DNA from: Candidatus Saccharimonadota bacterium
GTDB taxonomy: Bacteria; Patescibacteriota; Saccharimonadia; Saccharimonadales; SZUA-47
Assembly: GCA_020428465.1 (NCBI GenBank)
Contig: JAGQMY010000021.1
Span: forward strand, 1 to 35,649
Reading direction: 5' to 3'
Length of the DNA stretch: 35,649 bases
Shown here: piece after piece, positions 1 to 35,649 of the stretch
Layout of the letters: each line of letters opens with the position of its first letter
How positions within the stretch are numbered: the first letter of the stretch is position 1
Made by a program: the position numbers and the translations under genes
The notes under the pieces: model-generated
What the model was told of the DNA's origin: nothing
Databases searched by the model: none
Seen by the model: the letters and a program-made list of their open reading frames with translations, nothing else

Positions 1-41
1 CATGAAAAAAGACAAAAATTATGTCCACTTGTGTCGCACAA

Positions 42-50
42 TGTTATAAT
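42..50 (+). promoter_or_regulatory. Extended -10 promoter of the Xer recombinase gene
   Basis: A TG-n-TATAAT extended -10 box lies here, with the hexamer at 45-50. It ends six nt before an in-frame GTG at 57, so transcription would begin at or next to that codon. No good -35 box is visible, as expected for an extended -10 promoter. The box lies inside the longer reading frame that begins at ATG 21, which argues against that ATG as the start. Confidence 0.55.
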
Positions 51-56
51 GGTTAT

Positions 57-989
57 GTGTTATTTTCAAAACTAAAAACTGATTTTTTAGAGCACTTAGA
101 AGTTGAGCAAGGCCGCTCACAGAAAACCATTGAGAATTATGATCATTACTTAACTCGCCTTATTGACTTCGCTGGAGAAATAAAAGTTTCAGAAATCGAT
201 GCTGAACTTATTCGTAAATGGCGTCTTTGGCTTAATAGATTGGGCACTAATACTTCCGATGAACTCCAAAAAAATACACAAAACTATCATCTTATAGCTC
301 TGCGTAGCTTTTTAAAATACTGCGCTAAGCGCGATATTCCTGCACTATCGGCAGATAAAATCGAGCTTGCGAAAGCTAAGAGAAAACAAGTTACATTTCT
401 AAATGCAGAGGAGTTAGAACGACTATTTTCGGCACCAAAAATTGATAGCGTACAGGGTTTACGAGACCGAGCTATTTTAGAATTATTATTCTCCAGTGGG
501 TTACGTGTTTCTGAATTAGTAAATTTAAATAGAGATGATATCAATCTAAAAAGAAAAGAATTTATGGTGAGGGGTAAAGGACAAAAAGATCGTCCGATAT
601 TTATTAGCGATACTGCTGCTTGGTGGCTCAATAACTACTTAGAGAAGCGTAGCGATAACAGCCTTCCCCTTTTCATACGTTACAGTGGAAGTAAAAAACT
701 GTCTTCGACAGGAAATTATAACCGTCTGACTGTACGTAGCGTGCAGAGATTAATATCTCGCTACGCTCTGTTAGCCGGCATAACGAAACACGTTAGTCCT
801 CACGTGATGAGACATTCCTTTGCCACAGATTTACTTATGAATGGTGCGGATCTTCGTTCAGTCCAGGCAATGTTAGGACACAGTAATATTTCGACAACGC
901 AGATATATACCCATGTTACAGATCCTCACCTCAAAGCTGTCCATGAAAAATTCCACCACACTAACACAGATGTTTCTCTTGAAAACTAA
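57..989 (+). CDS. xer: Tyrosine recombinase, XerC/XerD family
   Basis: Site-specific recombinase of the Xer family, which typically resolves chromosome dimers at a dif site together with FtsK (encoded at 28.5-30.7 kb). Counting from GTG 57, residues 8-95 form the SAM-like DNA-binding domain (EQGRSQKTIENY motif) and the rest is the catalytic domain. The expected catalytic set is visible: Arg150 in GLRVSEL, a Lys in RGKGQKD, His249-x-x-Arg252 in HVMRH, His275 in LGHSNIS and the nucleophile Tyr284 in QIYTHV. The family is usually about 300 aa and this start gives 310. ATG 21 would add 12 residues but overlaps a strong -10 box, so I prefer the leaderless GTG; the start remains uncertain. The gene converges on the pilus operon with only 3 nt between stops. 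It may be the only Xer protein of the cell, but that cannot be judged from one window. Confidence 0.9.
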   Translation: MLFSKLKTDFLEHLEVEQGRSQKTIENYDHYLTRLIDFAGEIKVSEIDAELIRKWRLWLNRLGTNTSDELQKNTQNYHLIALRSFLKYCAKRDIPALSADKIELAKAKRKQVTFLNAEELERLFSAPKIDSVQGLRDRAILELLFSSGLRVSELVNLNRDDINLKRKEFMVRGKGQKDRPIFISDTAAWWLNNYLEKRSDNSLPLFIRYSGSKKLSSTGNYNRLTVRSVQRLISRYALLAGITKHVSPHVMRHSFATDLLMNGADLRSVQAMLGHSNISTTQIYTHVTDPHLKAVHEKFHHTNTDVSLEN

Positions 990-992
990 TTT

Positions 993-2024
993 TTATGGGC
1001 AGTTGTTTTCTATTGGATCCGTACTTCCCGGACTAGTGTCAACTCTTAGGAGTTTACATACTCCATTAAAAGACTGGATGACACCCTCGGGTGGATTTTC
1101 TGCAATCTCCAGTGGCAACGAAACCCTAAGCCGTCGAACAACATCCTGCGCCCTCGCCGTAACATCTATGCTAGTCTGTGATTGTTTAAATTCTACTGTG
1201 TTATTAAATGTATCCACGGCTATTATACTTAAATAAGCTTCATCATATACAGATCTCATTCTTAGTGAATAGCTATTTGATGAGCCCAATCCAGTAATCT
1301 CAAGCGTGCAAGAAACAGTTGCGTCTACACACTCCACGGGTATTAATCTTCCCTTTGTTACCGAATTATAGGCAGTCGAATTCGTTCCACCACCTCCTTG
1401 GCAGGGGTAAAGATACATATTATCTGTTTTATTGATTAAATCATCTCTTCTCAACGCAGAAATATCCGTCAAATCAAATCTTATTAGCGGAACACCATTT
1501 CTTGATGCTACATTTTCAGTATTAATATTTGAACAGTTTGGCAAGTTACTAATTTGGTTGTTACCGTCAGCCTGAGACCACATAACACTAATTGAATTGA
1601 AATTATTACCACTTGCTGTTCTCAGCAATGTAACATTAGATTCATCCGTACCAAGTTTATAGTCGAGTTCTGTTGGTGTCTTATCGTAAATTACGCAAGT
1701 ATACGCTACATCATTTGTTTCAAGCACCCCATTGTTTACTGATGGACTAGAGCTAACATCACAATCAGTTTTTTGTGCAGGTAGATTAGGATCATTTCTC
1801 AGTGCTGCAACTACATCATTTATGCCTGATTCTGCAGCATACAGTGCCTGTCTACTTAGTTGTCTGTCTATTGTCTGACGTTGTTCCCTTTGCATTGCCT
1901 TAGTAAATCCGATTGTAATTAACGATACTAACACCATGATAAGCGCCGCTACTATTATCGAAACAAACCCGCTCTGATAATTTTTATCGCGTTTTTGAAT
2001 TAATTTACTAGAAGACATAATCAT
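993..2024 (-). CDS. PilX-like type IV pilus assembly protein
   Basis: Last gene of the pilin cluster. An N-terminal hydrophobic segment (GFVSIIVAALIMVLVSLITI) is followed by a long amphipathic helix ending in ALYAAESGINDV, the arrangement of PilX/GspK-like proteins that sit at the pilus tip. It lacks a standard GFTxxE prepilin motif, having Ser-Ile in place of the usual Thr-Leu-Ile-Glu, so processing by PilD is uncertain. The rest is an extracellular Ser/Asn/Thr-rich domain with several Cys residues. An upstream ATG at 2051 would overlap the previous gene. The ATG at 2024 has AAGAGG just upstream, inside the previous gene's last codons, and follows its stop by one nt, so I chose it (343 aa). 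Role in priming pilus assembly is inferred from family and context. Confidence 0.7.
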   Translation of the reverse strand: MIMSSSKLIQKRDKNYQSGFVSIIVAALIMVLVSLITIGFTKAMQREQRQTIDRQLSRQALYAAESGINDVVAALRNDPNLPAQKTDCDVSSSPSVNNGVLETNDVAYTCVIYDKTPTELDYKLGTDESNVTLLRTASGNNFNSISVMWSQADGNNQISNLPNCSNINTENVASRNGVPLIRFDLTDISALRRDDLINKTDNMYLYPCQGGGGTNSTAYNSVTKGRLIPVECVDATVSCTLEITGLGSSNSYSLRMRSVYDEAYLSIIAVDTFNNTVEFKQSQTSIDVTARAQDVVRRLRVSLPLEIAENPPEGVIQSFNGVCKLLRVDTSPGSTDPIENNCP

Positions 2025-2025
2025 A

Positions 2026-2706
2026 TTATAGCCTCTTCTGAACTGTTTCACTTAGAATTACCGTTGCACAAAATTCAGAAGCATTTATTGCGCCCTCACA
2101 AGTGAGTTCTGTGGGATTCTCTTCCGGCTTTGGAAACAACAAATCATCATCACCATATGCAACACCAACCTCAATCCTATAAACCGAATTGCTTGAATCG
2201 ACATTGCTTATTGAAAGTTTGAACAGTCTCATATTTTCCGGTACCAAATCTGCTCCGTTAGCCGAAGGCTCACTATTTGCGCTATTAAGATCGGCAGGAC
2301 CATCACATTGGGATGTATCAACCCACAGAGCATGTTTGATTTGTTTACGTTCAGCATCAAGCTTGGTAGAAACCTGTCTATCAATTGCGTAGCTATAACG
2401 TTTTTGCCCCACACAAAAATAGCCAATATAGTTGTCATTAGAAAGTTCAATCTGAGGACCTATAACAGGAGATCCCGAATTATAGGCCGCACTACTATAA
2501 CGTAAAGATTCACCTAACTCGTCTATTATTGACCTTGCTACTTCTCTAGTTTTATTTTGCGTAACGGTTCTATAGTACATTTTTGTTATCTGCATAATCC
2601 CCGCTAAACAAACCATCAATACTAGCGAGAATATCACCGTAGCAATCATAAGCTCAATTATCGTAAATCCTGTCTGGTTTCGTTGATTATACCGATACTT
2701 CATCAT
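2026..2706 (-). CDS. PilW/GspJ-like minor pilin
   Basis: Type IV prepilin-like protein. A class III signal is clear: basic leader, then G|FTIIELMIATVIFSLVLMV, with cleavage expected after Gly13 and N-methylation of the Phe, and Glu at position +5 of the mature protein. A coiled, Arg-rich helix follows (KTREVARSIIDELGESLRY), typical of PilW or GspJ-type minor pilins. The remaining 150 residues form a soluble domain with four Cys that could make disulfides outside the cell. Its ATG overlaps the stop of the preceding pilin gene (ATGA), indicating translational coupling. Assignment to PilW specifically is by shape rather than strong identity; the minor-pilin call itself is firm. Confidence 0.8.
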   Translation of the reverse strand: MMKYRYNQRNQTGFTIIELMIATVIFSLVLMVCLAGIMQITKMYYRTVTQNKTREVARSIIDELGESLRYSSAAYNSGSPVIGPQIELSNDNYIGYFCVGQKRYSYAIDRQVSTKLDAERKQIKHALWVDTSQCDGPADLNSANSEPSANGADLVPENMRLFKLSISNVDSSNSVYRIEVGVAYGDDDLLFPKPEENPTELTCEGAINASEFCATVILSETVQKRL

Positions 2707-3191
2707 AGACTTCCTGGTTTGTAGTAAAGAGATAGATTATTATAATTTGCTCCGTTATCTGAATTATTATTGGAGCCTAGCCTTAGCCATCTAACAGTGA
2801 ACTCATAAGTAGCAGATGCATCAGTGTTACTCGGTGGGATTATAGATATACTGTAAAAGCCTTCTTGATTTCCTGCTGCATTTATATCTTTACACACAGG
2901 ATTGTCTAATTCATAGATAGTGTAGGAATTATCTCCCGATTGAAGGCAAAATGGTTGGTTTTCTGACCTGGAAATTATTTTATCATTAGCCTTATAAGCT
3001 ACTTTGAAAAGCTCAACTTGTGTCTCGGCGAGTTTTAATGCTTCAGATCTTTCTTGTGCATCCTGCCCAATTTGTACACTCCTATTAGCGATACCGAATG
3101 AAGCACCGATAACTAATCCAATTACTGACATCGCCAATAATACTTCTATTATTGTGTCGCCTCTTTGTGAGAATAACTTCAACTTACTCAT
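2703..3191 (-). CDS. PilV/GspI-like minor pilin
   Basis: Prepilin-like protein with the motif G|DTIIEVLLAMSVIGLVIG at its N-terminus. The first mature residue is Asp rather than Phe, a variation seen in PilV-type pilins, and Glu+5 is kept. The helix region reads ALKLAETQVELFKVAY, which resembles the PilV/GspI family. A longer frame from TTG 3206 would overlap the upstream gene; the ATG at 3191 follows the upstream TGA by two nt and gives 162 aa, so I use it. It is translated as part of a four-gene minor-pilin string. A role in the pilus tip or in initiating assembly is inferred from family knowledge. Confidence 0.75.
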   Translation of the reverse strand: MSKLKLFSQRGDTIIEVLLAMSVIGLVIGASFGIANRSVQIGQDAQERSEALKLAETQVELFKVAYKANDKIISRSENQPFCLQSGDNSYTIYELDNPVCKDINAAGNQEGFYSISIIPPSNTDASATYEFTVRWLRLGSNNNSDNGANYNNLSLYYKPGSL

Positions 3192-3193
3192 AC

Positions 3194-4045
3194 TCAAATA
3201 TCGCAACCTTTCACATACTTATCAAGCAACAGCTCAGTTGTGCCACTCCCGTTTTTCCCAAGAGTTATAGATGCCTGTTTATCATCTGGACTTTTAAGAC
3301 AAATCGTTAACCCCTCCGTTTCACTTTTGTCAAAAAAACCATTTTGGGGAGGGTCGAATAAAGATGTTTCGGTAAGTTGATTAATTAAATCAACAGCAGT
3401 AGATTCACTATCGCCCAAGCTAGTGCCTACAATACCACCGACTTGTACAGTCTGGCCATCCGAGACTGTAGTGTCACCGAAATTATTAACTATAGCGATT
3501 ACTCCGTACAGCTTATTTATCGAAGCACTGATAGGTACAATGACTTTTGTTATTTCTAGACCATATGGAATCGGGTAGTCCTCATAGGATCTTTCAAAAT
3601 TACTATCGTCAGGTAGCGCAACTGCTTTTGGCTGTGCATCATTGATTGAAAGGGTGGGATTCTGTGAGTTATCAGCATATCTTTTACCGGCAAGATTATA
3701 GATCCTAATTACATCACTTTTTCCGTCTGGGCTAAATTGTAATGCCTTGCCTATATAAATACAGTTTGAATTTGTTCCGATTTCTTGGTTAGTGGATGCT
3801 ACTATCTGTACCTCGCCAGCAATCACTTCACACGATACTGTAGAATTCGTAGGATAATACCCTGTTGTTACATCATTAATGATGTCTCGCAATTTAGCAT
3901 CAACTTCTCTAGTGCTTTGTGAAAATTGCACTTGCTGTTGCCTACCTCCAATTGCGGTAATAGCGATAACGAACATTAGCGATGAAACGGCGATAAATAT
4001 TAATACTTCAAGTATCGTGTACCCGCATTTATCTCTGTTGCCCAT
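3194..4045 (-). CDS. GspH/FimT-like pseudopilin
   Basis: First gene of the minor-pilin string. The N-terminus has the class III signal CG|YTILEVLIFIAVSSLMFVIA, with Tyr as first mature residue and Glu at +5. A helix with QSTREVDAKLRDIINDV follows, then about 220 residues of extracellular domain with Cys residues that may pair. At 283 aa it is longer than usual GspH/FimT proteins (about 150-180 aa), so the globular domain is enlarged. It starts 7 nt after an extended -10 box and has no ribosome binding site, so it is probably translated from a leaderless mRNA that also carries the three downstream genes. Function in pilus initiation is inferred. Confidence 0.75.
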   Translation of the reverse strand: MGNRDKCGYTILEVLIFIAVSSLMFVIAITAIGGRQQQVQFSQSTREVDAKLRDIINDVTTGYYPTNSTVSCEVIAGEVQIVASTNQEIGTNSNCIYIGKALQFSPDGKSDVIRIYNLAGKRYADNSQNPTLSINDAQPKAVALPDDSNFERSYEDYPIPYGLEITKVIVPISASINKLYGVIAIVNNFGDTTVSDGQTVQVGGIVGTSLGDSESTAVDLINQLTETSLFDPPQNGFFDKSETEGLTICLKSPDDKQASITLGKNGSGTTELLLDKYVKGCDI

Positions 4046-4052
4046 GCAATTC

Positions 4053-4061
4053 AGTATAGCA
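4053..4061 (-). promoter_or_regulatory. Extended -10 promoter of the minor-pilin operon
   Basis: On the minus strand the sequence TG-C-TATACT forms an extended -10 box, with the hexamer at 4053-4058. It ends 7 nt before ATG 4045. There is no Shine-Dalgarno sequence, so the transcript is probably leaderless. This separates the minor-pilin string from the prepilin peptidase gene upstream. Confidence 0.5.
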
Positions 4062-4104
4062 CAAGCACTTTCAGAAAACCTCTGTTATTTTATATTAAAT
4101 GTGA

Positions 4105-4917
4105 TTAGTTAATAAACAGAAAAGTATTGGTGTACCAATCGATTAAGTACTTCGAGAACAGCAGGCTCAGTATAAGTCCTAATACCAGTGCCGGACCAAA
4201 TGGTAGCTTGAGTGTCATGAGTTTCTTGTTGGATTTTACTAAACTCGGTAACCCCAATAATAAACCTAAGATTGAAGCGAGGAAGATAGCAATCCAAGCT
4301 TCGACAGGACCAGGTAAAAATAACCCCATAGCAACACCCAGTCGAATGTCTCCATCGCCTATCCATTTGCCCGAAGAAATAACATAAAGTATTAAGAATA
4401 TGCCAGCACTAACAATAAGAGCATATAGGGTGTTTAACACTTCATTAATCGTGAAGCCGTCAATGCTAATACTTAATAGTCTAAAAACAAATGCTAAAAC
4501 TATCAGAGGATACACAAGCTTATTCGGAAGTCGATACCACCGTGCATCGTATACAAATAGCGCGATTAGAATTATTAATGATATTACCCAAACAAAGAAC
4601 AATGTTTTTCCAATAAGTAAATTCAGTTCATATGGGAAATACATATATGAAAACAGAAGTGTTAAAGCAGACAATATTTCTACTAACGGGTATGCGGGGG
4701 TAAGTTTAACTTTACAGTATCGGCATCTACCTCGAGTAAATACATAACTAATGACCGGAATCATGTCTAAAACACCTAGAATCTTGCCACAGCTATCGCA
4801 AACCGATCGACCTTTTATCCAATCTCTTTTGGATTTTAGTCTATCCGCCAGCACCAGAGAGAAGCTACCCAGTGACGCGCCGATAATCAATAAGTAACTG
4901 TAAATTATATAGTTCAC
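4105..4917 (-). CDS. pilD: Type 4 prepilin peptidase / N-methyltransferase (A24 family)
   Basis: Membrane-embedded aspartic protease that removes the leader of the prepilins encoded on both sides and methylates the new N-terminus. The N-terminal DiS_P_DiS region has two CxxC pairs (Cys40/Cys43 and Cys65/Cys68) for zinc. The catalytic aspartates are Asp124 in YDARWYRLPN and the GDGD motif near 187-190. About seven to eight hydrophobic segments are visible. At 270 aa the length is normal. The start codon is GTG at 4917 and no strong ribosome binding site precedes it, so the exact start is less certain. It lies between the major pilin gene and the minor pilins, 64 bp from the former. Possession of the Cys pairs indicates the bifunctional form. 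Confidence 0.92.
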   Translation of the reverse strand: MNYIIYSYLLIIGASLGSFSLVLADRLKSKRDWIKGRSVCDSCGKILGVLDMIPVISYVFTRGRCRYCKVKLTPAYPLVEILSALTLLFSYMYFPYELNLLIGKTLFFVWVISLIILIALFVYDARWYRLPNKLVYPLIVLAFVFRLLSISIDGFTINEVLNTLYALIVSAGIFLILYVISSGKWIGDGDIRLGVAMGLFLPGPVEAWIAIFLASILGLLLGLPSLVKSNKKLMTLKLPFGPALVLGLILSLLFSKYLIDWYTNTFLFIN

Positions 4918-4981
4918 TAACTAATACTACCAAACTAGAGAGGACTTGTTGTTTTAAACTTTAACTTTAAATCGATTCGAT

Positions 4982-5458
4982 TTAGATATTGTCAATACAA
5001 TAAACCGCGCCACCCTCTAATAGTGTCCATATTGCGTAGTTTCTTGCGTTACCATCTACAAGTTTTTCCCCATCACATTTAACATCAGTCGAGTATGAGA
5101 TCTGACCCTCTGTTGCGCTGGGAACTTTATCTACGGTGATATTGGCTTTATCTACAAAAACCAACTGCATAGGCTGTCCAGTCGAAGGATCATTAATGTC
5201 TATGTTGGCCAAGTATCTTGTAGTAACATCGGCTAAACTAGATGAGTCAGGGATATTACCATTATTATTACCCGAGTAATTTGCAAGTTCTGTATCAACT
5301 CTTCCGAGGATTGACTGTCTAGCACTGTTTCTCTGGTTCCTTTGTAGCTGTGGTACCGCGATAAGTACGACTACAAGGATTAAACCAGCTATTGCCAGCA
5401 CAATCATCACCTCGATTATAGTGAATCCTCTTTGCTTCTTAAGTAAGTTTCGTAACAT
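4982..5458 (-). CDS. pilA: Major type IV pilin-like protein
   Basis: Structural pilin candidate. It has a short basic leader and a textbook class III signal G|FTIIEVMIVLAIAGLILVVV, followed by the N-terminal assembly helix (PQLQRNQRNSARQSILGRV). At 158 aa it has the length of a typical major pilin, and two Cys near the C-terminus (CDGEKLV and YCIDN) could close a D-region disulfide loop. It has its own promoter, separate from the motor genes, and a G-rich ribosome binding site (GGGGGG) 4-5 nt before the ATG, which suggests higher expression than its neighbours. The major-pilin role is inferred from size, promoter and position; a pseudopilin remains possible. Confidence 0.85.
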   Translation of the reverse strand: MLRNLLKKQRGFTIIEVMIVLAIAGLILVVVLIAVPQLQRNQRNSARQSILGRVDTELANYSGNNNGNIPDSSSLADVTTRYLANIDINDPSTGQPMQLVFVDKANITVDKVPSATEGQISYSTDVKCDGEKLVDGNARNYAIWTLLEGGAVYCIDNI

Positions 5459-5494
5459 TTTGCCCCCCGTTAGGTTGTTTTATTATGCATTAAT

Positions 5495-5521
5495 ATTATA
5501 TCTGATGACTTTAAAACACAA
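5495..5521 (-). promoter_or_regulatory. Promoter of the major pilin gene
   Basis: On the minus strand a TATAAT box lies at 5495-5500 with TTGTGT as a possible -35 at 5516-5521, 15 nt apart, which is short. Transcription would start about 45 nt upstream of the pilin ATG, leaving a leader that carries the GGGGGG ribosome binding site. This is one of the few pilus promoters here with a conventional leader. Confidence 0.45.
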
Positions 5522-5529
5522 GCATTTTG

Positions 5530-6747
5530 TTATCTACCGAGGTTCTGACCGACTAATCCATAGATAGGTAGTAATATGGCGCTGACAATAGTTATCGCGA
5601 CAATACCTAAAACTATCATCAATACCGGCTCAATTATCGTAGATATAGCTTTAATTTGGTTATCTACTTCTTTTTCGTAATAATCAGCGGTTTTCTCCAT
5701 CATTTTCTCAAGAGCACCCGAATCTTCACCGATTTTTAACATCTTCGGTACGAGTTCGAGAAAAGTTTCTTCCGATTGCAAAGATTCAGATAGAGCCTTT
5801 CCACCCTTTACTTTATCTGTGGCGTGATGAATAGCTGTTTCTACGTGCACGTTATCTATTGCTTGCGATGTTATATCTAGCACTTGAATAAGTGGCACTC
5901 CGCTAGACACAAGAGTTGCTCCAGTTCTTGCAAACCGTGCCATATACATTTTTCTGAATAATGTTCCGATAGGCCAGGCGCTTAATTTTAAAGAGTCAAA
6001 TAGTTTTTTACCTTCAACAGTTCTAGCCCATCTACTTGTAAAGAAAACAAACGCGCTAATTATAATTGCAATAACCCACCAGAAATGCACCATAAAATTA
6101 GATACAGCTAATAAAAGTCGGGTAACTAATGGTAGCTTAGCTCCTGGTAGTCCTTTGTAAAGTTCTTGCACCTGAGGCAAAACACTGACAAGCATGAATG
6201 TCACAACTGCAATCATTACAAGAATGACAATAATTGGATAAATCATGGCACCGCGTACTTTAGAAGCCAATTCTGCGTCCTTTTCTTGTTGGTTGGCAAT
6301 TCTCTCTAGTGCTGTATCAAGAGTACCTGAAGCTTCACCGGCAGCTACTAGACTGACAAACACTTGATCAAATGCTCGTGGATACTGGCTTAAACTGTCT
6401 GCAAATGTTTTACCACCTTCTACATCAGTGATTACTTTAGTGAGAATCGCTTGCAAATTTTTACTGTTAGTCTGTTCCATCACAGATCTTAATGCTTGAA
6501 CTAATGGCAGGCCGGCATTAATGAGTGTTGATAATTGTCGCGAAAAAATAACTTTATCTTTAGATTTAATCTTGCCACTTTTAGAAAACCCGAAGAAATT
6601 AGTTTCAGACTCTACGTCCACGCTTATAAGTGCATAACCCTGTTGTTTAATGGTGTTTGCAACGGCTTTAGTGTCGCTAGCCATAATAACACCTTCGATT
6701 TTTTTACCGCTTGCAGGGTCTCTGGCAACATACTTAAAGTTAGGCAT
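5530..6747 (-). CDS. pilC: Type IV pilus inner-membrane platform protein
   Basis: PilC/GspF family platform in the cytoplasmic membrane, on which PilB and PilT act. Two copies of the T2SSF domain are visible, the first around residues 70-190 (FSRQLSTLINAGLPLVQAL) and the second around 270-395 (FARTGATLVSSGVPLIQVL). Hydrophobic segments occur near 170-190, 220-240 and at the C-terminus. At 405 aa the length is standard. The N-terminal domain with NFKYVARDPASGKKIEG is the usual opening. The gene follows pilT by 6 nt and ends the motor operon; the pilin gene downstream has its own promoter. Confidence 0.95.
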   Translation of the reverse strand: MPNFKYVARDPASGKKIEGVIMASDTKAVANTIKQQGYALISVDVESETNFFGFSKSGKIKSKDKVIFSRQLSTLINAGLPLVQALRSVMEQTNSKNLQAILTKVITDVEGGKTFADSLSQYPRAFDQVFVSLVAAGEASGTLDTALERIANQQEKDAELASKVRGAMIYPIIVILVMIAVVTFMLVSVLPQVQELYKGLPGAKLPLVTRLLLAVSNFMVHFWWVIAIIISAFVFFTSRWARTVEGKKLFDSLKLSAWPIGTLFRKMYMARFARTGATLVSSGVPLIQVLDITSQAIDNVHVETAIHHATDKVKGGKALSESLQSEETFLELVPKMLKIGEDSGALEKMMEKTADYYEKEVDNQIKAISTIIEPVLMIVLGIVAITIVSAILLPIYGLVGQNLGR

Positions 6748-6753
6748 TTATAT

Positions 6754-7830
6754 TTAACCCCTCATAAGCCTGTCTAGTTCTTCTATATCAACTGCAAAGT
6801 TTCGTGCTTCATCGTAACTAATAGTTCCAGCGTGTATCATCGATACAAGCGTTTTATCCATTGTTTGCATACCGTATTCAGCACCTGTTTGAATCACAGC
6901 ATCTAACTGATGAGTCTTGCCTTCTCTGATGATATTTCTAACCGCTGGTGTTGCTACTAATACTTCTGCAGCCGCAACACGCCCACCTCCAATTGAAGGG
7001 ACTAAGCGCTGTGAGCATATCGCCATCAGAATATTACTTAATTGTGATCTAATCTGAGGTTGCTGGTGAGGAGGAAACACGTCAATTATACGGTCGATAC
7101 TTTGTGCTGCGGAGTTTGTGTGAAGTGTAGCGAACACTAAGTGACCAGTTTCTGCTATCGTAATTGCGCTAGCAATTGTCTCTAAATCTCGCATTTCTCC
7201 GATGAGCACTACATCTGGGTCTTGTCGCAAAGAACTTCTAAGTGCTGCTGAGAATGAGAAGGTATCGTAGTGCACTTCTCTTTGTACGACAACTGATTTT
7301 TTAGATTTATGTGTGAACTCAATCGGATCTTCGATTGTGATTATGTGGCAGGCTTTACCAGTATTTATCTTGTCGAGAAGCGCTGCCAATGTAGTTGATT
7401 TTCCTGATCCAGTTGGACCGGTTACCAGTACTAATCCGCGTGGATATTCTGAAAATTTACCAACAACTTCTGGTAATCCAAGTTGTTCAATGGTAAGGAT
7501 TTCATTAGGAATTAATCGTAATGCCGCAGCTATATTACCTTTCTCGTGAAAAGCGTTAACCCTAAACCGGCCAATATCGCCAAAAGCAAAGCTAAAGTCG
7601 AATTCTTTGTCCTTTAATAATATTTGCTTCTGATCATCATCGAGAATTGCAAAAACTAGCGATTCTACCATTTCTTCTGTAAGCGGATCAGTCCCAGAAA
7701 CAGGTACTAATGAACCATCGATACGCAACATCGGAGGCAAGCTGACCTGCAAGTGTAAATCAGACGCTTTTTTCTTAACTACGTCTTCAAGTAATAATTC
7801 TATTCTTAGTTGTTGACTTTGTCCTGCCAC
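6754..7830 (-). CDS. pilT: Pilus retraction ATPase PilT
   Basis: Hexameric ATPase that drives pilus disassembly, giving twitching motility or pulling on a host cell. Walker A is GPTGSGKST at residues 138-146, Walker B VVLIGEMRD at 207-215, and the His box ETGHLVFATLHTN at about 227-239. The PilT signature AIRNLIRE is present as AVRNIIRE near residue 297, which separates PilT from PilB. At 358 aa the length fits. The start codon is GTG, preceded by a GGAGG ribosome binding site 9 nt upstream. It sits between pilB and pilC in the same operon, so extension and retraction motors are co-transcribed. Confidence 0.95.
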   Translation of the reverse strand: MAGQSQQLRIELLLEDVVKKKASDLHLQVSLPPMLRIDGSLVPVSGTDPLTEEMVESLVFAILDDDQKQILLKDKEFDFSFAFGDIGRFRVNAFHEKGNIAAALRLIPNEILTIEQLGLPEVVGKFSEYPRGLVLVTGPTGSGKSTTLAALLDKINTGKACHIITIEDPIEFTHKSKKSVVVQREVHYDTFSFSAALRSSLRQDPDVVLIGEMRDLETIASAITIAETGHLVFATLHTNSAAQSIDRIIDVFPPHQQPQIRSQLSNILMAICSQRLVPSIGGGRVAAAEVLVATPAVRNIIREGKTHQLDAVIQTGAEYGMQTMDKTLVSMIHAGTISYDEARNFAVDIEELDRLMRG

Positions 7831-7850
7831 CCTTTGTTCCCTCCGCTTTA

Positions 7851-9632
7851 TTAGACAGCACCTTCGGCTGCAACACGGTTCACCTCTGCAATTGTGGTCA
7901 TCCCGCTTAATGCTTTAAAGTATCCATCCTGTCTCATTGATACCATTCCTTCGGCTTGTGCAGCCCTTTGAATCTCGGAACTCGTAGACCTTTTCAAGAT
8001 TAGATCTTGAATAGTATCTGTAACCTCGAATGCCTCATAAAGACCTACTCGTCCTTTGAAGCCCTCCTGATTCTCGGGTGTGCTCTTGCCCTTGTATAAA
8101 GTATAAGCGTTTTGATTGGCAAGAGGCAAGTTAGAATATCCAAGTTTTTGCGAAACTATCGAAACTTCCTCTGGAGTCTTAGGTAATAAAGAACCTAAGG
8201 TACTGATAATTCCTTCTGTTTCGGCTTTACTAGATTTATATGGTTCAGTTTCAGGGACATTGCGCCGGACTAGCCTTTGTCCGATAACTGTATGTACGGT
8301 ACTAGCAATCAAAAAAGGCTCAATACCCATGTCCAGAAGCCTAGGCAGGATACCTGCTGCAGAATTTGTGTGAAGTGTACTAAAGACTAAGTGACCTGTT
8401 AACGCCGCTTGGACAGCTAGAGTTGCTGTTTCTTTATCTCGAATTTCTCCCACCATAACAACGTTAGGATCTTGACGCAAAATGGATCGCAGGCCAGATG
8501 CAAATGTTAAACCGACTTCTGGATTTACTTGGATTTGGTTAATCCCGCTTATTTTATACTCGACTGGGTCTTCTAGAGTGACTATGTTAATTTTTTCACT
8601 CTTGATTTCCTGAAGTAGCGCATACATTGATGTTGACTTACCCGATCCAGTTGGACCACTTGTCAGAATCATCCCGTTCGGATGTGACAATCCTTTTCTA
8701 ACGACCTGCAAAGACCGTCCGCCATAACCCATATCCTCAAGTTTCAAAGATGTGCCTGTTTTATCGAGAAGTCGAATTACCACTTGTTCGCCCCACACTA
8801 CTGGTGCGATGGCAATACGCAGATCAATAGTATTTTGACCTGTAGATATCGAGAACTGACCATCTTGAGGTATTCTGTGCTCATCGATCTTTAAATTGGA
8901 TAAGATTTTTATTCTTGATACGAGTGGCGCTTCTATGCTTTTCGGCAACTGCATAATTTCTTTTAGTACACCATCTACTCGCGCTCTAATCTTTAGCGCA
9001 CCTTCTAGTGGTTCAATATGTATATCACTTGCTCTGTTCTTAGCTGCATAATCTAGAATGCTAGATAGTGCTTTACTAATAGGTGAATCGTTAGAAATTG
9101 TTTTTATATTCTCAACCTGCTTAGTAGCGGCTTCTATATCTTGTTCTTTTATCTGCGTATCGAGAACATTGGCCACATCCTGATGAATATCGTCGCTATA
9201 TTGTTTTAAAATATTGCGAATACCTTCTTCGCTTGCAGCATAGACTTTGAGAGCACGACCAATCTTTTTGCTAATAAAATCAACAGCCTGAACATTATCG
9301 GCATCCAACATCGCGACAACAACACGTCCATTCATTTCACCTACTGGGACGGCCATGTATCTTTCAGCTATCTCTTTAGATAGTAATGACAGAATTTTTA
9401 TATCTACAACCGCATTCTGTAGATTTACATATGGCATTTTTGTGATTTGAGCAATAACTTTTGTTAAAGTTTCATTATTTATCAGCCCACTATTTACAAG
9501 AGCCGTAAAAAGCGGTTCATTTTTGTCTTTTGCCTGTTGCCTTATCTTATTAAAGTCTTCAGCTTTAATTATGCCCTGATCAACTATAGTTTTTTCGACT
9601 TCAGTTTGTAGTTGTGCAGATAAAACACTCAT
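7851..9632 (-). CDS. pilB: Pilus extension ATPase PilB
   Basis: GspE/PilB-type motor powering pilin polymerisation. An MshEN-like N-terminal domain covers roughly residues 1-150. The core ATPase has Walker A GPTGSGKST at 326-334, Walker B VVMVGEIRD at 391-399 and the His box TGHLVFSTLHTN. The usual zinc-binding tetracysteine after QRLVRR is missing. That place (residues about 458-520) holds a Cys-free insertion rich in Ser, Lys and Glu before the family resumes with GRVGLYEAF. At 593 aa it is slightly long for this reason. It is 24 nt downstream of a small membrane-protein gene and 20 nt upstream of pilT. Loss of the zinc site is seen in the sequence; its effect is unknown. Confidence 0.94.
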   Translation of the reverse strand: MSVLSAQLQTEVEKTIVDQGIIKAEDFNKIRQQAKDKNEPLFTALVNSGLINNETLTKVIAQITKMPYVNLQNAVVDIKILSLLSKEIAERYMAVPVGEMNGRVVVAMLDADNVQAVDFISKKIGRALKVYAASEEGIRNILKQYSDDIHQDVANVLDTQIKEQDIEAATKQVENIKTISNDSPISKALSSILDYAAKNRASDIHIEPLEGALKIRARVDGVLKEIMQLPKSIEAPLVSRIKILSNLKIDEHRIPQDGQFSISTGQNTIDLRIAIAPVVWGEQVVIRLLDKTGTSLKLEDMGYGGRSLQVVRKGLSHPNGMILTSGPTGSGKSTSMYALLQEIKSEKINIVTLEDPVEYKISGINQIQVNPEVGLTFASGLRSILRQDPNVVMVGEIRDKETATLAVQAALTGHLVFSTLHTNSAAGILPRLLDMGIEPFLIASTVHTVIGQRLVRRNVPETEPYKSSKAETEGIISTLGSLLPKTPEEVSIVSQKLGYSNLPLANQNAYTLYKGKSTPENQEGFKGRVGLYEAFEVTDTIQDLILKRSTSSEIQRAAQAEGMVSMRQDGYFKALSGMTTIAEVNRVAAEGAV

Positions 9633-9656
9633 GAGACTAACTCACTCCCTTGCCAA

Positions 9657-9899
9657 TTATCTGCCCTCGAAAGGGTTGCTGTTTGGATCTGTTCCTATTT
9701 CGATATTTTGTGCAGGGTTTACTGATTTACTGTTGAAATAATCACTATTAGGTTGTTCAAAAGTCGTCGATATAGGCTCTACGGTTTCGACTTTTTGTGA
9801 TCTATTTTTTGACGGAGTGATGAACATCCCCGAAATAATTATGGATAAAACAGCACTAATTAAAGCCACCGTCATTATAGTAAAAACTTCTTTACGCAT
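9657..9899 (-). CDS. Small single-span membrane protein of the pilus operon
   Basis: An 80-residue protein with one N-terminal transmembrane segment (about residues 7-29, TIMTVALISAVLSIIISGMF) and a polar tail rich in Ser, Asn and Pro. I do not recognise a family. Its start overlaps the stop of pilO (TAATG), and pilB follows 24 nt on, so it is translated with the alignment complex genes. In diderm pilus operons PilP occupies the place after PilO; this protein lacks a lipobox and the PilP beta-domain, so a PilP-like job (binding PilN/PilO from the outer face) would be analogy only. Confidence 0.7.
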   Translation of the reverse strand: MRKEVFTIMTVALISAVLSIIISGMFITPSKNRSQKVETVEPISTTFEQPNSDYFNSKSVNPAQNIEIGTDPNSNPFEGR

Positions 9900-10582
9900 T
9901 ATTTAATCTCCTTAGAACCAAGCTGGAACGTTTTTTCTTGGGTGAAGTAAGTATGTAGCGAAACACGGGCCTGGATAGTATCGCCAACCTGAATTTGCAT
10001 AGTGTCGACATACATTGGTCTGATTGACCGTTCTAGAGTACTTAACAACCTCTTAATACCTGATACGTCCGTGGTTACTGTAAAAGAATAAGGAATTTCA
10101 ATTGGTGTAATATTCCCAGAGGTTGGGGCCATTGAAGCTAGGCTACTGTCTTCTTTACCTCCGATTGAACCGATTGTATACCCTCCGTCTTTTAGAATTT
10201 TTTCAAAACTACTAGATAGAGCGGGATAGTCGTATTTATTAGGTAATGCGTCCAAAATCAGCTTCGCGTTCTCGCCATCCAGCGGACCACTTCCGTCCGT
10301 GCTTCCTCCGAGTATATTCATTCCTGATTTGTTAAATGTCTCGTATGACGACTTTAGTTCTTCGACAGTCTTTTTGTCGGTTTTAATTTGTGCTAAGGTT
10401 TTCTCCTTGGCACTAATAACACGATTCTGATATAAGCTTTGTGATATTAAAGACTTAACCGCAAATAAGCTGAATATGAATATGAATGTAGCTATCCCAA
10501 CCGCAATTACCATAGTTTGATTTGTTCTGTCGATTATTTCGTGTTTTACAGATTTATGCGAATGTGAAACTTTATCTGGCAT
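9899..10582 (-). CDS. pilO: PilO-like pilus alignment protein
   Basis: Bitopic membrane protein of the PilM-PilN-PilO complex that links the cytoplasmic motor to the pilus. The N-terminal cytoplasmic stretch (about 25 aa) is followed by a membrane segment (MVIAVGIATFIFIFSLFAV), a coiled-coil region around residues 55-90 (AKEKTLAQIKTDKKTVEEL) and a C-terminal ferredoxin-like domain. Sequence identity to PilO is weak, as normal for this family, so the assignment leans on the order pilM-pilN-pilO and on topology. Its start shares one base with the pilN stop. At 227 aa the length fits. Confidence 0.8.
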   Translation of the reverse strand: MPDKVSHSHKSVKHEIIDRTNQTMVIAVGIATFIFIFSLFAVKSLISQSLYQNRVISAKEKTLAQIKTDKKTVEELKSSYETFNKSGMNILGGSTDGSGPLDGENAKLILDALPNKYDYPALSSSFEKILKDGGYTIGSIGGKEDSSLASMAPTSGNITPIEIPYSFTVTTDVSGIKRLLSTLERSIRPMYVDTMQIQVGDTIQARVSLHTYFTQEKTFQLGSKEIK

Positions 10583-11220
10583 TATTGTTGCCCTCCGAAT
10601 TCCGTCGAATAAGATTGATCGTTTAGATATAGCTTTATGGATTTAGTATTATCGAATATTGTTGGCTCGTAGCTCATCTGGACCTTAAAGCTTGCTTTTT
10701 CATTATCTCCAGTGAGTTGAGTAGATATCTTTGAGAACGCACTCACTTTATCGTCAGATTCATCAATTGTATAGGTTGTTGCTTTGATATTGTCTACAAG
10801 CTTATTAACTGTGCTTATATTGTCTGCCGAACCCTGCAAGATTATCGTACTTGATTCATAATTGAAATTCAGCGTTAGCACACTCATATTCGCAGGACTG
10901 ACAAATGTAATGTAGTCGAACAAGCGAGATGTTTCTGGTTTCTTCTCATGCAAACCAGAAAGTAGCGATAGTTGGTTCTGAACAGTAAGAATATCGCCTA
11001 GTTTATCTATCGACTGAATGTCTGATGCCTGTTTTTTAATATCTGAAGTTAAATCATTGATATGTTTTTTCTGTGCGAATTGAACAACTCCAAATAATAA
11101 TATAACCACTCCTAGTGAAACTGCTGAAACCAACAAAGAACTACTAATAATTAGTCTTCTGGTGCGCTTTGCCTTAACGTACTTCATTTTTACGTCTGGT
11201 AAAAGGTTGAATTGAATCAT
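10582..11220 (-). CDS. pilN: PilN-like pilus alignment protein
   Basis: Partner of PilO and membrane anchor for PilM. The protein opens with MIQFNLLPDVKMKYVKAKR, which carries the conserved INLLP-type motif that PilM grips in its groove. A transmembrane helix follows (about residues 25-48), then a coiled coil (KKHINDLTSDIKKQASDIQ) and an external domain with Fimbrial assembly PilN character. At 212 aa it has normal length. Its ATG overlaps the pilM stop (ATGA) and its stop overlaps the pilO start, so the three subunits are translationally coupled. Confidence 0.88.
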   Translation of the reverse strand: MIQFNLLPDVKMKYVKAKRTRRLIISSSLLVSAVSLGVVILLFGVVQFAQKKHINDLTSDIKKQASDIQSIDKLGDILTVQNQLSLLSGLHEKKPETSRLFDYITFVSPANMSVLTLNFNYESSTIILQGSADNISTVNKLVDNIKATTYTIDESDDKVSAFSKISTQLTGDNEKASFKVQMSYEPTIFDNTKSIKLYLNDQSYSTEFGGQQ

Positions 11221-12257
11221 GAATCTACCCTCTCTGCTAAACCGACGGCGACTGCGAATTTGCTCGATATTGCTAGTAATTCGTTTTGTTTGTTAGCTGA
11301 GAAGCTGACATTGCGCCAAGAATTACCTATTTCCACTCCAATGTTGAATTTATTTGCCAATGATAGCGGGAACTCTGGTAAGGTTGATGCTCCACCTGTT
11401 ACCACAATTCTATCGATTTTCTCATTTATGTATCTGGTGTTAAAGAATTTGATTGATTTCTCTATCTCGCCCATTAGTAAATCAACTGTTGAACTTATTG
11501 CATTGTAAATTTGGCCCTCAAGCTTGTCTTTACTCATTCCGAATTTGAATACAAACTGACGTGCTTGCTTATCATCTATACTTAAGCCCTGCATTGCCGA
11601 CTTGATTATGCTCTCCATACCAACAGGGATTGTTCTGATCAGTCTTGGTGCGTCGTTCAGCGTTATGACTAGGTCAGTAGCTAAATCACCCATATCAAGT
11701 AGCAATGTAGCAGATGTATACGTCTCTGATAATAAAGCTCTGGTGAGCGCTAAACTGTCAGGTTCGAACGCCACGACATTGAGGCCGATTGATTCAAGTA
11801 AATCTAGTCTTTGTTCGACAAATGCGTTGGCAACACTAGAAAGCAGTAACTCAACTTTGCTGGATTCTTTTGGAGAATTACCTAGCAGTGCCCAATCTAT
11901 TTTTGAGTCAGCAATCGGCGTAGGAATCAGAGAGTCAGCCTGAAATCTAATAGTCTTCTCGAGCTCACCCGGACTTAGCCTATCAACGTCAACAATTGTA
12001 GAGAAGACTTTTTGGCTTGGTAATCCAACTGCAACATTTGGCGTAGATATTCCACTCTGAGAGATTACTTGTTTGATTGCTTGAGCGAGCTTCTGTTGAT
12101 CGGCATTCGAATCACTCATCGAAAGTTTCGGATCAATATCAATATAGCCATAAGTCACTAAGACTTTGCTCTTACCGCCCCGCATTTGTACCACCCTGAT
12201 GGCTGTAGTACCGATGTCAAGACCAAAGAAGTCGGATCCTGTCGATAATATGCCCAT
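11217..12257 (-). CDS. pilM: Pilus assembly ATPase-fold protein PilM
   Basis: Actin-like (FtsA fold) cytoplasmic protein that binds the PilN N-terminus. The N-terminal phosphate-1 motif FFGLDIGTTAIRVVQM (residues about 10-25), the phosphate-2 stretch TLLLDMGDLATDLVI and the adenosine-motif stretch IDRIVVTGGASTLPEF are all clear. At 346 aa it matches the family. It is the first gene of the motor operon, with a -10 box 12 nt before its ATG. The following order pilN, pilO, small protein, pilB, pilT, pilC has overlaps or short gaps, so one transcript is likely. Confidence 0.93.
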   Translation of the reverse strand: MGILSTGSDFFGLDIGTTAIRVVQMRGGKSKVLVTYGYIDIDPKLSMSDSNADQQKLAQAIKQVISQSGISTPNVAVGLPSQKVFSTIVDVDRLSPGELEKTIRFQADSLIPTPIADSKIDWALLGNSPKESSKVELLLSSVANAFVEQRLDLLESIGLNVVAFEPDSLALTRALLSETYTSATLLLDMGDLATDLVITLNDAPRLIRTIPVGMESIIKSAMQGLSIDDKQARQFVFKFGMSKDKLEGQIYNAISSTVDLLMGEIEKSIKFFNTRYINEKIDRIVVTGGASTLPEFPLSLANKFNIGVEIGNSWRNVSFSANKQNELLAISSKFAVAVGLAERVDS

Positions 12258-12269
12258 AACTTACATCCA

Positions 12270-12298
12270 AGTATAACGCATATGTTTAATTTTGAACA
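12270..12298 (-). promoter_or_regulatory. Promoter of the pilM-pilC motor operon
   Basis: A TATACT box on the minus strand lies at 12270-12275, 12 nt before the pilM ATG, with TGTTCA as a poor -35 about 17 nt further upstream. The leader would be only about 5 nt. The rest of the 206-bp gap between pilM and the large surface-protein gene shows no gene and no clear rho-independent terminator. Confidence 0.4.
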
Positions 12299-12463
12299 GA
12301 AGTTTTTAGAGCCTTCTAACAGATTAAAAATTTCATGACTTTCTACTCACTACTTTATTCAGAATTAACGAGTAGTATTTCATGAGTTTCGGGCCATGAA
12401 CAAGTGTTATTTATCATTAATCAAGCATTTGCTCGAAAACTATTAACTTCATTCGGCATAACA

Positions 12464-15400
12464 CTACAAAGCAGGAGGTAATGATAGAATTGCATCGAAT
12501 CTGGAAGTAGCTCCGTTTTCTGATAACAATGCTAAGTAGAGTTCAGGTGAAAAATTGAAACTCTCTGCAATATTGGCAGAGCCAGTAGTTTCCGGTGTGC
12601 CCGCACTTAGAATATTGCCATTTGTACGCATTAATTTTACATATCTAGCGATAAATGCTCCGTTAACTGTAAGTTTGTGATTACATTCAATAGCCGTGAA
12701 ACTTTCATTAGCTGATAAATCATCAACTCCACTACCATCGAATTTAACGCAGGTTTGAATTATGCCTCCGGTTGTACTATCTCTTGGAACCGCAACGTAC
12801 AACCCGTCTACTTGGCTTATATTGTTATCAATGTATATATTTCCATACGCAACAATTTTTACTAGTGGAAGTCTATTAATGTCTACCCCCCAGCTACTAT
12901 TTGGTTGAGTATAAGAAACAGTTTGATCGTAATTATTAGTGTTAATCGATGGACCAATTACAACATCACCATTGACGTAAATTGTTATCCTTTTACTGTT
13001 TTCGATATTCGACGGGACAACATTCATGTTGCCATCGTAATAATATACACCTGTACCCAACGTAGTTAAGTTAACTGGTCCAGTTGGCAAAGCAGAAAGT
13101 TTAGTCTTATCACTCACTTGATTCCAGTAATCACCTGCACAAATCTGTTCGTTGAAACCACCACCATAAGGTAGAGTCGCTAAACTACTGTCAGCAGAGC
13201 CATCATTAGCAAAAGCCAGCTCATCGACCGAGCTACGCACAGTTTGTGCACCAGGCATAACACCGTCGATTAACCCAGTGGCAAATACTGCTAGTTCTGA
13301 TGCTGTGCCCTGGTAACTACTCTGATCTTGAGTTCCCGTTGCGTATCTACCGTAACCTTGCGCGTTGATTGAACTGCTAATCGAACAGTCTCCGTAACCT
13401 CCACCAGCAATAACATCATTACCATAGAACCTAGTATATGGCTCAGATCTTACGCCGAGTGCTCCTTGTGTTACTTGTCCGCAATCACCCCCAACCGACA
13501 AACCACCTGAGATACTTATATCCCAGCTTATGTCATAGTTACCCGTGTCGAGTATTATATGTGGGTTATCTGACCTGATTGTTACCTGCCCACCATCTCC
13601 AGCAAGTGTATACTCATAGTCTTGGTATGTTGAAGTACCGATGTTATACGGTCGTGCGGTACCGCTTGGCAGAACCTTTCCATTGTATACATTGCTACCG
13701 TTTCTTGTGACTTGGTAGTTCGCGCTAGATAGATTGATACTGCTCGTGCTTCCATTCGATACTAGCACGTACGGATAGAATTCTTCTCCTAATAATACCG
13801 ATTGTGTATTAATAATACATACTGGCGCCTCAGGCGCAGGGAGCAAACACTGATTAGGTATAATATCATTTTTGAATCCATAACCAGCCAGATCATTTCT
13901 GGTCGGAGCATGATTAATCCCTAACGGTTGGTCTGTACCAGGCCCAACATTTTTTACAACACCATTGATACTATAAGTCTTGCCTTGATATAGATTATCG
14001 TATACAAGCTCGAAGCCATATATATGGTCTCGAGCGTTCGAACCATATCCCTTACTATCGAGGAAAGCTTCAATTTCTGCTTCTCTATACGGTGACTTGT
14101 CTGTATCAGCGATTACATCACTTGTCCATCCGCCACCGTCTGAGATACTAACAGATATTTGTGGTTTACCATCGTTCAATCCAGCATTATCATCGTATGC
14201 CCATCCCTTGATATAGACTTGCCCTGATATTACTTCACAAGAATCAACATAACCCACAGGGCTAGTTGTACCTGAACAAAGTGGATAATTAGGCAAAATT
14301 TGTAGTGCATTATCACTATCTATGCCAATTATTCGTAATTCATAGTCCACGTTTGCTTCAAAGGTACCCATAGATGCAAACATTGGATCAATACTAGGAT
14401 ACATGGGAGGCCCCCCTGGAATATCCATATATTCATTATTGTTTCCACCGGAGTCAATTTGGCCTGGAATATCAGGATGTGCGTATAGCAAACCTGGCAC
14501 ACCGTTTTGCCAAAACTGCATACCTAATTTATCTAACTTATTAAAAGTAGTTCCGTTTGGCGCAGTAACTGATTGAGCGACTCCATTTCTTAATAATTGA
14601 ACGCTCAAATTTGGTTGTGTTAAATTCGATGTACTCGCATCAATATCGTACAGGCTTATACCTCCACCAGAAATAGTGCATGAACTTCTTATTTTTATTC
14701 GTTGATCGTAGTTAGCCAACAGAGACGCTGGCAAAGGGCCATAAAATGACGTATAGACCCAGCTTGCAATTGAGCCATTGTATAACCTTGGCGACGGACA
14801 AGACATTGGATAGTTTGTTATATCACACCTTTCAGGGAAGTTCGATATACCCACCTGCAATCCACTAGTTATGGGCTCCAGACCGAAAGCATTCAAGTAT
14901 CTAGAGCTATTACCAGCTTCTATCATTTTACCTTGCGCAATGAACTCGTAGACATTATACTGCACGCCGTCTTCAAATATTTGAGACTTATCCAGATCAG
15001 TACTAGCAATCATAGGTGTTGCTGTAAAATTTAAGATCATATCTGTTGTACCTGAACAAACTCCGGGTGTATTCGTACTTACTGTCGGTGAATTCTGTCC
15101 TGTCGTTCTGTTTTTAACATAAAAATCTGTGTTACCAGCCCATGTTTCATTATCCCTTATAGTCCCGTGGCATCCATTAACAATCTTGACGCTAACGTTT
15201 TGCCCTTCTAGACTTTTAGGAACATACACATTCGCAACTGTTGTACGAGCTTTCATTTTACTATTAGCGTTTACCACATTTGAACCTGTAACCTGCACGA
15301 TCGCATATGATCTTGCTTGTCCACTCGGACTTGTATCTGGGAAATAGTTTCCAGCTCCGGTTATCGCCCCAGCCCTTGAACTTAGCAAAATAAAGCTCAC

Positions 15401-15475
15401 AAATATACAGACAATAAAAATAACAAGATTGAGGATAAATCCGTACTGTTGTTCTATGGATTTATTGTGTAACAT
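12464..15475 (-). CDS. Large exported surface protein, possible pilus-associated adhesin
   Basis: A 1003-residue protein with one N-terminal hydrophobic segment (about residues 11-35, FILNLVIFIVCIFVSFILLS) ending near Gly-Ala-Ile-Thr-Gly-Ala, so it is exported and either cleaved or membrane-anchored. The rest is beta-rich and full of Gly, Asn, Ser and Thr with scattered Cys, typical of surface proteins. A middle segment starts with CEVISGQVYIKGWAYDD and looks like an immunoglobulin-like module; the C-terminal 250 residues (ITIYVNGDVVIG, YGNIYIDNNIS) look like a beta-solenoid. I recognise no named family. It lies directly upstream of the pilus operon, which suggests an adhesin or tip protein, but that is context only. 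The frame can begin at GTG 15478 or ATG 15475; I use the ATG. Confidence 0.75.
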   Translation of the reverse strand: MLHNKSIEQQYGFILNLVIFIVCIFVSFILLSSRAGAITGAGNYFPDTSPSGQARSYAIVQVTGSNVVNANSKMKARTTVANVYVPKSLEGQNVSVKIVNGCHGTIRDNETWAGNTDFYVKNRTTGQNSPTVSTNTPGVCSGTTDMILNFTATPMIASTDLDKSQIFEDGVQYNVYEFIAQGKMIEAGNSSRYLNAFGLEPITSGLQVGISNFPERCDITNYPMSCPSPRLYNGSIASWVYTSFYGPLPASLLANYDQRIKIRSSCTISGGGISLYDIDASTSNLTQPNLSVQLLRNGVAQSVTAPNGTTFNKLDKLGMQFWQNGVPGLLYAHPDIPGQIDSGGNNNEYMDIPGGPPMYPSIDPMFASMGTFEANVDYELRIIGIDSDNALQILPNYPLCSGTTSPVGYVDSCEVISGQVYIKGWAYDDNAGLNDGKPQISVSISDGGGWTSDVIADTDKSPYREAEIEAFLDSKGYGSNARDHIYGFELVYDNLYQGKTYSINGVVKNVGPGTDQPLGINHAPTRNDLAGYGFKNDIIPNQCLLPAPEAPVCIINTQSVLLGEEFYPYVLVSNGSTSSINLSSANYQVTRNGSNVYNGKVLPSGTARPYNIGTSTYQDYEYTLAGDGGQVTIRSDNPHIILDTGNYDISWDISISGGLSVGGDCGQVTQGALGVRSEPYTRFYGNDVIAGGGYGDCSISSSINAQGYGRYATGTQDQSSYQGTASELAVFATGLIDGVMPGAQTVRSSVDELAFANDGSADSSLATLPYGGGFNEQICAGDYWNQVSDKTKLSALPTGPVNLTTLGTGVYYYDGNMNVVPSNIENSKRITIYVNGDVVIGPSINTNNYDQTVSYTQPNSSWGVDINRLPLVKIVAYGNIYIDNNISQVDGLYVAVPRDSTTGGIIQTCVKFDGSGVDDLSANESFTAIECNHKLTVNGAFIARYVKLMRTNGNILSAGTPETTGSANIAESFNFSPELYLALLSENGATSRFDAILSLPPAL

Positions 15476-15935
15476 CACTCTCAGCTCCAGACTGACTGTC
15501 CCTGCCGTTGTAAATATTCTCTAGATAATTTTTCCATTGTACTCTTTCATCTTCTAGTGTCAGTTCTTCTGTGAGTTTAGACGACTCACCGTAGCAAGTT
15601 TCCTTGCTTGTAGTATCGTCTAGCTCAATTGCTGTTTGTAAGCATAGTCTATACGCATCAAGTCTAGCTTTGATGTCGTTACTTCCATCTCTAGCATACT
15701 GCAATGATTCGCTTATTTTTAATGTACTGTCGTTACCATTAGCAACTGCTGTCAGGTCGTTGAATTTTGCTGTTTTGTCGTTATCGGCCCTGATTTCTTC
15801 TTCAGTAGGAGCGTATACATATTCTGTTGGCGTGCTCTTCTGGTTTGGTTCTCGCTTCATATATATAGCTGTTACGGTAGTTAAAATTCCTAATGTTAGT
15901 ACTACGCCAATAATTACCAATTGCTTCTTATACAT
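15462..15935 (-). CDS. Single-span membrane protein, unknown function
   Basis: A 157-residue protein with an N-terminal membrane anchor (VIIGVVLTLGILTTVTAIYM), a Pro/Thr linker and a helical, acidic extracytoplasmic domain containing two Cys (RLCLQTAIEL and ETCYGESS) that could pair. I recognise no family. The frame is open upstream to a TTG at 15965, but a TACAAT box ends 7 nt before ATG 15935, so I place the start there. The gene overlaps the large surface-protein gene by 14 nt, so the two are co-expressed and this protein may help export or anchor its large partner (inference). Confidence 0.65.
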   Translation of the reverse strand: MYKKQLVIIGVVLTLGILTTVTAIYMKREPNQKSTPTEYVYAPTEEEIRADNDKTAKFNDLTAVANGNDSTLKISESLQYARDGSNDIKARLDAYRLCLQTAIELDDTTSKETCYGESSKLTEELTLEDERVQWKNYLENIYNGRDSQSGAESDVTQ

Positions 15936-15942
15936 AAGCTTA

Positions 15943-15948
15943 ATTGTA
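15943..15948 (-). promoter_or_regulatory. -10 box of the surface-protein pair
   Basis: TACAAT on the minus strand, ending 7 nt before ATG 15935. No ribosome binding site precedes the ATG, so this fits the leaderless pattern repeated elsewhere in the window. The -35 region is weak. Confidence 0.35.
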
Positions 15949-16026
15949 TCTAAATTTTCAAACAATGCCTAGAGACTTATAGTTAAAGTCATGCTCGAAG
16001 GCCTTAAAAAGTCTAGTTAACTTTAT

Positions 16027-16707
16027 TTATAGCTTATTGCTATCTAAAGTTACGATTTCAAATCTTGTTGATTTATTCGGTTGGACTAAGCTTCCATTTA
16101 CCCCAATTTCAACATATCCGAGCCTGCCGTGCGCATCAGTGATTGAATACTGAGCATAAATCGGTTCTACATCAACTGCTGTCGTCTCTGTTGGCGTAGT
16201 ATCTTGCGGCGCTTGCGTATCCTGTGGTGGTGGAGTTGTTGGAGTAGTGTGAGGTGTTGTTGGTGTTGTTGGCTGTGTTGGTGGTATTGTTGGCTGTGTT
16301 GGTGGTGGTGTTGTTGGTGGATTACCATAACACATACCAACATCTAACTGCGACCCATCATCATAGATGATTGTTTTATAATAATCTGGTATTGGACATG
16401 GATAATCTGCATTCGCAACACCGTTACCCATCATAAACGAGCCCAGTGCTAGACCACTACTCGCAGTTACCTTAACCTTGTTTCTCCGAAGTGCTTCAAC
16501 GGCTTTCTTCAACCAAGACAATAAACCCTTTTCGTTTTTAAATGTATCTGGTAAAAGTTCTGTATCTAATTCACCATTTACTAATAATAGATCAGGAAAT
16601 CCAGAAACAATTCCGTTTTGTCCAGCTTCAAAGTCAGCAAGTTGCTCGGGCGTTAAGCCAGCATCTGGTCCAATTGTTGTAATTATTCTTGTATCCTGAT
16701 TACTCAT
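16027..16707 (-). CDS. Pro/Thr-rich exported protein with an N-terminal extension
   Basis: A 226-residue protein I do not recognise. Residues 1-75 look soluble and acidic (TPEQLADFEAGQNG), then a basic patch (ALRRNKVKV) precedes a mildly hydrophobic segment ending in Ala-Asn-Ala|Asp at 98-101, which resembles a signal peptidase site. The mature part has two Cys and a Pro/Thr/Gln tract (about residues 130-175, TQPTTPTTPHTTPTTPP), then a C-terminal beta domain. The Pro/Thr tract is a typical wall-spanning or O-glycosylated stalk. If the signal is real, the protein has an unusually long pre-signal extension. DNA of the tract holds short direct repeats prone to slippage. A TAGGAT -10 box lies 9 nt upstream and a Crp-type operator about 130 nt upstream. 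Confidence 0.7.
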   Translation of the reverse strand: MSNQDTRIITTIGPDAGLTPEQLADFEAGQNGIVSGFPDLLLVNGELDTELLPDTFKNEKGLLSWLKKAVEALRRNKVKVTASSGLALGSFMMGNGVANADYPCPIPDYYKTIIYDDGSQLDVGMCYGNPPTTPPPTQPTIPPTQPTTPTTPHTTPTTPPPQDTQAPQDTTPTETTAVDVEPIYAQYSITDAHGRLGYVEIGVNGSLVQPNKSTRFEIVTLDSNKL

Positions 16708-16716
16708 ATCAGTTGA

Positions 16717-16725
16717 ATCCTATCA
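16717..16725 (-). promoter_or_regulatory. Extended -10 promoter of the Pro/Thr-rich protein gene
   Basis: TG-A-TAGGAT on the minus strand forms an extended -10 with the hexamer at 16717-16722. It ends 9 nt before ATG 16707 and no ribosome binding site intervenes, so a leaderless or nearly leaderless mRNA is expected. Confidence 0.4.
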
Positions 16726-16836
16726 TTTGCACCCTGTTATGATATGTTTATCTATTAAAGATAAGTAGCTTTACGCTTACTTCACAATAATACCACGTTT
16801 TTGTCATTAACACAATCAATTTGGATTATAACAAAA

Positions 16837-16852
16837 TGTGATATTTATCACA
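16837..16852. promoter_or_regulatory. Crp/Fnr-type operator
   Basis: TGTGATA-TT-TATCACA is a perfect inverted repeat with 7-bp arms and fits TGTGA-N6-TCACA. The Crp/Fnr protein at 24.7 kb has a recognition helix suited to this site. Its centre is 71.5 bp before the expected start point of the + strand ychF relic promoter, a classical class I activator position, and about 130 bp upstream of the divergent surface gene. Confidence 0.65.
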
Positions 16853-16882
16853 CATTTTTACTAAATAACCCTTAATTCTTCT

Positions 16883-16902
16883 AAAATCTAACTTCTATAA
16901 TC
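16883..16902 (+). repeat. Copy of the four-helix-bundle flanking repeat
   Basis: This 20-mer matches the reverse complement of 27066-27085, beside the four-helix-bundle gene, at 19 of 20 positions. It overlaps the -10 region of the ychF relic. It may be the scar of a lost cassette. Confidence 0.6.
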
Positions 16903-16933
16903 TATAATCTATATACATGGGACTTTCAATTGG
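16901..16933 (+). repeat. Relic of the ychF promoter and first codons (direct repeat, left copy)
   Basis: These 33 nt match 21697-21729 at 32 positions. They include TATAAT, the same 8-nt gap, the ATG and the codons for Met-Gly-Leu-Ser-Ile-Gly. After that the frame runs Thr-Arg-Ile-Ala-stop, so it is dead. The true ychF lies 4.8 kb to the right, so this is either the original gene start left behind by an insertion or a duplicated target segment. Confidence 0.8.
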
Positions 16934-16978
16934 TACACGTATTGCGTAAACCAACATCCTTTCGAGCTAACACTGAAA

Positions 16979-17077
16979 ATGCCACCTACTGATAGAGGCG
17001 GTAGAGGCTACTCCGACAAATACGTTGCCGAAGCAGTTAGAGAACTAACATTAACGGAAAGACCCTCTAGTAATTGA
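16979..17077 (+). CDS. Possible 32-codon remnant frame
   Basis: A short open frame (MPPTDRGGRGYSDKYVAEAV and 12 more residues) begins just after the ychF relic and overlaps the 3' end of the HEPN-like gene on the other strand. Its composition is protein-like, with charged and aliphatic residues, but it has no ribosome binding site and no recognised family. It may be the truncated start of a gene cut by the island, or chance. Confidence 0.2.
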   Translation: MPPTDRGGRGYSDKYVAEAVRELTLTERPSSN

Positions 17078-17806
17078 AACTAGATTCTCAATTTCAGCAA
17101 CGGATGTATTCAAAAACTTCTTATCAATATCATAGCTTGGGTCATATCTAGCCAACTCTCGAAGACCAAGTAATTTGTTATGATTTTTTGCATACTTAGA
17201 AGGAATAATTCTGCCAATTTCCTTGTATCGGTTTATCAAAAGCTGTGTACCTTTGTGTGTCTTTACTGGCTTATGGACGTCATCAAGCGGCTGCAAAAAT
17301 AGCCTAGCTTTTGCAACATTTTCTGAAGCGACAAACAGGCTGTTCACTGCTGGTCCCAATCTTGCAGCTTCAATATCAGCTTTCGCAGACTGAAGAAATG
17401 ATTCACCTAATTCTAAAGTTGCTTTTGCCTTTCTGTTTTCATAGATGAAGCTAAAATAGACTTTCCACTCGTCCTTGAAACGCCAAATTGTGATATGACC
17501 AAAATCACTATCTTCTTCAAGTAATTGACCAAACTGAACGTCTTCGACGTCACTTTCACGCAACGCTTGACCTTTTTTGACCGACTTCCCTTTTGCAAGC
17601 TTTGCCTTAAAAATTGCTTTTACTTCTTCGTTAATCCTGATTGTTCTACTGCCATCAATCGCAAACAAAACTTGTACATGCCTCAGCTCGACAGGCTTTG
17701 GCAACTTGCCCTCTTTTTGGCGTCGTTCAATTTCTGGTAACGCCCAATTTTTCATGACTTGGTCAAAGACTGCTTTGCCTAAGTTGATGTCTTGGTCATC
17801 TTGCAT
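17051..17806 (-). CDS. HEPN-like protein, partner of the PD-(D/E)XK nuclease
   Basis: A 251-residue protein in two parts. The N-terminal half (to about residue 125) is mixed alpha/beta and unrecognised. The C-terminal half is helical and resembles HEPN domains: LESAKADIEAARLGPAVNSL-type helices, then LRELARYDPSYD, which resembles the helix-4 segment with Arg and Asp-Tyr in that fold. The canonical R-x4-6-H RNase motif is not evident, so it may be a non-catalytic HEPN. It starts 4 nt after the nuclease gene stops, so the two form an operon. HEPN proteins next to nucleases often belong to defence or toxin systems; that role here is inference. Confidence 0.6.
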   Translation of the reverse strand: MQDDQDINLGKAVFDQVMKNWALPEIERRQKEGKLPKPVELRHVQVLFAIDGSRTIRINEEVKAIFKAKLAKGKSVKKGQALRESDVEDVQFGQLLEEDSDFGHITIWRFKDEWKVYFSFIYENRKAKATLELGESFLQSAKADIEAARLGPAVNSLFVASENVAKARLFLQPLDDVHKPVKTHKGTQLLINRYKEIGRIIPSKYAKNHNKLLGLRELARYDPSYDIDKKFLNTSVAEIENLVSITRGSFR

Positions 17807-17810
17807 CCAG

Positions 17811-19091
17811 CTAACTATCGTCCTTCTTGTGCGGGATGTCTTCGGGATATTCGTATGCGGTGACTGCTTCGATCTTGGGGTCTTTCAAATAACCATGCTT
17901 GTCCATAAACTCAGCAATTTCTGGTGTTATAGCTTCTTTGAGGTCTTCATCCGTTGCGTCCAATAACACCCAATCAAATGAGCAACCATTAGAATTCTTT
18001 ACCATTGCTCGTTCGCTTACCACGGCAATCACCATGTTATTTTGTGGAAACTTCTTCCTAGCAGCTAATGCTGCCAGATATAGCATTGTCTGTCTCGGTC
18101 GCTTATCTCCATCTAAATTACCCATAAAAGCAAATACGTATGTTACACCTTCTAACGGATAGTAACGACGATAGACGAACGTTTCATCATCAGGTCCTTT
18201 AGCTGCTTCAACTGCAGCATCAGCATAGGTTTTGCCAAGAATACGTCGCTCAAACCTATCGTGACTCATCATCTTCGCTAAGAACTTGTCACGGTCTTCT
18301 GGCTTGCTTATATCACCTTCTTGTGGCAAACCCTCACTCTTCTTACGAATAAGCTCATCCCATGCTTTGCCCCAATAATTATCAAGCTCCTGCTTGGTTT
18401 TGTAGCCATCGTCTTCTTCCAATTCAGCCGCCGATCCCTCCGTATCCAAGAATATCTGATGTGCATTAGTGTCTTCCATATTGCCAAAAGTACGATTGTT
18501 ATTTATGTAAACGGCAAGGAGCTCTTCTTCACCGCCACTCAAAACTAAGCCCTTGCCATCGCTGAGGAATCTTTCTTTGTTCTGTAGATAGCGAATAAAA
18601 TCTTTCACTGTATTCAAGTGTTTTGTGGCGTATCGGGTGAACTTTTCAAAAAATATATGGACATTTCCTCTGTCACTGTCGTCGTAAAACGAACCCATTT
18701 CAGCCAACCCACCCTCAATAGCAGCAATTAAGTAGACGTTCTTTATAGTTGTGGCGTCTATAACTTTTGCTTTGCCCGATATATTAGTCAACGTGATTTT
18801 ACCGAGTGTATTAATTTTCCTTTTTGCACCTCGACACTGGCTTATAGCCTTGTTAACGTCCCCTTGCTTAAATACGCCATCCCTACCCAGCTTGATGTTT
18901 TTTATTTGCCAAACGATTGCGGTATCACCAAGCACGACTAGTACATCGCACAGCTCTTTACGGCCTTTGCCAGTGCCAACGTAGGGATTTTTGAAGCAAA
19001 AGTCTTGAAAAAACGCATCCCCACACAGGTCAGCAATAAGTGCCTCGGCAGCTGATCCCTTCTCATTGAATACATTTTTTGATTTACCCAT
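17811..19091 (-). CDS. Predicted PD-(D/E)XK (Mrr-like) nuclease
   Basis: A 426-residue protein. The N-terminal 70 residues look like a PD-(D/E)XK nuclease: Glu17 in GSAAEALI, Asp49 in RKELCDVLVV and Gln62-x-Lys64 in VWQIKN, the QxK form used by Mrr-type enzymes that cut modified or foreign DNA. The remaining 350 residues are unrecognised, with a charged middle section and a C-terminal alpha/beta region. It starts 6 nt after a TATAAT box, so the mRNA is probably leaderless, and it is followed after 4 nt by the HEPN-like gene. A restriction or abortive-infection function is plausible but not proven. The assignment is moderate because no family name could be matched. Confidence 0.65.
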   Translation of the reverse strand: MGKSKNVFNEKGSAAEALIADLCGDAFFQDFCFKNPYVGTGKGRKELCDVLVVLGDTAIVWQIKNIKLGRDGVFKQGDVNKAISQCRGAKRKINTLGKITLTNISGKAKVIDATTIKNVYLIAAIEGGLAEMGSFYDDSDRGNVHIFFEKFTRYATKHLNTVKDFIRYLQNKERFLSDGKGLVLSGGEEELLAVYINNNRTFGNMEDTNAHQIFLDTEGSAAELEEDDGYKTKQELDNYWGKAWDELIRKKSEGLPQEGDISKPEDRDKFLAKMMSHDRFERRILGKTYADAAVEAAKGPDDETFVYRRYYPLEGVTYVFAFMGNLDGDKRPRQTMLYLAALAARKKFPQNNMVIAVVSERAMVKNSNGCSFDWVLLDATDEDLKEAITPEIAEFMDKHGYLKDPKIEAVTAYEYPEDIPHKKDDS

Positions 19092-19097
19092 AGCACA

Positions 19098-19103
19098 ATT
19101 ATA
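19098..19103 (-). promoter_or_regulatory. -10 box of the nuclease/HEPN operon
   Basis: TATAAT on the minus strand, ending 6 nt before ATG 19091 with no ribosome binding site. This indicates leaderless transcription of the two-gene operon. The -35 is poor. Confidence 0.45.
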
Positions 19104-19161
19104 TCTCTGTTGGCTTGCTTACTCCAGTGATATTATTGCGTAATATGCTTATGCTTTAATT

Positions 19162-20847
19162 CTATGCAACCTTGCGATCCTGAAAATCTTTTGAGGCTTC
19201 ATCTATTGAGGCAATATATGCTTCTAGATTGCCACCTAGCGCTAAGGATATGACTCGTGATGTAGCCATCCTTCGAAGCGTTTCTTCACGACCTAACCCT
19301 ACATGTTCCGTGCTGCCTATTACAGCCTTGTCTTTAAGGACACGCACCTTAGCAAGCCGCTCATTGAACCTGTCCGCAAGTGCAGAGAGGTCGTCAAAGC
19401 CGTACTCTGTCACCTTCTCTCTCAGTCCGTCGCTTAGCTCATTTAGGGCTGATTCAAGTGATTCGGGGGTAACCGTTGGTAGCCCGCTTTCATCAAGTCT
19501 AGTTGCCGAAACAACAGTCATTGCCAACACATCGGGAGCTTTGCACTGCTCTGCATCATCACCAAACAAGCTAGCCGTAACTGCTTCACCCCTAATCATT
19601 GCGAAACCGTCGTTAATCTTGAATTTACCGTTCTCATCGACTTCACTATTTTCATACATACGCTGAACTTGTAAATCGGCTTCCTTGTCAAAACCTTCTG
19701 CACGCACTACTCTTATAACTTCACCATATCTAGATACTTCGTAACCTTCAATAGCAAGTGCTTCGGCACCATTCGTTAGACCATCAACGGTGCCCGCCAG
19801 AACCCACGCTACTGCTTGTTCGGTATTCCTAAAACCACCTCGTAACTCAACCCTACCATCCAATACCCTCAAAGTCTTTCTTGTAGGTCCTACATTCAAG
19901 TTACCGCTTCCACCTTTAGCGAACATATAGTCATACTTGCTTGCCATTTCGGCATCAATGTAAATGCCTTCTTGTTTTGCCTCCATTATCCCGCTTGTAA
20001 TATCAACGGTGTCATCCGCTCTCGACTCTGAATTTCCGATAAGCTCATTGTATGAACCGTCTTGCTGTCTTTCATAGACGCTTAGGTTGACGTGCTCCAT
20101 TTGAGCACCCGTGGTCACTATTGCACCTAATTCAGCACCAATCTCTCCCATTCTCTGTTTTATAATTGCAGTTCTTCGTAGTGCTTCAGATGGGTTACAA
20201 GGCGTTAGCCTTATCTCAGAAACACCAGCATTGTCGTAATAACCGCTTTGCAGGGTTCCTCTCCCGAACCTCCACTCTATCCACCCGTTTTCATCTGAAA
20301 AAGCATCTATGTCTTCAAGGCTAGCATCCTCAGAAATTTCAGGTATTCGCAGCTTAGGTTTCGAAAACTCCTCATAAATTAAAAAGTTGACGATTTCTGC
20401 TGGTCCTAGCTGATCAACCTGTTCAAGCCATCGCTCTTGAAAGTCTGCTTCTGCTTTATCTTCTGGCTTCAACCTTTGTAAAAAACCTTTAGCATAGCTT
20501 CTAAACTCCCCCACTAGATCGGTATAGTCATGATCATCACTATGAATCGTGTCTGGATTAAGAACTAACCCGACGTTATAATCTCTTAAGCTGTCGCTAA
20601 TTTTCTCGTTGTCTACAACATCACTTCTAAAATCACTAGGACGCTGTAAGCCGAACTCAATTTCAATGCCAACCCTAAACTCTAAATGTCTTTTTCCTTT
20701 ATAGGTGTCAATCCCCTCTTGAGCCGCTTGCTCTAACTCAGCAATAGCAAATTGATTTTGGGCTAACTGCTCAGCGTTATCCTGAAGAGGAGAGTTTGCT
20801 TGATCTGCAATTTGCGGTTGGGTTTCGTAAAGTGTTGTTTCTGACAT
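19162..20847 (-). CDS. Predicted amidoligase / glutamine-synthetase-fold protein
   Basis: A 561-residue protein with signatures of the carboxylate-amine ligase (glutamine synthetase-like) fold. Counting from ATG 20847, a metal-binding strand FRVGIEIEFGL is at about 58-68, a second acidic strand VSEIRLTPCNPSEAL near 209-223, a HVNLSVY strand at 252-258 (compare HxHxS of GS), and RVELRGGFRNTEQAVAW at 332-348 followed by LAGTVDGLTNGA, which closely mirrors the RxExR..N..L.AGL.G segment of GS. About 200 residues of helical C-terminal domain follow and are unrecognised. Such enzymes join a carboxylate to an amine using ATP; the substrate here is unknown. The frame opens at ATG 20883, but that codon overlaps a TATAAT box, so ATG 20847 is preferred. 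The gene is 70 bp upstream of the nuclease operon. Confidence 0.7.
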   Translation of the reverse strand: MSETTLYETQPQIADQANSPLQDNAEQLAQNQFAIAELEQAAQEGIDTYKGKRHLEFRVGIEIEFGLQRPSDFRSDVVDNEKISDSLRDYNVGLVLNPDTIHSDDHDYTDLVGEFRSYAKGFLQRLKPEDKAEADFQERWLEQVDQLGPAEIVNFLIYEEFSKPKLRIPEISEDASLEDIDAFSDENGWIEWRFGRGTLQSGYYDNAGVSEIRLTPCNPSEALRRTAIIKQRMGEIGAELGAIVTTGAQMEHVNLSVYERQQDGSYNELIGNSESRADDTVDITSGIMEAKQEGIYIDAEMASKYDYMFAKGGSGNLNVGPTRKTLRVLDGRVELRGGFRNTEQAVAWVLAGTVDGLTNGAEALAIEGYEVSRYGEVIRVVRAEGFDKEADLQVQRMYENSEVDENGKFKINDGFAMIRGEAVTASLFGDDAEQCKAPDVLAMTVVSATRLDESGLPTVTPESLESALNELSDGLREKVTEYGFDDLSALADRFNERLAKVRVLKDKAVIGSTEHVGLGREETLRRMATSRVISLALGGNLEAYIASIDEASKDFQDRKVA

Positions 20848-20874
20848 ATTTTTGTTTTTACTATTAACATATTT

Positions 20875-20880
20875 ATTATA
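20875..20880 (-). promoter_or_regulatory. -10 box of the amidoligase-like gene
   Basis: TATAAT on the minus strand. Transcription would begin about 20 nt before ATG 20847. The box overlaps the alternative ATG at 20883, which would be excluded from the mRNA. Confidence 0.4.
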
Positions 20881-20910
20881 CATTATTTTGCTATATTTGT
20901 CTAGTTGTAT

Positions 20911-20964
20911 TATCAGTTAAGGGTCGGACCCTTAACCCCTTAGAAAATTACATATTTTCGAAAT
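20911..20964 (-). repeat. REP-like palindromic repeat, copy 1
   Basis: The core at 20916-20936 is a perfect hairpin: arms GTTAAGGGTC and GACCCTTAAC around one central base. The flank CC-C-TTAGAAAATTAC and a T-rich tail continue the identity with copy 2 at 21631-21683. Both copies have the same orientation and bracket the RAYT transposase gene, the classic layout of REP sequences and their transposase. Confidence 0.85.
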
Positions 20965-20971
20965 TCCCCCG

Positions 20972-21586
20972 TTAATTATCTGCTAATACGTATTTCAGCT
21001 CACTCAACATTTTCTTATTTTCTTCGTAATCCGCGACGAATATTCCGTACTGTCTTCTGTTGCTATGTAGCTCTAGCACCTTTTCAGACTGCAACCACTC
21101 TGGCTCTGTTCCCTTGCGAATATATTTAAAGCTTGAAAACTTATAGTTTCTCCAGCTCCTGGGATTAAGGTGTATATACCTAGAAACATGCAATAGGTAT
21201 GAATCCTTATTAACGAGCGATGCTTTAAACCGAGATCCAAAAACAGGTCCGGTTCTACCATATTTGTTATTAAAATACGCCGTATACGATACCATAATGC
21301 TTTTCATAAGCTCCGACAAAATACCCTGATCCCGCTGATAAAAAAGCAAATGAAAATGATTATCCATCAGACAGTACGTCAAAAGTTCAATTTTGTTCCG
21401 AAAGTGCGGATACGGATAACCATTCCTAGTAACAACCTCTCTTTTAGAGAGATGTCGTGAAAGCAAATATAGAAAATAGTCCTTGTCTGATTCGTCTATA
21501 AATATTATGTCTTTATTAGCACCACGCGCATAAACATGATAATAGCTTTCAGGTAAATCATGACGAATCACATTTCTTGAAGGCAT
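20972..21586 (-). CDS. REP-associated tyrosine transposase (RAYT, Y1_Tnp family)
   Basis: Single-strand HUH-type transposase related to IS200/IS605 TnpA. The metal-binding motif is HFH in YCLMDNHFHLLFY and the likely catalytic Tyr lies in the helix VSYTAYFNNKYGR. The family features SYYHVYARG near the N-terminus and VFGSRFKASLV followed by YIHLNPR are present. At 204 aa it matches RAYT proteins. The frame opens at ATG 21595, but a TATAGT box at 21597-21602 sits right before that codon; ATG 21586, 10 nt downstream of the box, gives the expected MPSRNVIRHDLPES start. Palindromic repeats lie 8 bp beyond its stop and 45 bp before its start. RAYTs are often single-copy domesticated enzymes that move REP repeats; here both copies still flank the gene. 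Confidence 0.9.
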   Translation of the reverse strand: MPSRNVIRHDLPESYYHVYARGANKDIIFIDESDKDYFLYLLSRHLSKREVVTRNGYPYPHFRNKIELLTYCLMDNHFHLLFYQRDQGILSELMKSIMVSYTAYFNNKYGRTGPVFGSRFKASLVNKDSYLLHVSRYIHLNPRSWRNYKFSSFKYIRKGTEPEWLQSEKVLELHSNRRQYGIFVADYEENKKMLSELKYVLADN

Positions 21587-21596
21587 AACAACCATA

Positions 21597-21602
21597 ACTA
21601 TA
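21597..21602 (-). promoter_or_regulatory. -10 box of the RAYT gene
   Basis: TATAGT on the minus strand, 10 nt before ATG 21586. Low confidence because the -35 is weak. Confidence 0.3.
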
Positions 21603-21630
21603 AACCCATAATTAAAACTTGCAAAATCCT

Positions 21631-21683
21631 TATCTGTTAAGGGTCGGACCCTTAACTCCTCAGAAAATTACTAGTTTTGAAAT
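21631..21683 (-). repeat. REP-like palindromic repeat, copy 2
   Basis: The core 21636-21656 is identical to the core of copy 1 (10-bp arms, one-base centre) and the flanks are about 80 percent identical. On the minus strand the hairpin foot is preceded by GAGGAG, which resembles the GGAG/GTAG tetranucleotide recognised by RAYTs in other bacteria. Its outer end supplies the -35 box of ychF. Confidence 0.85.
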
Positions 21684-21704
21684 AACGGGTTAGAATTCTA
21701 TAAT
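21677..21704 (+). promoter_or_regulatory. ychF promoter, partly inside the REP-like repeat
   Basis: A TTGAAA -35 at 21677-21682 and a TATAAT -10 at 21699-21704 are 16 nt apart. The -10 ends 8 nt before ATG 21713, so the ychF mRNA is probably leaderless. The -35 lies in the tail of REP copy 2, while the -10 is part of the 33-nt repeat shared with the relic at 16.9 kb. Confidence 0.65.
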
Positions 21705-21729
21705 CTATATTCATGGGACTTTCAATTGG
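21697..21729 (+). repeat. ychF promoter/start direct repeat, right copy
   Basis: Right-hand partner of the 33-nt repeat at 16901-16933 (32 of 33 identical). It spans the -10 box and the first codons of the intact ychF, and marks the right edge of the accessory island. Confidence 0.8.
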
Positions 21730-22798
21730 CATCGTAGGGCTTCCGAATGTAGGCAAGTCTACGCTATTTAATGCACTAACCGATAGCAGTGTATTAGCTG
21801 CTAATTACCCTTTTGCAACAATAGAGCCAAATACCGGAATTGTCCCAGTACCAGACTCACGTCTAAAAGTTTTAGCTGAGATGTACAAGACAGAGAAAAT
21901 TGTTCCAGCAACAGTTACGTTCGTTGATATAGCCGGACTTGTTGAAGGAGCAAGCAAAGGCGAAGGTTTAGGTAATCAATTTCTAAGCCATATACGAAGC
22001 TGTAATGCTATATGCCAAGTAGTGCGAGCATTTGATAATCCTGACGTGCTTCGTAGTGATAGCTCTAAAGACCCTAGTCATGACATCGAAGTCATCAACA
22101 CCGAGTTAGTTTTAGCCGATATTCAGACTGTCGAAAACCGTATTCCGCGGCTAGAAAAGGAAGCGAAAGCAAATCCAAAATTAAAGCCTGTCTTAGAATT
22201 ATTGAACAATATTTTTACTCATCTAAATAGTGGTCATCCTCTCTGGAAATACCCCGATTTACTAGAAGAATACAGAGAACATTTGAGTGATTTGCAGCTC
22301 ATGAGTGCTAAGCCGATTTTGTACCTTTTTAACATAGACGAAGATAAATTATCAGATGAAAGTTTTAAGAATCATTTAAAAGATCTAGTGGCCCCTGCTC
22401 CATGTGTTTTTGTATCGGCCAAGCTCGAGGACGAACTACGTGGACTCGACGAAAATGACCGATCAGAAATGCTTGAAAGTTATGGTCAAACAGAACCGGG
22501 TCTTAACCAAGTTATCCATGCGGCTTATGATTTACTGGGTTTACAGAGCTACCTTACTGCCGGCGAGAAAGAAGTCCGAGCTTGGACAATTCATAAAGGC
22601 GATACAGCGCCGAAAGCTGCTGGAGTAATACATGGTGATTTTGAACGTGGTTTTATTGCTGCGCAAATAGTTAATTACGACGACTTAGTAGAGGCTGGCT
22701 CAGAGCAGACGGCTAAATCTGCTGGCAAAGTTCGCACCGAAGGTAAGACTTACGTCATGAAAGAAGGCGATGTGGTGGAGTTCAAATTCAATGTGTAG
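21713..22798 (+). CDS. ychF: Redox-regulated / ribosome-binding GTPase-ATPase YchF
   Basis: Obg-family P-loop protein YchF (OLA1 homologue), which associates with ribosomes and hydrolyses ATP better than GTP. G1 is GLPNVGKST at residues 8-16, the G3 region is VDIAGLVEGASKGEGLG, and YLFNIDED replaces the GTP-specifying NKxD, as usual for YchF. The C-terminal TGS domain contains KEVRAWTIHKGDTAPKAAGVIH and ends in the family's EGDVVEFKFNV. At 361 aa it is full length. The start codon is 8 nt from the -10 box, so it is translated without a leader. The first six codons are duplicated at 16.9 kb. Confidence 0.97.
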   Translation: MGLSIGIVGLPNVGKSTLFNALTDSSVLAANYPFATIEPNTGIVPVPDSRLKVLAEMYKTEKIVPATVTFVDIAGLVEGASKGEGLGNQFLSHIRSCNAICQVVRAFDNPDVLRSDSSKDPSHDIEVINTELVLADIQTVENRIPRLEKEAKANPKLKPVLELLNNIFTHLNSGHPLWKYPDLLEEYREHLSDLQLMSAKPILYLFNIDEDKLSDESFKNHLKDLVAPAPCVFVSAKLEDELRGLDENDRSEMLESYGQTEPGLNQVIHAAYDLLGLQSYLTAGEKEVRAWTIHKGDTAPKAAGVIHGDFERGFIAAQIVNYDDLVEAGSEQTAKSAGKVRTEGKTYVMKEGDVVEFKFNV

Positions 22799-22809
22799 AG
22801 AGATTAAAT

Positions 22810-23184
22810 ATGCAGGACTTTGAAAGATTCGTTAGTCACCTAAAATGGGAATCCTTGTCACTCGCGATTCTAATGGTAGTATTGACTCATAAATCGCCAT
22901 ATAGCATATGGTGGCTGGCCGTCGGTTTCCCTCTTGTAGATGTATTTATGATTGGATATATCATTAGCCCTAATGCTGGAGCAATTACGTATAACCTCGG
23001 TCACAATATGACTATTCCGACCTTATTAATCGCTTATGGTGTGTTTACCAGTACTGAAATAATTTCTTTAGTTGGTTTTATATGGATATTTCATATAGCA
23101 GTTGATAGGCTTCTGGGCTTTGGTCTAAAGAATAGAGAATCGTTTCATATTACTCACATGGGTAATATTAAAAAATCTAAATAG
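22810..23184 (+). CDS. DUF4260 family membrane protein
   Basis: A 124-residue protein with three to four hydrophobic segments. The pattern PNAGAITYNLGHNMTIP followed by a C-terminal WIFHIAVDRLLGFGLKNRESF and THMG matches the DUF4260 family as I know it, including the conserved His and Asp-Arg. No function is established for the family. It starts 11 nt after ychF with an AGAGAG ribosome binding site, so it is co-transcribed with ychF, and its stop is one nt from that of the convergent hydrolase gene. Confidence 0.8.
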   Translation: MQDFERFVSHLKWESLSLAILMVVLTHKSPYSIWWLAVGFPLVDVFMIGYIISPNAGAITYNLGHNMTIPTLLIAYGVFTSTEIISLVGFIWIFHIAVDRLLGFGLKNRESFHITHMGNIKKSK

Positions 23185-23185
23185 T

Positions 23186-24085
23186 CTAATTTGCAGTTAC
23201 TGCAGATTCGATCGATGAACTAAGGCTAGCGATGTTGCGATACCCTACACTTTTCGTAAGAACGGCAACGATTAAAACTCTACCGTCGGGAAACTCCACT
23301 ATAGACCCATCGTGCCACTCGACTTGTTCGTTCCAACCAACTTTGTTATATACTTTCACGGCACTGCTAAAACCAGACGGAAGCCCACGTCGATATAAAG
23401 CATCTTGCGTAAGCATTGAGTCAAGATATTTAGACCTGTTATCGGCAGTTAAGCTATTGCTCGAGTAAATTAGCTGAAGTATGGATGCTGTATCTCTAGC
23501 AGTAGTAGACAATCCAACCAACGATGTATCTTTGATACCATAGTTGATCATAGAATCTGTAATATTTTGTTTGCCTAATTCAGCCCACATTTTCTCAGCA
23601 CACGGACTATACGAACTACGAATCATAGCGTCTAAACAGCCCAGACGACTATAGCTACCTAGGTAGTTTAACGTATCTGTTAGCGTGCCGTTACTTAACT
23701 GTTTATATGCTTCAAATGCTACAAAAAGTTTGTATAAGCTTGCTGTAAAGTAAATCTCATCTGAGTTACTACTGGCCAATACATTGCCGTCTTTATCGGC
23801 AATCATTACGCTCTCAGTAGAACCTGATGGTAATCCACTTACCCACGAATCAACTACTGACTGTAATTTGGCGCTACTAAACTCTGGGGCTGGCTGTATA
23901 TCTTCTTGTGTGGAAGGGCTTACATCCTCCGAATCTTGTTGCTGAGAATTACTTCTATCGTCTGTTTTCTCACCCAAATCGTCGTTGTTAATAAATTGTT
24001 TGATGGCAAAAAACGAAACAATCAATAAAGCAGTAATGGCTATCACGATAACGAGTTTTTTTGACTTATTTCTACTCTGTTGCAC
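23186..24085 (-). CDS. Membrane-anchored serine beta-lactamase-fold protein
   Basis: Class A beta-lactamase/DD-peptidase-like protein with an N-terminal anchor (residues 10-28), a Ser/Gln/Asp-rich linker to about 70, then an extracellular catalytic domain. The SxxK motif is Ser116-Leu-Tyr-Lys119 in TASLYKLF. The third motif is KVG in VYNKVGWNEQ (usual KTG). The second motif, normally SDN, appears as SSYSPCA, so the Asn is missing. Two Cys (RLGCLDAM and SPCAEK) could form a disulfide around that loop. Likely acts on cell-wall peptides or is a wall-binding relative; antibiotic resistance should not be assumed. The start is GTG, overlapping the upstream PH-like gene by 14 nt. Confidence 0.8.
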   Translation of the reverse strand: MQQSRNKSKKLVIVIAITALLIVSFFAIKQFINNDDLGEKTDDRSNSQQQDSEDVSPSTQEDIQPAPEFSSAKLQSVVDSWVSGLPSGSTESVMIADKDGNVLASSNSDEIYFTASLYKLFVAFEAYKQLSNGTLTDTLNYLGSYSRLGCLDAMIRSSYSPCAEKMWAELGKQNITDSMINYGIKDTSLVGLSTTARDTASILQLIYSSNSLTADNRSKYLDSMLTQDALYRRGLPSGFSSAVKVYNKVGWNEQVEWHDGSIVEFPDGRVLIVAVLTKSVGYRNIASLSSSIESAVTAN

Positions 24086-24584
24086 TAACTATATTGTAAA
24101 CCATCTTGCCAATCTTTCGTCTTGGCAACAATTTACCTCTGCTTGTTGGTTCAAATTCAATTAGCTGTAACTCATCTGTCGAGCTGTCTTCATTCGACTT
24201 TTCAACTAACGTAAGTTGCTTAATAAATTTACTAAGTTCACTCAATTTAGCATCGGAATAAGACCTGAACATTACTCGATTACTCTTCGTTTTTATTACT
24301 AGTGTTGCGCCCAACATACCCTTATAAAAACGAATCTTGTGTATCGACTGATATCTCATATCTTCCATATTCGAAAACATCACTCGTTTATCTATTAACA
24401 ATAGCCGGTTATTTGTTGCTGCTAGCACTGCCGAACCACCGGCGTAATAGCCATATATACAATGATGTACAACTTCGTTTTTTTCTAAAAGAGTAGCAAG
24501 CTCTTTAATCCCAGATTTACCCAAAAATCGAAACTTGAACCCTTTTTTATACAAATCTCTTTTAAGAGTTTTATGGTTAGTCAT
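24072..24584 (-). CDS. PH-like domain protein (YokE-type)
   Basis: A 170-residue cytoplasmic protein whose middle part (VVHHCIYGYYAGGSAVLAAT then NNRLLLIDKR) is typical of bacterial PH-like domains of the YokE kind, ending in FIKQL after FRSYSDAKLSELS. These domains are thought to mediate binding rather than catalysis. The frame opens at ATG 24602, but ATG 24584 has a strong GAGGAGG ribosome binding site 5 nt upstream, so I chose it. It overlaps the hydrolase gene downstream. The Crp/Fnr gene is divergent, so the 137-bp gap with the Crp-type site could control both. Confidence 0.75.
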   Translation of the reverse strand: MTNHKTLKRDLYKKGFKFRFLGKSGIKELATLLEKNEVVHHCIYGYYAGGSAVLAATNNRLLLIDKRVMFSNMEDMRYQSIHKIRFYKGMLGATLVIKTKSNRVMFRSYSDAKLSELSKFIKQLTLVEKSNEDSSTDELQLIEFEPTSRGKLLPRRKIGKMVYNIVSATE

Positions 24585-24669
24585 TTTACCCTCCTCGCCC
24601 ATAGCACATTTACACTATAATCTTACGAAATATCACATATTTTTACTGTAATTAATAACACGATTATCT

Positions 24670-24685
24670 TGTGATATTGCTCACA
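24670..24685. promoter_or_regulatory. Crp/Fnr-type operator at the regulator's own promoter
   Basis: TGTGA-TATTGC-TCACA is a full match to the Crp consensus, centred 44 bp before the crp-like ATG. A half-site TGTGATATTGA follows at 24699-24709 and another TATCACA at 24631-24637. The arrangement suggests autoregulation, and control of the divergent PH-like gene. Activation or repression cannot be decided from sequence. Confidence 0.7.
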
Positions 24686-24721
24686 CTTGCATTTTTTGTG
24701 TGATATTGAAACAATACCTGC

Positions 24722-25372
24722 ATGACGCAAACTAAAAAACGTGATCTTCTCGAAACTTTCTTCAAAAGTCACACTCGCATGCAGTTCAAAAAAGGCGAAA
24801 CTATCGTTAGGCCTGAAGACGATCCAAGCGGGGTTTTTCTAATCGAGTGGGGTTTCGTTAAGGCGTGTGTACTAACAAAATACGGAGAAGAAAACTTACT
24901 TTTAGTGCGTAGTTCAGGAAGCGTATTCCCTCTTATTTGGGCGTTTATTGGTGAACATGGAAACAGCTACTACGAAGCCATGGAAGAAACGTCTTTGTGG
25001 CGAGTTAGCCGAGCTGAGTATTTAGAGTTTCTCGAGGAAAATCCAGAGGTCATGCCGATTATACTAGATATGGTTATGGAGTCATACCGACTACATTCAG
25101 AACGTGTAATGACACTAAGCTACCGAACAGCTAGGGAAAGGATTGTTTCTTTTTTGTTTAGCTTGTCCGAAAGATTTGGCATATATGATCGCAAGTCTGA
25201 TACGACTACAATTCATGCTCCGTTTAGACAAGCCGACATTGCTAGCTCAGTTAATGCAACTCGTGAAACAACTAGTCGAGAGATGAATGCGCTAAAACAA
25301 AGAGGACTAATCGACATTCAAGACCACAAAATAATTATAAAAAACGAAGAAGAGCTTCGGGCGCTATTGTAA
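24722..25372 (+). CDS. Crp/Fnr family transcriptional regulator
   Basis: A 216-residue regulator with an N-terminal cNMP-binding-like beta roll (RMQFKKGETIVRPEDDPSGV), a dimer helix around residues 110-140 and a C-terminal winged helix. The recognition helix VNATRETTSREMNAL carries Arg-Glu-Thr-x-x-Arg, the same spacing as in E. coli CRP, where these residues read TGTGA. The cAMP-binding signature (GE..R-x-A) is not conserved and there are no Cys clusters for an FeS centre, so the signal it senses is unknown. Matching operators occur at its own promoter and at 16.84 kb. It converges on tlyA, whose 3' side carries an inserted repeat element. Confidence 0.92.
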   Translation: MTQTKKRDLLETFFKSHTRMQFKKGETIVRPEDDPSGVFLIEWGFVKACVLTKYGEENLLLVRSSGSVFPLIWAFIGEHGNSYYEAMEETSLWRVSRAEYLEFLEENPEVMPIILDMVMESYRLHSERVMTLSYRTARERIVSFLFSLSERFGIYDRKSDTTTIHAPFRQADIASSVNATRETTSREMNALKQRGLIDIQDHKIIIKNEEELRALL

Positions 25373-25374
25373 TT

Positions 25375-25443
25375 TTAGTTAATTCTTTTTATCTTATAAA
25401 ATCGTTCAATGTTACCTCTGGTGCCGGCAACCTGCGAGTCGGC
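25375..25443 (-). pseudogene. Duplicated 3' end of tlyA
   Basis: The 53 nt at 25391-25443 match 25553-25605, the end of tlyA, with five mismatches. On the minus strand it still encodes ADSQVAGTRGNIERFYKIK and then Arg-Ile-Asn-stop. The differences from the intact gene are conservative (Ser/Thr, Val/Ile), so this copy was under coding selection, perhaps as the original gene end or in a related genome. A 109-bp insert with a hairpin element separates the two copies. Confidence 0.75.
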
Positions 25444-25473
25444 AATATCACGCTTCGCTTATGAGACAACTGC

Positions 25474-25533
25474 ACGCAGTTTTCTCATCGCGCCGGAGAG
25501 TCGAATAAATCACCTCTTCGGGCTGCTCTTTCC
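25474..25533 (-). repeat. Structured repeat element, copy 1
   Basis: This 60-nt block recurs at 35546-35607. Conserved blocks GAGCAGCCC, GATTTATTC, GGCGCG and AAAACTG flank a variable stem: CCGGAGAG at 25493-25500 pairs with CTCTTCGG at 25514-25521 (8 bp). A second hairpin (ATGAGA/TCTCAT and AACTG/CAGTT, 25463-25490) adjoins it. It begins a few nt after the tlyA stop codon. It could be a mobile repeat or a small RNA-like processing/termination element. Confidence 0.6.
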
Positions 25534-25539
25534 ATTAAG

Positions 25540-26256
25540 CTACAGACTTTTAATCTTATAGAATCGTTCAACATTACCTCTGCTGCCGGCAACCTGCGAG
25601 TCTGCTTTATCGAGGATTTTGAAATTATTATCTTTAAGCCATTGTTCAAAATCGGCAAGAATTTGTCTGCGAATTTTACTGTTCTTTATCACACCTTTGT
25701 TAACTTGGTCTCTGCCTGCTTCGAATTGGGGCTTACACATGATAACTTGGATTGAGTTTTTAGACGTTAAATTTGAGACTGCTGGCAAAATATTCCTGAG
25801 AGATATAAAACTAACGTCAGCTACAACTAGATCAATTTTTCGGTCAGTTTTGAAATCGCGAATATCCGTTTTCTCATGCAACTCAATTCTATCGTCATTT
25901 CGCAGACTAGGATGTAGTTGATCTGTGCCTACATCTACTGCGATTACTTTATTAGCGCCATGCTGAAGTGCATAATCAGTAAAGCCACCTGTACTGCTAC
26001 CGACGTCCAGGACTGTTTTGTCTCTAAAATCGAGCTGAAATTGTTTAGCAACTGAAGATAGTTTGAACGCTGCTCTCGAAACATAATCCTCTTTATCAAT
26101 AATCTCGATTGTATTTTGTGGATAAATCTCTTGCGAAGGTTGCGAAACCACCATAGCACCGACTACTACTTTGTGCATCTTGATAAGCCTTTGGGCATGG
26201 CTCCGCGAATGTACTAATCCTCTTTGGACCATCGCTTCATCAAGTCTTAATTTCAT
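25540..26256 (-). CDS. tlyA: TlyA family rRNA 2'-O-methyltransferase
   Basis: S4 domain plus FtsJ-like methyltransferase, named hemolysin A but acting on rRNA in characterised cases. Residues 1-60 form the S4 RNA-binding domain (LDEAMVQRGLVHSRSHAQRL). The SAM-binding motif I is VLDVGSSTGGFTDYAL near 85-100, followed by VIAVDVG and VVADVSFISLRNILP. The conserved end KPQFEAGRDQV...SQVAGSRGNVERF is present. At 238 aa it is slightly short of the usual 250-270. It starts 11 nt after efp stops. The last codons differ from those of the duplicated copy downstream, so the C-terminus was remade by the insertion. Confidence 0.93.
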   Translation of the reverse strand: MKLRLDEAMVQRGLVHSRSHAQRLIKMHKVVVGAMVVSQPSQEIYPQNTIEIIDKEDYVSRAAFKLSSVAKQFQLDFRDKTVLDVGSSTGGFTDYALQHGANKVIAVDVGTDQLHPSLRNDDRIELHEKTDIRDFKTDRKIDLVVADVSFISLRNILPAVSNLTSKNSIQVIMCKPQFEAGRDQVNKGVIKNSKIRRQILADFEQWLKDNNFKILDKADSQVAGSRGNVERFYKIKSL

Positions 26257-26266
26257 AATTTATTCT

Positions 26267-26830
26267 CTATTTCTTACGTTCGCGGTATTCCCAAGTATCA
26301 GTGTCGACCGAAATTTCGTCGCCAACTTTTATAAATGCCGGCACCTTAACAGTGATATCTGTTTCTAATTTAGCATCTTTCAGAACATTACTCGTTGTAT
26401 CACCTTTGACCACATCCTCAGTATAGACAACCTTTAGATATACATTTTTCGGCAGTTCAATACTTACCGCATTGCCATCAAGTTTCATGGCTTTGACTGT
26501 ATCGCCCTCTTTGAGAAATCCAGCTTGCTCTCCGATTGCCTCTGAGTTTAGTTCAATTTGATCATAAGTATCGTTATCCATGAAGTAAAACTTTGCACCG
26601 TCGTTGTACAAATACTGGACATTACTGTATGTAAGGTCAACGCTATCAAGCTGTTCGTTACCCTTAAAAGTTTTTTGAAGCTGACGACCATCGAGCAGAC
26701 TCTTGATCGTAACATTCACGATTGAGCCACCACGACCCATTACTTTTTGCGCATACTCGACAACCCGGTAAGGGTGCCCTTCGAGGGCAAAAACTTGACC
26801 CTTCTTCAGGTCTGTTACGCCTAATGCCAT
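26267..26830 (-). CDS. efp: Translation elongation factor P
   Basis: EF-P binds the ribosomal E site and relieves stalling at polyproline, which may matter for the Pro-rich surface protein at 16 kb. The three beta-barrel domains are complete at 187 aa, and the C-terminal signature IKVGDEISVDTDTWEYRERKK-type end is present. At the tip of domain I the usual PGKG loop reads MGRGGS, placing Arg33 where many bacteria have a modified Lys and some have a rhamnosylated Arg. No modification enzyme (EpmA/B, EarP) is visible in the window. An AGGAG ribosome binding site precedes the ATG, 8 nt downstream of rpsR. Confidence 0.96.
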   Translation of the reverse strand: MALGVTDLKKGQVFALEGHPYRVVEYAQKVMGRGGSIVNVTIKSLLDGRQLQKTFKGNEQLDSVDLTYSNVQYLYNDGAKFYFMDNDTYDQIELNSEAIGEQAGFLKEGDTVKAMKLDGNAVSIELPKNVYLKVVYTEDVVKGDTTSNVLKDAKLETDITVKVPAFIKVGDEISVDTDTWEYRERKK

Positions 26831-26838
26831 AAAATCTC

Positions 26839-27042
26839 CTAGTTATTGCTTACGAATGGTAATAATGCCAAGTGACGAGCTCTCTTAATTGCTTTCGCGA
26901 GTTGTCGCTGTTTACTTTCAGTTAAACCGGTCTTTTTTCTTTGTTCAATTTGACCGTATTGATTCACATATCGTTGCAAGGTCTTAAAATCCTTGTAATC
27001 AAAATATGGAATATCTGTCTTGTGTTTAAATATTTTAGCCAT
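26839..27042 (-). CDS. rpsR: Small ribosomal subunit protein S18
   Basis: A 67-residue S18 with the typical core DYKDFKTLQRYVNQYGQI then RKKTGLTESKQRQLAKAIKR and RHLALLPFV. It binds with S6 on the 30S platform. It belongs to the conserved rpsF-ssb-rpsR operon but is separated from ssb by a four-helix-bundle gene. A strong GAAAGGAG ribosome binding site precedes it, right after the cassette's repeat. Confidence 0.96.
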   Translation of the reverse strand: MAKIFKHKTDIPYFDYKDFKTLQRYVNQYGQIEQRKKTGLTESKQRQLAKAIKRARHLALLPFVSNN

Positions 27043-27065
27043 TTTACTCTCCTTTCAATCGAGTA

Positions 27066-27085
27066 GATTATAGAAGTTAGATTAT
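27066..27085 (+). repeat. Inverted repeat on the downstream side of the four-helix-bundle gene
   Basis: This 20-mer is the inverted partner of 27486-27505 (18 of 20 positions). A further related motif (TTCTATAATC) runs to 27100. It separates the four-helix-bundle gene from rpsR and is also found at 16883-16902. Confidence 0.75.
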
Positions 27086-27100
27086 TGATTATAGAATTCT

Positions 27101-27487
27101 TTAACTTCTATTCTTATTTACTTTTTGAAGTGTTATGAGCATTTTGTGTACTGTAGCACACTGCTCTAAATACTTTTCTGCTACTTTGTCGGTGGCATAA
27201 TTGATACCGCGAGCAATTAAAATCTGGTTTTCAAGTTCCGTTAGAGAACCGTTAGCCATTGAGTAGAACTGATCTTTCTCTTTCGCACTACGTCTACCGA
27301 ACCCTTCTGCAATGTTAGACGAGACCGAGACAGCTGCTCGGCACATTTGGCTGGAAAGACCGTATCTCTCGTGCGCCGGAAAAGAATCGCATAGCTTATA
27401 GATTCCTATAGACAATTTATATGACTCTTGCCATACGCGCAGATCTTTAAAAGAACGCGCCGGTTTGTCATTGCTATTTCCTTCCAT
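27101..27487 (-). CDS. Four-helix-bundle protein (23S rRNA intervening-sequence family)
   Basis: A 128-residue helical protein of the S23/IVS four-helix-bundle family. Recognisable parts are FKDLRVWQESYKLSIGIY, FPAHERYGLSSQMCRAAVSV, SNIAEGFGRRSAKEK and the third helix SLTELENQILIARG. In some bacteria the family is encoded inside 23S rRNA intervening sequences; in CPR genomes it is often free-standing, and its function is not known. Here it is flanked by inverted 20-bp repeats, one overlapping its start codon, and lies between ssb and rpsR, an operon that normally has nothing there. That looks like insertion of a small mobile cassette (inference). Confidence 0.93.
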   Translation of the reverse strand: MEGNSNDKPARSFKDLRVWQESYKLSIGIYKLCDSFPAHERYGLSSQMCRAAVSVSSNIAEGFGRRSAKEKDQFYSMANGSLTELENQILIARGINYATDKVAEKYLEQCATVHKMLITLQKVNKNRS

Positions 27488-27505
27488 AATCTAAAATCTA
27501 TAATC
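27486..27505 (-). repeat. Inverted repeat on the upstream side of the four-helix-bundle gene
   Basis: Partner of 27066-27085 in opposite orientation, 18 of 20 identical. It fills almost the whole 24-nt gap after the ssb stop and overlaps the A and T of the ATG at 27485-27487. Confidence 0.75.
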
Positions 27506-27511
27506 CAAATT

Positions 27512-27964
27512 CTAGAATGGGATATCGTCTAAATTAATCGGCTCATCGCCAATATCATCTACTTCTTCATCCGGCTTTTTACTAGATTTTGGTGCAGGTT
27601 CTGAGTTAGATGATTCGCTAGCGTTATTTCCGCCAGGTCCACCTAAGAATGTCACGTCTTGCGCAACCACTTCAACTTTACTGCGCTTCTGTCCTTCTTG
27701 CTCCCAGCTCCTACTTTGCAAACGTCCGCTAACTAAACAAGGTCGTCCCTTGCTCAAATATTGGCTAACTCGTTCGCCAAGTGGCCCCCAGGCTACAATA
27801 TCAACGTAGTCAGTTGCTTCCTGCCAGTTTCCGTCAGATCCTTTATAGCTACGATTGAGCGCTAAACTAAACGAGCAAACGCTCTGTCCATTTGGCGTTG
27901 TCCTAAGCTCTGGATCCCTTGTTAAATTACCCATTAATGTGACTTGGTTAAAACTCCGAGCCAT
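27512..27964 (-). CDS. ssb: Single-stranded DNA-binding protein
   Basis: A 150-residue SSB with the OB fold (FNQVTLMGNLTRDPELRTTP, then DYVDIVAWGPLGERVSQYL and GRPCLVSGRLQSRSW), a Gly/Asn/Ser-rich linker and the acidic tip Asp-Asp-Ile-Pro-Phe that docks repair and replication proteins. It has a strong AAGGAGG ribosome binding site. A TATAGT box at 28012-28017 with TTGCAC at 28036-28041 could give it a second promoter besides that of rpsF. It is followed after 24 nt by the inserted four-helix-bundle gene. Confidence 0.96.
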   Translation of the reverse strand: MARSFNQVTLMGNLTRDPELRTTPNGQSVCSFSLALNRSYKGSDGNWQEATDYVDIVAWGPLGERVSQYLSKGRPCLVSGRLQSRSWEQEGQKRSKVEVVAQDVTFLGGPGGNNASESSNSEPAPKSSKKPDEEVDDIGDEPINLDDIPF

Positions 27965-28044
27965 ATACCCCTCCTTGTAGGAACTATGTCCTTAAATTTA
28001 TTTGTACTTACACTATAATCCTGTTTCACTTACGCGTGCAAGGA

Positions 28045-28440
28045 CTATTCGTCTTCGTCGTCAGATTCTTCGCTGTCAGCTTCAGCTTCTTCTGGGCTCA
28101 TTTTGCTCAATCGCTTGTCGCGATTTACTTTCATAGCTTCAGCTTTGGCGATTGCTTTTTCATCAGGTTTTGTAATCAAGAATCTGATTACTTCACCGGT
28201 GATGTTAAGCGCATTGTTCAGTTGCGATACACCGCTACCTGGTAATTCTAGCGTATAGAATACGTAGACTGCATAATCATGCCCAGCGATTTTATATGCA
28301 AGCTTGCGTTTACCCCAATTGTCAGTTTCCTTAATTGATCCGCCTGCATCTTTTACAAGCTTTTCAACCTGCTTCTCAGCCTTATCAAGATCAATCTCTA
28401 GATCAGGGTGATATAGCACTGCTAATTCATATTTATCCAT
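28045..28440 (-). CDS. rpsF: Small ribosomal subunit protein S6
   Basis: A 131-residue S6 with the normal fold (YELAVLYHPDLEIDLDKAEK, then DNWGKRKLAYKIAGHDYAVY and an acidic tail SEESDDEDE). The C-terminal extension is acidic and longer than in model organisms. It opens the rpsF-ssb-(cassette)-rpsR-efp-tlyA gene string. A ribosome binding site GAAAGGAG lies 8 nt before the ATG and a consensus promoter lies about 80 nt upstream. Confidence 0.95.
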   Translation of the reverse strand: MDKYELAVLYHPDLEIDLDKAEKQVEKLVKDAGGSIKETDNWGKRKLAYKIAGHDYAVYVFYTLELPGSGVSQLNNALNITGEVIRFLITKPDEKAIAKAEAMKVNRDKRLSKMSPEEAEADSEESDDEDE

Positions 28441-28471
28441 GAGTTTTTACTCCTTTCTTTGGCTTATCAGA

Positions 28472-28491
28472 TTATGAACTAAGATTCATAA
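28472..28491 (-). promoter_or_regulatory. Hairpin in the rpsF leader
   Basis: Perfect 7-bp arms TTATGAA and TTCATAA enclose a 6-nt loop in the 70-nt leader. Ribosomal protein S6:S18 autoregulation through an rpsF leader structure is known in other bacteria, but the CCG-type element of that motif is not seen here, so a regulatory role is only possible. Confidence 0.35.
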
Positions 28492-28517
28492 CCAGAAATT
28501 AGTTGTTAGTGAATATA

Positions 28518-28546
28518 ATTATAAACGAAATCAATCTGTTATTCAA
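28518..28546 (-). promoter_or_regulatory. rpsF operon promoter
   Basis: On the minus strand TTGAAT at 28541-28546 and TATAAT at 28518-28523 are separated by exactly 17 nt. This is the best conventional promoter in the window, and the transcript would have a leader of about 70 nt with a ribosome binding site. Confidence 0.7.
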
Positions 28547-28549
28547 GTT

Positions 28550-30730
28550 TTAGCTAAAGTTCTCGTCAAGCATTTCGTCTTCTTCAGTCCTAACCGCACC
28601 AGTGCTAAAAACTTCACTCAAACTTGTAACCAAAACATCTCTCGGCTTACTGCCGTCAGCTGCGCCAACGATTCCCTGTTCTTCCATTTCGTCAATTAAT
28701 CTCGAAGCCCGACCATATCCAATACGCAAACGTCTTTGTAGCAAGCTTGTGCTAGCTTTGCGATTTTCTATCACAACCCTTACTGCGTCATGAAACATTT
28801 CATCGTCTGAGTCTCCAGTATTGATATCATTAACGATACCGCCTTTGCCGTTCAACTGAACCGGTATGCTGACAACTTCATCATCGTATTGTGGTGGTCT
28901 CTGCATACGGAGAAAATCATTAACTTTTATAACTTCATCCTTGGTAATTAGTGCACCTTGCAAACGAATAGGTCTCGGCATTTCAGTAATTTTATATAAC
29001 ATATCTCCCAAGCCTAAAAGCTTTTCAGCTCCCATAGTATCTATTATGATATTACTATTAATTTGTCCAGCGACGGTGAAAGCAATGCGCGCTGGAACAT
29101 TTGCTTTAATCAGACCCGTAATAACGTCCGCGCTAGGTCGTTGTGTGGCCAGCACTAAGTGAATACCAGCTGCACGGGCTTTCTGAGCTATACGCACTAC
29201 TAGCGCTTCTACATCGCGTGCTGCCATCATCATCAAATCTGCAAGTTCATCTATTACGATAACTATATAGGGCATTGAATCACCCTTTGGAGACGAATTA
29301 TATTCTTCAATGTTTGTCTTGTCGGCATCTGCGAAAGTTTTTAGTCGTCTTTCCATCTCAGAAACAGCCCACTTTAATGCACTGATGCACTTTTCCGGCT
29401 CGGTAATTACAGGGGTTAGCAAGTGTGGAATATCCTTATATGATCTTAGCTCAACGAACTTAGGGTCCACTAATATTAACTTTAAGTCTGCAGGGCTACA
29501 TTTATATAAAAGACTAGTTAGAAGAGTATTTATCATCACAGATTTACCTGAACCTGTCTGCCCAGCTATTAGTAAGTGGGGCATTTTATCCAAGCTTGCA
29601 ACAACTGCTTGACCTGCAATATCTCGCCCAACAACAAAACTTAATTCACCTTTCATAGATTTCCATTTTGGATCATTCAATATACCGCTAATTCGTACTG
29701 TTGCAGATTTTAGGTTTGGCACTTCAACACCTACAGCCCGCTTACCAGGTATAGGTGCCTCGATTCGGATACTTTGTGCTGCTAGGTTTAATGCTAGCTC
29801 TTTATCTAGCGCAGAGATTTTACTCAGTTTAATACCTGCTGGAGGTTTAAGGGTAAACTGAGTAACCCTTGGACCTATGTTTGCTCCCTCCATATCTACG
29901 TCAATATTAAAATTTGCAAAAGTATTTTTGATAATTTCTGCATTACTATTTACATCACCCGGATCAGCTTTGTCTTGTTTTTTTATTAATAAATCTACAC
30001 TCGGAAATTGCCAATTTGGATCGCGCGCCTCAGTTAGAGCTTCGTGATTTTCTTCAGGAGAAAGATTTGCTGAAACAGTGTTTTTAAACGAGCTTCTATG
30101 TGCATTGTGTTCAACAGGCACACCTTCATTGAGTTTAAATTGATGTGCGTCGGCTTTTGCTTTTAGCGCACCAAGGTCTTCATCATCACTTATTGGTCGT
30201 TTCTTAAATGGTTTTAAGAATACGCTTAAAGGTATGCCAAAAGTCCAACAAGCAATTAAGATAAAAAGAACAAAGAACATGATGCTCGCAGGAACTTTAT
30301 CTAGTGCCGATAGCACTGCACCGCCAATAATCTCGCCCAATCCACCACCCTTGCCTCCGGTATAGTCAGCATTCACTGACAGTCTAGAAGCGAACGCTAC
30401 ATGTGACCAAGAGGCGAATACAACTAACAAACTGCCCATACTAAGAATTCTGGACGGCGACAAGTCATGATTCTCTGATTTAAATTTATGAACAGCCCAG
30501 TAAATAAATGCTAGTGGAGATAAATAAGCTGAAATTCCTAAAACTTTGTATACAATATCAAACATTCCAACTGGTAAACTACCGCCTGTGCCAAAACCTC
30601 CCAGAAGCAAAAATACAGCAATGACCAACATTACTACAGCACCTACTTGCCTAACAAACATATTAGGTTCGCGTATTTCTTCAACCTTATGTGATTTCTT
30701 TTTTGATGAGCGTTTTTTCTTTTTAGACAT
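28550..30730 (-). CDS. ftsK: DNA translocase FtsK/SpoIIIE
   Basis: Septal DNA pump that clears and aligns chromosome ends during division and can activate Xer recombination. The N-terminus has a Lys-rich start and four membrane segments within residues 25-190. A short linker follows, then the motor: Walker A GQTGSGKSVMINTLL near residue 390 and Walker B YIVIVIDELADLMM near 490. The C-terminal gamma domain (STSLLQRRLRIGYGRASRLI, then DEMEEQG) reads the polar KOPS-type sequences. At 726 aa it is a compact FtsK, nearer SpoIIIE than the long E. coli form. It has its own promoter with an overlapping palindrome. Confidence 0.96.
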   Translation of the reverse strand: MSKKKKRSSKKKSHKVEEIREPNMFVRQVGAVVMLVIAVFLLLGGFGTGGSLPVGMFDIVYKVLGISAYLSPLAFIYWAVHKFKSENHDLSPSRILSMGSLLVVFASWSHVAFASRLSVNADYTGGKGGGLGEIIGGAVLSALDKVPASIMFFVLFILIACWTFGIPLSVFLKPFKKRPISDDEDLGALKAKADAHQFKLNEGVPVEHNAHRSSFKNTVSANLSPEENHEALTEARDPNWQFPSVDLLIKKQDKADPGDVNSNAEIIKNTFANFNIDVDMEGANIGPRVTQFTLKPPAGIKLSKISALDKELALNLAAQSIRIEAPIPGKRAVGVEVPNLKSATVRISGILNDPKWKSMKGELSFVVGRDIAGQAVVASLDKMPHLLIAGQTGSGKSVMINTLLTSLLYKCSPADLKLILVDPKFVELRSYKDIPHLLTPVITEPEKCISALKWAVSEMERRLKTFADADKTNIEEYNSSPKGDSMPYIVIVIDELADLMMMAARDVEALVVRIAQKARAAGIHLVLATQRPSADVITGLIKANVPARIAFTVAGQINSNIIIDTMGAEKLLGLGDMLYKITEMPRPIRLQGALITKDEVIKVNDFLRMQRPPQYDDEVVSIPVQLNGKGGIVNDINTGDSDDEMFHDAVRVVIENRKASTSLLQRRLRIGYGRASRLIDEMEEQGIVGAADGSKPRDVLVTSLSEVFSTGAVRTEEDEMLDENFS

Positions 30731-30740
30731 ACGTATGTTT

Positions 30741-30746
30741 ATTATA
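30741..30746 (-). promoter_or_regulatory. -10 box of ftsK
   Basis: TATAAT on the minus strand, ending 10 nt before ATG 30730. There is no room for a normal ribosome binding site, so the transcript is short-leadered or leaderless. Confidence 0.45.
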
Positions 30747-30754
30747 CACCTGTA

Positions 30755-30773
30755 ATTAAGGTGTTACCTTAAT
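30755..30773. promoter_or_regulatory. Palindrome overlapping the ftsK -35 region
   Basis: ATTAAGGT and ACCTTAAT form perfect 8-bp arms around three bases. It covers the space between the -10 and -35 of ftsK, a position typical of repressor operators. The factor is unknown. As DNA it could also form a hairpin after the RNase J gene, but it lacks a T run. Confidence 0.4.
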
Positions 30774-30924
30774 GTTGTTATTTTAACATAATCGCTTATG
30801 CTTTGTCAATGCTTCTCGTGCTAAAACGATTTTGCTTGAGTACAGCATGGACTTTCTTCTTCAAACGCACGGAACGAAACGTATTAAAGTACGATGAAGT
30901 GTAGGCTGACGTGGCGTGAATCTA

Positions 30925-33006
30925 TTAGTCAATGCGGGGGTCTTGGCCTAGCAACGCTGCACGCATCTTTGCGAAACGATCCTGTTGCTCAGCGGCGATT
31001 TGTTCTGGTGTTTTTTCTGGTGCTGATGGCTGTTTAGGATTATTATTCGATTTACCGCCACCCGAAATTACATTGACGACCGGGATTACTATCGGGCTAC
31101 GCTGAGTTTGTTCGAACAAGAAATGCGTTACGTAGTCCTTGAGTTCGGCTTTGAATCTATCTAAGTCTATTCGTTTGTAGCGTTGCATTACAGCTCGTTT
31201 AAGTTCGGTTCGGAATAAGTTCATGAGCTCTTCATTATCACGCATATAGATAAATCCGCGACTAATAATATCCGGACTTGTCATAAGCTGTCCGGTTTTC
31301 TTATCGATTGTCAGGATAACCACAACAAGACCATCCTCGCTCAAAATCAGCCTATCTTTGACTACAACGTTACTGACCGTTGCGCCTGTCTGATCTACAA
31401 GTACTGTTCCAACTGGCACTTCGCCGACTGTTTTCATGGAGTTAGGCGTAAACTCTATAACTTCTCCATTATCAATGGTTTTTAAATTAGCTTTCGGGAA
31501 ACCGCGACGAACAGCTTCACGGTTATGATATTTTTGTGCTCGATAAGCACCATAAATAGGTAAAATAAATTTTGGTTTAACAAAATCTATCATATCCATA
31601 TACTCATCTAGTGAACAGTGCCCTGAAACGTGTAGAGGACCGCAACCGTCTACATCACGAGTTTGATGTCGATAGACATGAACACCCATTCGCATCAACA
31701 AATCGACCATATCTCCGATCAATTTATCATTTCCGCTCTCTGGGATCGGCGTACTAGATAAGACAACTGTGTCTTGCTCTTTTAGCTTAATATTCTTATG
31801 TTCGCCACTCGCCATTCGTTGTAGAGCAGAATTAGGTTCACCTTGGCTACCGGTACAAATAACTAGAATCTCGTCGTCTTTCATACTCGGTACATTTGCA
31901 ATAGGCACGAATGTTCCCTTTGGAATTCTTATCATACCAAGCTTAATTGCAACCTCTAAAGTGCTCATCATACTTCGGCCATCCATAGCTATCTTGCGTC
32001 CGTTAGCGACTGCAGCATTTACCAGCATTTGTATACGGTTGATGTTGCTCGAAAAAACTGCGACAAAAACTCTTCCTGGTGAATTTTTGAAAATTTCTAC
32101 AAATGTCGGTTCGATCGTGCTCTCTGATGGAGTTCGCCCTGGTCTTTCTGAACTCATGCATTCGTTTAACAACAGCAAAACACCTTCGTTACCAATTTGT
32201 TGTAAGCGTTCTACGTCAGTTTTTTCATGATCTAACGGATTAGGATCAAGTCGGTAGTCTCCTGTGCAAACTACCGTGCCCACCGGCGTATATAGTATGA
32301 CCACTGTACTACCTGGTATTGAGTGAGTAACTCTCACTAATTCAACAAAGAAATTCCCGATTTTTAGTTTCTCGTGAGTTTCTTCGTTCATAGTTACGGT
32401 TTGCAACTTAAATCCATCAGGGTACGGTAAGCCAAAACTCTCAAAGAACCGCTCAACCATACCAATTGTAAACTTAGAACCGTATATAGGTGCTGGAAAC
32501 TTCGGAACTATATGAGGTAATCCACCGATATGATCAAGGTGTCCGTGAGTTATGATATATGCTCGCAGTTTATGCTTAATAGTTTCTAAGTAAGCAGTAT
32601 CAGCAATACCATAATTAATACCAGGCAGATCAACACCTAAGTCGTTACCGCTATCAATTACTACAGCGTCATTCATGTACTCTACGAGTATCATGTTCTT
32701 AGAGCCACCACCGTCCATACCACCTAGCGCAACGACTTTAAGACGTGGACTATCGTCAATCACATTTGCTCTAGAGTTTTGAGTATTTTGCAAGCCGTTG
32801 GTATCAGCTTGACTGTACTGACTAACTATTCGATGGGCGTCATCATGACTTCGCCTTTGTGCCCTAATTGCTTCGCCTCTGGAAGCGCTTCTAGCAACTT
32901 CTGTTGTTCGCGGTCGTGAAGCTTTCTGGGCTAATCCAGATTGTTGACCTGTCTTATTCTGAGGCTTTTCTCGGCCCATTTGTTTCTTTCTATTGTTTTT
33001 ATCCAT
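30925..33006 (-). CDS. rnj: Ribonuclease J
   Basis: RNase J, a metallo-beta-lactamase/beta-CASP nuclease with endonuclease and 5'-3' exonuclease activity on mRNA and rRNA. The first 80 residues are a basic, low-complexity extension absent from Bacillus RNase J. The zinc motif is THGHLDHIGG (HxHxDH), followed by CTGDYRLDPNPLD and the beta-CASP His motif LHVSGHCSLDEY, where the usual Gly after His is Cys. The C-terminal domain contains SRGFIYMRDNEELM. At 693 aa it is long because of the extension. An AGGAG ribosome binding site precedes the ATG. Its neighbour pnp is upstream in the same direction, grouping two RNA-decay enzymes. Confidence 0.95.
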   Translation of the reverse strand: MDKNNRKKQMGREKPQNKTGQQSGLAQKASRPRTTEVARSASRGEAIRAQRRSHDDAHRIVSQYSQADTNGLQNTQNSRANVIDDSPRLKVVALGGMDGGGSKNMILVEYMNDAVVIDSGNDLGVDLPGINYGIADTAYLETIKHKLRAYIITHGHLDHIGGLPHIVPKFPAPIYGSKFTIGMVERFFESFGLPYPDGFKLQTVTMNEETHEKLKIGNFFVELVRVTHSIPGSTVVILYTPVGTVVCTGDYRLDPNPLDHEKTDVERLQQIGNEGVLLLLNECMSSERPGRTPSESTIEPTFVEIFKNSPGRVFVAVFSSNINRIQMLVNAAVANGRKIAMDGRSMMSTLEVAIKLGMIRIPKGTFVPIANVPSMKDDEILVICTGSQGEPNSALQRMASGEHKNIKLKEQDTVVLSSTPIPESGNDKLIGDMVDLLMRMGVHVYRHQTRDVDGCGPLHVSGHCSLDEYMDMIDFVKPKFILPIYGAYRAQKYHNREAVRRGFPKANLKTIDNGEVIEFTPNSMKTVGEVPVGTVLVDQTGATVSNVVVKDRLILSEDGLVVVILTIDKKTGQLMTSPDIISRGFIYMRDNEELMNLFRTELKRAVMQRYKRIDLDRFKAELKDYVTHFLFEQTQRSPIVIPVVNVISGGGKSNNNPKQPSAPEKTPEQIAAEQQDRFAKMRAALLGQDPRID

Positions 33007-33076
33007 ATTTACTCCTGTCTTTCGTGGTTCGCAACTTGGTTTAATTTAATTAAACATTCATTGGACTACTATCTGA

Positions 33077-33298
33077 CTATTTTCTTTTTTCTTCTTTAAG
33101 ATTACTTTTTTTAATTGATAATCTAACTAACCTGACCAAATAATAAAGCCCATATAATACTGACAATGAAGTCAGTGTATAGGCGATTATACTACCACTA
33201 TTTATGGCTAGACTTGCTAACAAATAAGATAGAACAAAAGCAACAACTATGTATATTGCTAATTTTAATTTGTTAGTTGGTTTCGCTTCGAATCTCAT
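33077..33298 (-). CDS. Small two-span membrane protein
   Basis: A 73-residue protein with two hydrophobic segments (LAIYIVVAFVLSYLLASLAI and a second from about residue 37 to 55) and a Lys-rich tail. No family recognised. The frame extends to TTG 33304, but ATG 33298 follows the pnp stop by 7 nt and is more likely. Its position between pnp and RNase J may allow co-transcription; a role in tethering the decay enzymes to the membrane would be speculation. Confidence 0.6.
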   Translation of the reverse strand: MRFEAKPTNKLKLAIYIVVAFVLSYLLASLAINSGSIIAYTLTSLSVLYGLYYLVRLVRLSIKKSNLKEEKRK

Positions 33299-33305
33299 AG
33301 TCAAA

Positions 33306-35441
33306 TTACTTGTTTAATTCCCTTTGTGCAGCCTTCATGCTCAACTGCAAACGACCGCGATCATCAATGGCTACAAGTTTAACAGTAACCTTATCGCCTT
33401 CTTTAACAACATCGCTGGGTTTACTAATTCTTTCTTCGCTCATTTCACTTACATGAACCAATCCGTCACGTCCTGGCAATATCTGTACGAATACTCCGAA
33501 ATCCATAACACTGACAACTGGTCTATCTGTATAGATTTTTCCTACTTCTGGCTCCTCGGTAATGCTCTGAATCCACTGTATGGCTGCTTGAATTTTGGCA
33601 TTATCTGGACTCGCAATTGTAATAGTTCCATCGTCTTTGATATCAATATCTGTGTCAGTTTCTGCGGTAATTTTCTGAATAGTCTCACCACCCTTACCGA
33701 TAACTTCGCGAATCTTGTCTGGGTTTATTTTGATAGATTCGACTCTTGGCGCGTATGGACTCATTGTCGCAGGTTCATTAATAACTGACTGCATATGTCT
33801 TAATATTTCGGCGCGACCTTGTTTCGCCTGTTCCAAAGCTTGAGCTAACACTTCGGTCTTTAGACCATGAACTTTCATATCCATTTGTAGCGCTGTTATA
33901 CCTTTTTCGCTTCCAGTAACTTTGAAGTCCATATCGCCGGCGAAATCTTCTGCATCTGCAATATCGCTGAGGATATAAGGCGTATCGTCTTCGAGCATTA
34001 AGCCCATTGCAATACCACTGACCATGCGCTTCAGTGGCACACCAGCTGCCATCAAGGCCATGCATGAGCTACATGTTGCAGCCATTGAAGTCGAACCGTT
34101 TTGGCTCATTATTTCTGTTACGCTTCGAATCGCATACGGAAACTCAGCTTCACTAGGTAACATTGGCGCAACTGCCCTTTCGGCTAAATATCCATGTCCT
34201 ATTTCTCTTCGGCCTGGGCTACCAAGTCTTTTAACTTCACCAACTGTCCAGCCTGGTGCATTGTAATGGTGCATGTATCGTCTTTCGGTGTCACGCTCCA
34301 TAGTGTCGACAATCTGCGCATAGCTTAGTGGCGCGAGCGTAACAATGTTCATAGCTTGGGTGACACCTCTAGTAAAGATGCTCGAGCCGTGGGCACGTGG
34401 TAAAAAGTTAATTTCACTTGATAGTGGACGAATTTGGGTCATTTTTCTACCGTCAGGACGAATTTGTTCTTCAACAATTCCTCGTCGAACGTCAGCATGT
34501 ACTGCCATTTGGAAAGCTTCGTCATACTCGTGCTTAAGTTCAGCAAACACTTCTTCTCCTAGTTCTGAAGCGAAATGTTCTCGCATTTGCTCACGCAATT
34601 CATCGATTTTTTGATTTCTGTACGGATAATCAACTCTTAACTCTGAGCTAAACTTACCCTTAGACCAAGCGTTTACCGCTTCTTGAATTTCTTTATTAGG
34701 CTTAACAAGTTCGTAATCCAGGGGCTTAACACCTACTTTATCTACTAGCTCACGTTGAAGAGCAATTGCTGGTTGCATCATTTCGTGTGCGAAATTCATA
34801 GCCTCAATTACCTGTTGTTCTGAAACTTCGTTAGCTCCGGCTTCAACCATCATGATTCCTTGCTCTGTGCCAGCAACAACTAAGTCTAGAGTGCTTGCAT
34901 CATATTCATCGGTACTCATAAATGCTTTGAGACTTCCATCAGAGGCTAATCCGACACGCAAGCCTGCTACTGGGCCATCGAATGGCGCTCCAGTAAGCAT
35001 TAGAGCGGCTGAAGTTGCAATCATCGCAATCATATCTGGGCGAAATGCTGGATCGGTACTTAGTACTGTCGCAATGCCTTGTACTTCTTGGCGATATCCT
35101 TTAGGCCATAATGGGCGAATTGGTCGGTCAATGATTCGACCGATTAAAATCGCCTCTTCGCTTGGTCGGCCTTCTCTTTTGATGAACCTTGAGCCACTAA
35201 TTTTACCTGCTGCATAAAATTTTTCCTCATAATCAATACTTAGTGGAAAATAATCCATACCGGTAATGGGCTTGTTGCCTACCATTGCAGTCCCTAGGAC
35301 TACCGTATCGCCATATCGAGCAATTACAGATGCAGTGCTACGAAATCCGACTCTGTTTACTTCTAAACTAAGTTCTCTTCCGCATAATTCCGTACTAACT
35401 TTTAGAATTTGTTTGCCGTTTGGGTTAATAATATTTGACAT
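33306..35441 (-). CDS. pnp: Polyribonucleotide nucleotidyltransferase (PNPase)
   Basis: Phosphorolytic 3'-5' exoribonuclease, trimeric. Two RNase PH domains occupy about residues 10-230 and 310-540, the second with APLSYAQIVDTMERDTERRY. The KH domain has IREVIGKGGETIQKI and the S1 domain VMDFGVFVQILPGRDGLVHV. At 711 aa it is normal. The reading frame is open 20 codons further up to 35501, but ATG 35441 has the ribosome binding site AAAAGGAA and gives the family-like MSNIINPNGKQ start. rpsO, the usual upstream neighbour, is not recognisable in the last 200 bp. Confidence 0.96.
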   Translation of the reverse strand: MSNIINPNGKQILKVSTELCGRELSLEVNRVGFRSTASVIARYGDTVVLGTAMVGNKPITGMDYFPLSIDYEEKFYAAGKISGSRFIKREGRPSEEAILIGRIIDRPIRPLWPKGYRQEVQGIATVLSTDPAFRPDMIAMIATSAALMLTGAPFDGPVAGLRVGLASDGSLKAFMSTDEYDASTLDLVVAGTEQGIMMVEAGANEVSEQQVIEAMNFAHEMMQPAIALQRELVDKVGVKPLDYELVKPNKEIQEAVNAWSKGKFSSELRVDYPYRNQKIDELREQMREHFASELGEEVFAELKHEYDEAFQMAVHADVRRGIVEEQIRPDGRKMTQIRPLSSEINFLPRAHGSSIFTRGVTQAMNIVTLAPLSYAQIVDTMERDTERRYMHHYNAPGWTVGEVKRLGSPGRREIGHGYLAERAVAPMLPSEAEFPYAIRSVTEIMSQNGSTSMAATCSSCMALMAAGVPLKRMVSGIAMGLMLEDDTPYILSDIADAEDFAGDMDFKVTGSEKGITALQMDMKVHGLKTEVLAQALEQAKQGRAEILRHMQSVINEPATMSPYAPRVESIKINPDKIREVIGKGGETIQKITAETDTDIDIKDDGTITIASPDNAKIQAAIQWIQSITEEPEVGKIYTDRPVVSVMDFGVFVQILPGRDGLVHVSEMSEERISKPSDVVKEGDKVTVKLVAIDDRGRLQLSMKAAQRELNK

Positions 35442-35520
35442 TAATTTCCTTTTCTCGCTGTATGTAAGTCTTCGGTAACAGGGATCAGATTTTGAGGACA
35501 ATCTTTTGTAACTTTACCCC

Positions 35521-35649
35521 TTAAAAATCTATGATTTTGTGGGGGACCCAGTTTTCCTCAACGCGCCAGGTGCGGAATAAATCCGCCACTTGGGCTGCTC
35601 TTTTCCCTTTATTTAGGGGAGCAGTCGCGCTTAAAAATCTGGACTCTAC
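35521..35649 (-). other. Open frame running off the window, possibly the end of an upstream gene
   Basis: A minus-strand frame without stop enters from the window edge and ends at TAA 35521 (it passes through the structured element, reading AAQVADLFRTWRVEENW). A second frame from the edge ends earlier, at 35611-35613, as RVQIFKRDCSPK. Either could be the C-terminus of a gene beyond the edge; neither resembles S15. Because the element itself sits inside, this may be chance. Confidence 0.2.
35546..35607 (-). repeat. Structured repeat element, copy 2
   Basis: Second copy of the element at 25474-25533. The shared blocks are intact, but the stem has changed on both sides: CCAGGTG and CGGA at 35566-35576 pair with TCCG and CACTTGG at 35582-35593 (11 bp with one bulged C). 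The block is flanked by an 11-nt direct repeat (AGATTTTTAAG) at 35520-35530 and 35630-35640. It lies upstream of pnp in the same orientation. Confidence 0.6.

Follow-up and report, generated by a model that had tools for sequence, protein, structure and literature searches.

What placed two copies of the start of ychF, a housekeeping gene, at the two ends of a 4.8-kb island? This question is raised by a 35,649-nucleotide stretch of DNA from a Candidatus Saccharimonadota bacterium, which is referred to here, at its full length, as the window. Positions 16901-16933 and 21697-21729 of the window are identical at 32 of 33 positions, and both hold a TATAAT, a short leader and the sequence ATG GGA CTT TCA ATT GG. 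No third copy is present in the bacterium's own genome (996,900 b searched, with up to 3 mismatches allowed). Among 200 mononucleotide shuffles of the region 15.5-23.2 kb, none produced a 33-mer that agrees with the repeat at 32 of 33 positions, and the best match in the last of these shuffles was 18.

The right copy (21697-21729, plus strand) comprises the -10 box, leader and first six codons of the present ychF, with the GG at 21728-21729, and is translated as MGLSIGIVGLP. The present start is preceded by a promoter-like TTGAAA-16-TATAAT (21677-21704, plus strand; 11 of 12 consensus positions), and ychF itself (21713-22798, plus strand, 361 aa; PF06071 and PF01926) is intact. A match was found in all 60 relatives searched, in most of them by far the best one being to ychF. 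The left copy (16901-16933, plus strand) comprises the old ychF -10 box, leader and first six codons and is translated as MGLSIGTRIA*. Directly before it lies the former ychF promoter region (16883-16900, plus strand), where a tandem TATAATC starts and which was identified by alignment to the native ychF upstream region of the related genome G007.

The likely answer, to which a probability of roughly 0.82 is given, is that 16934-21729 constitutes a cassette belonging to a large serine recombinase (LSR) system, with the ychF start as target (attB). In this proposal, the LSR would join DNA at the GG of ychF codon 6. The attP would lie inside the LSR gene near its 3' end, and insertion would leave the last ~36-55 LSR codons beside the old ychF start as the left border; because the attachment site would be inside the recombinase gene, integration would swap the recombinase tail. 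At the right border, the other end of the element would give ychF a new upstream region and first codons. In autonomous elements, the LSR would still be found next to ychF, and the start provided would be, for example, ATG CTA AGC ATT GG. Smaller cassettes, having lost the LSR, would bring a promoter together with a ychF-like start; they would be arranged in rows and depend for their movement on an LSR acting in trans. One such LSR-less cassette, whose genes encode a HEPN protein, a putative nuclease, an unknown protein and a RAYT, would be present in the window.

The left border carries much of the evidence. Here, the ychF start is cut after the GG of codon 6 and is followed by the element's left arm, the C-terminal tail of an LSR (16934-17077, plus strand), which was identified by homology to LSR. 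The tail is read from the TGG at 16931 to the stop TGA at 17075-17077, so that its reading frame spans 16931-17077 and 144 nt lie past the left repeat. On G001:C11, the middle part of an unbroken LSR gene matches the left arm with 78% identity over 115 nt. The junction and the tail homology are shown at the sequence level. The crossover itself, at the GG at 16932-16933 where the left repeat ends, is inferred, and no movement has been observed. The sequence-only reading had regarded everything between the repeats as accessory; the recombinase tail could not be recognized in it. The idea of a separate small gene for 'MPPTDRGG...' was given up once this sequence was recognized as the LSR tail.

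The same junction has been observed in eight relatives, where the old ychF start likewise breaks off after the GG of codon 6 and the LSR tail comes next. Some old starts near ychF are misfits: that of G020 has no tail, that of G042 runs on to codon 9, and in G078 the duplicated start is longer. At eight sites, the arms form a dyad about the GG, with 12-19 of 26 positions matching. In G001, from the genus of the window, the gene for an LSR extends into ychF; the protein has Resolvase, Recombinase and Zn-ribbon domains. Inspection of 30 loci and some additional stretches showed an LSR, or what remains of its C-terminus, ending on ychF in at least 14 of 148 relatives. Integrated relatives are shown, and so are unbroken LSR+tail genes, one of them on a 9,124-b circle (G010:C31). 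Both unbroken and split LSR genes are present in relatives, indicating that attP lies inside the LSR gene.

LSR tails are present in 74 of the 392 genomes of the order, and all 89 tails on ychF contigs lie upstream of ychF, on the same strand and within 18 kb. An LSR is present in only 21 of the 74 tail-bearing genomes. The window contains no LSR gene, and no member of the LSR family was found in its own genome at E<=1e-20; a separate search gave a weak match. Mobilization in trans is an inference. When viral contigs were compared with the LSR alignment, 110 relatives were found and 80 kept, and ychF was absent from the stretches of all 80. Diverged starts such as that of G042 escaped a nucleotide self-comparison for repeats of the start, and searches by pattern and profile were used instead.

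The site without an insertion is also shown. In G007, from the same family, the genes on the pilM side are followed by ychF with one promoter and one start only; the sequence preceding this start aligns with the one that precedes the left copy of the window (107/164 and 91/139 nt). The earlier claim of a direct repeat of the ychF promoter and start flanking a 4.8-kb island held in the sequence comparison, and the claim that an insertion kept ychF by means of a second 5' end is supported by this site. Two outcomes had been named that would speak against the insertion, a dispersed repeat family and the lack of an empty site; the repeat is not dispersed in its own genome, and G007 provides the empty site.

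Two explanations without a recombinase are considered very unlikely. In the first, a foreign ychF allele together with upstream genes would have entered by homologous recombination in ychF, with an illegitimate join behind codon 6. Such an event would also account for an old start on the left side and a complete ychF on the right. However, the left join falls on the same GG, and enters the same LSR tail, as in eight relatives, and both starts have common codon choices, unlike those of the relatives compared. The recombination with another ychF allele that had been proposed earlier is not needed for the left end; a version of it survives as a rival for the origin of the right copy. In the second, two contigs would have been joined at a short repeat as an assembly artefact, for which the assembly of the genome in 111 contigs can be cited. 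Against this, the copies differ at one base, so that the longest exact run common to both is 18 nt, the same type of junction recurs in many genomes, and the gene order on both sides of the island agrees with that of relatives.

For the right copy, the reading as an LSR cassette is based on the rows of units observed before ychF. Rows of 2-6 units are present in fourteen genomes, approximately half of the units are toxin-antitoxin-like, and in many of them the right end is a start resembling that of ychF. The same unit can stand at different positions in these rows, and the order of two units is swapped between two genomes with sharp ends, which is shown at the sequence level; sharp ends are missing in three of the eight unit pairs compared. 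In these rows, the right-hand ychF start travels with the inserted unit, and the repeat in the window therefore need not be a target-site duplication. Compared with 19 chosen loci, the window fits the layout of an LSR-less cassette, with the tail at the left, the cargo, a ychF-like promoter and start at the right, and then ychF. That the right copy arrived with the cassette remains inferred.

The main rival accepts an LSR insertion at the left and lets the right copy arise on the spot. An autonomous element would have lost the half with its LSR, and ychF would have regained its native start, either by way of an uninserted ychF (on a sister chromosome or in DNA taken up) or through copying of the left border during break repair; the window would then hold a newborn cassette. 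The agreement of the copies supports this, as 32/33 is the highest of 16 loci compared; in the 15 others, the last two junction halves agree at 6-24 of 33, which makes the value in the window unusual for a cassette from elsewhere. In addition, the right copy resembles a native half-site and not an LSR arm. Over the dyad-arm span it agrees with the left copy at 25/26 positions and with its own dyad partner at 6/26 (chance about 7), and no LSR-type arm was found at the right border, as it agrees with five family arms at 5-8/26 (chance about 7). Such a repeat would also explain the birth of LSR-less units with a ychF start. On the other hand, the right-end start goes with the unit in the rows of relatives, so that no special event is required, and G365 likewise holds a pair of halves at 31/33. 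Production in place is judged somewhat less likely than not. The right copy as a one-off repair was demoted to a rival after the rows were found.

In the cassette reading, the cargo consists of four minus-strand genes between the repeat copies, encoding a HEPN protein, a 426-aa protein, a 573-aa protein and a Y1 transposase. The HEPN-domain protein (17051-17806, 251 aa), the end of which overlaps the LSR tail, matches PF05168 just above the cutoff (22.5 bits, cutoff 22). The 426-aa protein (17811-19091) matches no Pfam family, only PHROG 18195 of unknown function; we take it to be perhaps a PD-(D/E)xK-type nuclease (E46, D49, Q62-x-K64). Its gene is present in 4 of 392 genomes, with a 54% identical relative in G283, and in the stretches examined of the other genomes it adjoins neither a tail nor ychF. 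An AlphaFold model made from two sequences was useless (mean pLDDT 41). The 573-aa protein (19162-20883) is of unknown function and has one further, weak match in the 392 genomes; the label 'amidoligase-like' given earlier is supported by neither Pfam nor NCBIfam, and the sole Pfam match, SsgA, is below cutoff.

The RAYT-like protein (20972-21595, 207 aa) is a Y1 transposase by PF01797 (32.5 bits, cutoff 23), and its match to NCBIfam REP_Tyr_transpos (35 bits) does not reach the curated cutoff of 80. A 49-nt repeat with the palindrome GTTAAGGGTCGGACCCTTAAC was found by repeat comparison to its left (20910-20958) and again to its right (21630-21678), which fulfills the RAYT/REP criterion of a Y1 transposase domain with palindromes on both sides. 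For the cargo, nothing was obtained from Pfam, NCBIfam and PHROGs beyond HEPN, Y1 transposase, SsgA/SsgD matches below cutoff, a PHROG of unknown function and weak PHROG matches (E 0.09-0.2). PADLOC returned no match for the four genes, and no relative turned up when viral contigs were scanned with two of the cargo proteins. That the cargo serves in defense is only an inference.

Genomes of Saccharibacteria are very small, and how they gain accessory genes is little understood. A fixed site with defined ends in about one fifth of the sampled genomes of the order (74/392) provides a handle on their mobile gene pool, and insertion at the ychF start explains the varying ychF starts among relatives. 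The system also offers serine recombinases with an attachment site in their own gene, and the exchange of tails suggests, in a form open to testing, how an enzyme of this kind could control reaction direction.

Several known systems share parts of this arrangement. Islands and prophages associated with dusA enter a housekeeping gene at its 5' end and put their own sequence in its place, leaving a remnant of the old 5' end at the far side, with promoter-like sequences before and after (PMC4482086). The insertion, replacement and remnant resemble those of the ychF cassette, whereas the target is dusA and the integrase, of the tyrosine type, belongs to another family; neither an attP inside the integrase nor rows of small cassettes are described in the relevant parts of that paper. 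The 'suicidal' SSV-type integrases of archaea do have attP inside the integrase gene, so that integration splits the gene and integrated copies need another integrase; they are tyrosine recombinases and are said to be exclusively archaeal (PMC8371274). The ychF LSR, with attP likewise inside its gene in relatives, is a bacterial serine recombinase with Resolvase/Recombinase domains and loses only a short C-terminal tail. In the myxophage Mx8, attP lies within int, and integration makes a new int 3' end with changed properties (PMC6070905), which is similar to the ychF LSR; Mx8 differs as a Myxococcus phage with another target, and neither ychF nor cassettes appear in the relevant part of that paper. 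A pneumococcal prophage sits directly before ychF, as the element in the window does, and expression of ychF is reportedly controlled by a defective prophage (PMC8637289). Its attB (PPH005) is flanked by ychF and is not inside it, and no replacement of codons is described in the relevant parts of that paper.

Staphylococcal SCC elements with Ccr also combine large serine recombinases, a single chromosomal target, tandem elements and recombinase-less 'pseudo' elements, which is the combination proposed for ychF. They differ in inserting at the 3' end of orfX/rlmH and are not known to supply a gene start. Integrons, with the tyrosine integrase IntI and attC hairpins, contain rows of small units, often toxin-antitoxin pairs, in an order that varies among genomes, as do the ychF rows, which differ in having a serine recombinase, a double-strand dyad site and a host gene start as target. 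A bolder reading, which we judge as apt to be wrong as right, sees in this system a bacterial analogue of the integron that relies on a serine recombinase. Small toxin-antitoxin and defense cassettes would queue before ychF, and each would come with a promoter and first codons for ychF to use; the recombinase would act in trans, the exchange of its own tail at integration would be a built-in direction switch, and the window would hold a large, perhaps newborn, cassette.

The sequence-only reading had claimed that a 33-nt direct repeat, carrying the -10 box and first six codons of ychF, brackets a 4.8-kb island (16901-21729), and this claim held. Sequence comparison confirmed both copies (16901-16933 and 21697-21729), which differ by one base, and a match as good was reached in none of 200 shuffles; a whole-genome search found no further copies elsewhere in the same genome, so the repeat is not dispersed there. 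The proposed check for a relative with an empty site was also run, and an uninserted ychF was found in G007, a genome of the same family that has no island before this gene. In G007, the DNA preceding ychF can be aligned, tandem TATAATC included, to that in front of the left copy (107/164 and 91/139 nt, on two contigs). The older start is therefore the left copy, and the island entered behind codon 6 of ychF, which now lies at 21713..22798 (+). The GC content is 0.414 in the island and 0.395 and 0.397 in the adjoining DNA. As far as contigs extend, relatives share the order pilM, a long surface protein, a variable part, ychF, often DUF4260, and further on a crp-like gene and efp.

In three relatives (G001, G002 and G014), a frame overlaps the ychF start and runs into ychF. 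The frame of G001, a member of the window's genus, encodes a complete large serine recombinase (LSR) with Resolvase, Recombinase and Zn-ribbon domains. Matches to this LSR at E<=0.001 were obtained in 41/148 relatives, many of them weak, and ychF stands at the end of the LSR gene in 13 of the 30 fetched loci. With G104 added from some further stretches, an LSR gene or C-terminal remnant ends on ychF in at least 14/148 relatives. In a scan of genome contigs, ychF was directly behind the LSR in nine of the best 80 loci (of 541 relatives), including one Kaiserbacterium (L120) and loci L118 and L119, and in none of 80 viral loci. The element supplies a replacement ychF start, which reads, for example, ATG CTA AGC ATT GG in G014 and MSSSKLSVG in L118. 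No LSR of this family is present in the window's own genome.

Eight genomes (G127, G073, G122, G102, G046, G002, G014 and G006) have an old start cut after the GG of codon 6, located either upstream of a ychF gene that follows an LSR or on a different contig. Behind the cut follows a conserved frame of about xPFExxLxMPPTDxGxRGYSDxY, whose copy in the window (16931-17077) has 32-72% identity to nine others. On contig C11 of G001, the LSR reads unbroken into 'WYTYLVTQQHFELKLTMPPTDRGGRGYSDEYV...', and a search against that contig aligned this tail to the window with 90/115 identical nt (E 1e-21). The conserved frame is the C-terminus of the recombinase. Contig C31 of G010 has identical ends over 127 b and is therefore a 9,124-b circle (L109), which holds an unbroken LSR and tail. 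Since LSR and tail are unbroken in both contigs, attP, the site of the element, lies within the LSR gene. In G010, ychF itself begins with an ordinary start; the circle, with a Gabija-like GajA/GajB pair aboard, represents the free state of an element of this type. G001 seems to carry two elements in tandem: on C11, an old start with its tail is found at 46.09 kb and the unbroken LSR at 54.7 kb, and C44 has another LSR before ychF, although the adjacency of the two contigs is inferred.

The arms beside the GG form an imperfect dyad centred on it, with 12-19/26 matching positions in the eight sites compared; six of these sites were assembled from both ends of integrated elements. At G102 and G046, GG ties with another centre; at the other six sites it is the best one. 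A crossover at the GG of codon 6 is inferred from sequence alone. An arm motif (VGLNAKH..., VGLDVEH...) is repeated two or three times in the LSR C-termini of G014, G046 and G122 (L044, L059 and L103), possibly as if arms had once been duplicated or shifted.

The tail arm of the window pairs with family arms at 11-16/26 positions (p 0.07 to 0.0002). The right end of the island is not LSR-arm-like, as it matches its dyad partner at 6/26 and five family arms at 5-8/26, where chance gives about 7. What stands there is a ychF start together with a promoter-like TTGAAA-16-TATAAT (11/12); no such match at the TATAAT of the left copy was found in a scan around it.

Rows of units before ychF were studied in 19 loci, selected because they contain rows, with some singles added. 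In all 19, ychF is downstream of the tail or tails, many of which are preceded by a promoter and ychF-like start and others by an LSR arm; the start of ychF itself was judged by eye as native-type in 13, LSR arm in four and unclear in two. From 13 of these loci, 35 units were cut (median 903 b), of which 19 are toxin-antitoxin-like when BLAST-linked units are counted, one being only indirectly linked; the remainder have different cargo, with products of up to 825 aa. Family searches with ten small cargo proteins, taken from six units, gave matches at E<=0.001 for nine (PIN, YafQ, Phd/YefM, MazE or FitA-like families; two of the nine below Pfam's cutoff); one had no family match. Loci L306-L317 show rows of up to six units of ~0.8-0.95 kb, many of which encode a PIN or YafQ toxin-antitoxin pair.

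Two PIN units stand in reversed order in G187 and G271. Their similarity (89% and 83%) starts and ends no more than about 10 nt from the junctions, with an agreement of 0.76 and 0.94 between the starts at their right ends. Four genomes (G110, G158, G238 and G276) share a YafQ unit whose left end is sharp; its right end is less telling because the next tail or ychF is conserved anyway. Three of the eight compared unit pairs, too diverged or composite, did not show sharp ends. The island of the window is likely one unit of this row type, with a tail, cargo and a ychF start at its right; mobility is inferred, as no movement was observed. Its cargo faces the tail, an orientation shared with G122 and G006. 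The two halves of its repeat agree at 32/33, above 15 other loci (best pairs 12-31/33; last two junctions 6-24/33), which fits either a cassette start taken from the window's own lineage or a cassette made in place, and the two remain undecided.

A profile built from ten tails, including that of the window, whose own match is thus by construction, matches 103 places in 74/392 genomes of the order. All 89 places sharing a contig with ychF lie upstream of it on the same strand, 252-18,016 nt away. At least one place is on the ychF contig in 64 of the 74 genomes and only on another contig in ten; 14 genomes have two to six places, and 21/74 have a family LSR at E<=1e-20. In a phylum-wide sample, 10/295 genomes match: six of the order (the window's own included), two of the class and two others only weakly.

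The island cargo is rare among genomes of the order: among 392, the gene for the 426-aa putative nuclease is present in four, one of them as a remnant in G129, and that for the 573-aa protein in its own genome, with one weak match in one more. The G129 remnant, 31 residues between other genes (L055 8906-8998), adjoins what by eye resemble two DNA methylase genes in a locus like a restriction-modification cluster. This location and the HEPN gene beside the putative nuclease point to defence, a role that is inferred. The RAYT gene is flanked by a 49-nt direct repeat (20910-20958 and 21630-21678) with a near-perfect palindrome; no further copies exist in the rest of the genome, so this RAYT has just one pair of sites.

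Three loci are against the LSR model or unexplained by it. G020 has an old start and LSR-arm remnant without a tail. G042 (L043 11422-11560) keeps nine old ychF codons, 113 nt upstream of the present start, a join differing from the GG-codon-6 type; a hairpin-like GTACCAAAA...TTTTTGGTAC lies between the two starts. In G078 (L062, oriented 9273 and 9797), ychF starts occur twice at a distance of 524 nt, and roughly 50 nt of ychF remain with the first of them, more than in relics of the LSR type. Separately, near-equal-sized contigs from different families, G006:C43 (L064) and G061:C2 (L066), are identical around the old ychF start and tail, probably through a binning error in one genome.

No description of a ychF-start LSR system was recognised in the open-access literature searched for Saccharibacteria/Patescibacteria with serine recombinases or mobile elements, for integrases together with ychF, and for serine integrases with rows of cassettes; coverage was partial and absence is unproven. 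The main text of a large LSR survey contains none of 'ychF', 'Saccharibacteria' and 'Patescibacteria'. The separate pieces are already known. Replaced 5' ends of a target gene have been described for dusA islands (PMC4482086), and an attP inside the integrase gene for Mx8 (PMC6070905) and archaeal SSV-type integrases (PMC8371274). Serine-recombinase elements in rows are also familiar, as SCC elements.

Follow-up and report, generated by a model that had tools for sequence, protein, structure and literature searches.

Genomic context of P0001

The protein that we designate P0001 is encoded on the minus strand of a 35,649-nucleotide stretch of a Candidatus Saccharimonadota genome (contig JAGQMY010000021.1; hereafter the window), in the region upstream of ychF. 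Its gene is one of four ORFs on an inserted element, the others encoding a HEPN-domain protein, a NERD-like protein, and a Y1 transposase (Table 1). The element is bounded by direct repeats of 33 bp that are identical at 32 of 33 positions, and the right copy covers the -10 box, the ATG, and the first coding bases of ychF. With up to three mismatches allowed, the 25-base core of the repeat is found at these two places only in the genome.

Table 1. Features of the inserted element and of P0001. Coordinates are positions in the window, and residue numbers refer to the 573-residue version of P0001.
Feature	Position	Strand	Remarks
Inserted element	16901..21696	.	4,796 bp from repeat start to repeat start; empty-site comparison with G007
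Left direct repeat	16901..16933	+	Displaced ychF -10/start region, att-like
HEPN-domain protein	17051..17806	-	251 residues; PF05168, 22.5 bits (cutoff 22)
NERD-like/phrog_18195-like protein	17811..19091	-	426 residues; distant homologs in three other genomes
P0001, amidoligase-like orphan protein	19162..20847, open to 20883	-	Likely 561 residues; 573 if longer
P0001 C-terminal region, residues 401-573	19165..19683	-	Without family match
N-TEQAVAWV-LAGTVDGL, residues 353-369	19777-19827	-	
GRVELR, residues 343-348	19840-19857	-	GxxExR, predicted nucleotide/metal strand; best local hhalign hit when the whole protein is used
EHVNLS, residues 263-268	20080-20097	-	HxN in place of the Amidoligase_2 HxH
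WIEWRFGRGTL...SEIRLTP, residues 201-228	20200..20283	-	Aligns to Amidoligase_2 W...DGSL...E...P
Insertion, ~113-120 residues (about 83-195)	20299..20652	-	After the GxExE strand; absent from Amidoligase_2
GIEIEF, residues 72-77	20653-20670	-	GxExE; strand predicted to bind metal; pairs locally with Amidoligase_2 GIELELE in hhalign
Palindrome-bearing repeats, 49 nt	20910..20958 and 21630-21678	.	Flank the Y1 gene
Y1 transposase	20972..21595	-	IS200-like, REP-associated
Right direct repeat	21697..21729	+	Spans the ychF start codon (21713)

The corresponding empty site is found in a relative, G007, whose sequence aligns continuously to the left flank joined directly to ychF (score 212). The left flank has its counterpart upstream of ychF in G007 (score 84, against at most 53 for shuffles); the right end of the element has none there (score 36, against at most 50 for shuffles). 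The direct repeats and the empty site demonstrate that P0001 is carried by an integrated element. A mobile context had been part of the original prediction, and it is borne out here by two features that the prediction did not mention. In ychF loci taken from 19 relatives (the start was not located in one, and several contigs end soon upstream), no displaced repeat copy of at least 26 nt was present in 18, and G006 and G014 each contain one 20-nt near-match. Approximately 18 to 20 nt located just upstream of ychF in G006 recur ~950 bases away (L030:5331-5371 and 6305-6324), and the two copies enclose a single 287-residue ORF without a Pfam match. This site possibly holds a second, small insertion.

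The element has no integrase of its own, as neither a tyrosine nor a serine recombinase is found among its four ORFs. A XerC/D-like recombinase is encoded outside the element (positions 21-989), and we speculate that it could serve the element in trans. With two mismatches allowed, the genome holds no further copies of the 49-nt repeats, each of which contains a 21-base near-perfect palindrome. We take them to be REP-like ends of a lone REP-associated transposase. In pneumococci, a 26-bp site upstream of ychF is used by prophages and satellite prophages (PMC8637289, PMC10383233), an arrangement like that observed here, with insertion at the ychF 5′ end and repeats (a 26-bp att in the streptococcal case). 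Unlike the streptococcal elements, which are phages or phage satellites and for which an int gene is reported, the element in the window is 4.8 kb long, lacks an integrase, and has a 33-bp repeat that enters the coding region. The streptococcal use of the ychF site is an independent precedent.

At the right junction, a -35-like TTGAAA (21677) is supplied by the end of the element, and a TATAAT lies 8 bases before the ychF ATG. The ychF gene may be transcribed from this hybrid promoter, possibly as a leaderless transcript. The wider region that separates ychF from the type IV pilus operon (12464-21713) differs in gene content in each of four relatives (L028, L032, L033, and L034), where the cargo includes a PIG-L deacetylase, a DUF1295 protein, and an M14 peptidase.

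Reading frame and motifs of P0001

The minus-strand ORF is open over 19162-20883, which corresponds to 573 residues, and position 20847, given originally as the end of the gene, is Met13 of this version. A promoter-like site (TAGACA-17-TATAAT) ends at 20875 and overlaps the first codons of the longer version, so the methionine at 20847 is the likelier start. In its own frame (frame 1), P0001 has a codon-usage score of 0.282 bits per codon, compared with 0.271 for ychF, a gene that is itself part of the reference set. The remaining frames score negatively, as does an antisense ORF (-0.038), and on these grounds we regard P0001 as a real gene. The ORF and every motif quoted in the original prediction are present, the motifs at the positions given in Table 1. 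Beyond these motifs, the protein continues for about 200 residues.

Genes adjoining P0001

The two neighbors of P0001 had been described as a PD-(D/E)XK nuclease and a HEPN-like gene. The nuclease assignment is weak (NERD match, E = 0.052, 14.5 bits against a cutoff of 22.1), and the HEPN match scores just above its cutoff. The genes for P0001, the NERD-like protein, and the HEPN protein lie on one strand within the element with gaps of only 70 and 4 bases, an arrangement that would suit a conflict system in which P0001 is one subunit of three and that is compatible with P0001 being a ligase. The original prediction had suggested a part in a conflict system or a protein-tagging enzyme. Against such a system, homologs of the neighbors keep other company. 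The NERD-like protein has homologs in 3 of 285 other genomes, with neighbors that differ, and the product of the HEPN gene has one in 1 of 378 genomes (G261), and no P0001-like gene lies near any of them. A fixed three-gene system is therefore unsupported. In addition, PADLOC matched none of the three element proteins to its models of known anti-phage defence systems. We consider a three-gene system unlikely. The G261 homolog (L119:8681-10399) is 41-42% identical, mostly in the N-terminal region, and adjoins a zeta-toxin-like kinase; a Pfam scan of this protein itself gave no HEPN match. Viral contigs scanned with the NERD-like and HEPN proteins yielded no relatives.

A bolder version would place P0001 in a novel family of glutamine synthetase (GS)-fold ligases that is mobile in an ultra-small bacterial lineage. 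P0001 would then attach something to a protein or nucleotide and act as the effector or guard arm of a NERD-nuclease/HEPN conflict island, the island having been mobilized in trans and inserted at the ychF start. We view this proposal as a long shot.

Searches for P0001 families and relatives

No accepted family was found for P0001 in Pfam, NCBIfam, PADLOC, or PHROGs. The Amidoligase_2 HMM (PF12224), which matches all 10 of 10 phage Amidoligase_2 proteins, gave nothing against P0001 at E values up to 10 and has no match in any of 21 genomes, the source genome included. By HMM, P0001 is outside Amidoligase_2. A phmmer search of the PDB at E values up to 10 returned no GS-fold family, the only match being an antibody chain (E = 1.6, or 0.26 with a sub-segment of P0001). 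Nor did searches of open-licence literature for amidoligases and for Saccharibacteria islands turn up a description of a P0001-like family.

The only Pfam line for P0001 is SsgA (PF04686), which falls on residues 196-241 and so overlaps the putative Amidoligase_2-like segment at 201-228. This match is better than any other in that region (24.2 bits and E = 3.3e-5 with the core; 22.8 bits with the whole protein), as would be expected were P0001 related to SsgA. It nonetheless stays below the curated cutoff of 25, covers model positions 21-64 of 98 only, and is not extended by the flanking sequence, and a relationship to SsgA appears very improbable.

In three overlapping samples of genomes, P0001 was found in its own genome only (60 related genomes) or in its own genome plus seven weak matches (379 genomes of the phylum and, separately, 392 of the order), with no usable homolog. 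We judged the 14 weak matches to be due to chance: residue-level alignments of four of the seven from the phylum and three of the seven from the order show no motif-to-motif correspondence, and the other seven were dismissed on score and position alone. The best of them, in G687 (E = 1.4e-4), lies inside a long helicase-like ORF. The homolog searches also returned a phmmer match at L034_13212-14132 (E = 0.0089). Searches of phages and plasmids by tblastn revealed no relative, and neither did scans of a species-genome collection and of viral contigs with exact 8-residue patterns, which we estimate to be insensitive below roughly 70% identity. The orphan status of P0001 thus holds for the sampled genomes of the phylum and is weak elsewhere, as the pattern scans detect close relatives only.

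Motif order relative to Amidoligase_2

To place the motifs of P0001, we used Amidoligase_2 proteins gathered from phi32_84 of phage phiEco32 (PF12224, E = 3.7e-8) and its phage relatives (301 records, of which 11 regions were examined). In an alignment of ten of these proteins, the GxExE motif, a W, D-x-S, an E, HxH, an R, a C, a Y, and GxxExR are invariant. P0001 shares with members of this family such as phi32_84 and LUZ24 gp18 the succession GxExE, W...GSL...E...P, HV(H/N), KY, N, and GxxExR. Unlike them, it has no HMM match, contains an insertion of 113-120 residues and an extra C-terminal region, and has Asn (HVN) in place of the second His of HxH, H95 and H97 both being invariant in the phage alignment.

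When 521 ORFs of 150 residues or more were screened for the strict pattern GxExE - HV(H/N) - GxxExR, in that order, it was found in P0001 and at all 12 of the 12 phage Amidoligase_2 loci and nowhere else, giving 13 matches. None of a further 665 ORFs of 200 residues or more, drawn from loci of the same phylum and including 400 kb of background sequence taken from two genomes, has the pattern. Shuffling P0001 50,000 times never reproduced the strict pattern and gave a looser form 61 times. These counts favor P0001, as the patterns were composed with knowledge of both P0001 and the phage proteins; the HV[HN] element, for example, allows the Asn that P0001 contains. When residues 196-380 alone were aligned with the phage proteins in MAFFT, a Y, an N, G-x-x-E-x-R, and one H were invariant. 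A MAFFT alignment of the whole core was discarded, as the P0001 insertion caused WIEWR to be misaligned to GSIEFR.

The same observations bear on whether P0001 is an unrelated, fast-evolving orphan cargo protein whose short motifs look amidoligase-like by chance. That explanation is consistent with the lack of any homolog and of any HMM or PDB match to a GS-fold family at E values up to 10, and with the recovery of the loose pattern from shuffled sequence. It also fits the frequency of the first motif on its own: the DNA pattern for GIEIEF occurs at 48 places (47 besides P0001) in 44 of 379 genomes, as against 12 for a backward control counted by eye, none of the 31 open frames read at these places has the other two motifs, and none of the 47 is a relative. 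Chance accounts less well for the correct order of the three motifs together with W..GTL..E..P, Y, and N, or for the absence of the strict pattern from the shuffles and the 665 ORFs. We regard coincidence as somewhat unlikely. By motif order, P0001 would be expected to work like a member of Amidoligase_2.

Profile alignment and structure prediction

Alignment of the single P0001 sequence to the phage profile by hhalign gave a weak match (E = 0.042, or 0.029 with the core). The local matches fall on the catalytic motifs: the best for the whole protein pairs GRVELR with GSIEFR, and the core pairs GIEIEFG with GIELELE and then GRVELR, both colinear. The score of the core exceeds those of all 200 shuffles of it. 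With residues 83-195 removed, query positions 1-227 align globally to profile positions 53-270 (E = 0.0052), which brings into register GxExE, W..GTL, P, a helix, KY, N, and GxxExR; the HVN segment is offset by a few columns in the alignments. This score was reached by 0 of 300 shuffles and by 0 of 223 slices of real ORFs, for a deletion that was picked by eye. Equal freedom was then granted, through the same 27 deletions, to P0001 and to 52 controls that alternated between real slices and shuffles. Two controls, both shuffles, scored at least as high as P0001 (15.8 and 15.1, compared with 14.9). Each is a partial overlap (profile columns 1-140 and 248-372), whereas P0001 spans 53-270. Because two controls match its score, we consider the profile evidence to be moderate. 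The case for likeness to amidoligases is carried by motif order and register.

In two single-sequence AlphaFold runs, P0001 received pLDDT values of 34.4 and 34.9. With homologs lacking and the input limited to one sequence, these models are unusable. The order of strands and helices in both agrees with a GS fold, and the insertion after GxExE is mostly helical (pLDDT 34-35), although we do not rely on this agreement.

Proposed function of P0001

On balance, we think that P0001 is probably a highly divergent GS-fold carboxylate-amine ligase, amidoligase-like, carried as cargo of the 4.8-kb integrase-less element at the ychF 5′ end. Of the amidoligase-like, GS-fold assignment made in the original prediction, the motif order and a moderate profile signal hold up, whereas no HMM passes and 2 of 52 of the fairest controls score equally. 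The prediction had also linked R-E-R...N...AG..DG to the glutamine synthetase/GCS2 superfamily, to which this stretch presumably bears a resemblance; unlike members of that superfamily, P0001 is linked to it by neither a Pfam nor a PDB match at E values up to 10.

The fold, catalysis, substrate, and benefit that we infer for P0001 would be as follows. Mg-ATP would be bound between the GIEIEF strand (E74 and E76), E223, H264, and the GRVELR strand (E346 and R348). The γ-phosphate would be transferred onto a substrate carboxylate, and an amine would then attack the acyl-phosphate to form an amide. Substrate choice would lie with the helical insertion (about 83-195) and with the last 170-200 residues of the protein. 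The likeliest substrate would be the end of a peptide or protein, or a small conjugate of benefit to the element or its host. In several of the phage regions examined, Amidoligase_2 genes adjoin a COOH.NH2 ligase gene and an ATP-grasp or amidotransferase gene. P0001 differs in this respect, as none of these partners is encoded on the element.

A protein of this fold could also have given up ligation, serving as a binding protein or as a hydrolase that runs the reaction backwards, in the manner of Dop, which runs the reaction in reverse on Pup. The replacement of HxH by HxN, the large insertion, and a divergence past the reach of HMMs would all be in keeping with such a loss. The E-x-E and E-x-R residues are retained, however, and some glutamine synthetases have HxN as well, and we judge a lost ligase activity to be decidedly unlikely.

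If P0001 is the ligase that we propose, the amidoligase/glutamine synthetase-fold ligases would include a form that escapes HMMs and that has a large insertion and an additional C-terminal region, and such a divergent ligase would gain a defined mobile vehicle. The ychF start is a site common to streptococcal prophages and an integrase-less element. The 4.8-kb element inserted there represents one route by which a reduced genome can acquire orphan genes.

Follow-up and report, generated by a model that had tools for sequence, protein, structure and literature searches.

Intervening sequence protein genes between inverted heptad arrays: a probable mobile element of Saccharimonadia and other bacteria

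The feature analysed here, an IVP gene located between ssb and rpsR, is probably one copy of a mobile element of about 450 bp in which the gene lies between two inverted arms made of heptads; we give this reading a probability of roughly 0.7. IVP stands for the "23S rRNA intervening sequence protein" (PF05635/TIGR02436, also called S23p), and the window is the whole stretch of 35,649 nucleotides that was analysed. Our comparisons show the anatomy of these elements, their generality, their empty sites, a clean insertion and the movement of gene-less copies with the same kind of arms. The IVP element is real, general, very widespread and apparently undescribed. Its plan of a gene between inverted ends is already known from the rRNA-borne intervening sequences (IVS); new are the heptad arrays, the copies lacking a gene and the occurrence beyond rRNA.

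To our knowledge, the free-standing four-helix-bundle genes of CPR, Bacteroidota and cyanobacteria have no known function, and the model gives the orphan family PF05635 a role. It also connects the intervening sequences of 23S rRNA with a far wider set of elements inserting into essential operons. The over-representation of heptanucleotides in many bacterial genomes has been left unexplained (PMC4692102, PMC4679880), and IVP elements may be the source of part of this excess. Heptanucleotide repeats and free-standing four-helix-bundle genes appear to belong together, as the ends and the gene of a mobile element.

The element in the ssb-rpsR gap

The features of the window used below are the following.

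16880..16914, plus strand: solo heptad array in the dialect of the IVP element's arms (score 20/20, perfect core)
20972..21595, minus strand: RAYT-like Y1 transposase (PF01797, 32.5 bits; NF047646, 35 bits, below the cut-off of 80)
21696..21712, plus strand: two-heptad remnant (TCTATAATCTATATTC) immediately upstream of the ychF start codon, from sequence and alignment
26839..27042, minus strand: rpsR, downstream host gene (Pfam Ribosomal_S18)
27061..27095, minus strand: 3' arm, downstream of the IVP gene, with five heptads in the 5' arm's dialect, inverted (score 19/20)
27101..27487, minus strand: IVP gene, four-helix-bundle protein of 128 aa (profile matches PF05635 and TIGR02436)
27483..27517, plus strand: 5' arm, upstream of the IVP gene (heptad score 18/20; TRF period 7/14)
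27512..27964, minus strand: ssb, upstream host gene (Pfam SSB), its stop codon TAG inside the outermost heptad

The IVP gene belongs to its family with 125.5 bits against PF05635 (cut-off 33.8) and 117 bits against TIGR02436 (cut-off 24). The nearest solved chain, 2gsc (XCC0516; E 2e-21), is the only matched solved IVP structure and comes from X. campestris; the quoted literature describes it as a pentameric four-helix bundle.

The earlier note had reported 20-bp inverted repeats, identical at 18 of 20 positions, one of them overlapping the start codon of the gene. Both statements were confirmed: the repeats lie at 27066-27085 and 27486-27505, and the right arm includes the IVP ATG (minus strand, 27487-27485). 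This is the sole pair of such quality in the window at a spacing of 100-600 bp, and none was found in 12 order-3 Markov sequences. A repeat search on the arms returned an inverted match of 23 nt at 87%. Each arm proved to be an array of about five degenerate heptads, (TAATCTA)n, the two arrays being mutually inverted, and the window's arrays score 18-20 of 20 where null maxima reach 13-16. The 5' arm reads TCCATAA TCTAAAA TCTATAA TCCAAAT TCTAGAA; the start codon of the IVP gene lies within it, as does the TAG stop of ssb, to which the right-hand array extends. Terminal inverted repeats enclose an S23p ORF. Neither a PADLOC search for a defence role nor a comparison with phage records gave any match, and no Rfam match of any kind was found within the window.

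The distance between ssb and rpsR is 472 bp in the window versus 17 bp in a congener (G001), which we take as the empty site. Nine family members have ssb and rpsR together on the locus, and none of them carries an IVP gene in this gap. The gaps range from 17 to 597 bp (58-597 for all but the congener) and contain unrelated sequence. The proposal that the gene splits a contiguous operon is therefore borne out by the nearest relative but not by the other family members: with gaps of 58-597 bp, contiguity is not strict and the site varies. A gene conserved at this position, with no repeat elsewhere, had been named as contrary to mobility; what we found instead is gaps free of IVP genes in the relatives, and repeats elsewhere. 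The SSB of the congener is only 65% identical, and at such a distance the exact junction of the window's copy is unreadable; a recent movement of this particular copy would be conjecture, which weighs against the model. Within the gap, two relatives (L052, L053) show unrelated ORF-like sequence, and several (L045-L053) share a recurring structured-looking sequence (..GGGCGAAAGC.. / ..GACACCCTTTCAGGGT..). An Rfam search of these variable gaps for a conserved RNA gave no match.

The lone repeat noted at 16883-16902 is also real (19/20 by reading). It is part of the solo array; after the five heptads TCTAAAA TCTAACT TCTATAA TCTATAA TCTATAT of this array comes a copy of the ychF start, and positions 16900-16932 match 21696-21728, where the two-heptad remnant is located, at 32 of 33 bases. 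The ychF-start copy (ATGGGACTTTCAATTGG) looks as if an element at ychF had taken its flank along. Beside the solo array there is also a short match to the end of a serine recombinase-looking gene in the congener (L371).

Elsewhere in the same genome, further arrays of the TAATCTA dialect were found, and one contig (C51, locus L003) carries two TAATCTA-like arms separated by about 480 bp that contain no IVP gene. Four more IVP loci of this genome each have, by eye, their own inverted heptad family: ACGTATT (L005), TTAATTA type (L008), ACTCTGA (L009, a broken copy) and TTTATTA (L007). The IVP gene of L007 and its flanks are nearly identical to those of L107, from a genome of a different family (f1 and f28). 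A LexA-like gene adjoins the IVP gene in both, and the likeness of the sequences points to recent horizontal transfer of a larger segment.

Heptad arms across the class and other phyla

PF05635 was detected in 71 of the 393 genomes of the class Saccharimonadia, and IVP matches cover more than 20 named phyla. We analysed 95 IVP genes from the window's class and 79 from other phyla. In the class sample, repeats at lags 7 and 14 are raised in the two flanks alone, with a mean best run of 7.7-8.7, compared with about 3.1-4.0 at other lags, in the middle of the gene and 500-600 bp away. In the cross-phylum sample, the lag-7 values are 11.8 and 12.0 versus about 3.4-5.0. Using the 99th percentile of the controls as thresholds, heptads were counted in at least one flank of 74/95 and 70/79 genes and in both flanks of 50/95 and 56/79, for the class and cross-phylum samples respectively, and inverted pairing of the arms in 55/95 and 63/79. 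In roughly 16% of the class genes and 4% of the cross-phylum genes, neither heptads nor paired arms exceed the controls, which counts against the model. The idea that four-helix-bundle genes of CPR bacteria travel as small cassettes was upheld for their bounding inverted repeats and for empty sites in relatives, but the habit is not confined to CPR.

The arms of one element score 15.3 (class) and 19.7 (cross-phylum) when paired with each other, and mismatched pairs 8.6 and 9.6. Own arms therefore match far better than those of other elements and the dialect is element-specific. A phase fit over 183 arrays yielded a [T]AG core and, after it, four bases that vary almost freely, with a score of 363 versus 227-240 for shuffled heptads. 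Arrays comprise about 4.4 copies per arm, and a few elements (L150, L224, L228) have octads in place of heptads. In plasmid pANA02 of Anabaena sp. 90 (L148, 1120-1420), an IVP element located between cas6 and cas4 has an upstream arm of about 40 heptads and a short downstream arm, i.e. one-sided arm growth.

Arrays were also searched away from IVP genes, in 20 kb per genome: 13 heptad arrays were found in 21 samples from IVP-bearing genomes and none in 21 samples without IVP (p = 0.002). In G151, which has five IVP genes in the contig of the sampled stretch, 400 kb contain 25 lag-7 arrays versus 0-4 arrays at lags that are not multiples of 7. No lag-7 array was detected in G050, a genome without IVP. 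Some heptad arrays form inverted pairs without a gene, and others are compound, combining several dialects. One compound array of 311 bp (L278, 18790-19101, on G151:C2) runs through successive heptad dialects, as if elements had repeatedly inserted into one another's ends.

Empty sites, gene-less copies and insertion

Nine Nostoc plasmids share a common operon of three ORFs. In four of them the operon is empty at both junctions, in three an IVP element of AGTCAGA type lies between ORF1 and ORF2, and in one a different element, of GGGGAAA type, lies between ORF2 and ORF3. Between plasmids, the element at ORF1-ORF2 has 98.3-99.0% identity, and the flanking ORFs mostly 90-93% (up to 95%). Occupied and empty sites were also paired at 91-99% identity for cas6-cas4 (Anabaena versus Dolichospermum) and cas10-cmr3 (Picosynechococcus).

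In plasmid pNPM1, the IVP gene of the ORF1-ORF2 element is interrupted by a gene-less element of 182 bp with the same kind of arms, which is exactly absent in the two sister copies. This gene-less element was located 98 times, in 43 plasmid records of Nostocales. The ends are sharp in six aligned copies, all of which adjoin ATAA. In a Calothrix RarA gene, it is inserted with no duplication or loss relative to the intact RarA of Aulosira, and the ATAA was present in the target beforehand. Being short, gene-free, multi-copy, bounded by terminal inverted repeats and matched by intact empty sites, it has the properties of a MITE. Several other occupied/empty pairs (Calothrix, Picosynechococcus, cas6-cas4) have junctions that are not base-exact, which counts against the model. 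The Nostocales alignments show that heptad-armed elements move, also without a gene of their own. Since gene-less copies move, mobility in trans occurs, as the earlier note had supposed.

Two candidate target duplications were rejected: at Nostoc site 1 (TTCTA), TTCTA and GATTATGC join without one, and at the sugar-transferase site (AATAG match) the reading was abandoned, the gene-less insertions having none. One IVP insertion (L267 versus L263) is compatible with no target duplication. ATAA was not seen at the Saccharimonadia insertions inspected.

IVP insertions are situated close downstream of the stop codon of the upstream gene, and 94 of 110 IVP genes have the same orientation as both neighbours. 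In Saccharimonadia the sites occupied repeatedly are rpsR|efp, sugar transferase|glycosyltransferase, dnaN|recF, lemA|htpX, pheS|pheT and ssb (all names but ssb and rpsR were read by eye). The sugar-transferase site is empty in many relatives, where the stop and start codons are adjacent or overlapping. The IVP tree clusters by site, with 13 changes versus 27.7 when shuffled, and its supported branches require that one site was occupied several times independently. This combination of clustering and re-use looks like that of elements which stay long at a site and now and then insert anew, or like homing. Such strong clustering counts against the model in that much of the spread could be vertical or due to recombination of the flanks.

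Movers, alternative readings and related systems

The earlier note had named the RAYT of the window as an example of a possible mover, and this was not supported. Two REP-like palindromes GTTAAGGGTCGGACCCTTAAC bracket the RAYT, at 20916-20936 and 21636-21656; the right one is about 40 bp from the two-heptad remnant. The RAYT, having its own separate REPs, was rejected as owner of the heptad repeats, and the arms of the window's element do not match the REP beside the genome's RAYT, as those of a REPIN would. Moreover, no clear heptad enrichment was found at 20 RAYT loci from IVP-bearing genomes, and a Y1 match is absent in 36 of the 71 IVP-bearing genomes, among them G022, which is a single contig listed as 100% complete. 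The RAYT and its two GTTAAGGGTCGGACCCTTAAC palindromes form in themselves a classic RAYT/REP arrangement in a Saccharimonadia genome.

The broader alternative is that IVP cassettes and gene-less elements are non-autonomous cargo of a Y1/HUH transposase (IS200/IS605 or RAYT-like), which would act on single-stranded DNA with IVP as a passenger or accessory. We regard it as rather unlikely, though it fares best among the alternatives. It agrees with the gene-less element, which inserts without target duplication beside a fixed ATAA flank; on the other strand this is insertion 3' of TTAT, with TTCAA at the far end, and the element ends are by reading capable of forming hairpins. Such a layout of fixed flank and no duplication is known for IS200/IS605. 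Y1 and IVP also co-occur across genomes (35/71 IVP genomes versus 46/322 without IVP; OR 5.8, p = 1e-9). Against it stand the IVP genomes lacking a Y1 match, the RAYT loci without clear heptad flanks, the separate REPs of the window's RAYT and the lack of ATAA at the inspected Saccharimonadia insertions; in addition, the gene inside the arms is IVP, and no Y1 gene is encoded in the window's element. Given the co-occurrence and the clean insertion of the gene-less element beside ATAA, a Y1-type enzyme may still be the mover.

Under the preferred reading, that of an IVP-carrying mobile element, each arm consists of about 4-5 degenerate heptads, with the [T]AG core and four bases forming the dialect, which is common to both arms and differs between elements. 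A multimeric IVP, a homologue of the pentameric four-helix bundle, would bind the arms and pair both ends; since IVP is the sole gene inside the element and its family forms multimeric bundles, heptad binding is the natural reading, though we infer it. No catalytic motif was recognised in IVP, which counts against this reading. The strand-cutting enzyme could be a Y1/HUH transposase acting in trans, or host replication or repair enzymes. Insertion would occur without target duplication, beside short preferred sequences, and would be tolerated mainly just behind stop codons in operons, in sense with the neighbours, an orientation that would let host transcription express the IVP gene. Slippage, together with template switching inside the palindromic pair, may keep the arms matched.

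Tentatively, and with more doubt than confidence, we propose that IVP elements form a categorically new class of bacterial mobile elements present in more than 20 phyla. In this class the sole gene would code for a four-helix-bundle multimer that is not itself an enzyme. This protein would recognise TAG-core heptad arrays and rely on host enzymes to move gene-less copies as well as its own cassette. The heptanucleotide repeats of bacteria (cyanobacterial, Xanthomonas, 23S IVS) would then be largely the ends and debris of this class.

A different possibility, which we consider improbable, is an element acting at the RNA level like the 23S IVS: the arms would pair in the transcript, RNase III would cut them out, and mobility, if any, would be RNA-mediated or very old. 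The protein family and size are as in IVS elements, and in Coxiella the IVS has GACAGAT heptamers as well as terminal inverted repeats and is cleaved by RNase III (PMC4990558). In the window's element, RNA prediction pairs the two arms (z = -3.0), the sense-orientation bias in operons is strong, and there are base-exact cases without target duplication. However, the arm mismatches in sense RNA comprise 269 G-U versus 329 A-C. This lack of a G-U excess argues against selection on RNA pairing, and on this ground selection for an RNA stem was rejected as the cause of the matched arms. An RNA-level element also sits poorly with the common gene-less copies and solo arrays and with copies antisense to both neighbours (L144 among them).

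Finally, ordinary simple-sequence repeats, with heptads made by polymerase slippage around a vertically inherited and often lost IVP gene, are a very improbable and already strongly disfavoured explanation: heptamer over-representation in bacteria is known and slippage has been proposed for it, as the citations in PMC4692102 and PMC4679880 convey, and IVP lineages do cluster by site, but slippage fails to predict a period of 7 solely beside IVP, matched inverted arms, the TAG core, the absence from IVP-free genomes, precise insertions and multi-copy gene-less elements.

The mobile-element reading can be set against several known systems. REPINs and their RAYTs likewise involve small inverted-repeat elements moved in trans within genomes, but REPs are short palindromes beside a RAYT, whereas the IVP arms are heptad arrays around IVP. 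IS200/IS605 elements and MITEs resemble the gene-less Nostocales element in the lack of target duplication, the fixed tetranucleotide flank and the hairpin-capable ends; unlike IS200/IS605, the IVP element has heptad arrays and IVP as its sole gene, with no Y1 or TnpB gene. The Avd protein of diversity-generating retroelements has a related four-helix-bundle fold, but the window's IVP reaches only 20.3 bits with NF033474, below its cut-off of 80.

Heptamers of the types GGGAATC and GGGGA(T/C)T have been described in Xanthomonas and Nostoc as mostly intergenic and of unexplained function (Rehm et al. 2015, PMC4692102), with 70 close inverted heptamer pairs in Xcc. That paper gives no general link of heptamers to mobile elements and does not mention S23. 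By the published description these are, as here, heptamer arrays with many inverted pairs; in our data the arrays are tied to IVP elements. The origin of the TAACTGA repeats of Beggiatoaceae was left open (PMC4679880). Among open-licence PMC papers, an earlier link between S23/IVP and heptads was found only in the Coxiella IVS paper, for one species, and no searchable paper connects IVP genes to inverted heptad arrays located outside rRNA.

The closest known relatives are the 23S IVS with an S23p ORF of Coxiella and Leptospira, which share with the window's element the PF05635 family, a size of about 430 bp and terminal inverted repeats. The window's element differs in lying between the protein genes ssb and rpsR and not in 23S rRNA. 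IVP elements in general differ by having heptads at both ends in element-specific dialects, gene-less and solo derivatives, and insertions at the DNA level with empty sites. In the Coxiella IVS, tandem GACAGAT heptamers precede the S23p ORF (PMC4990558); this heptamer contains CAG and so resembles the [C/T]AG-plus-four rule.
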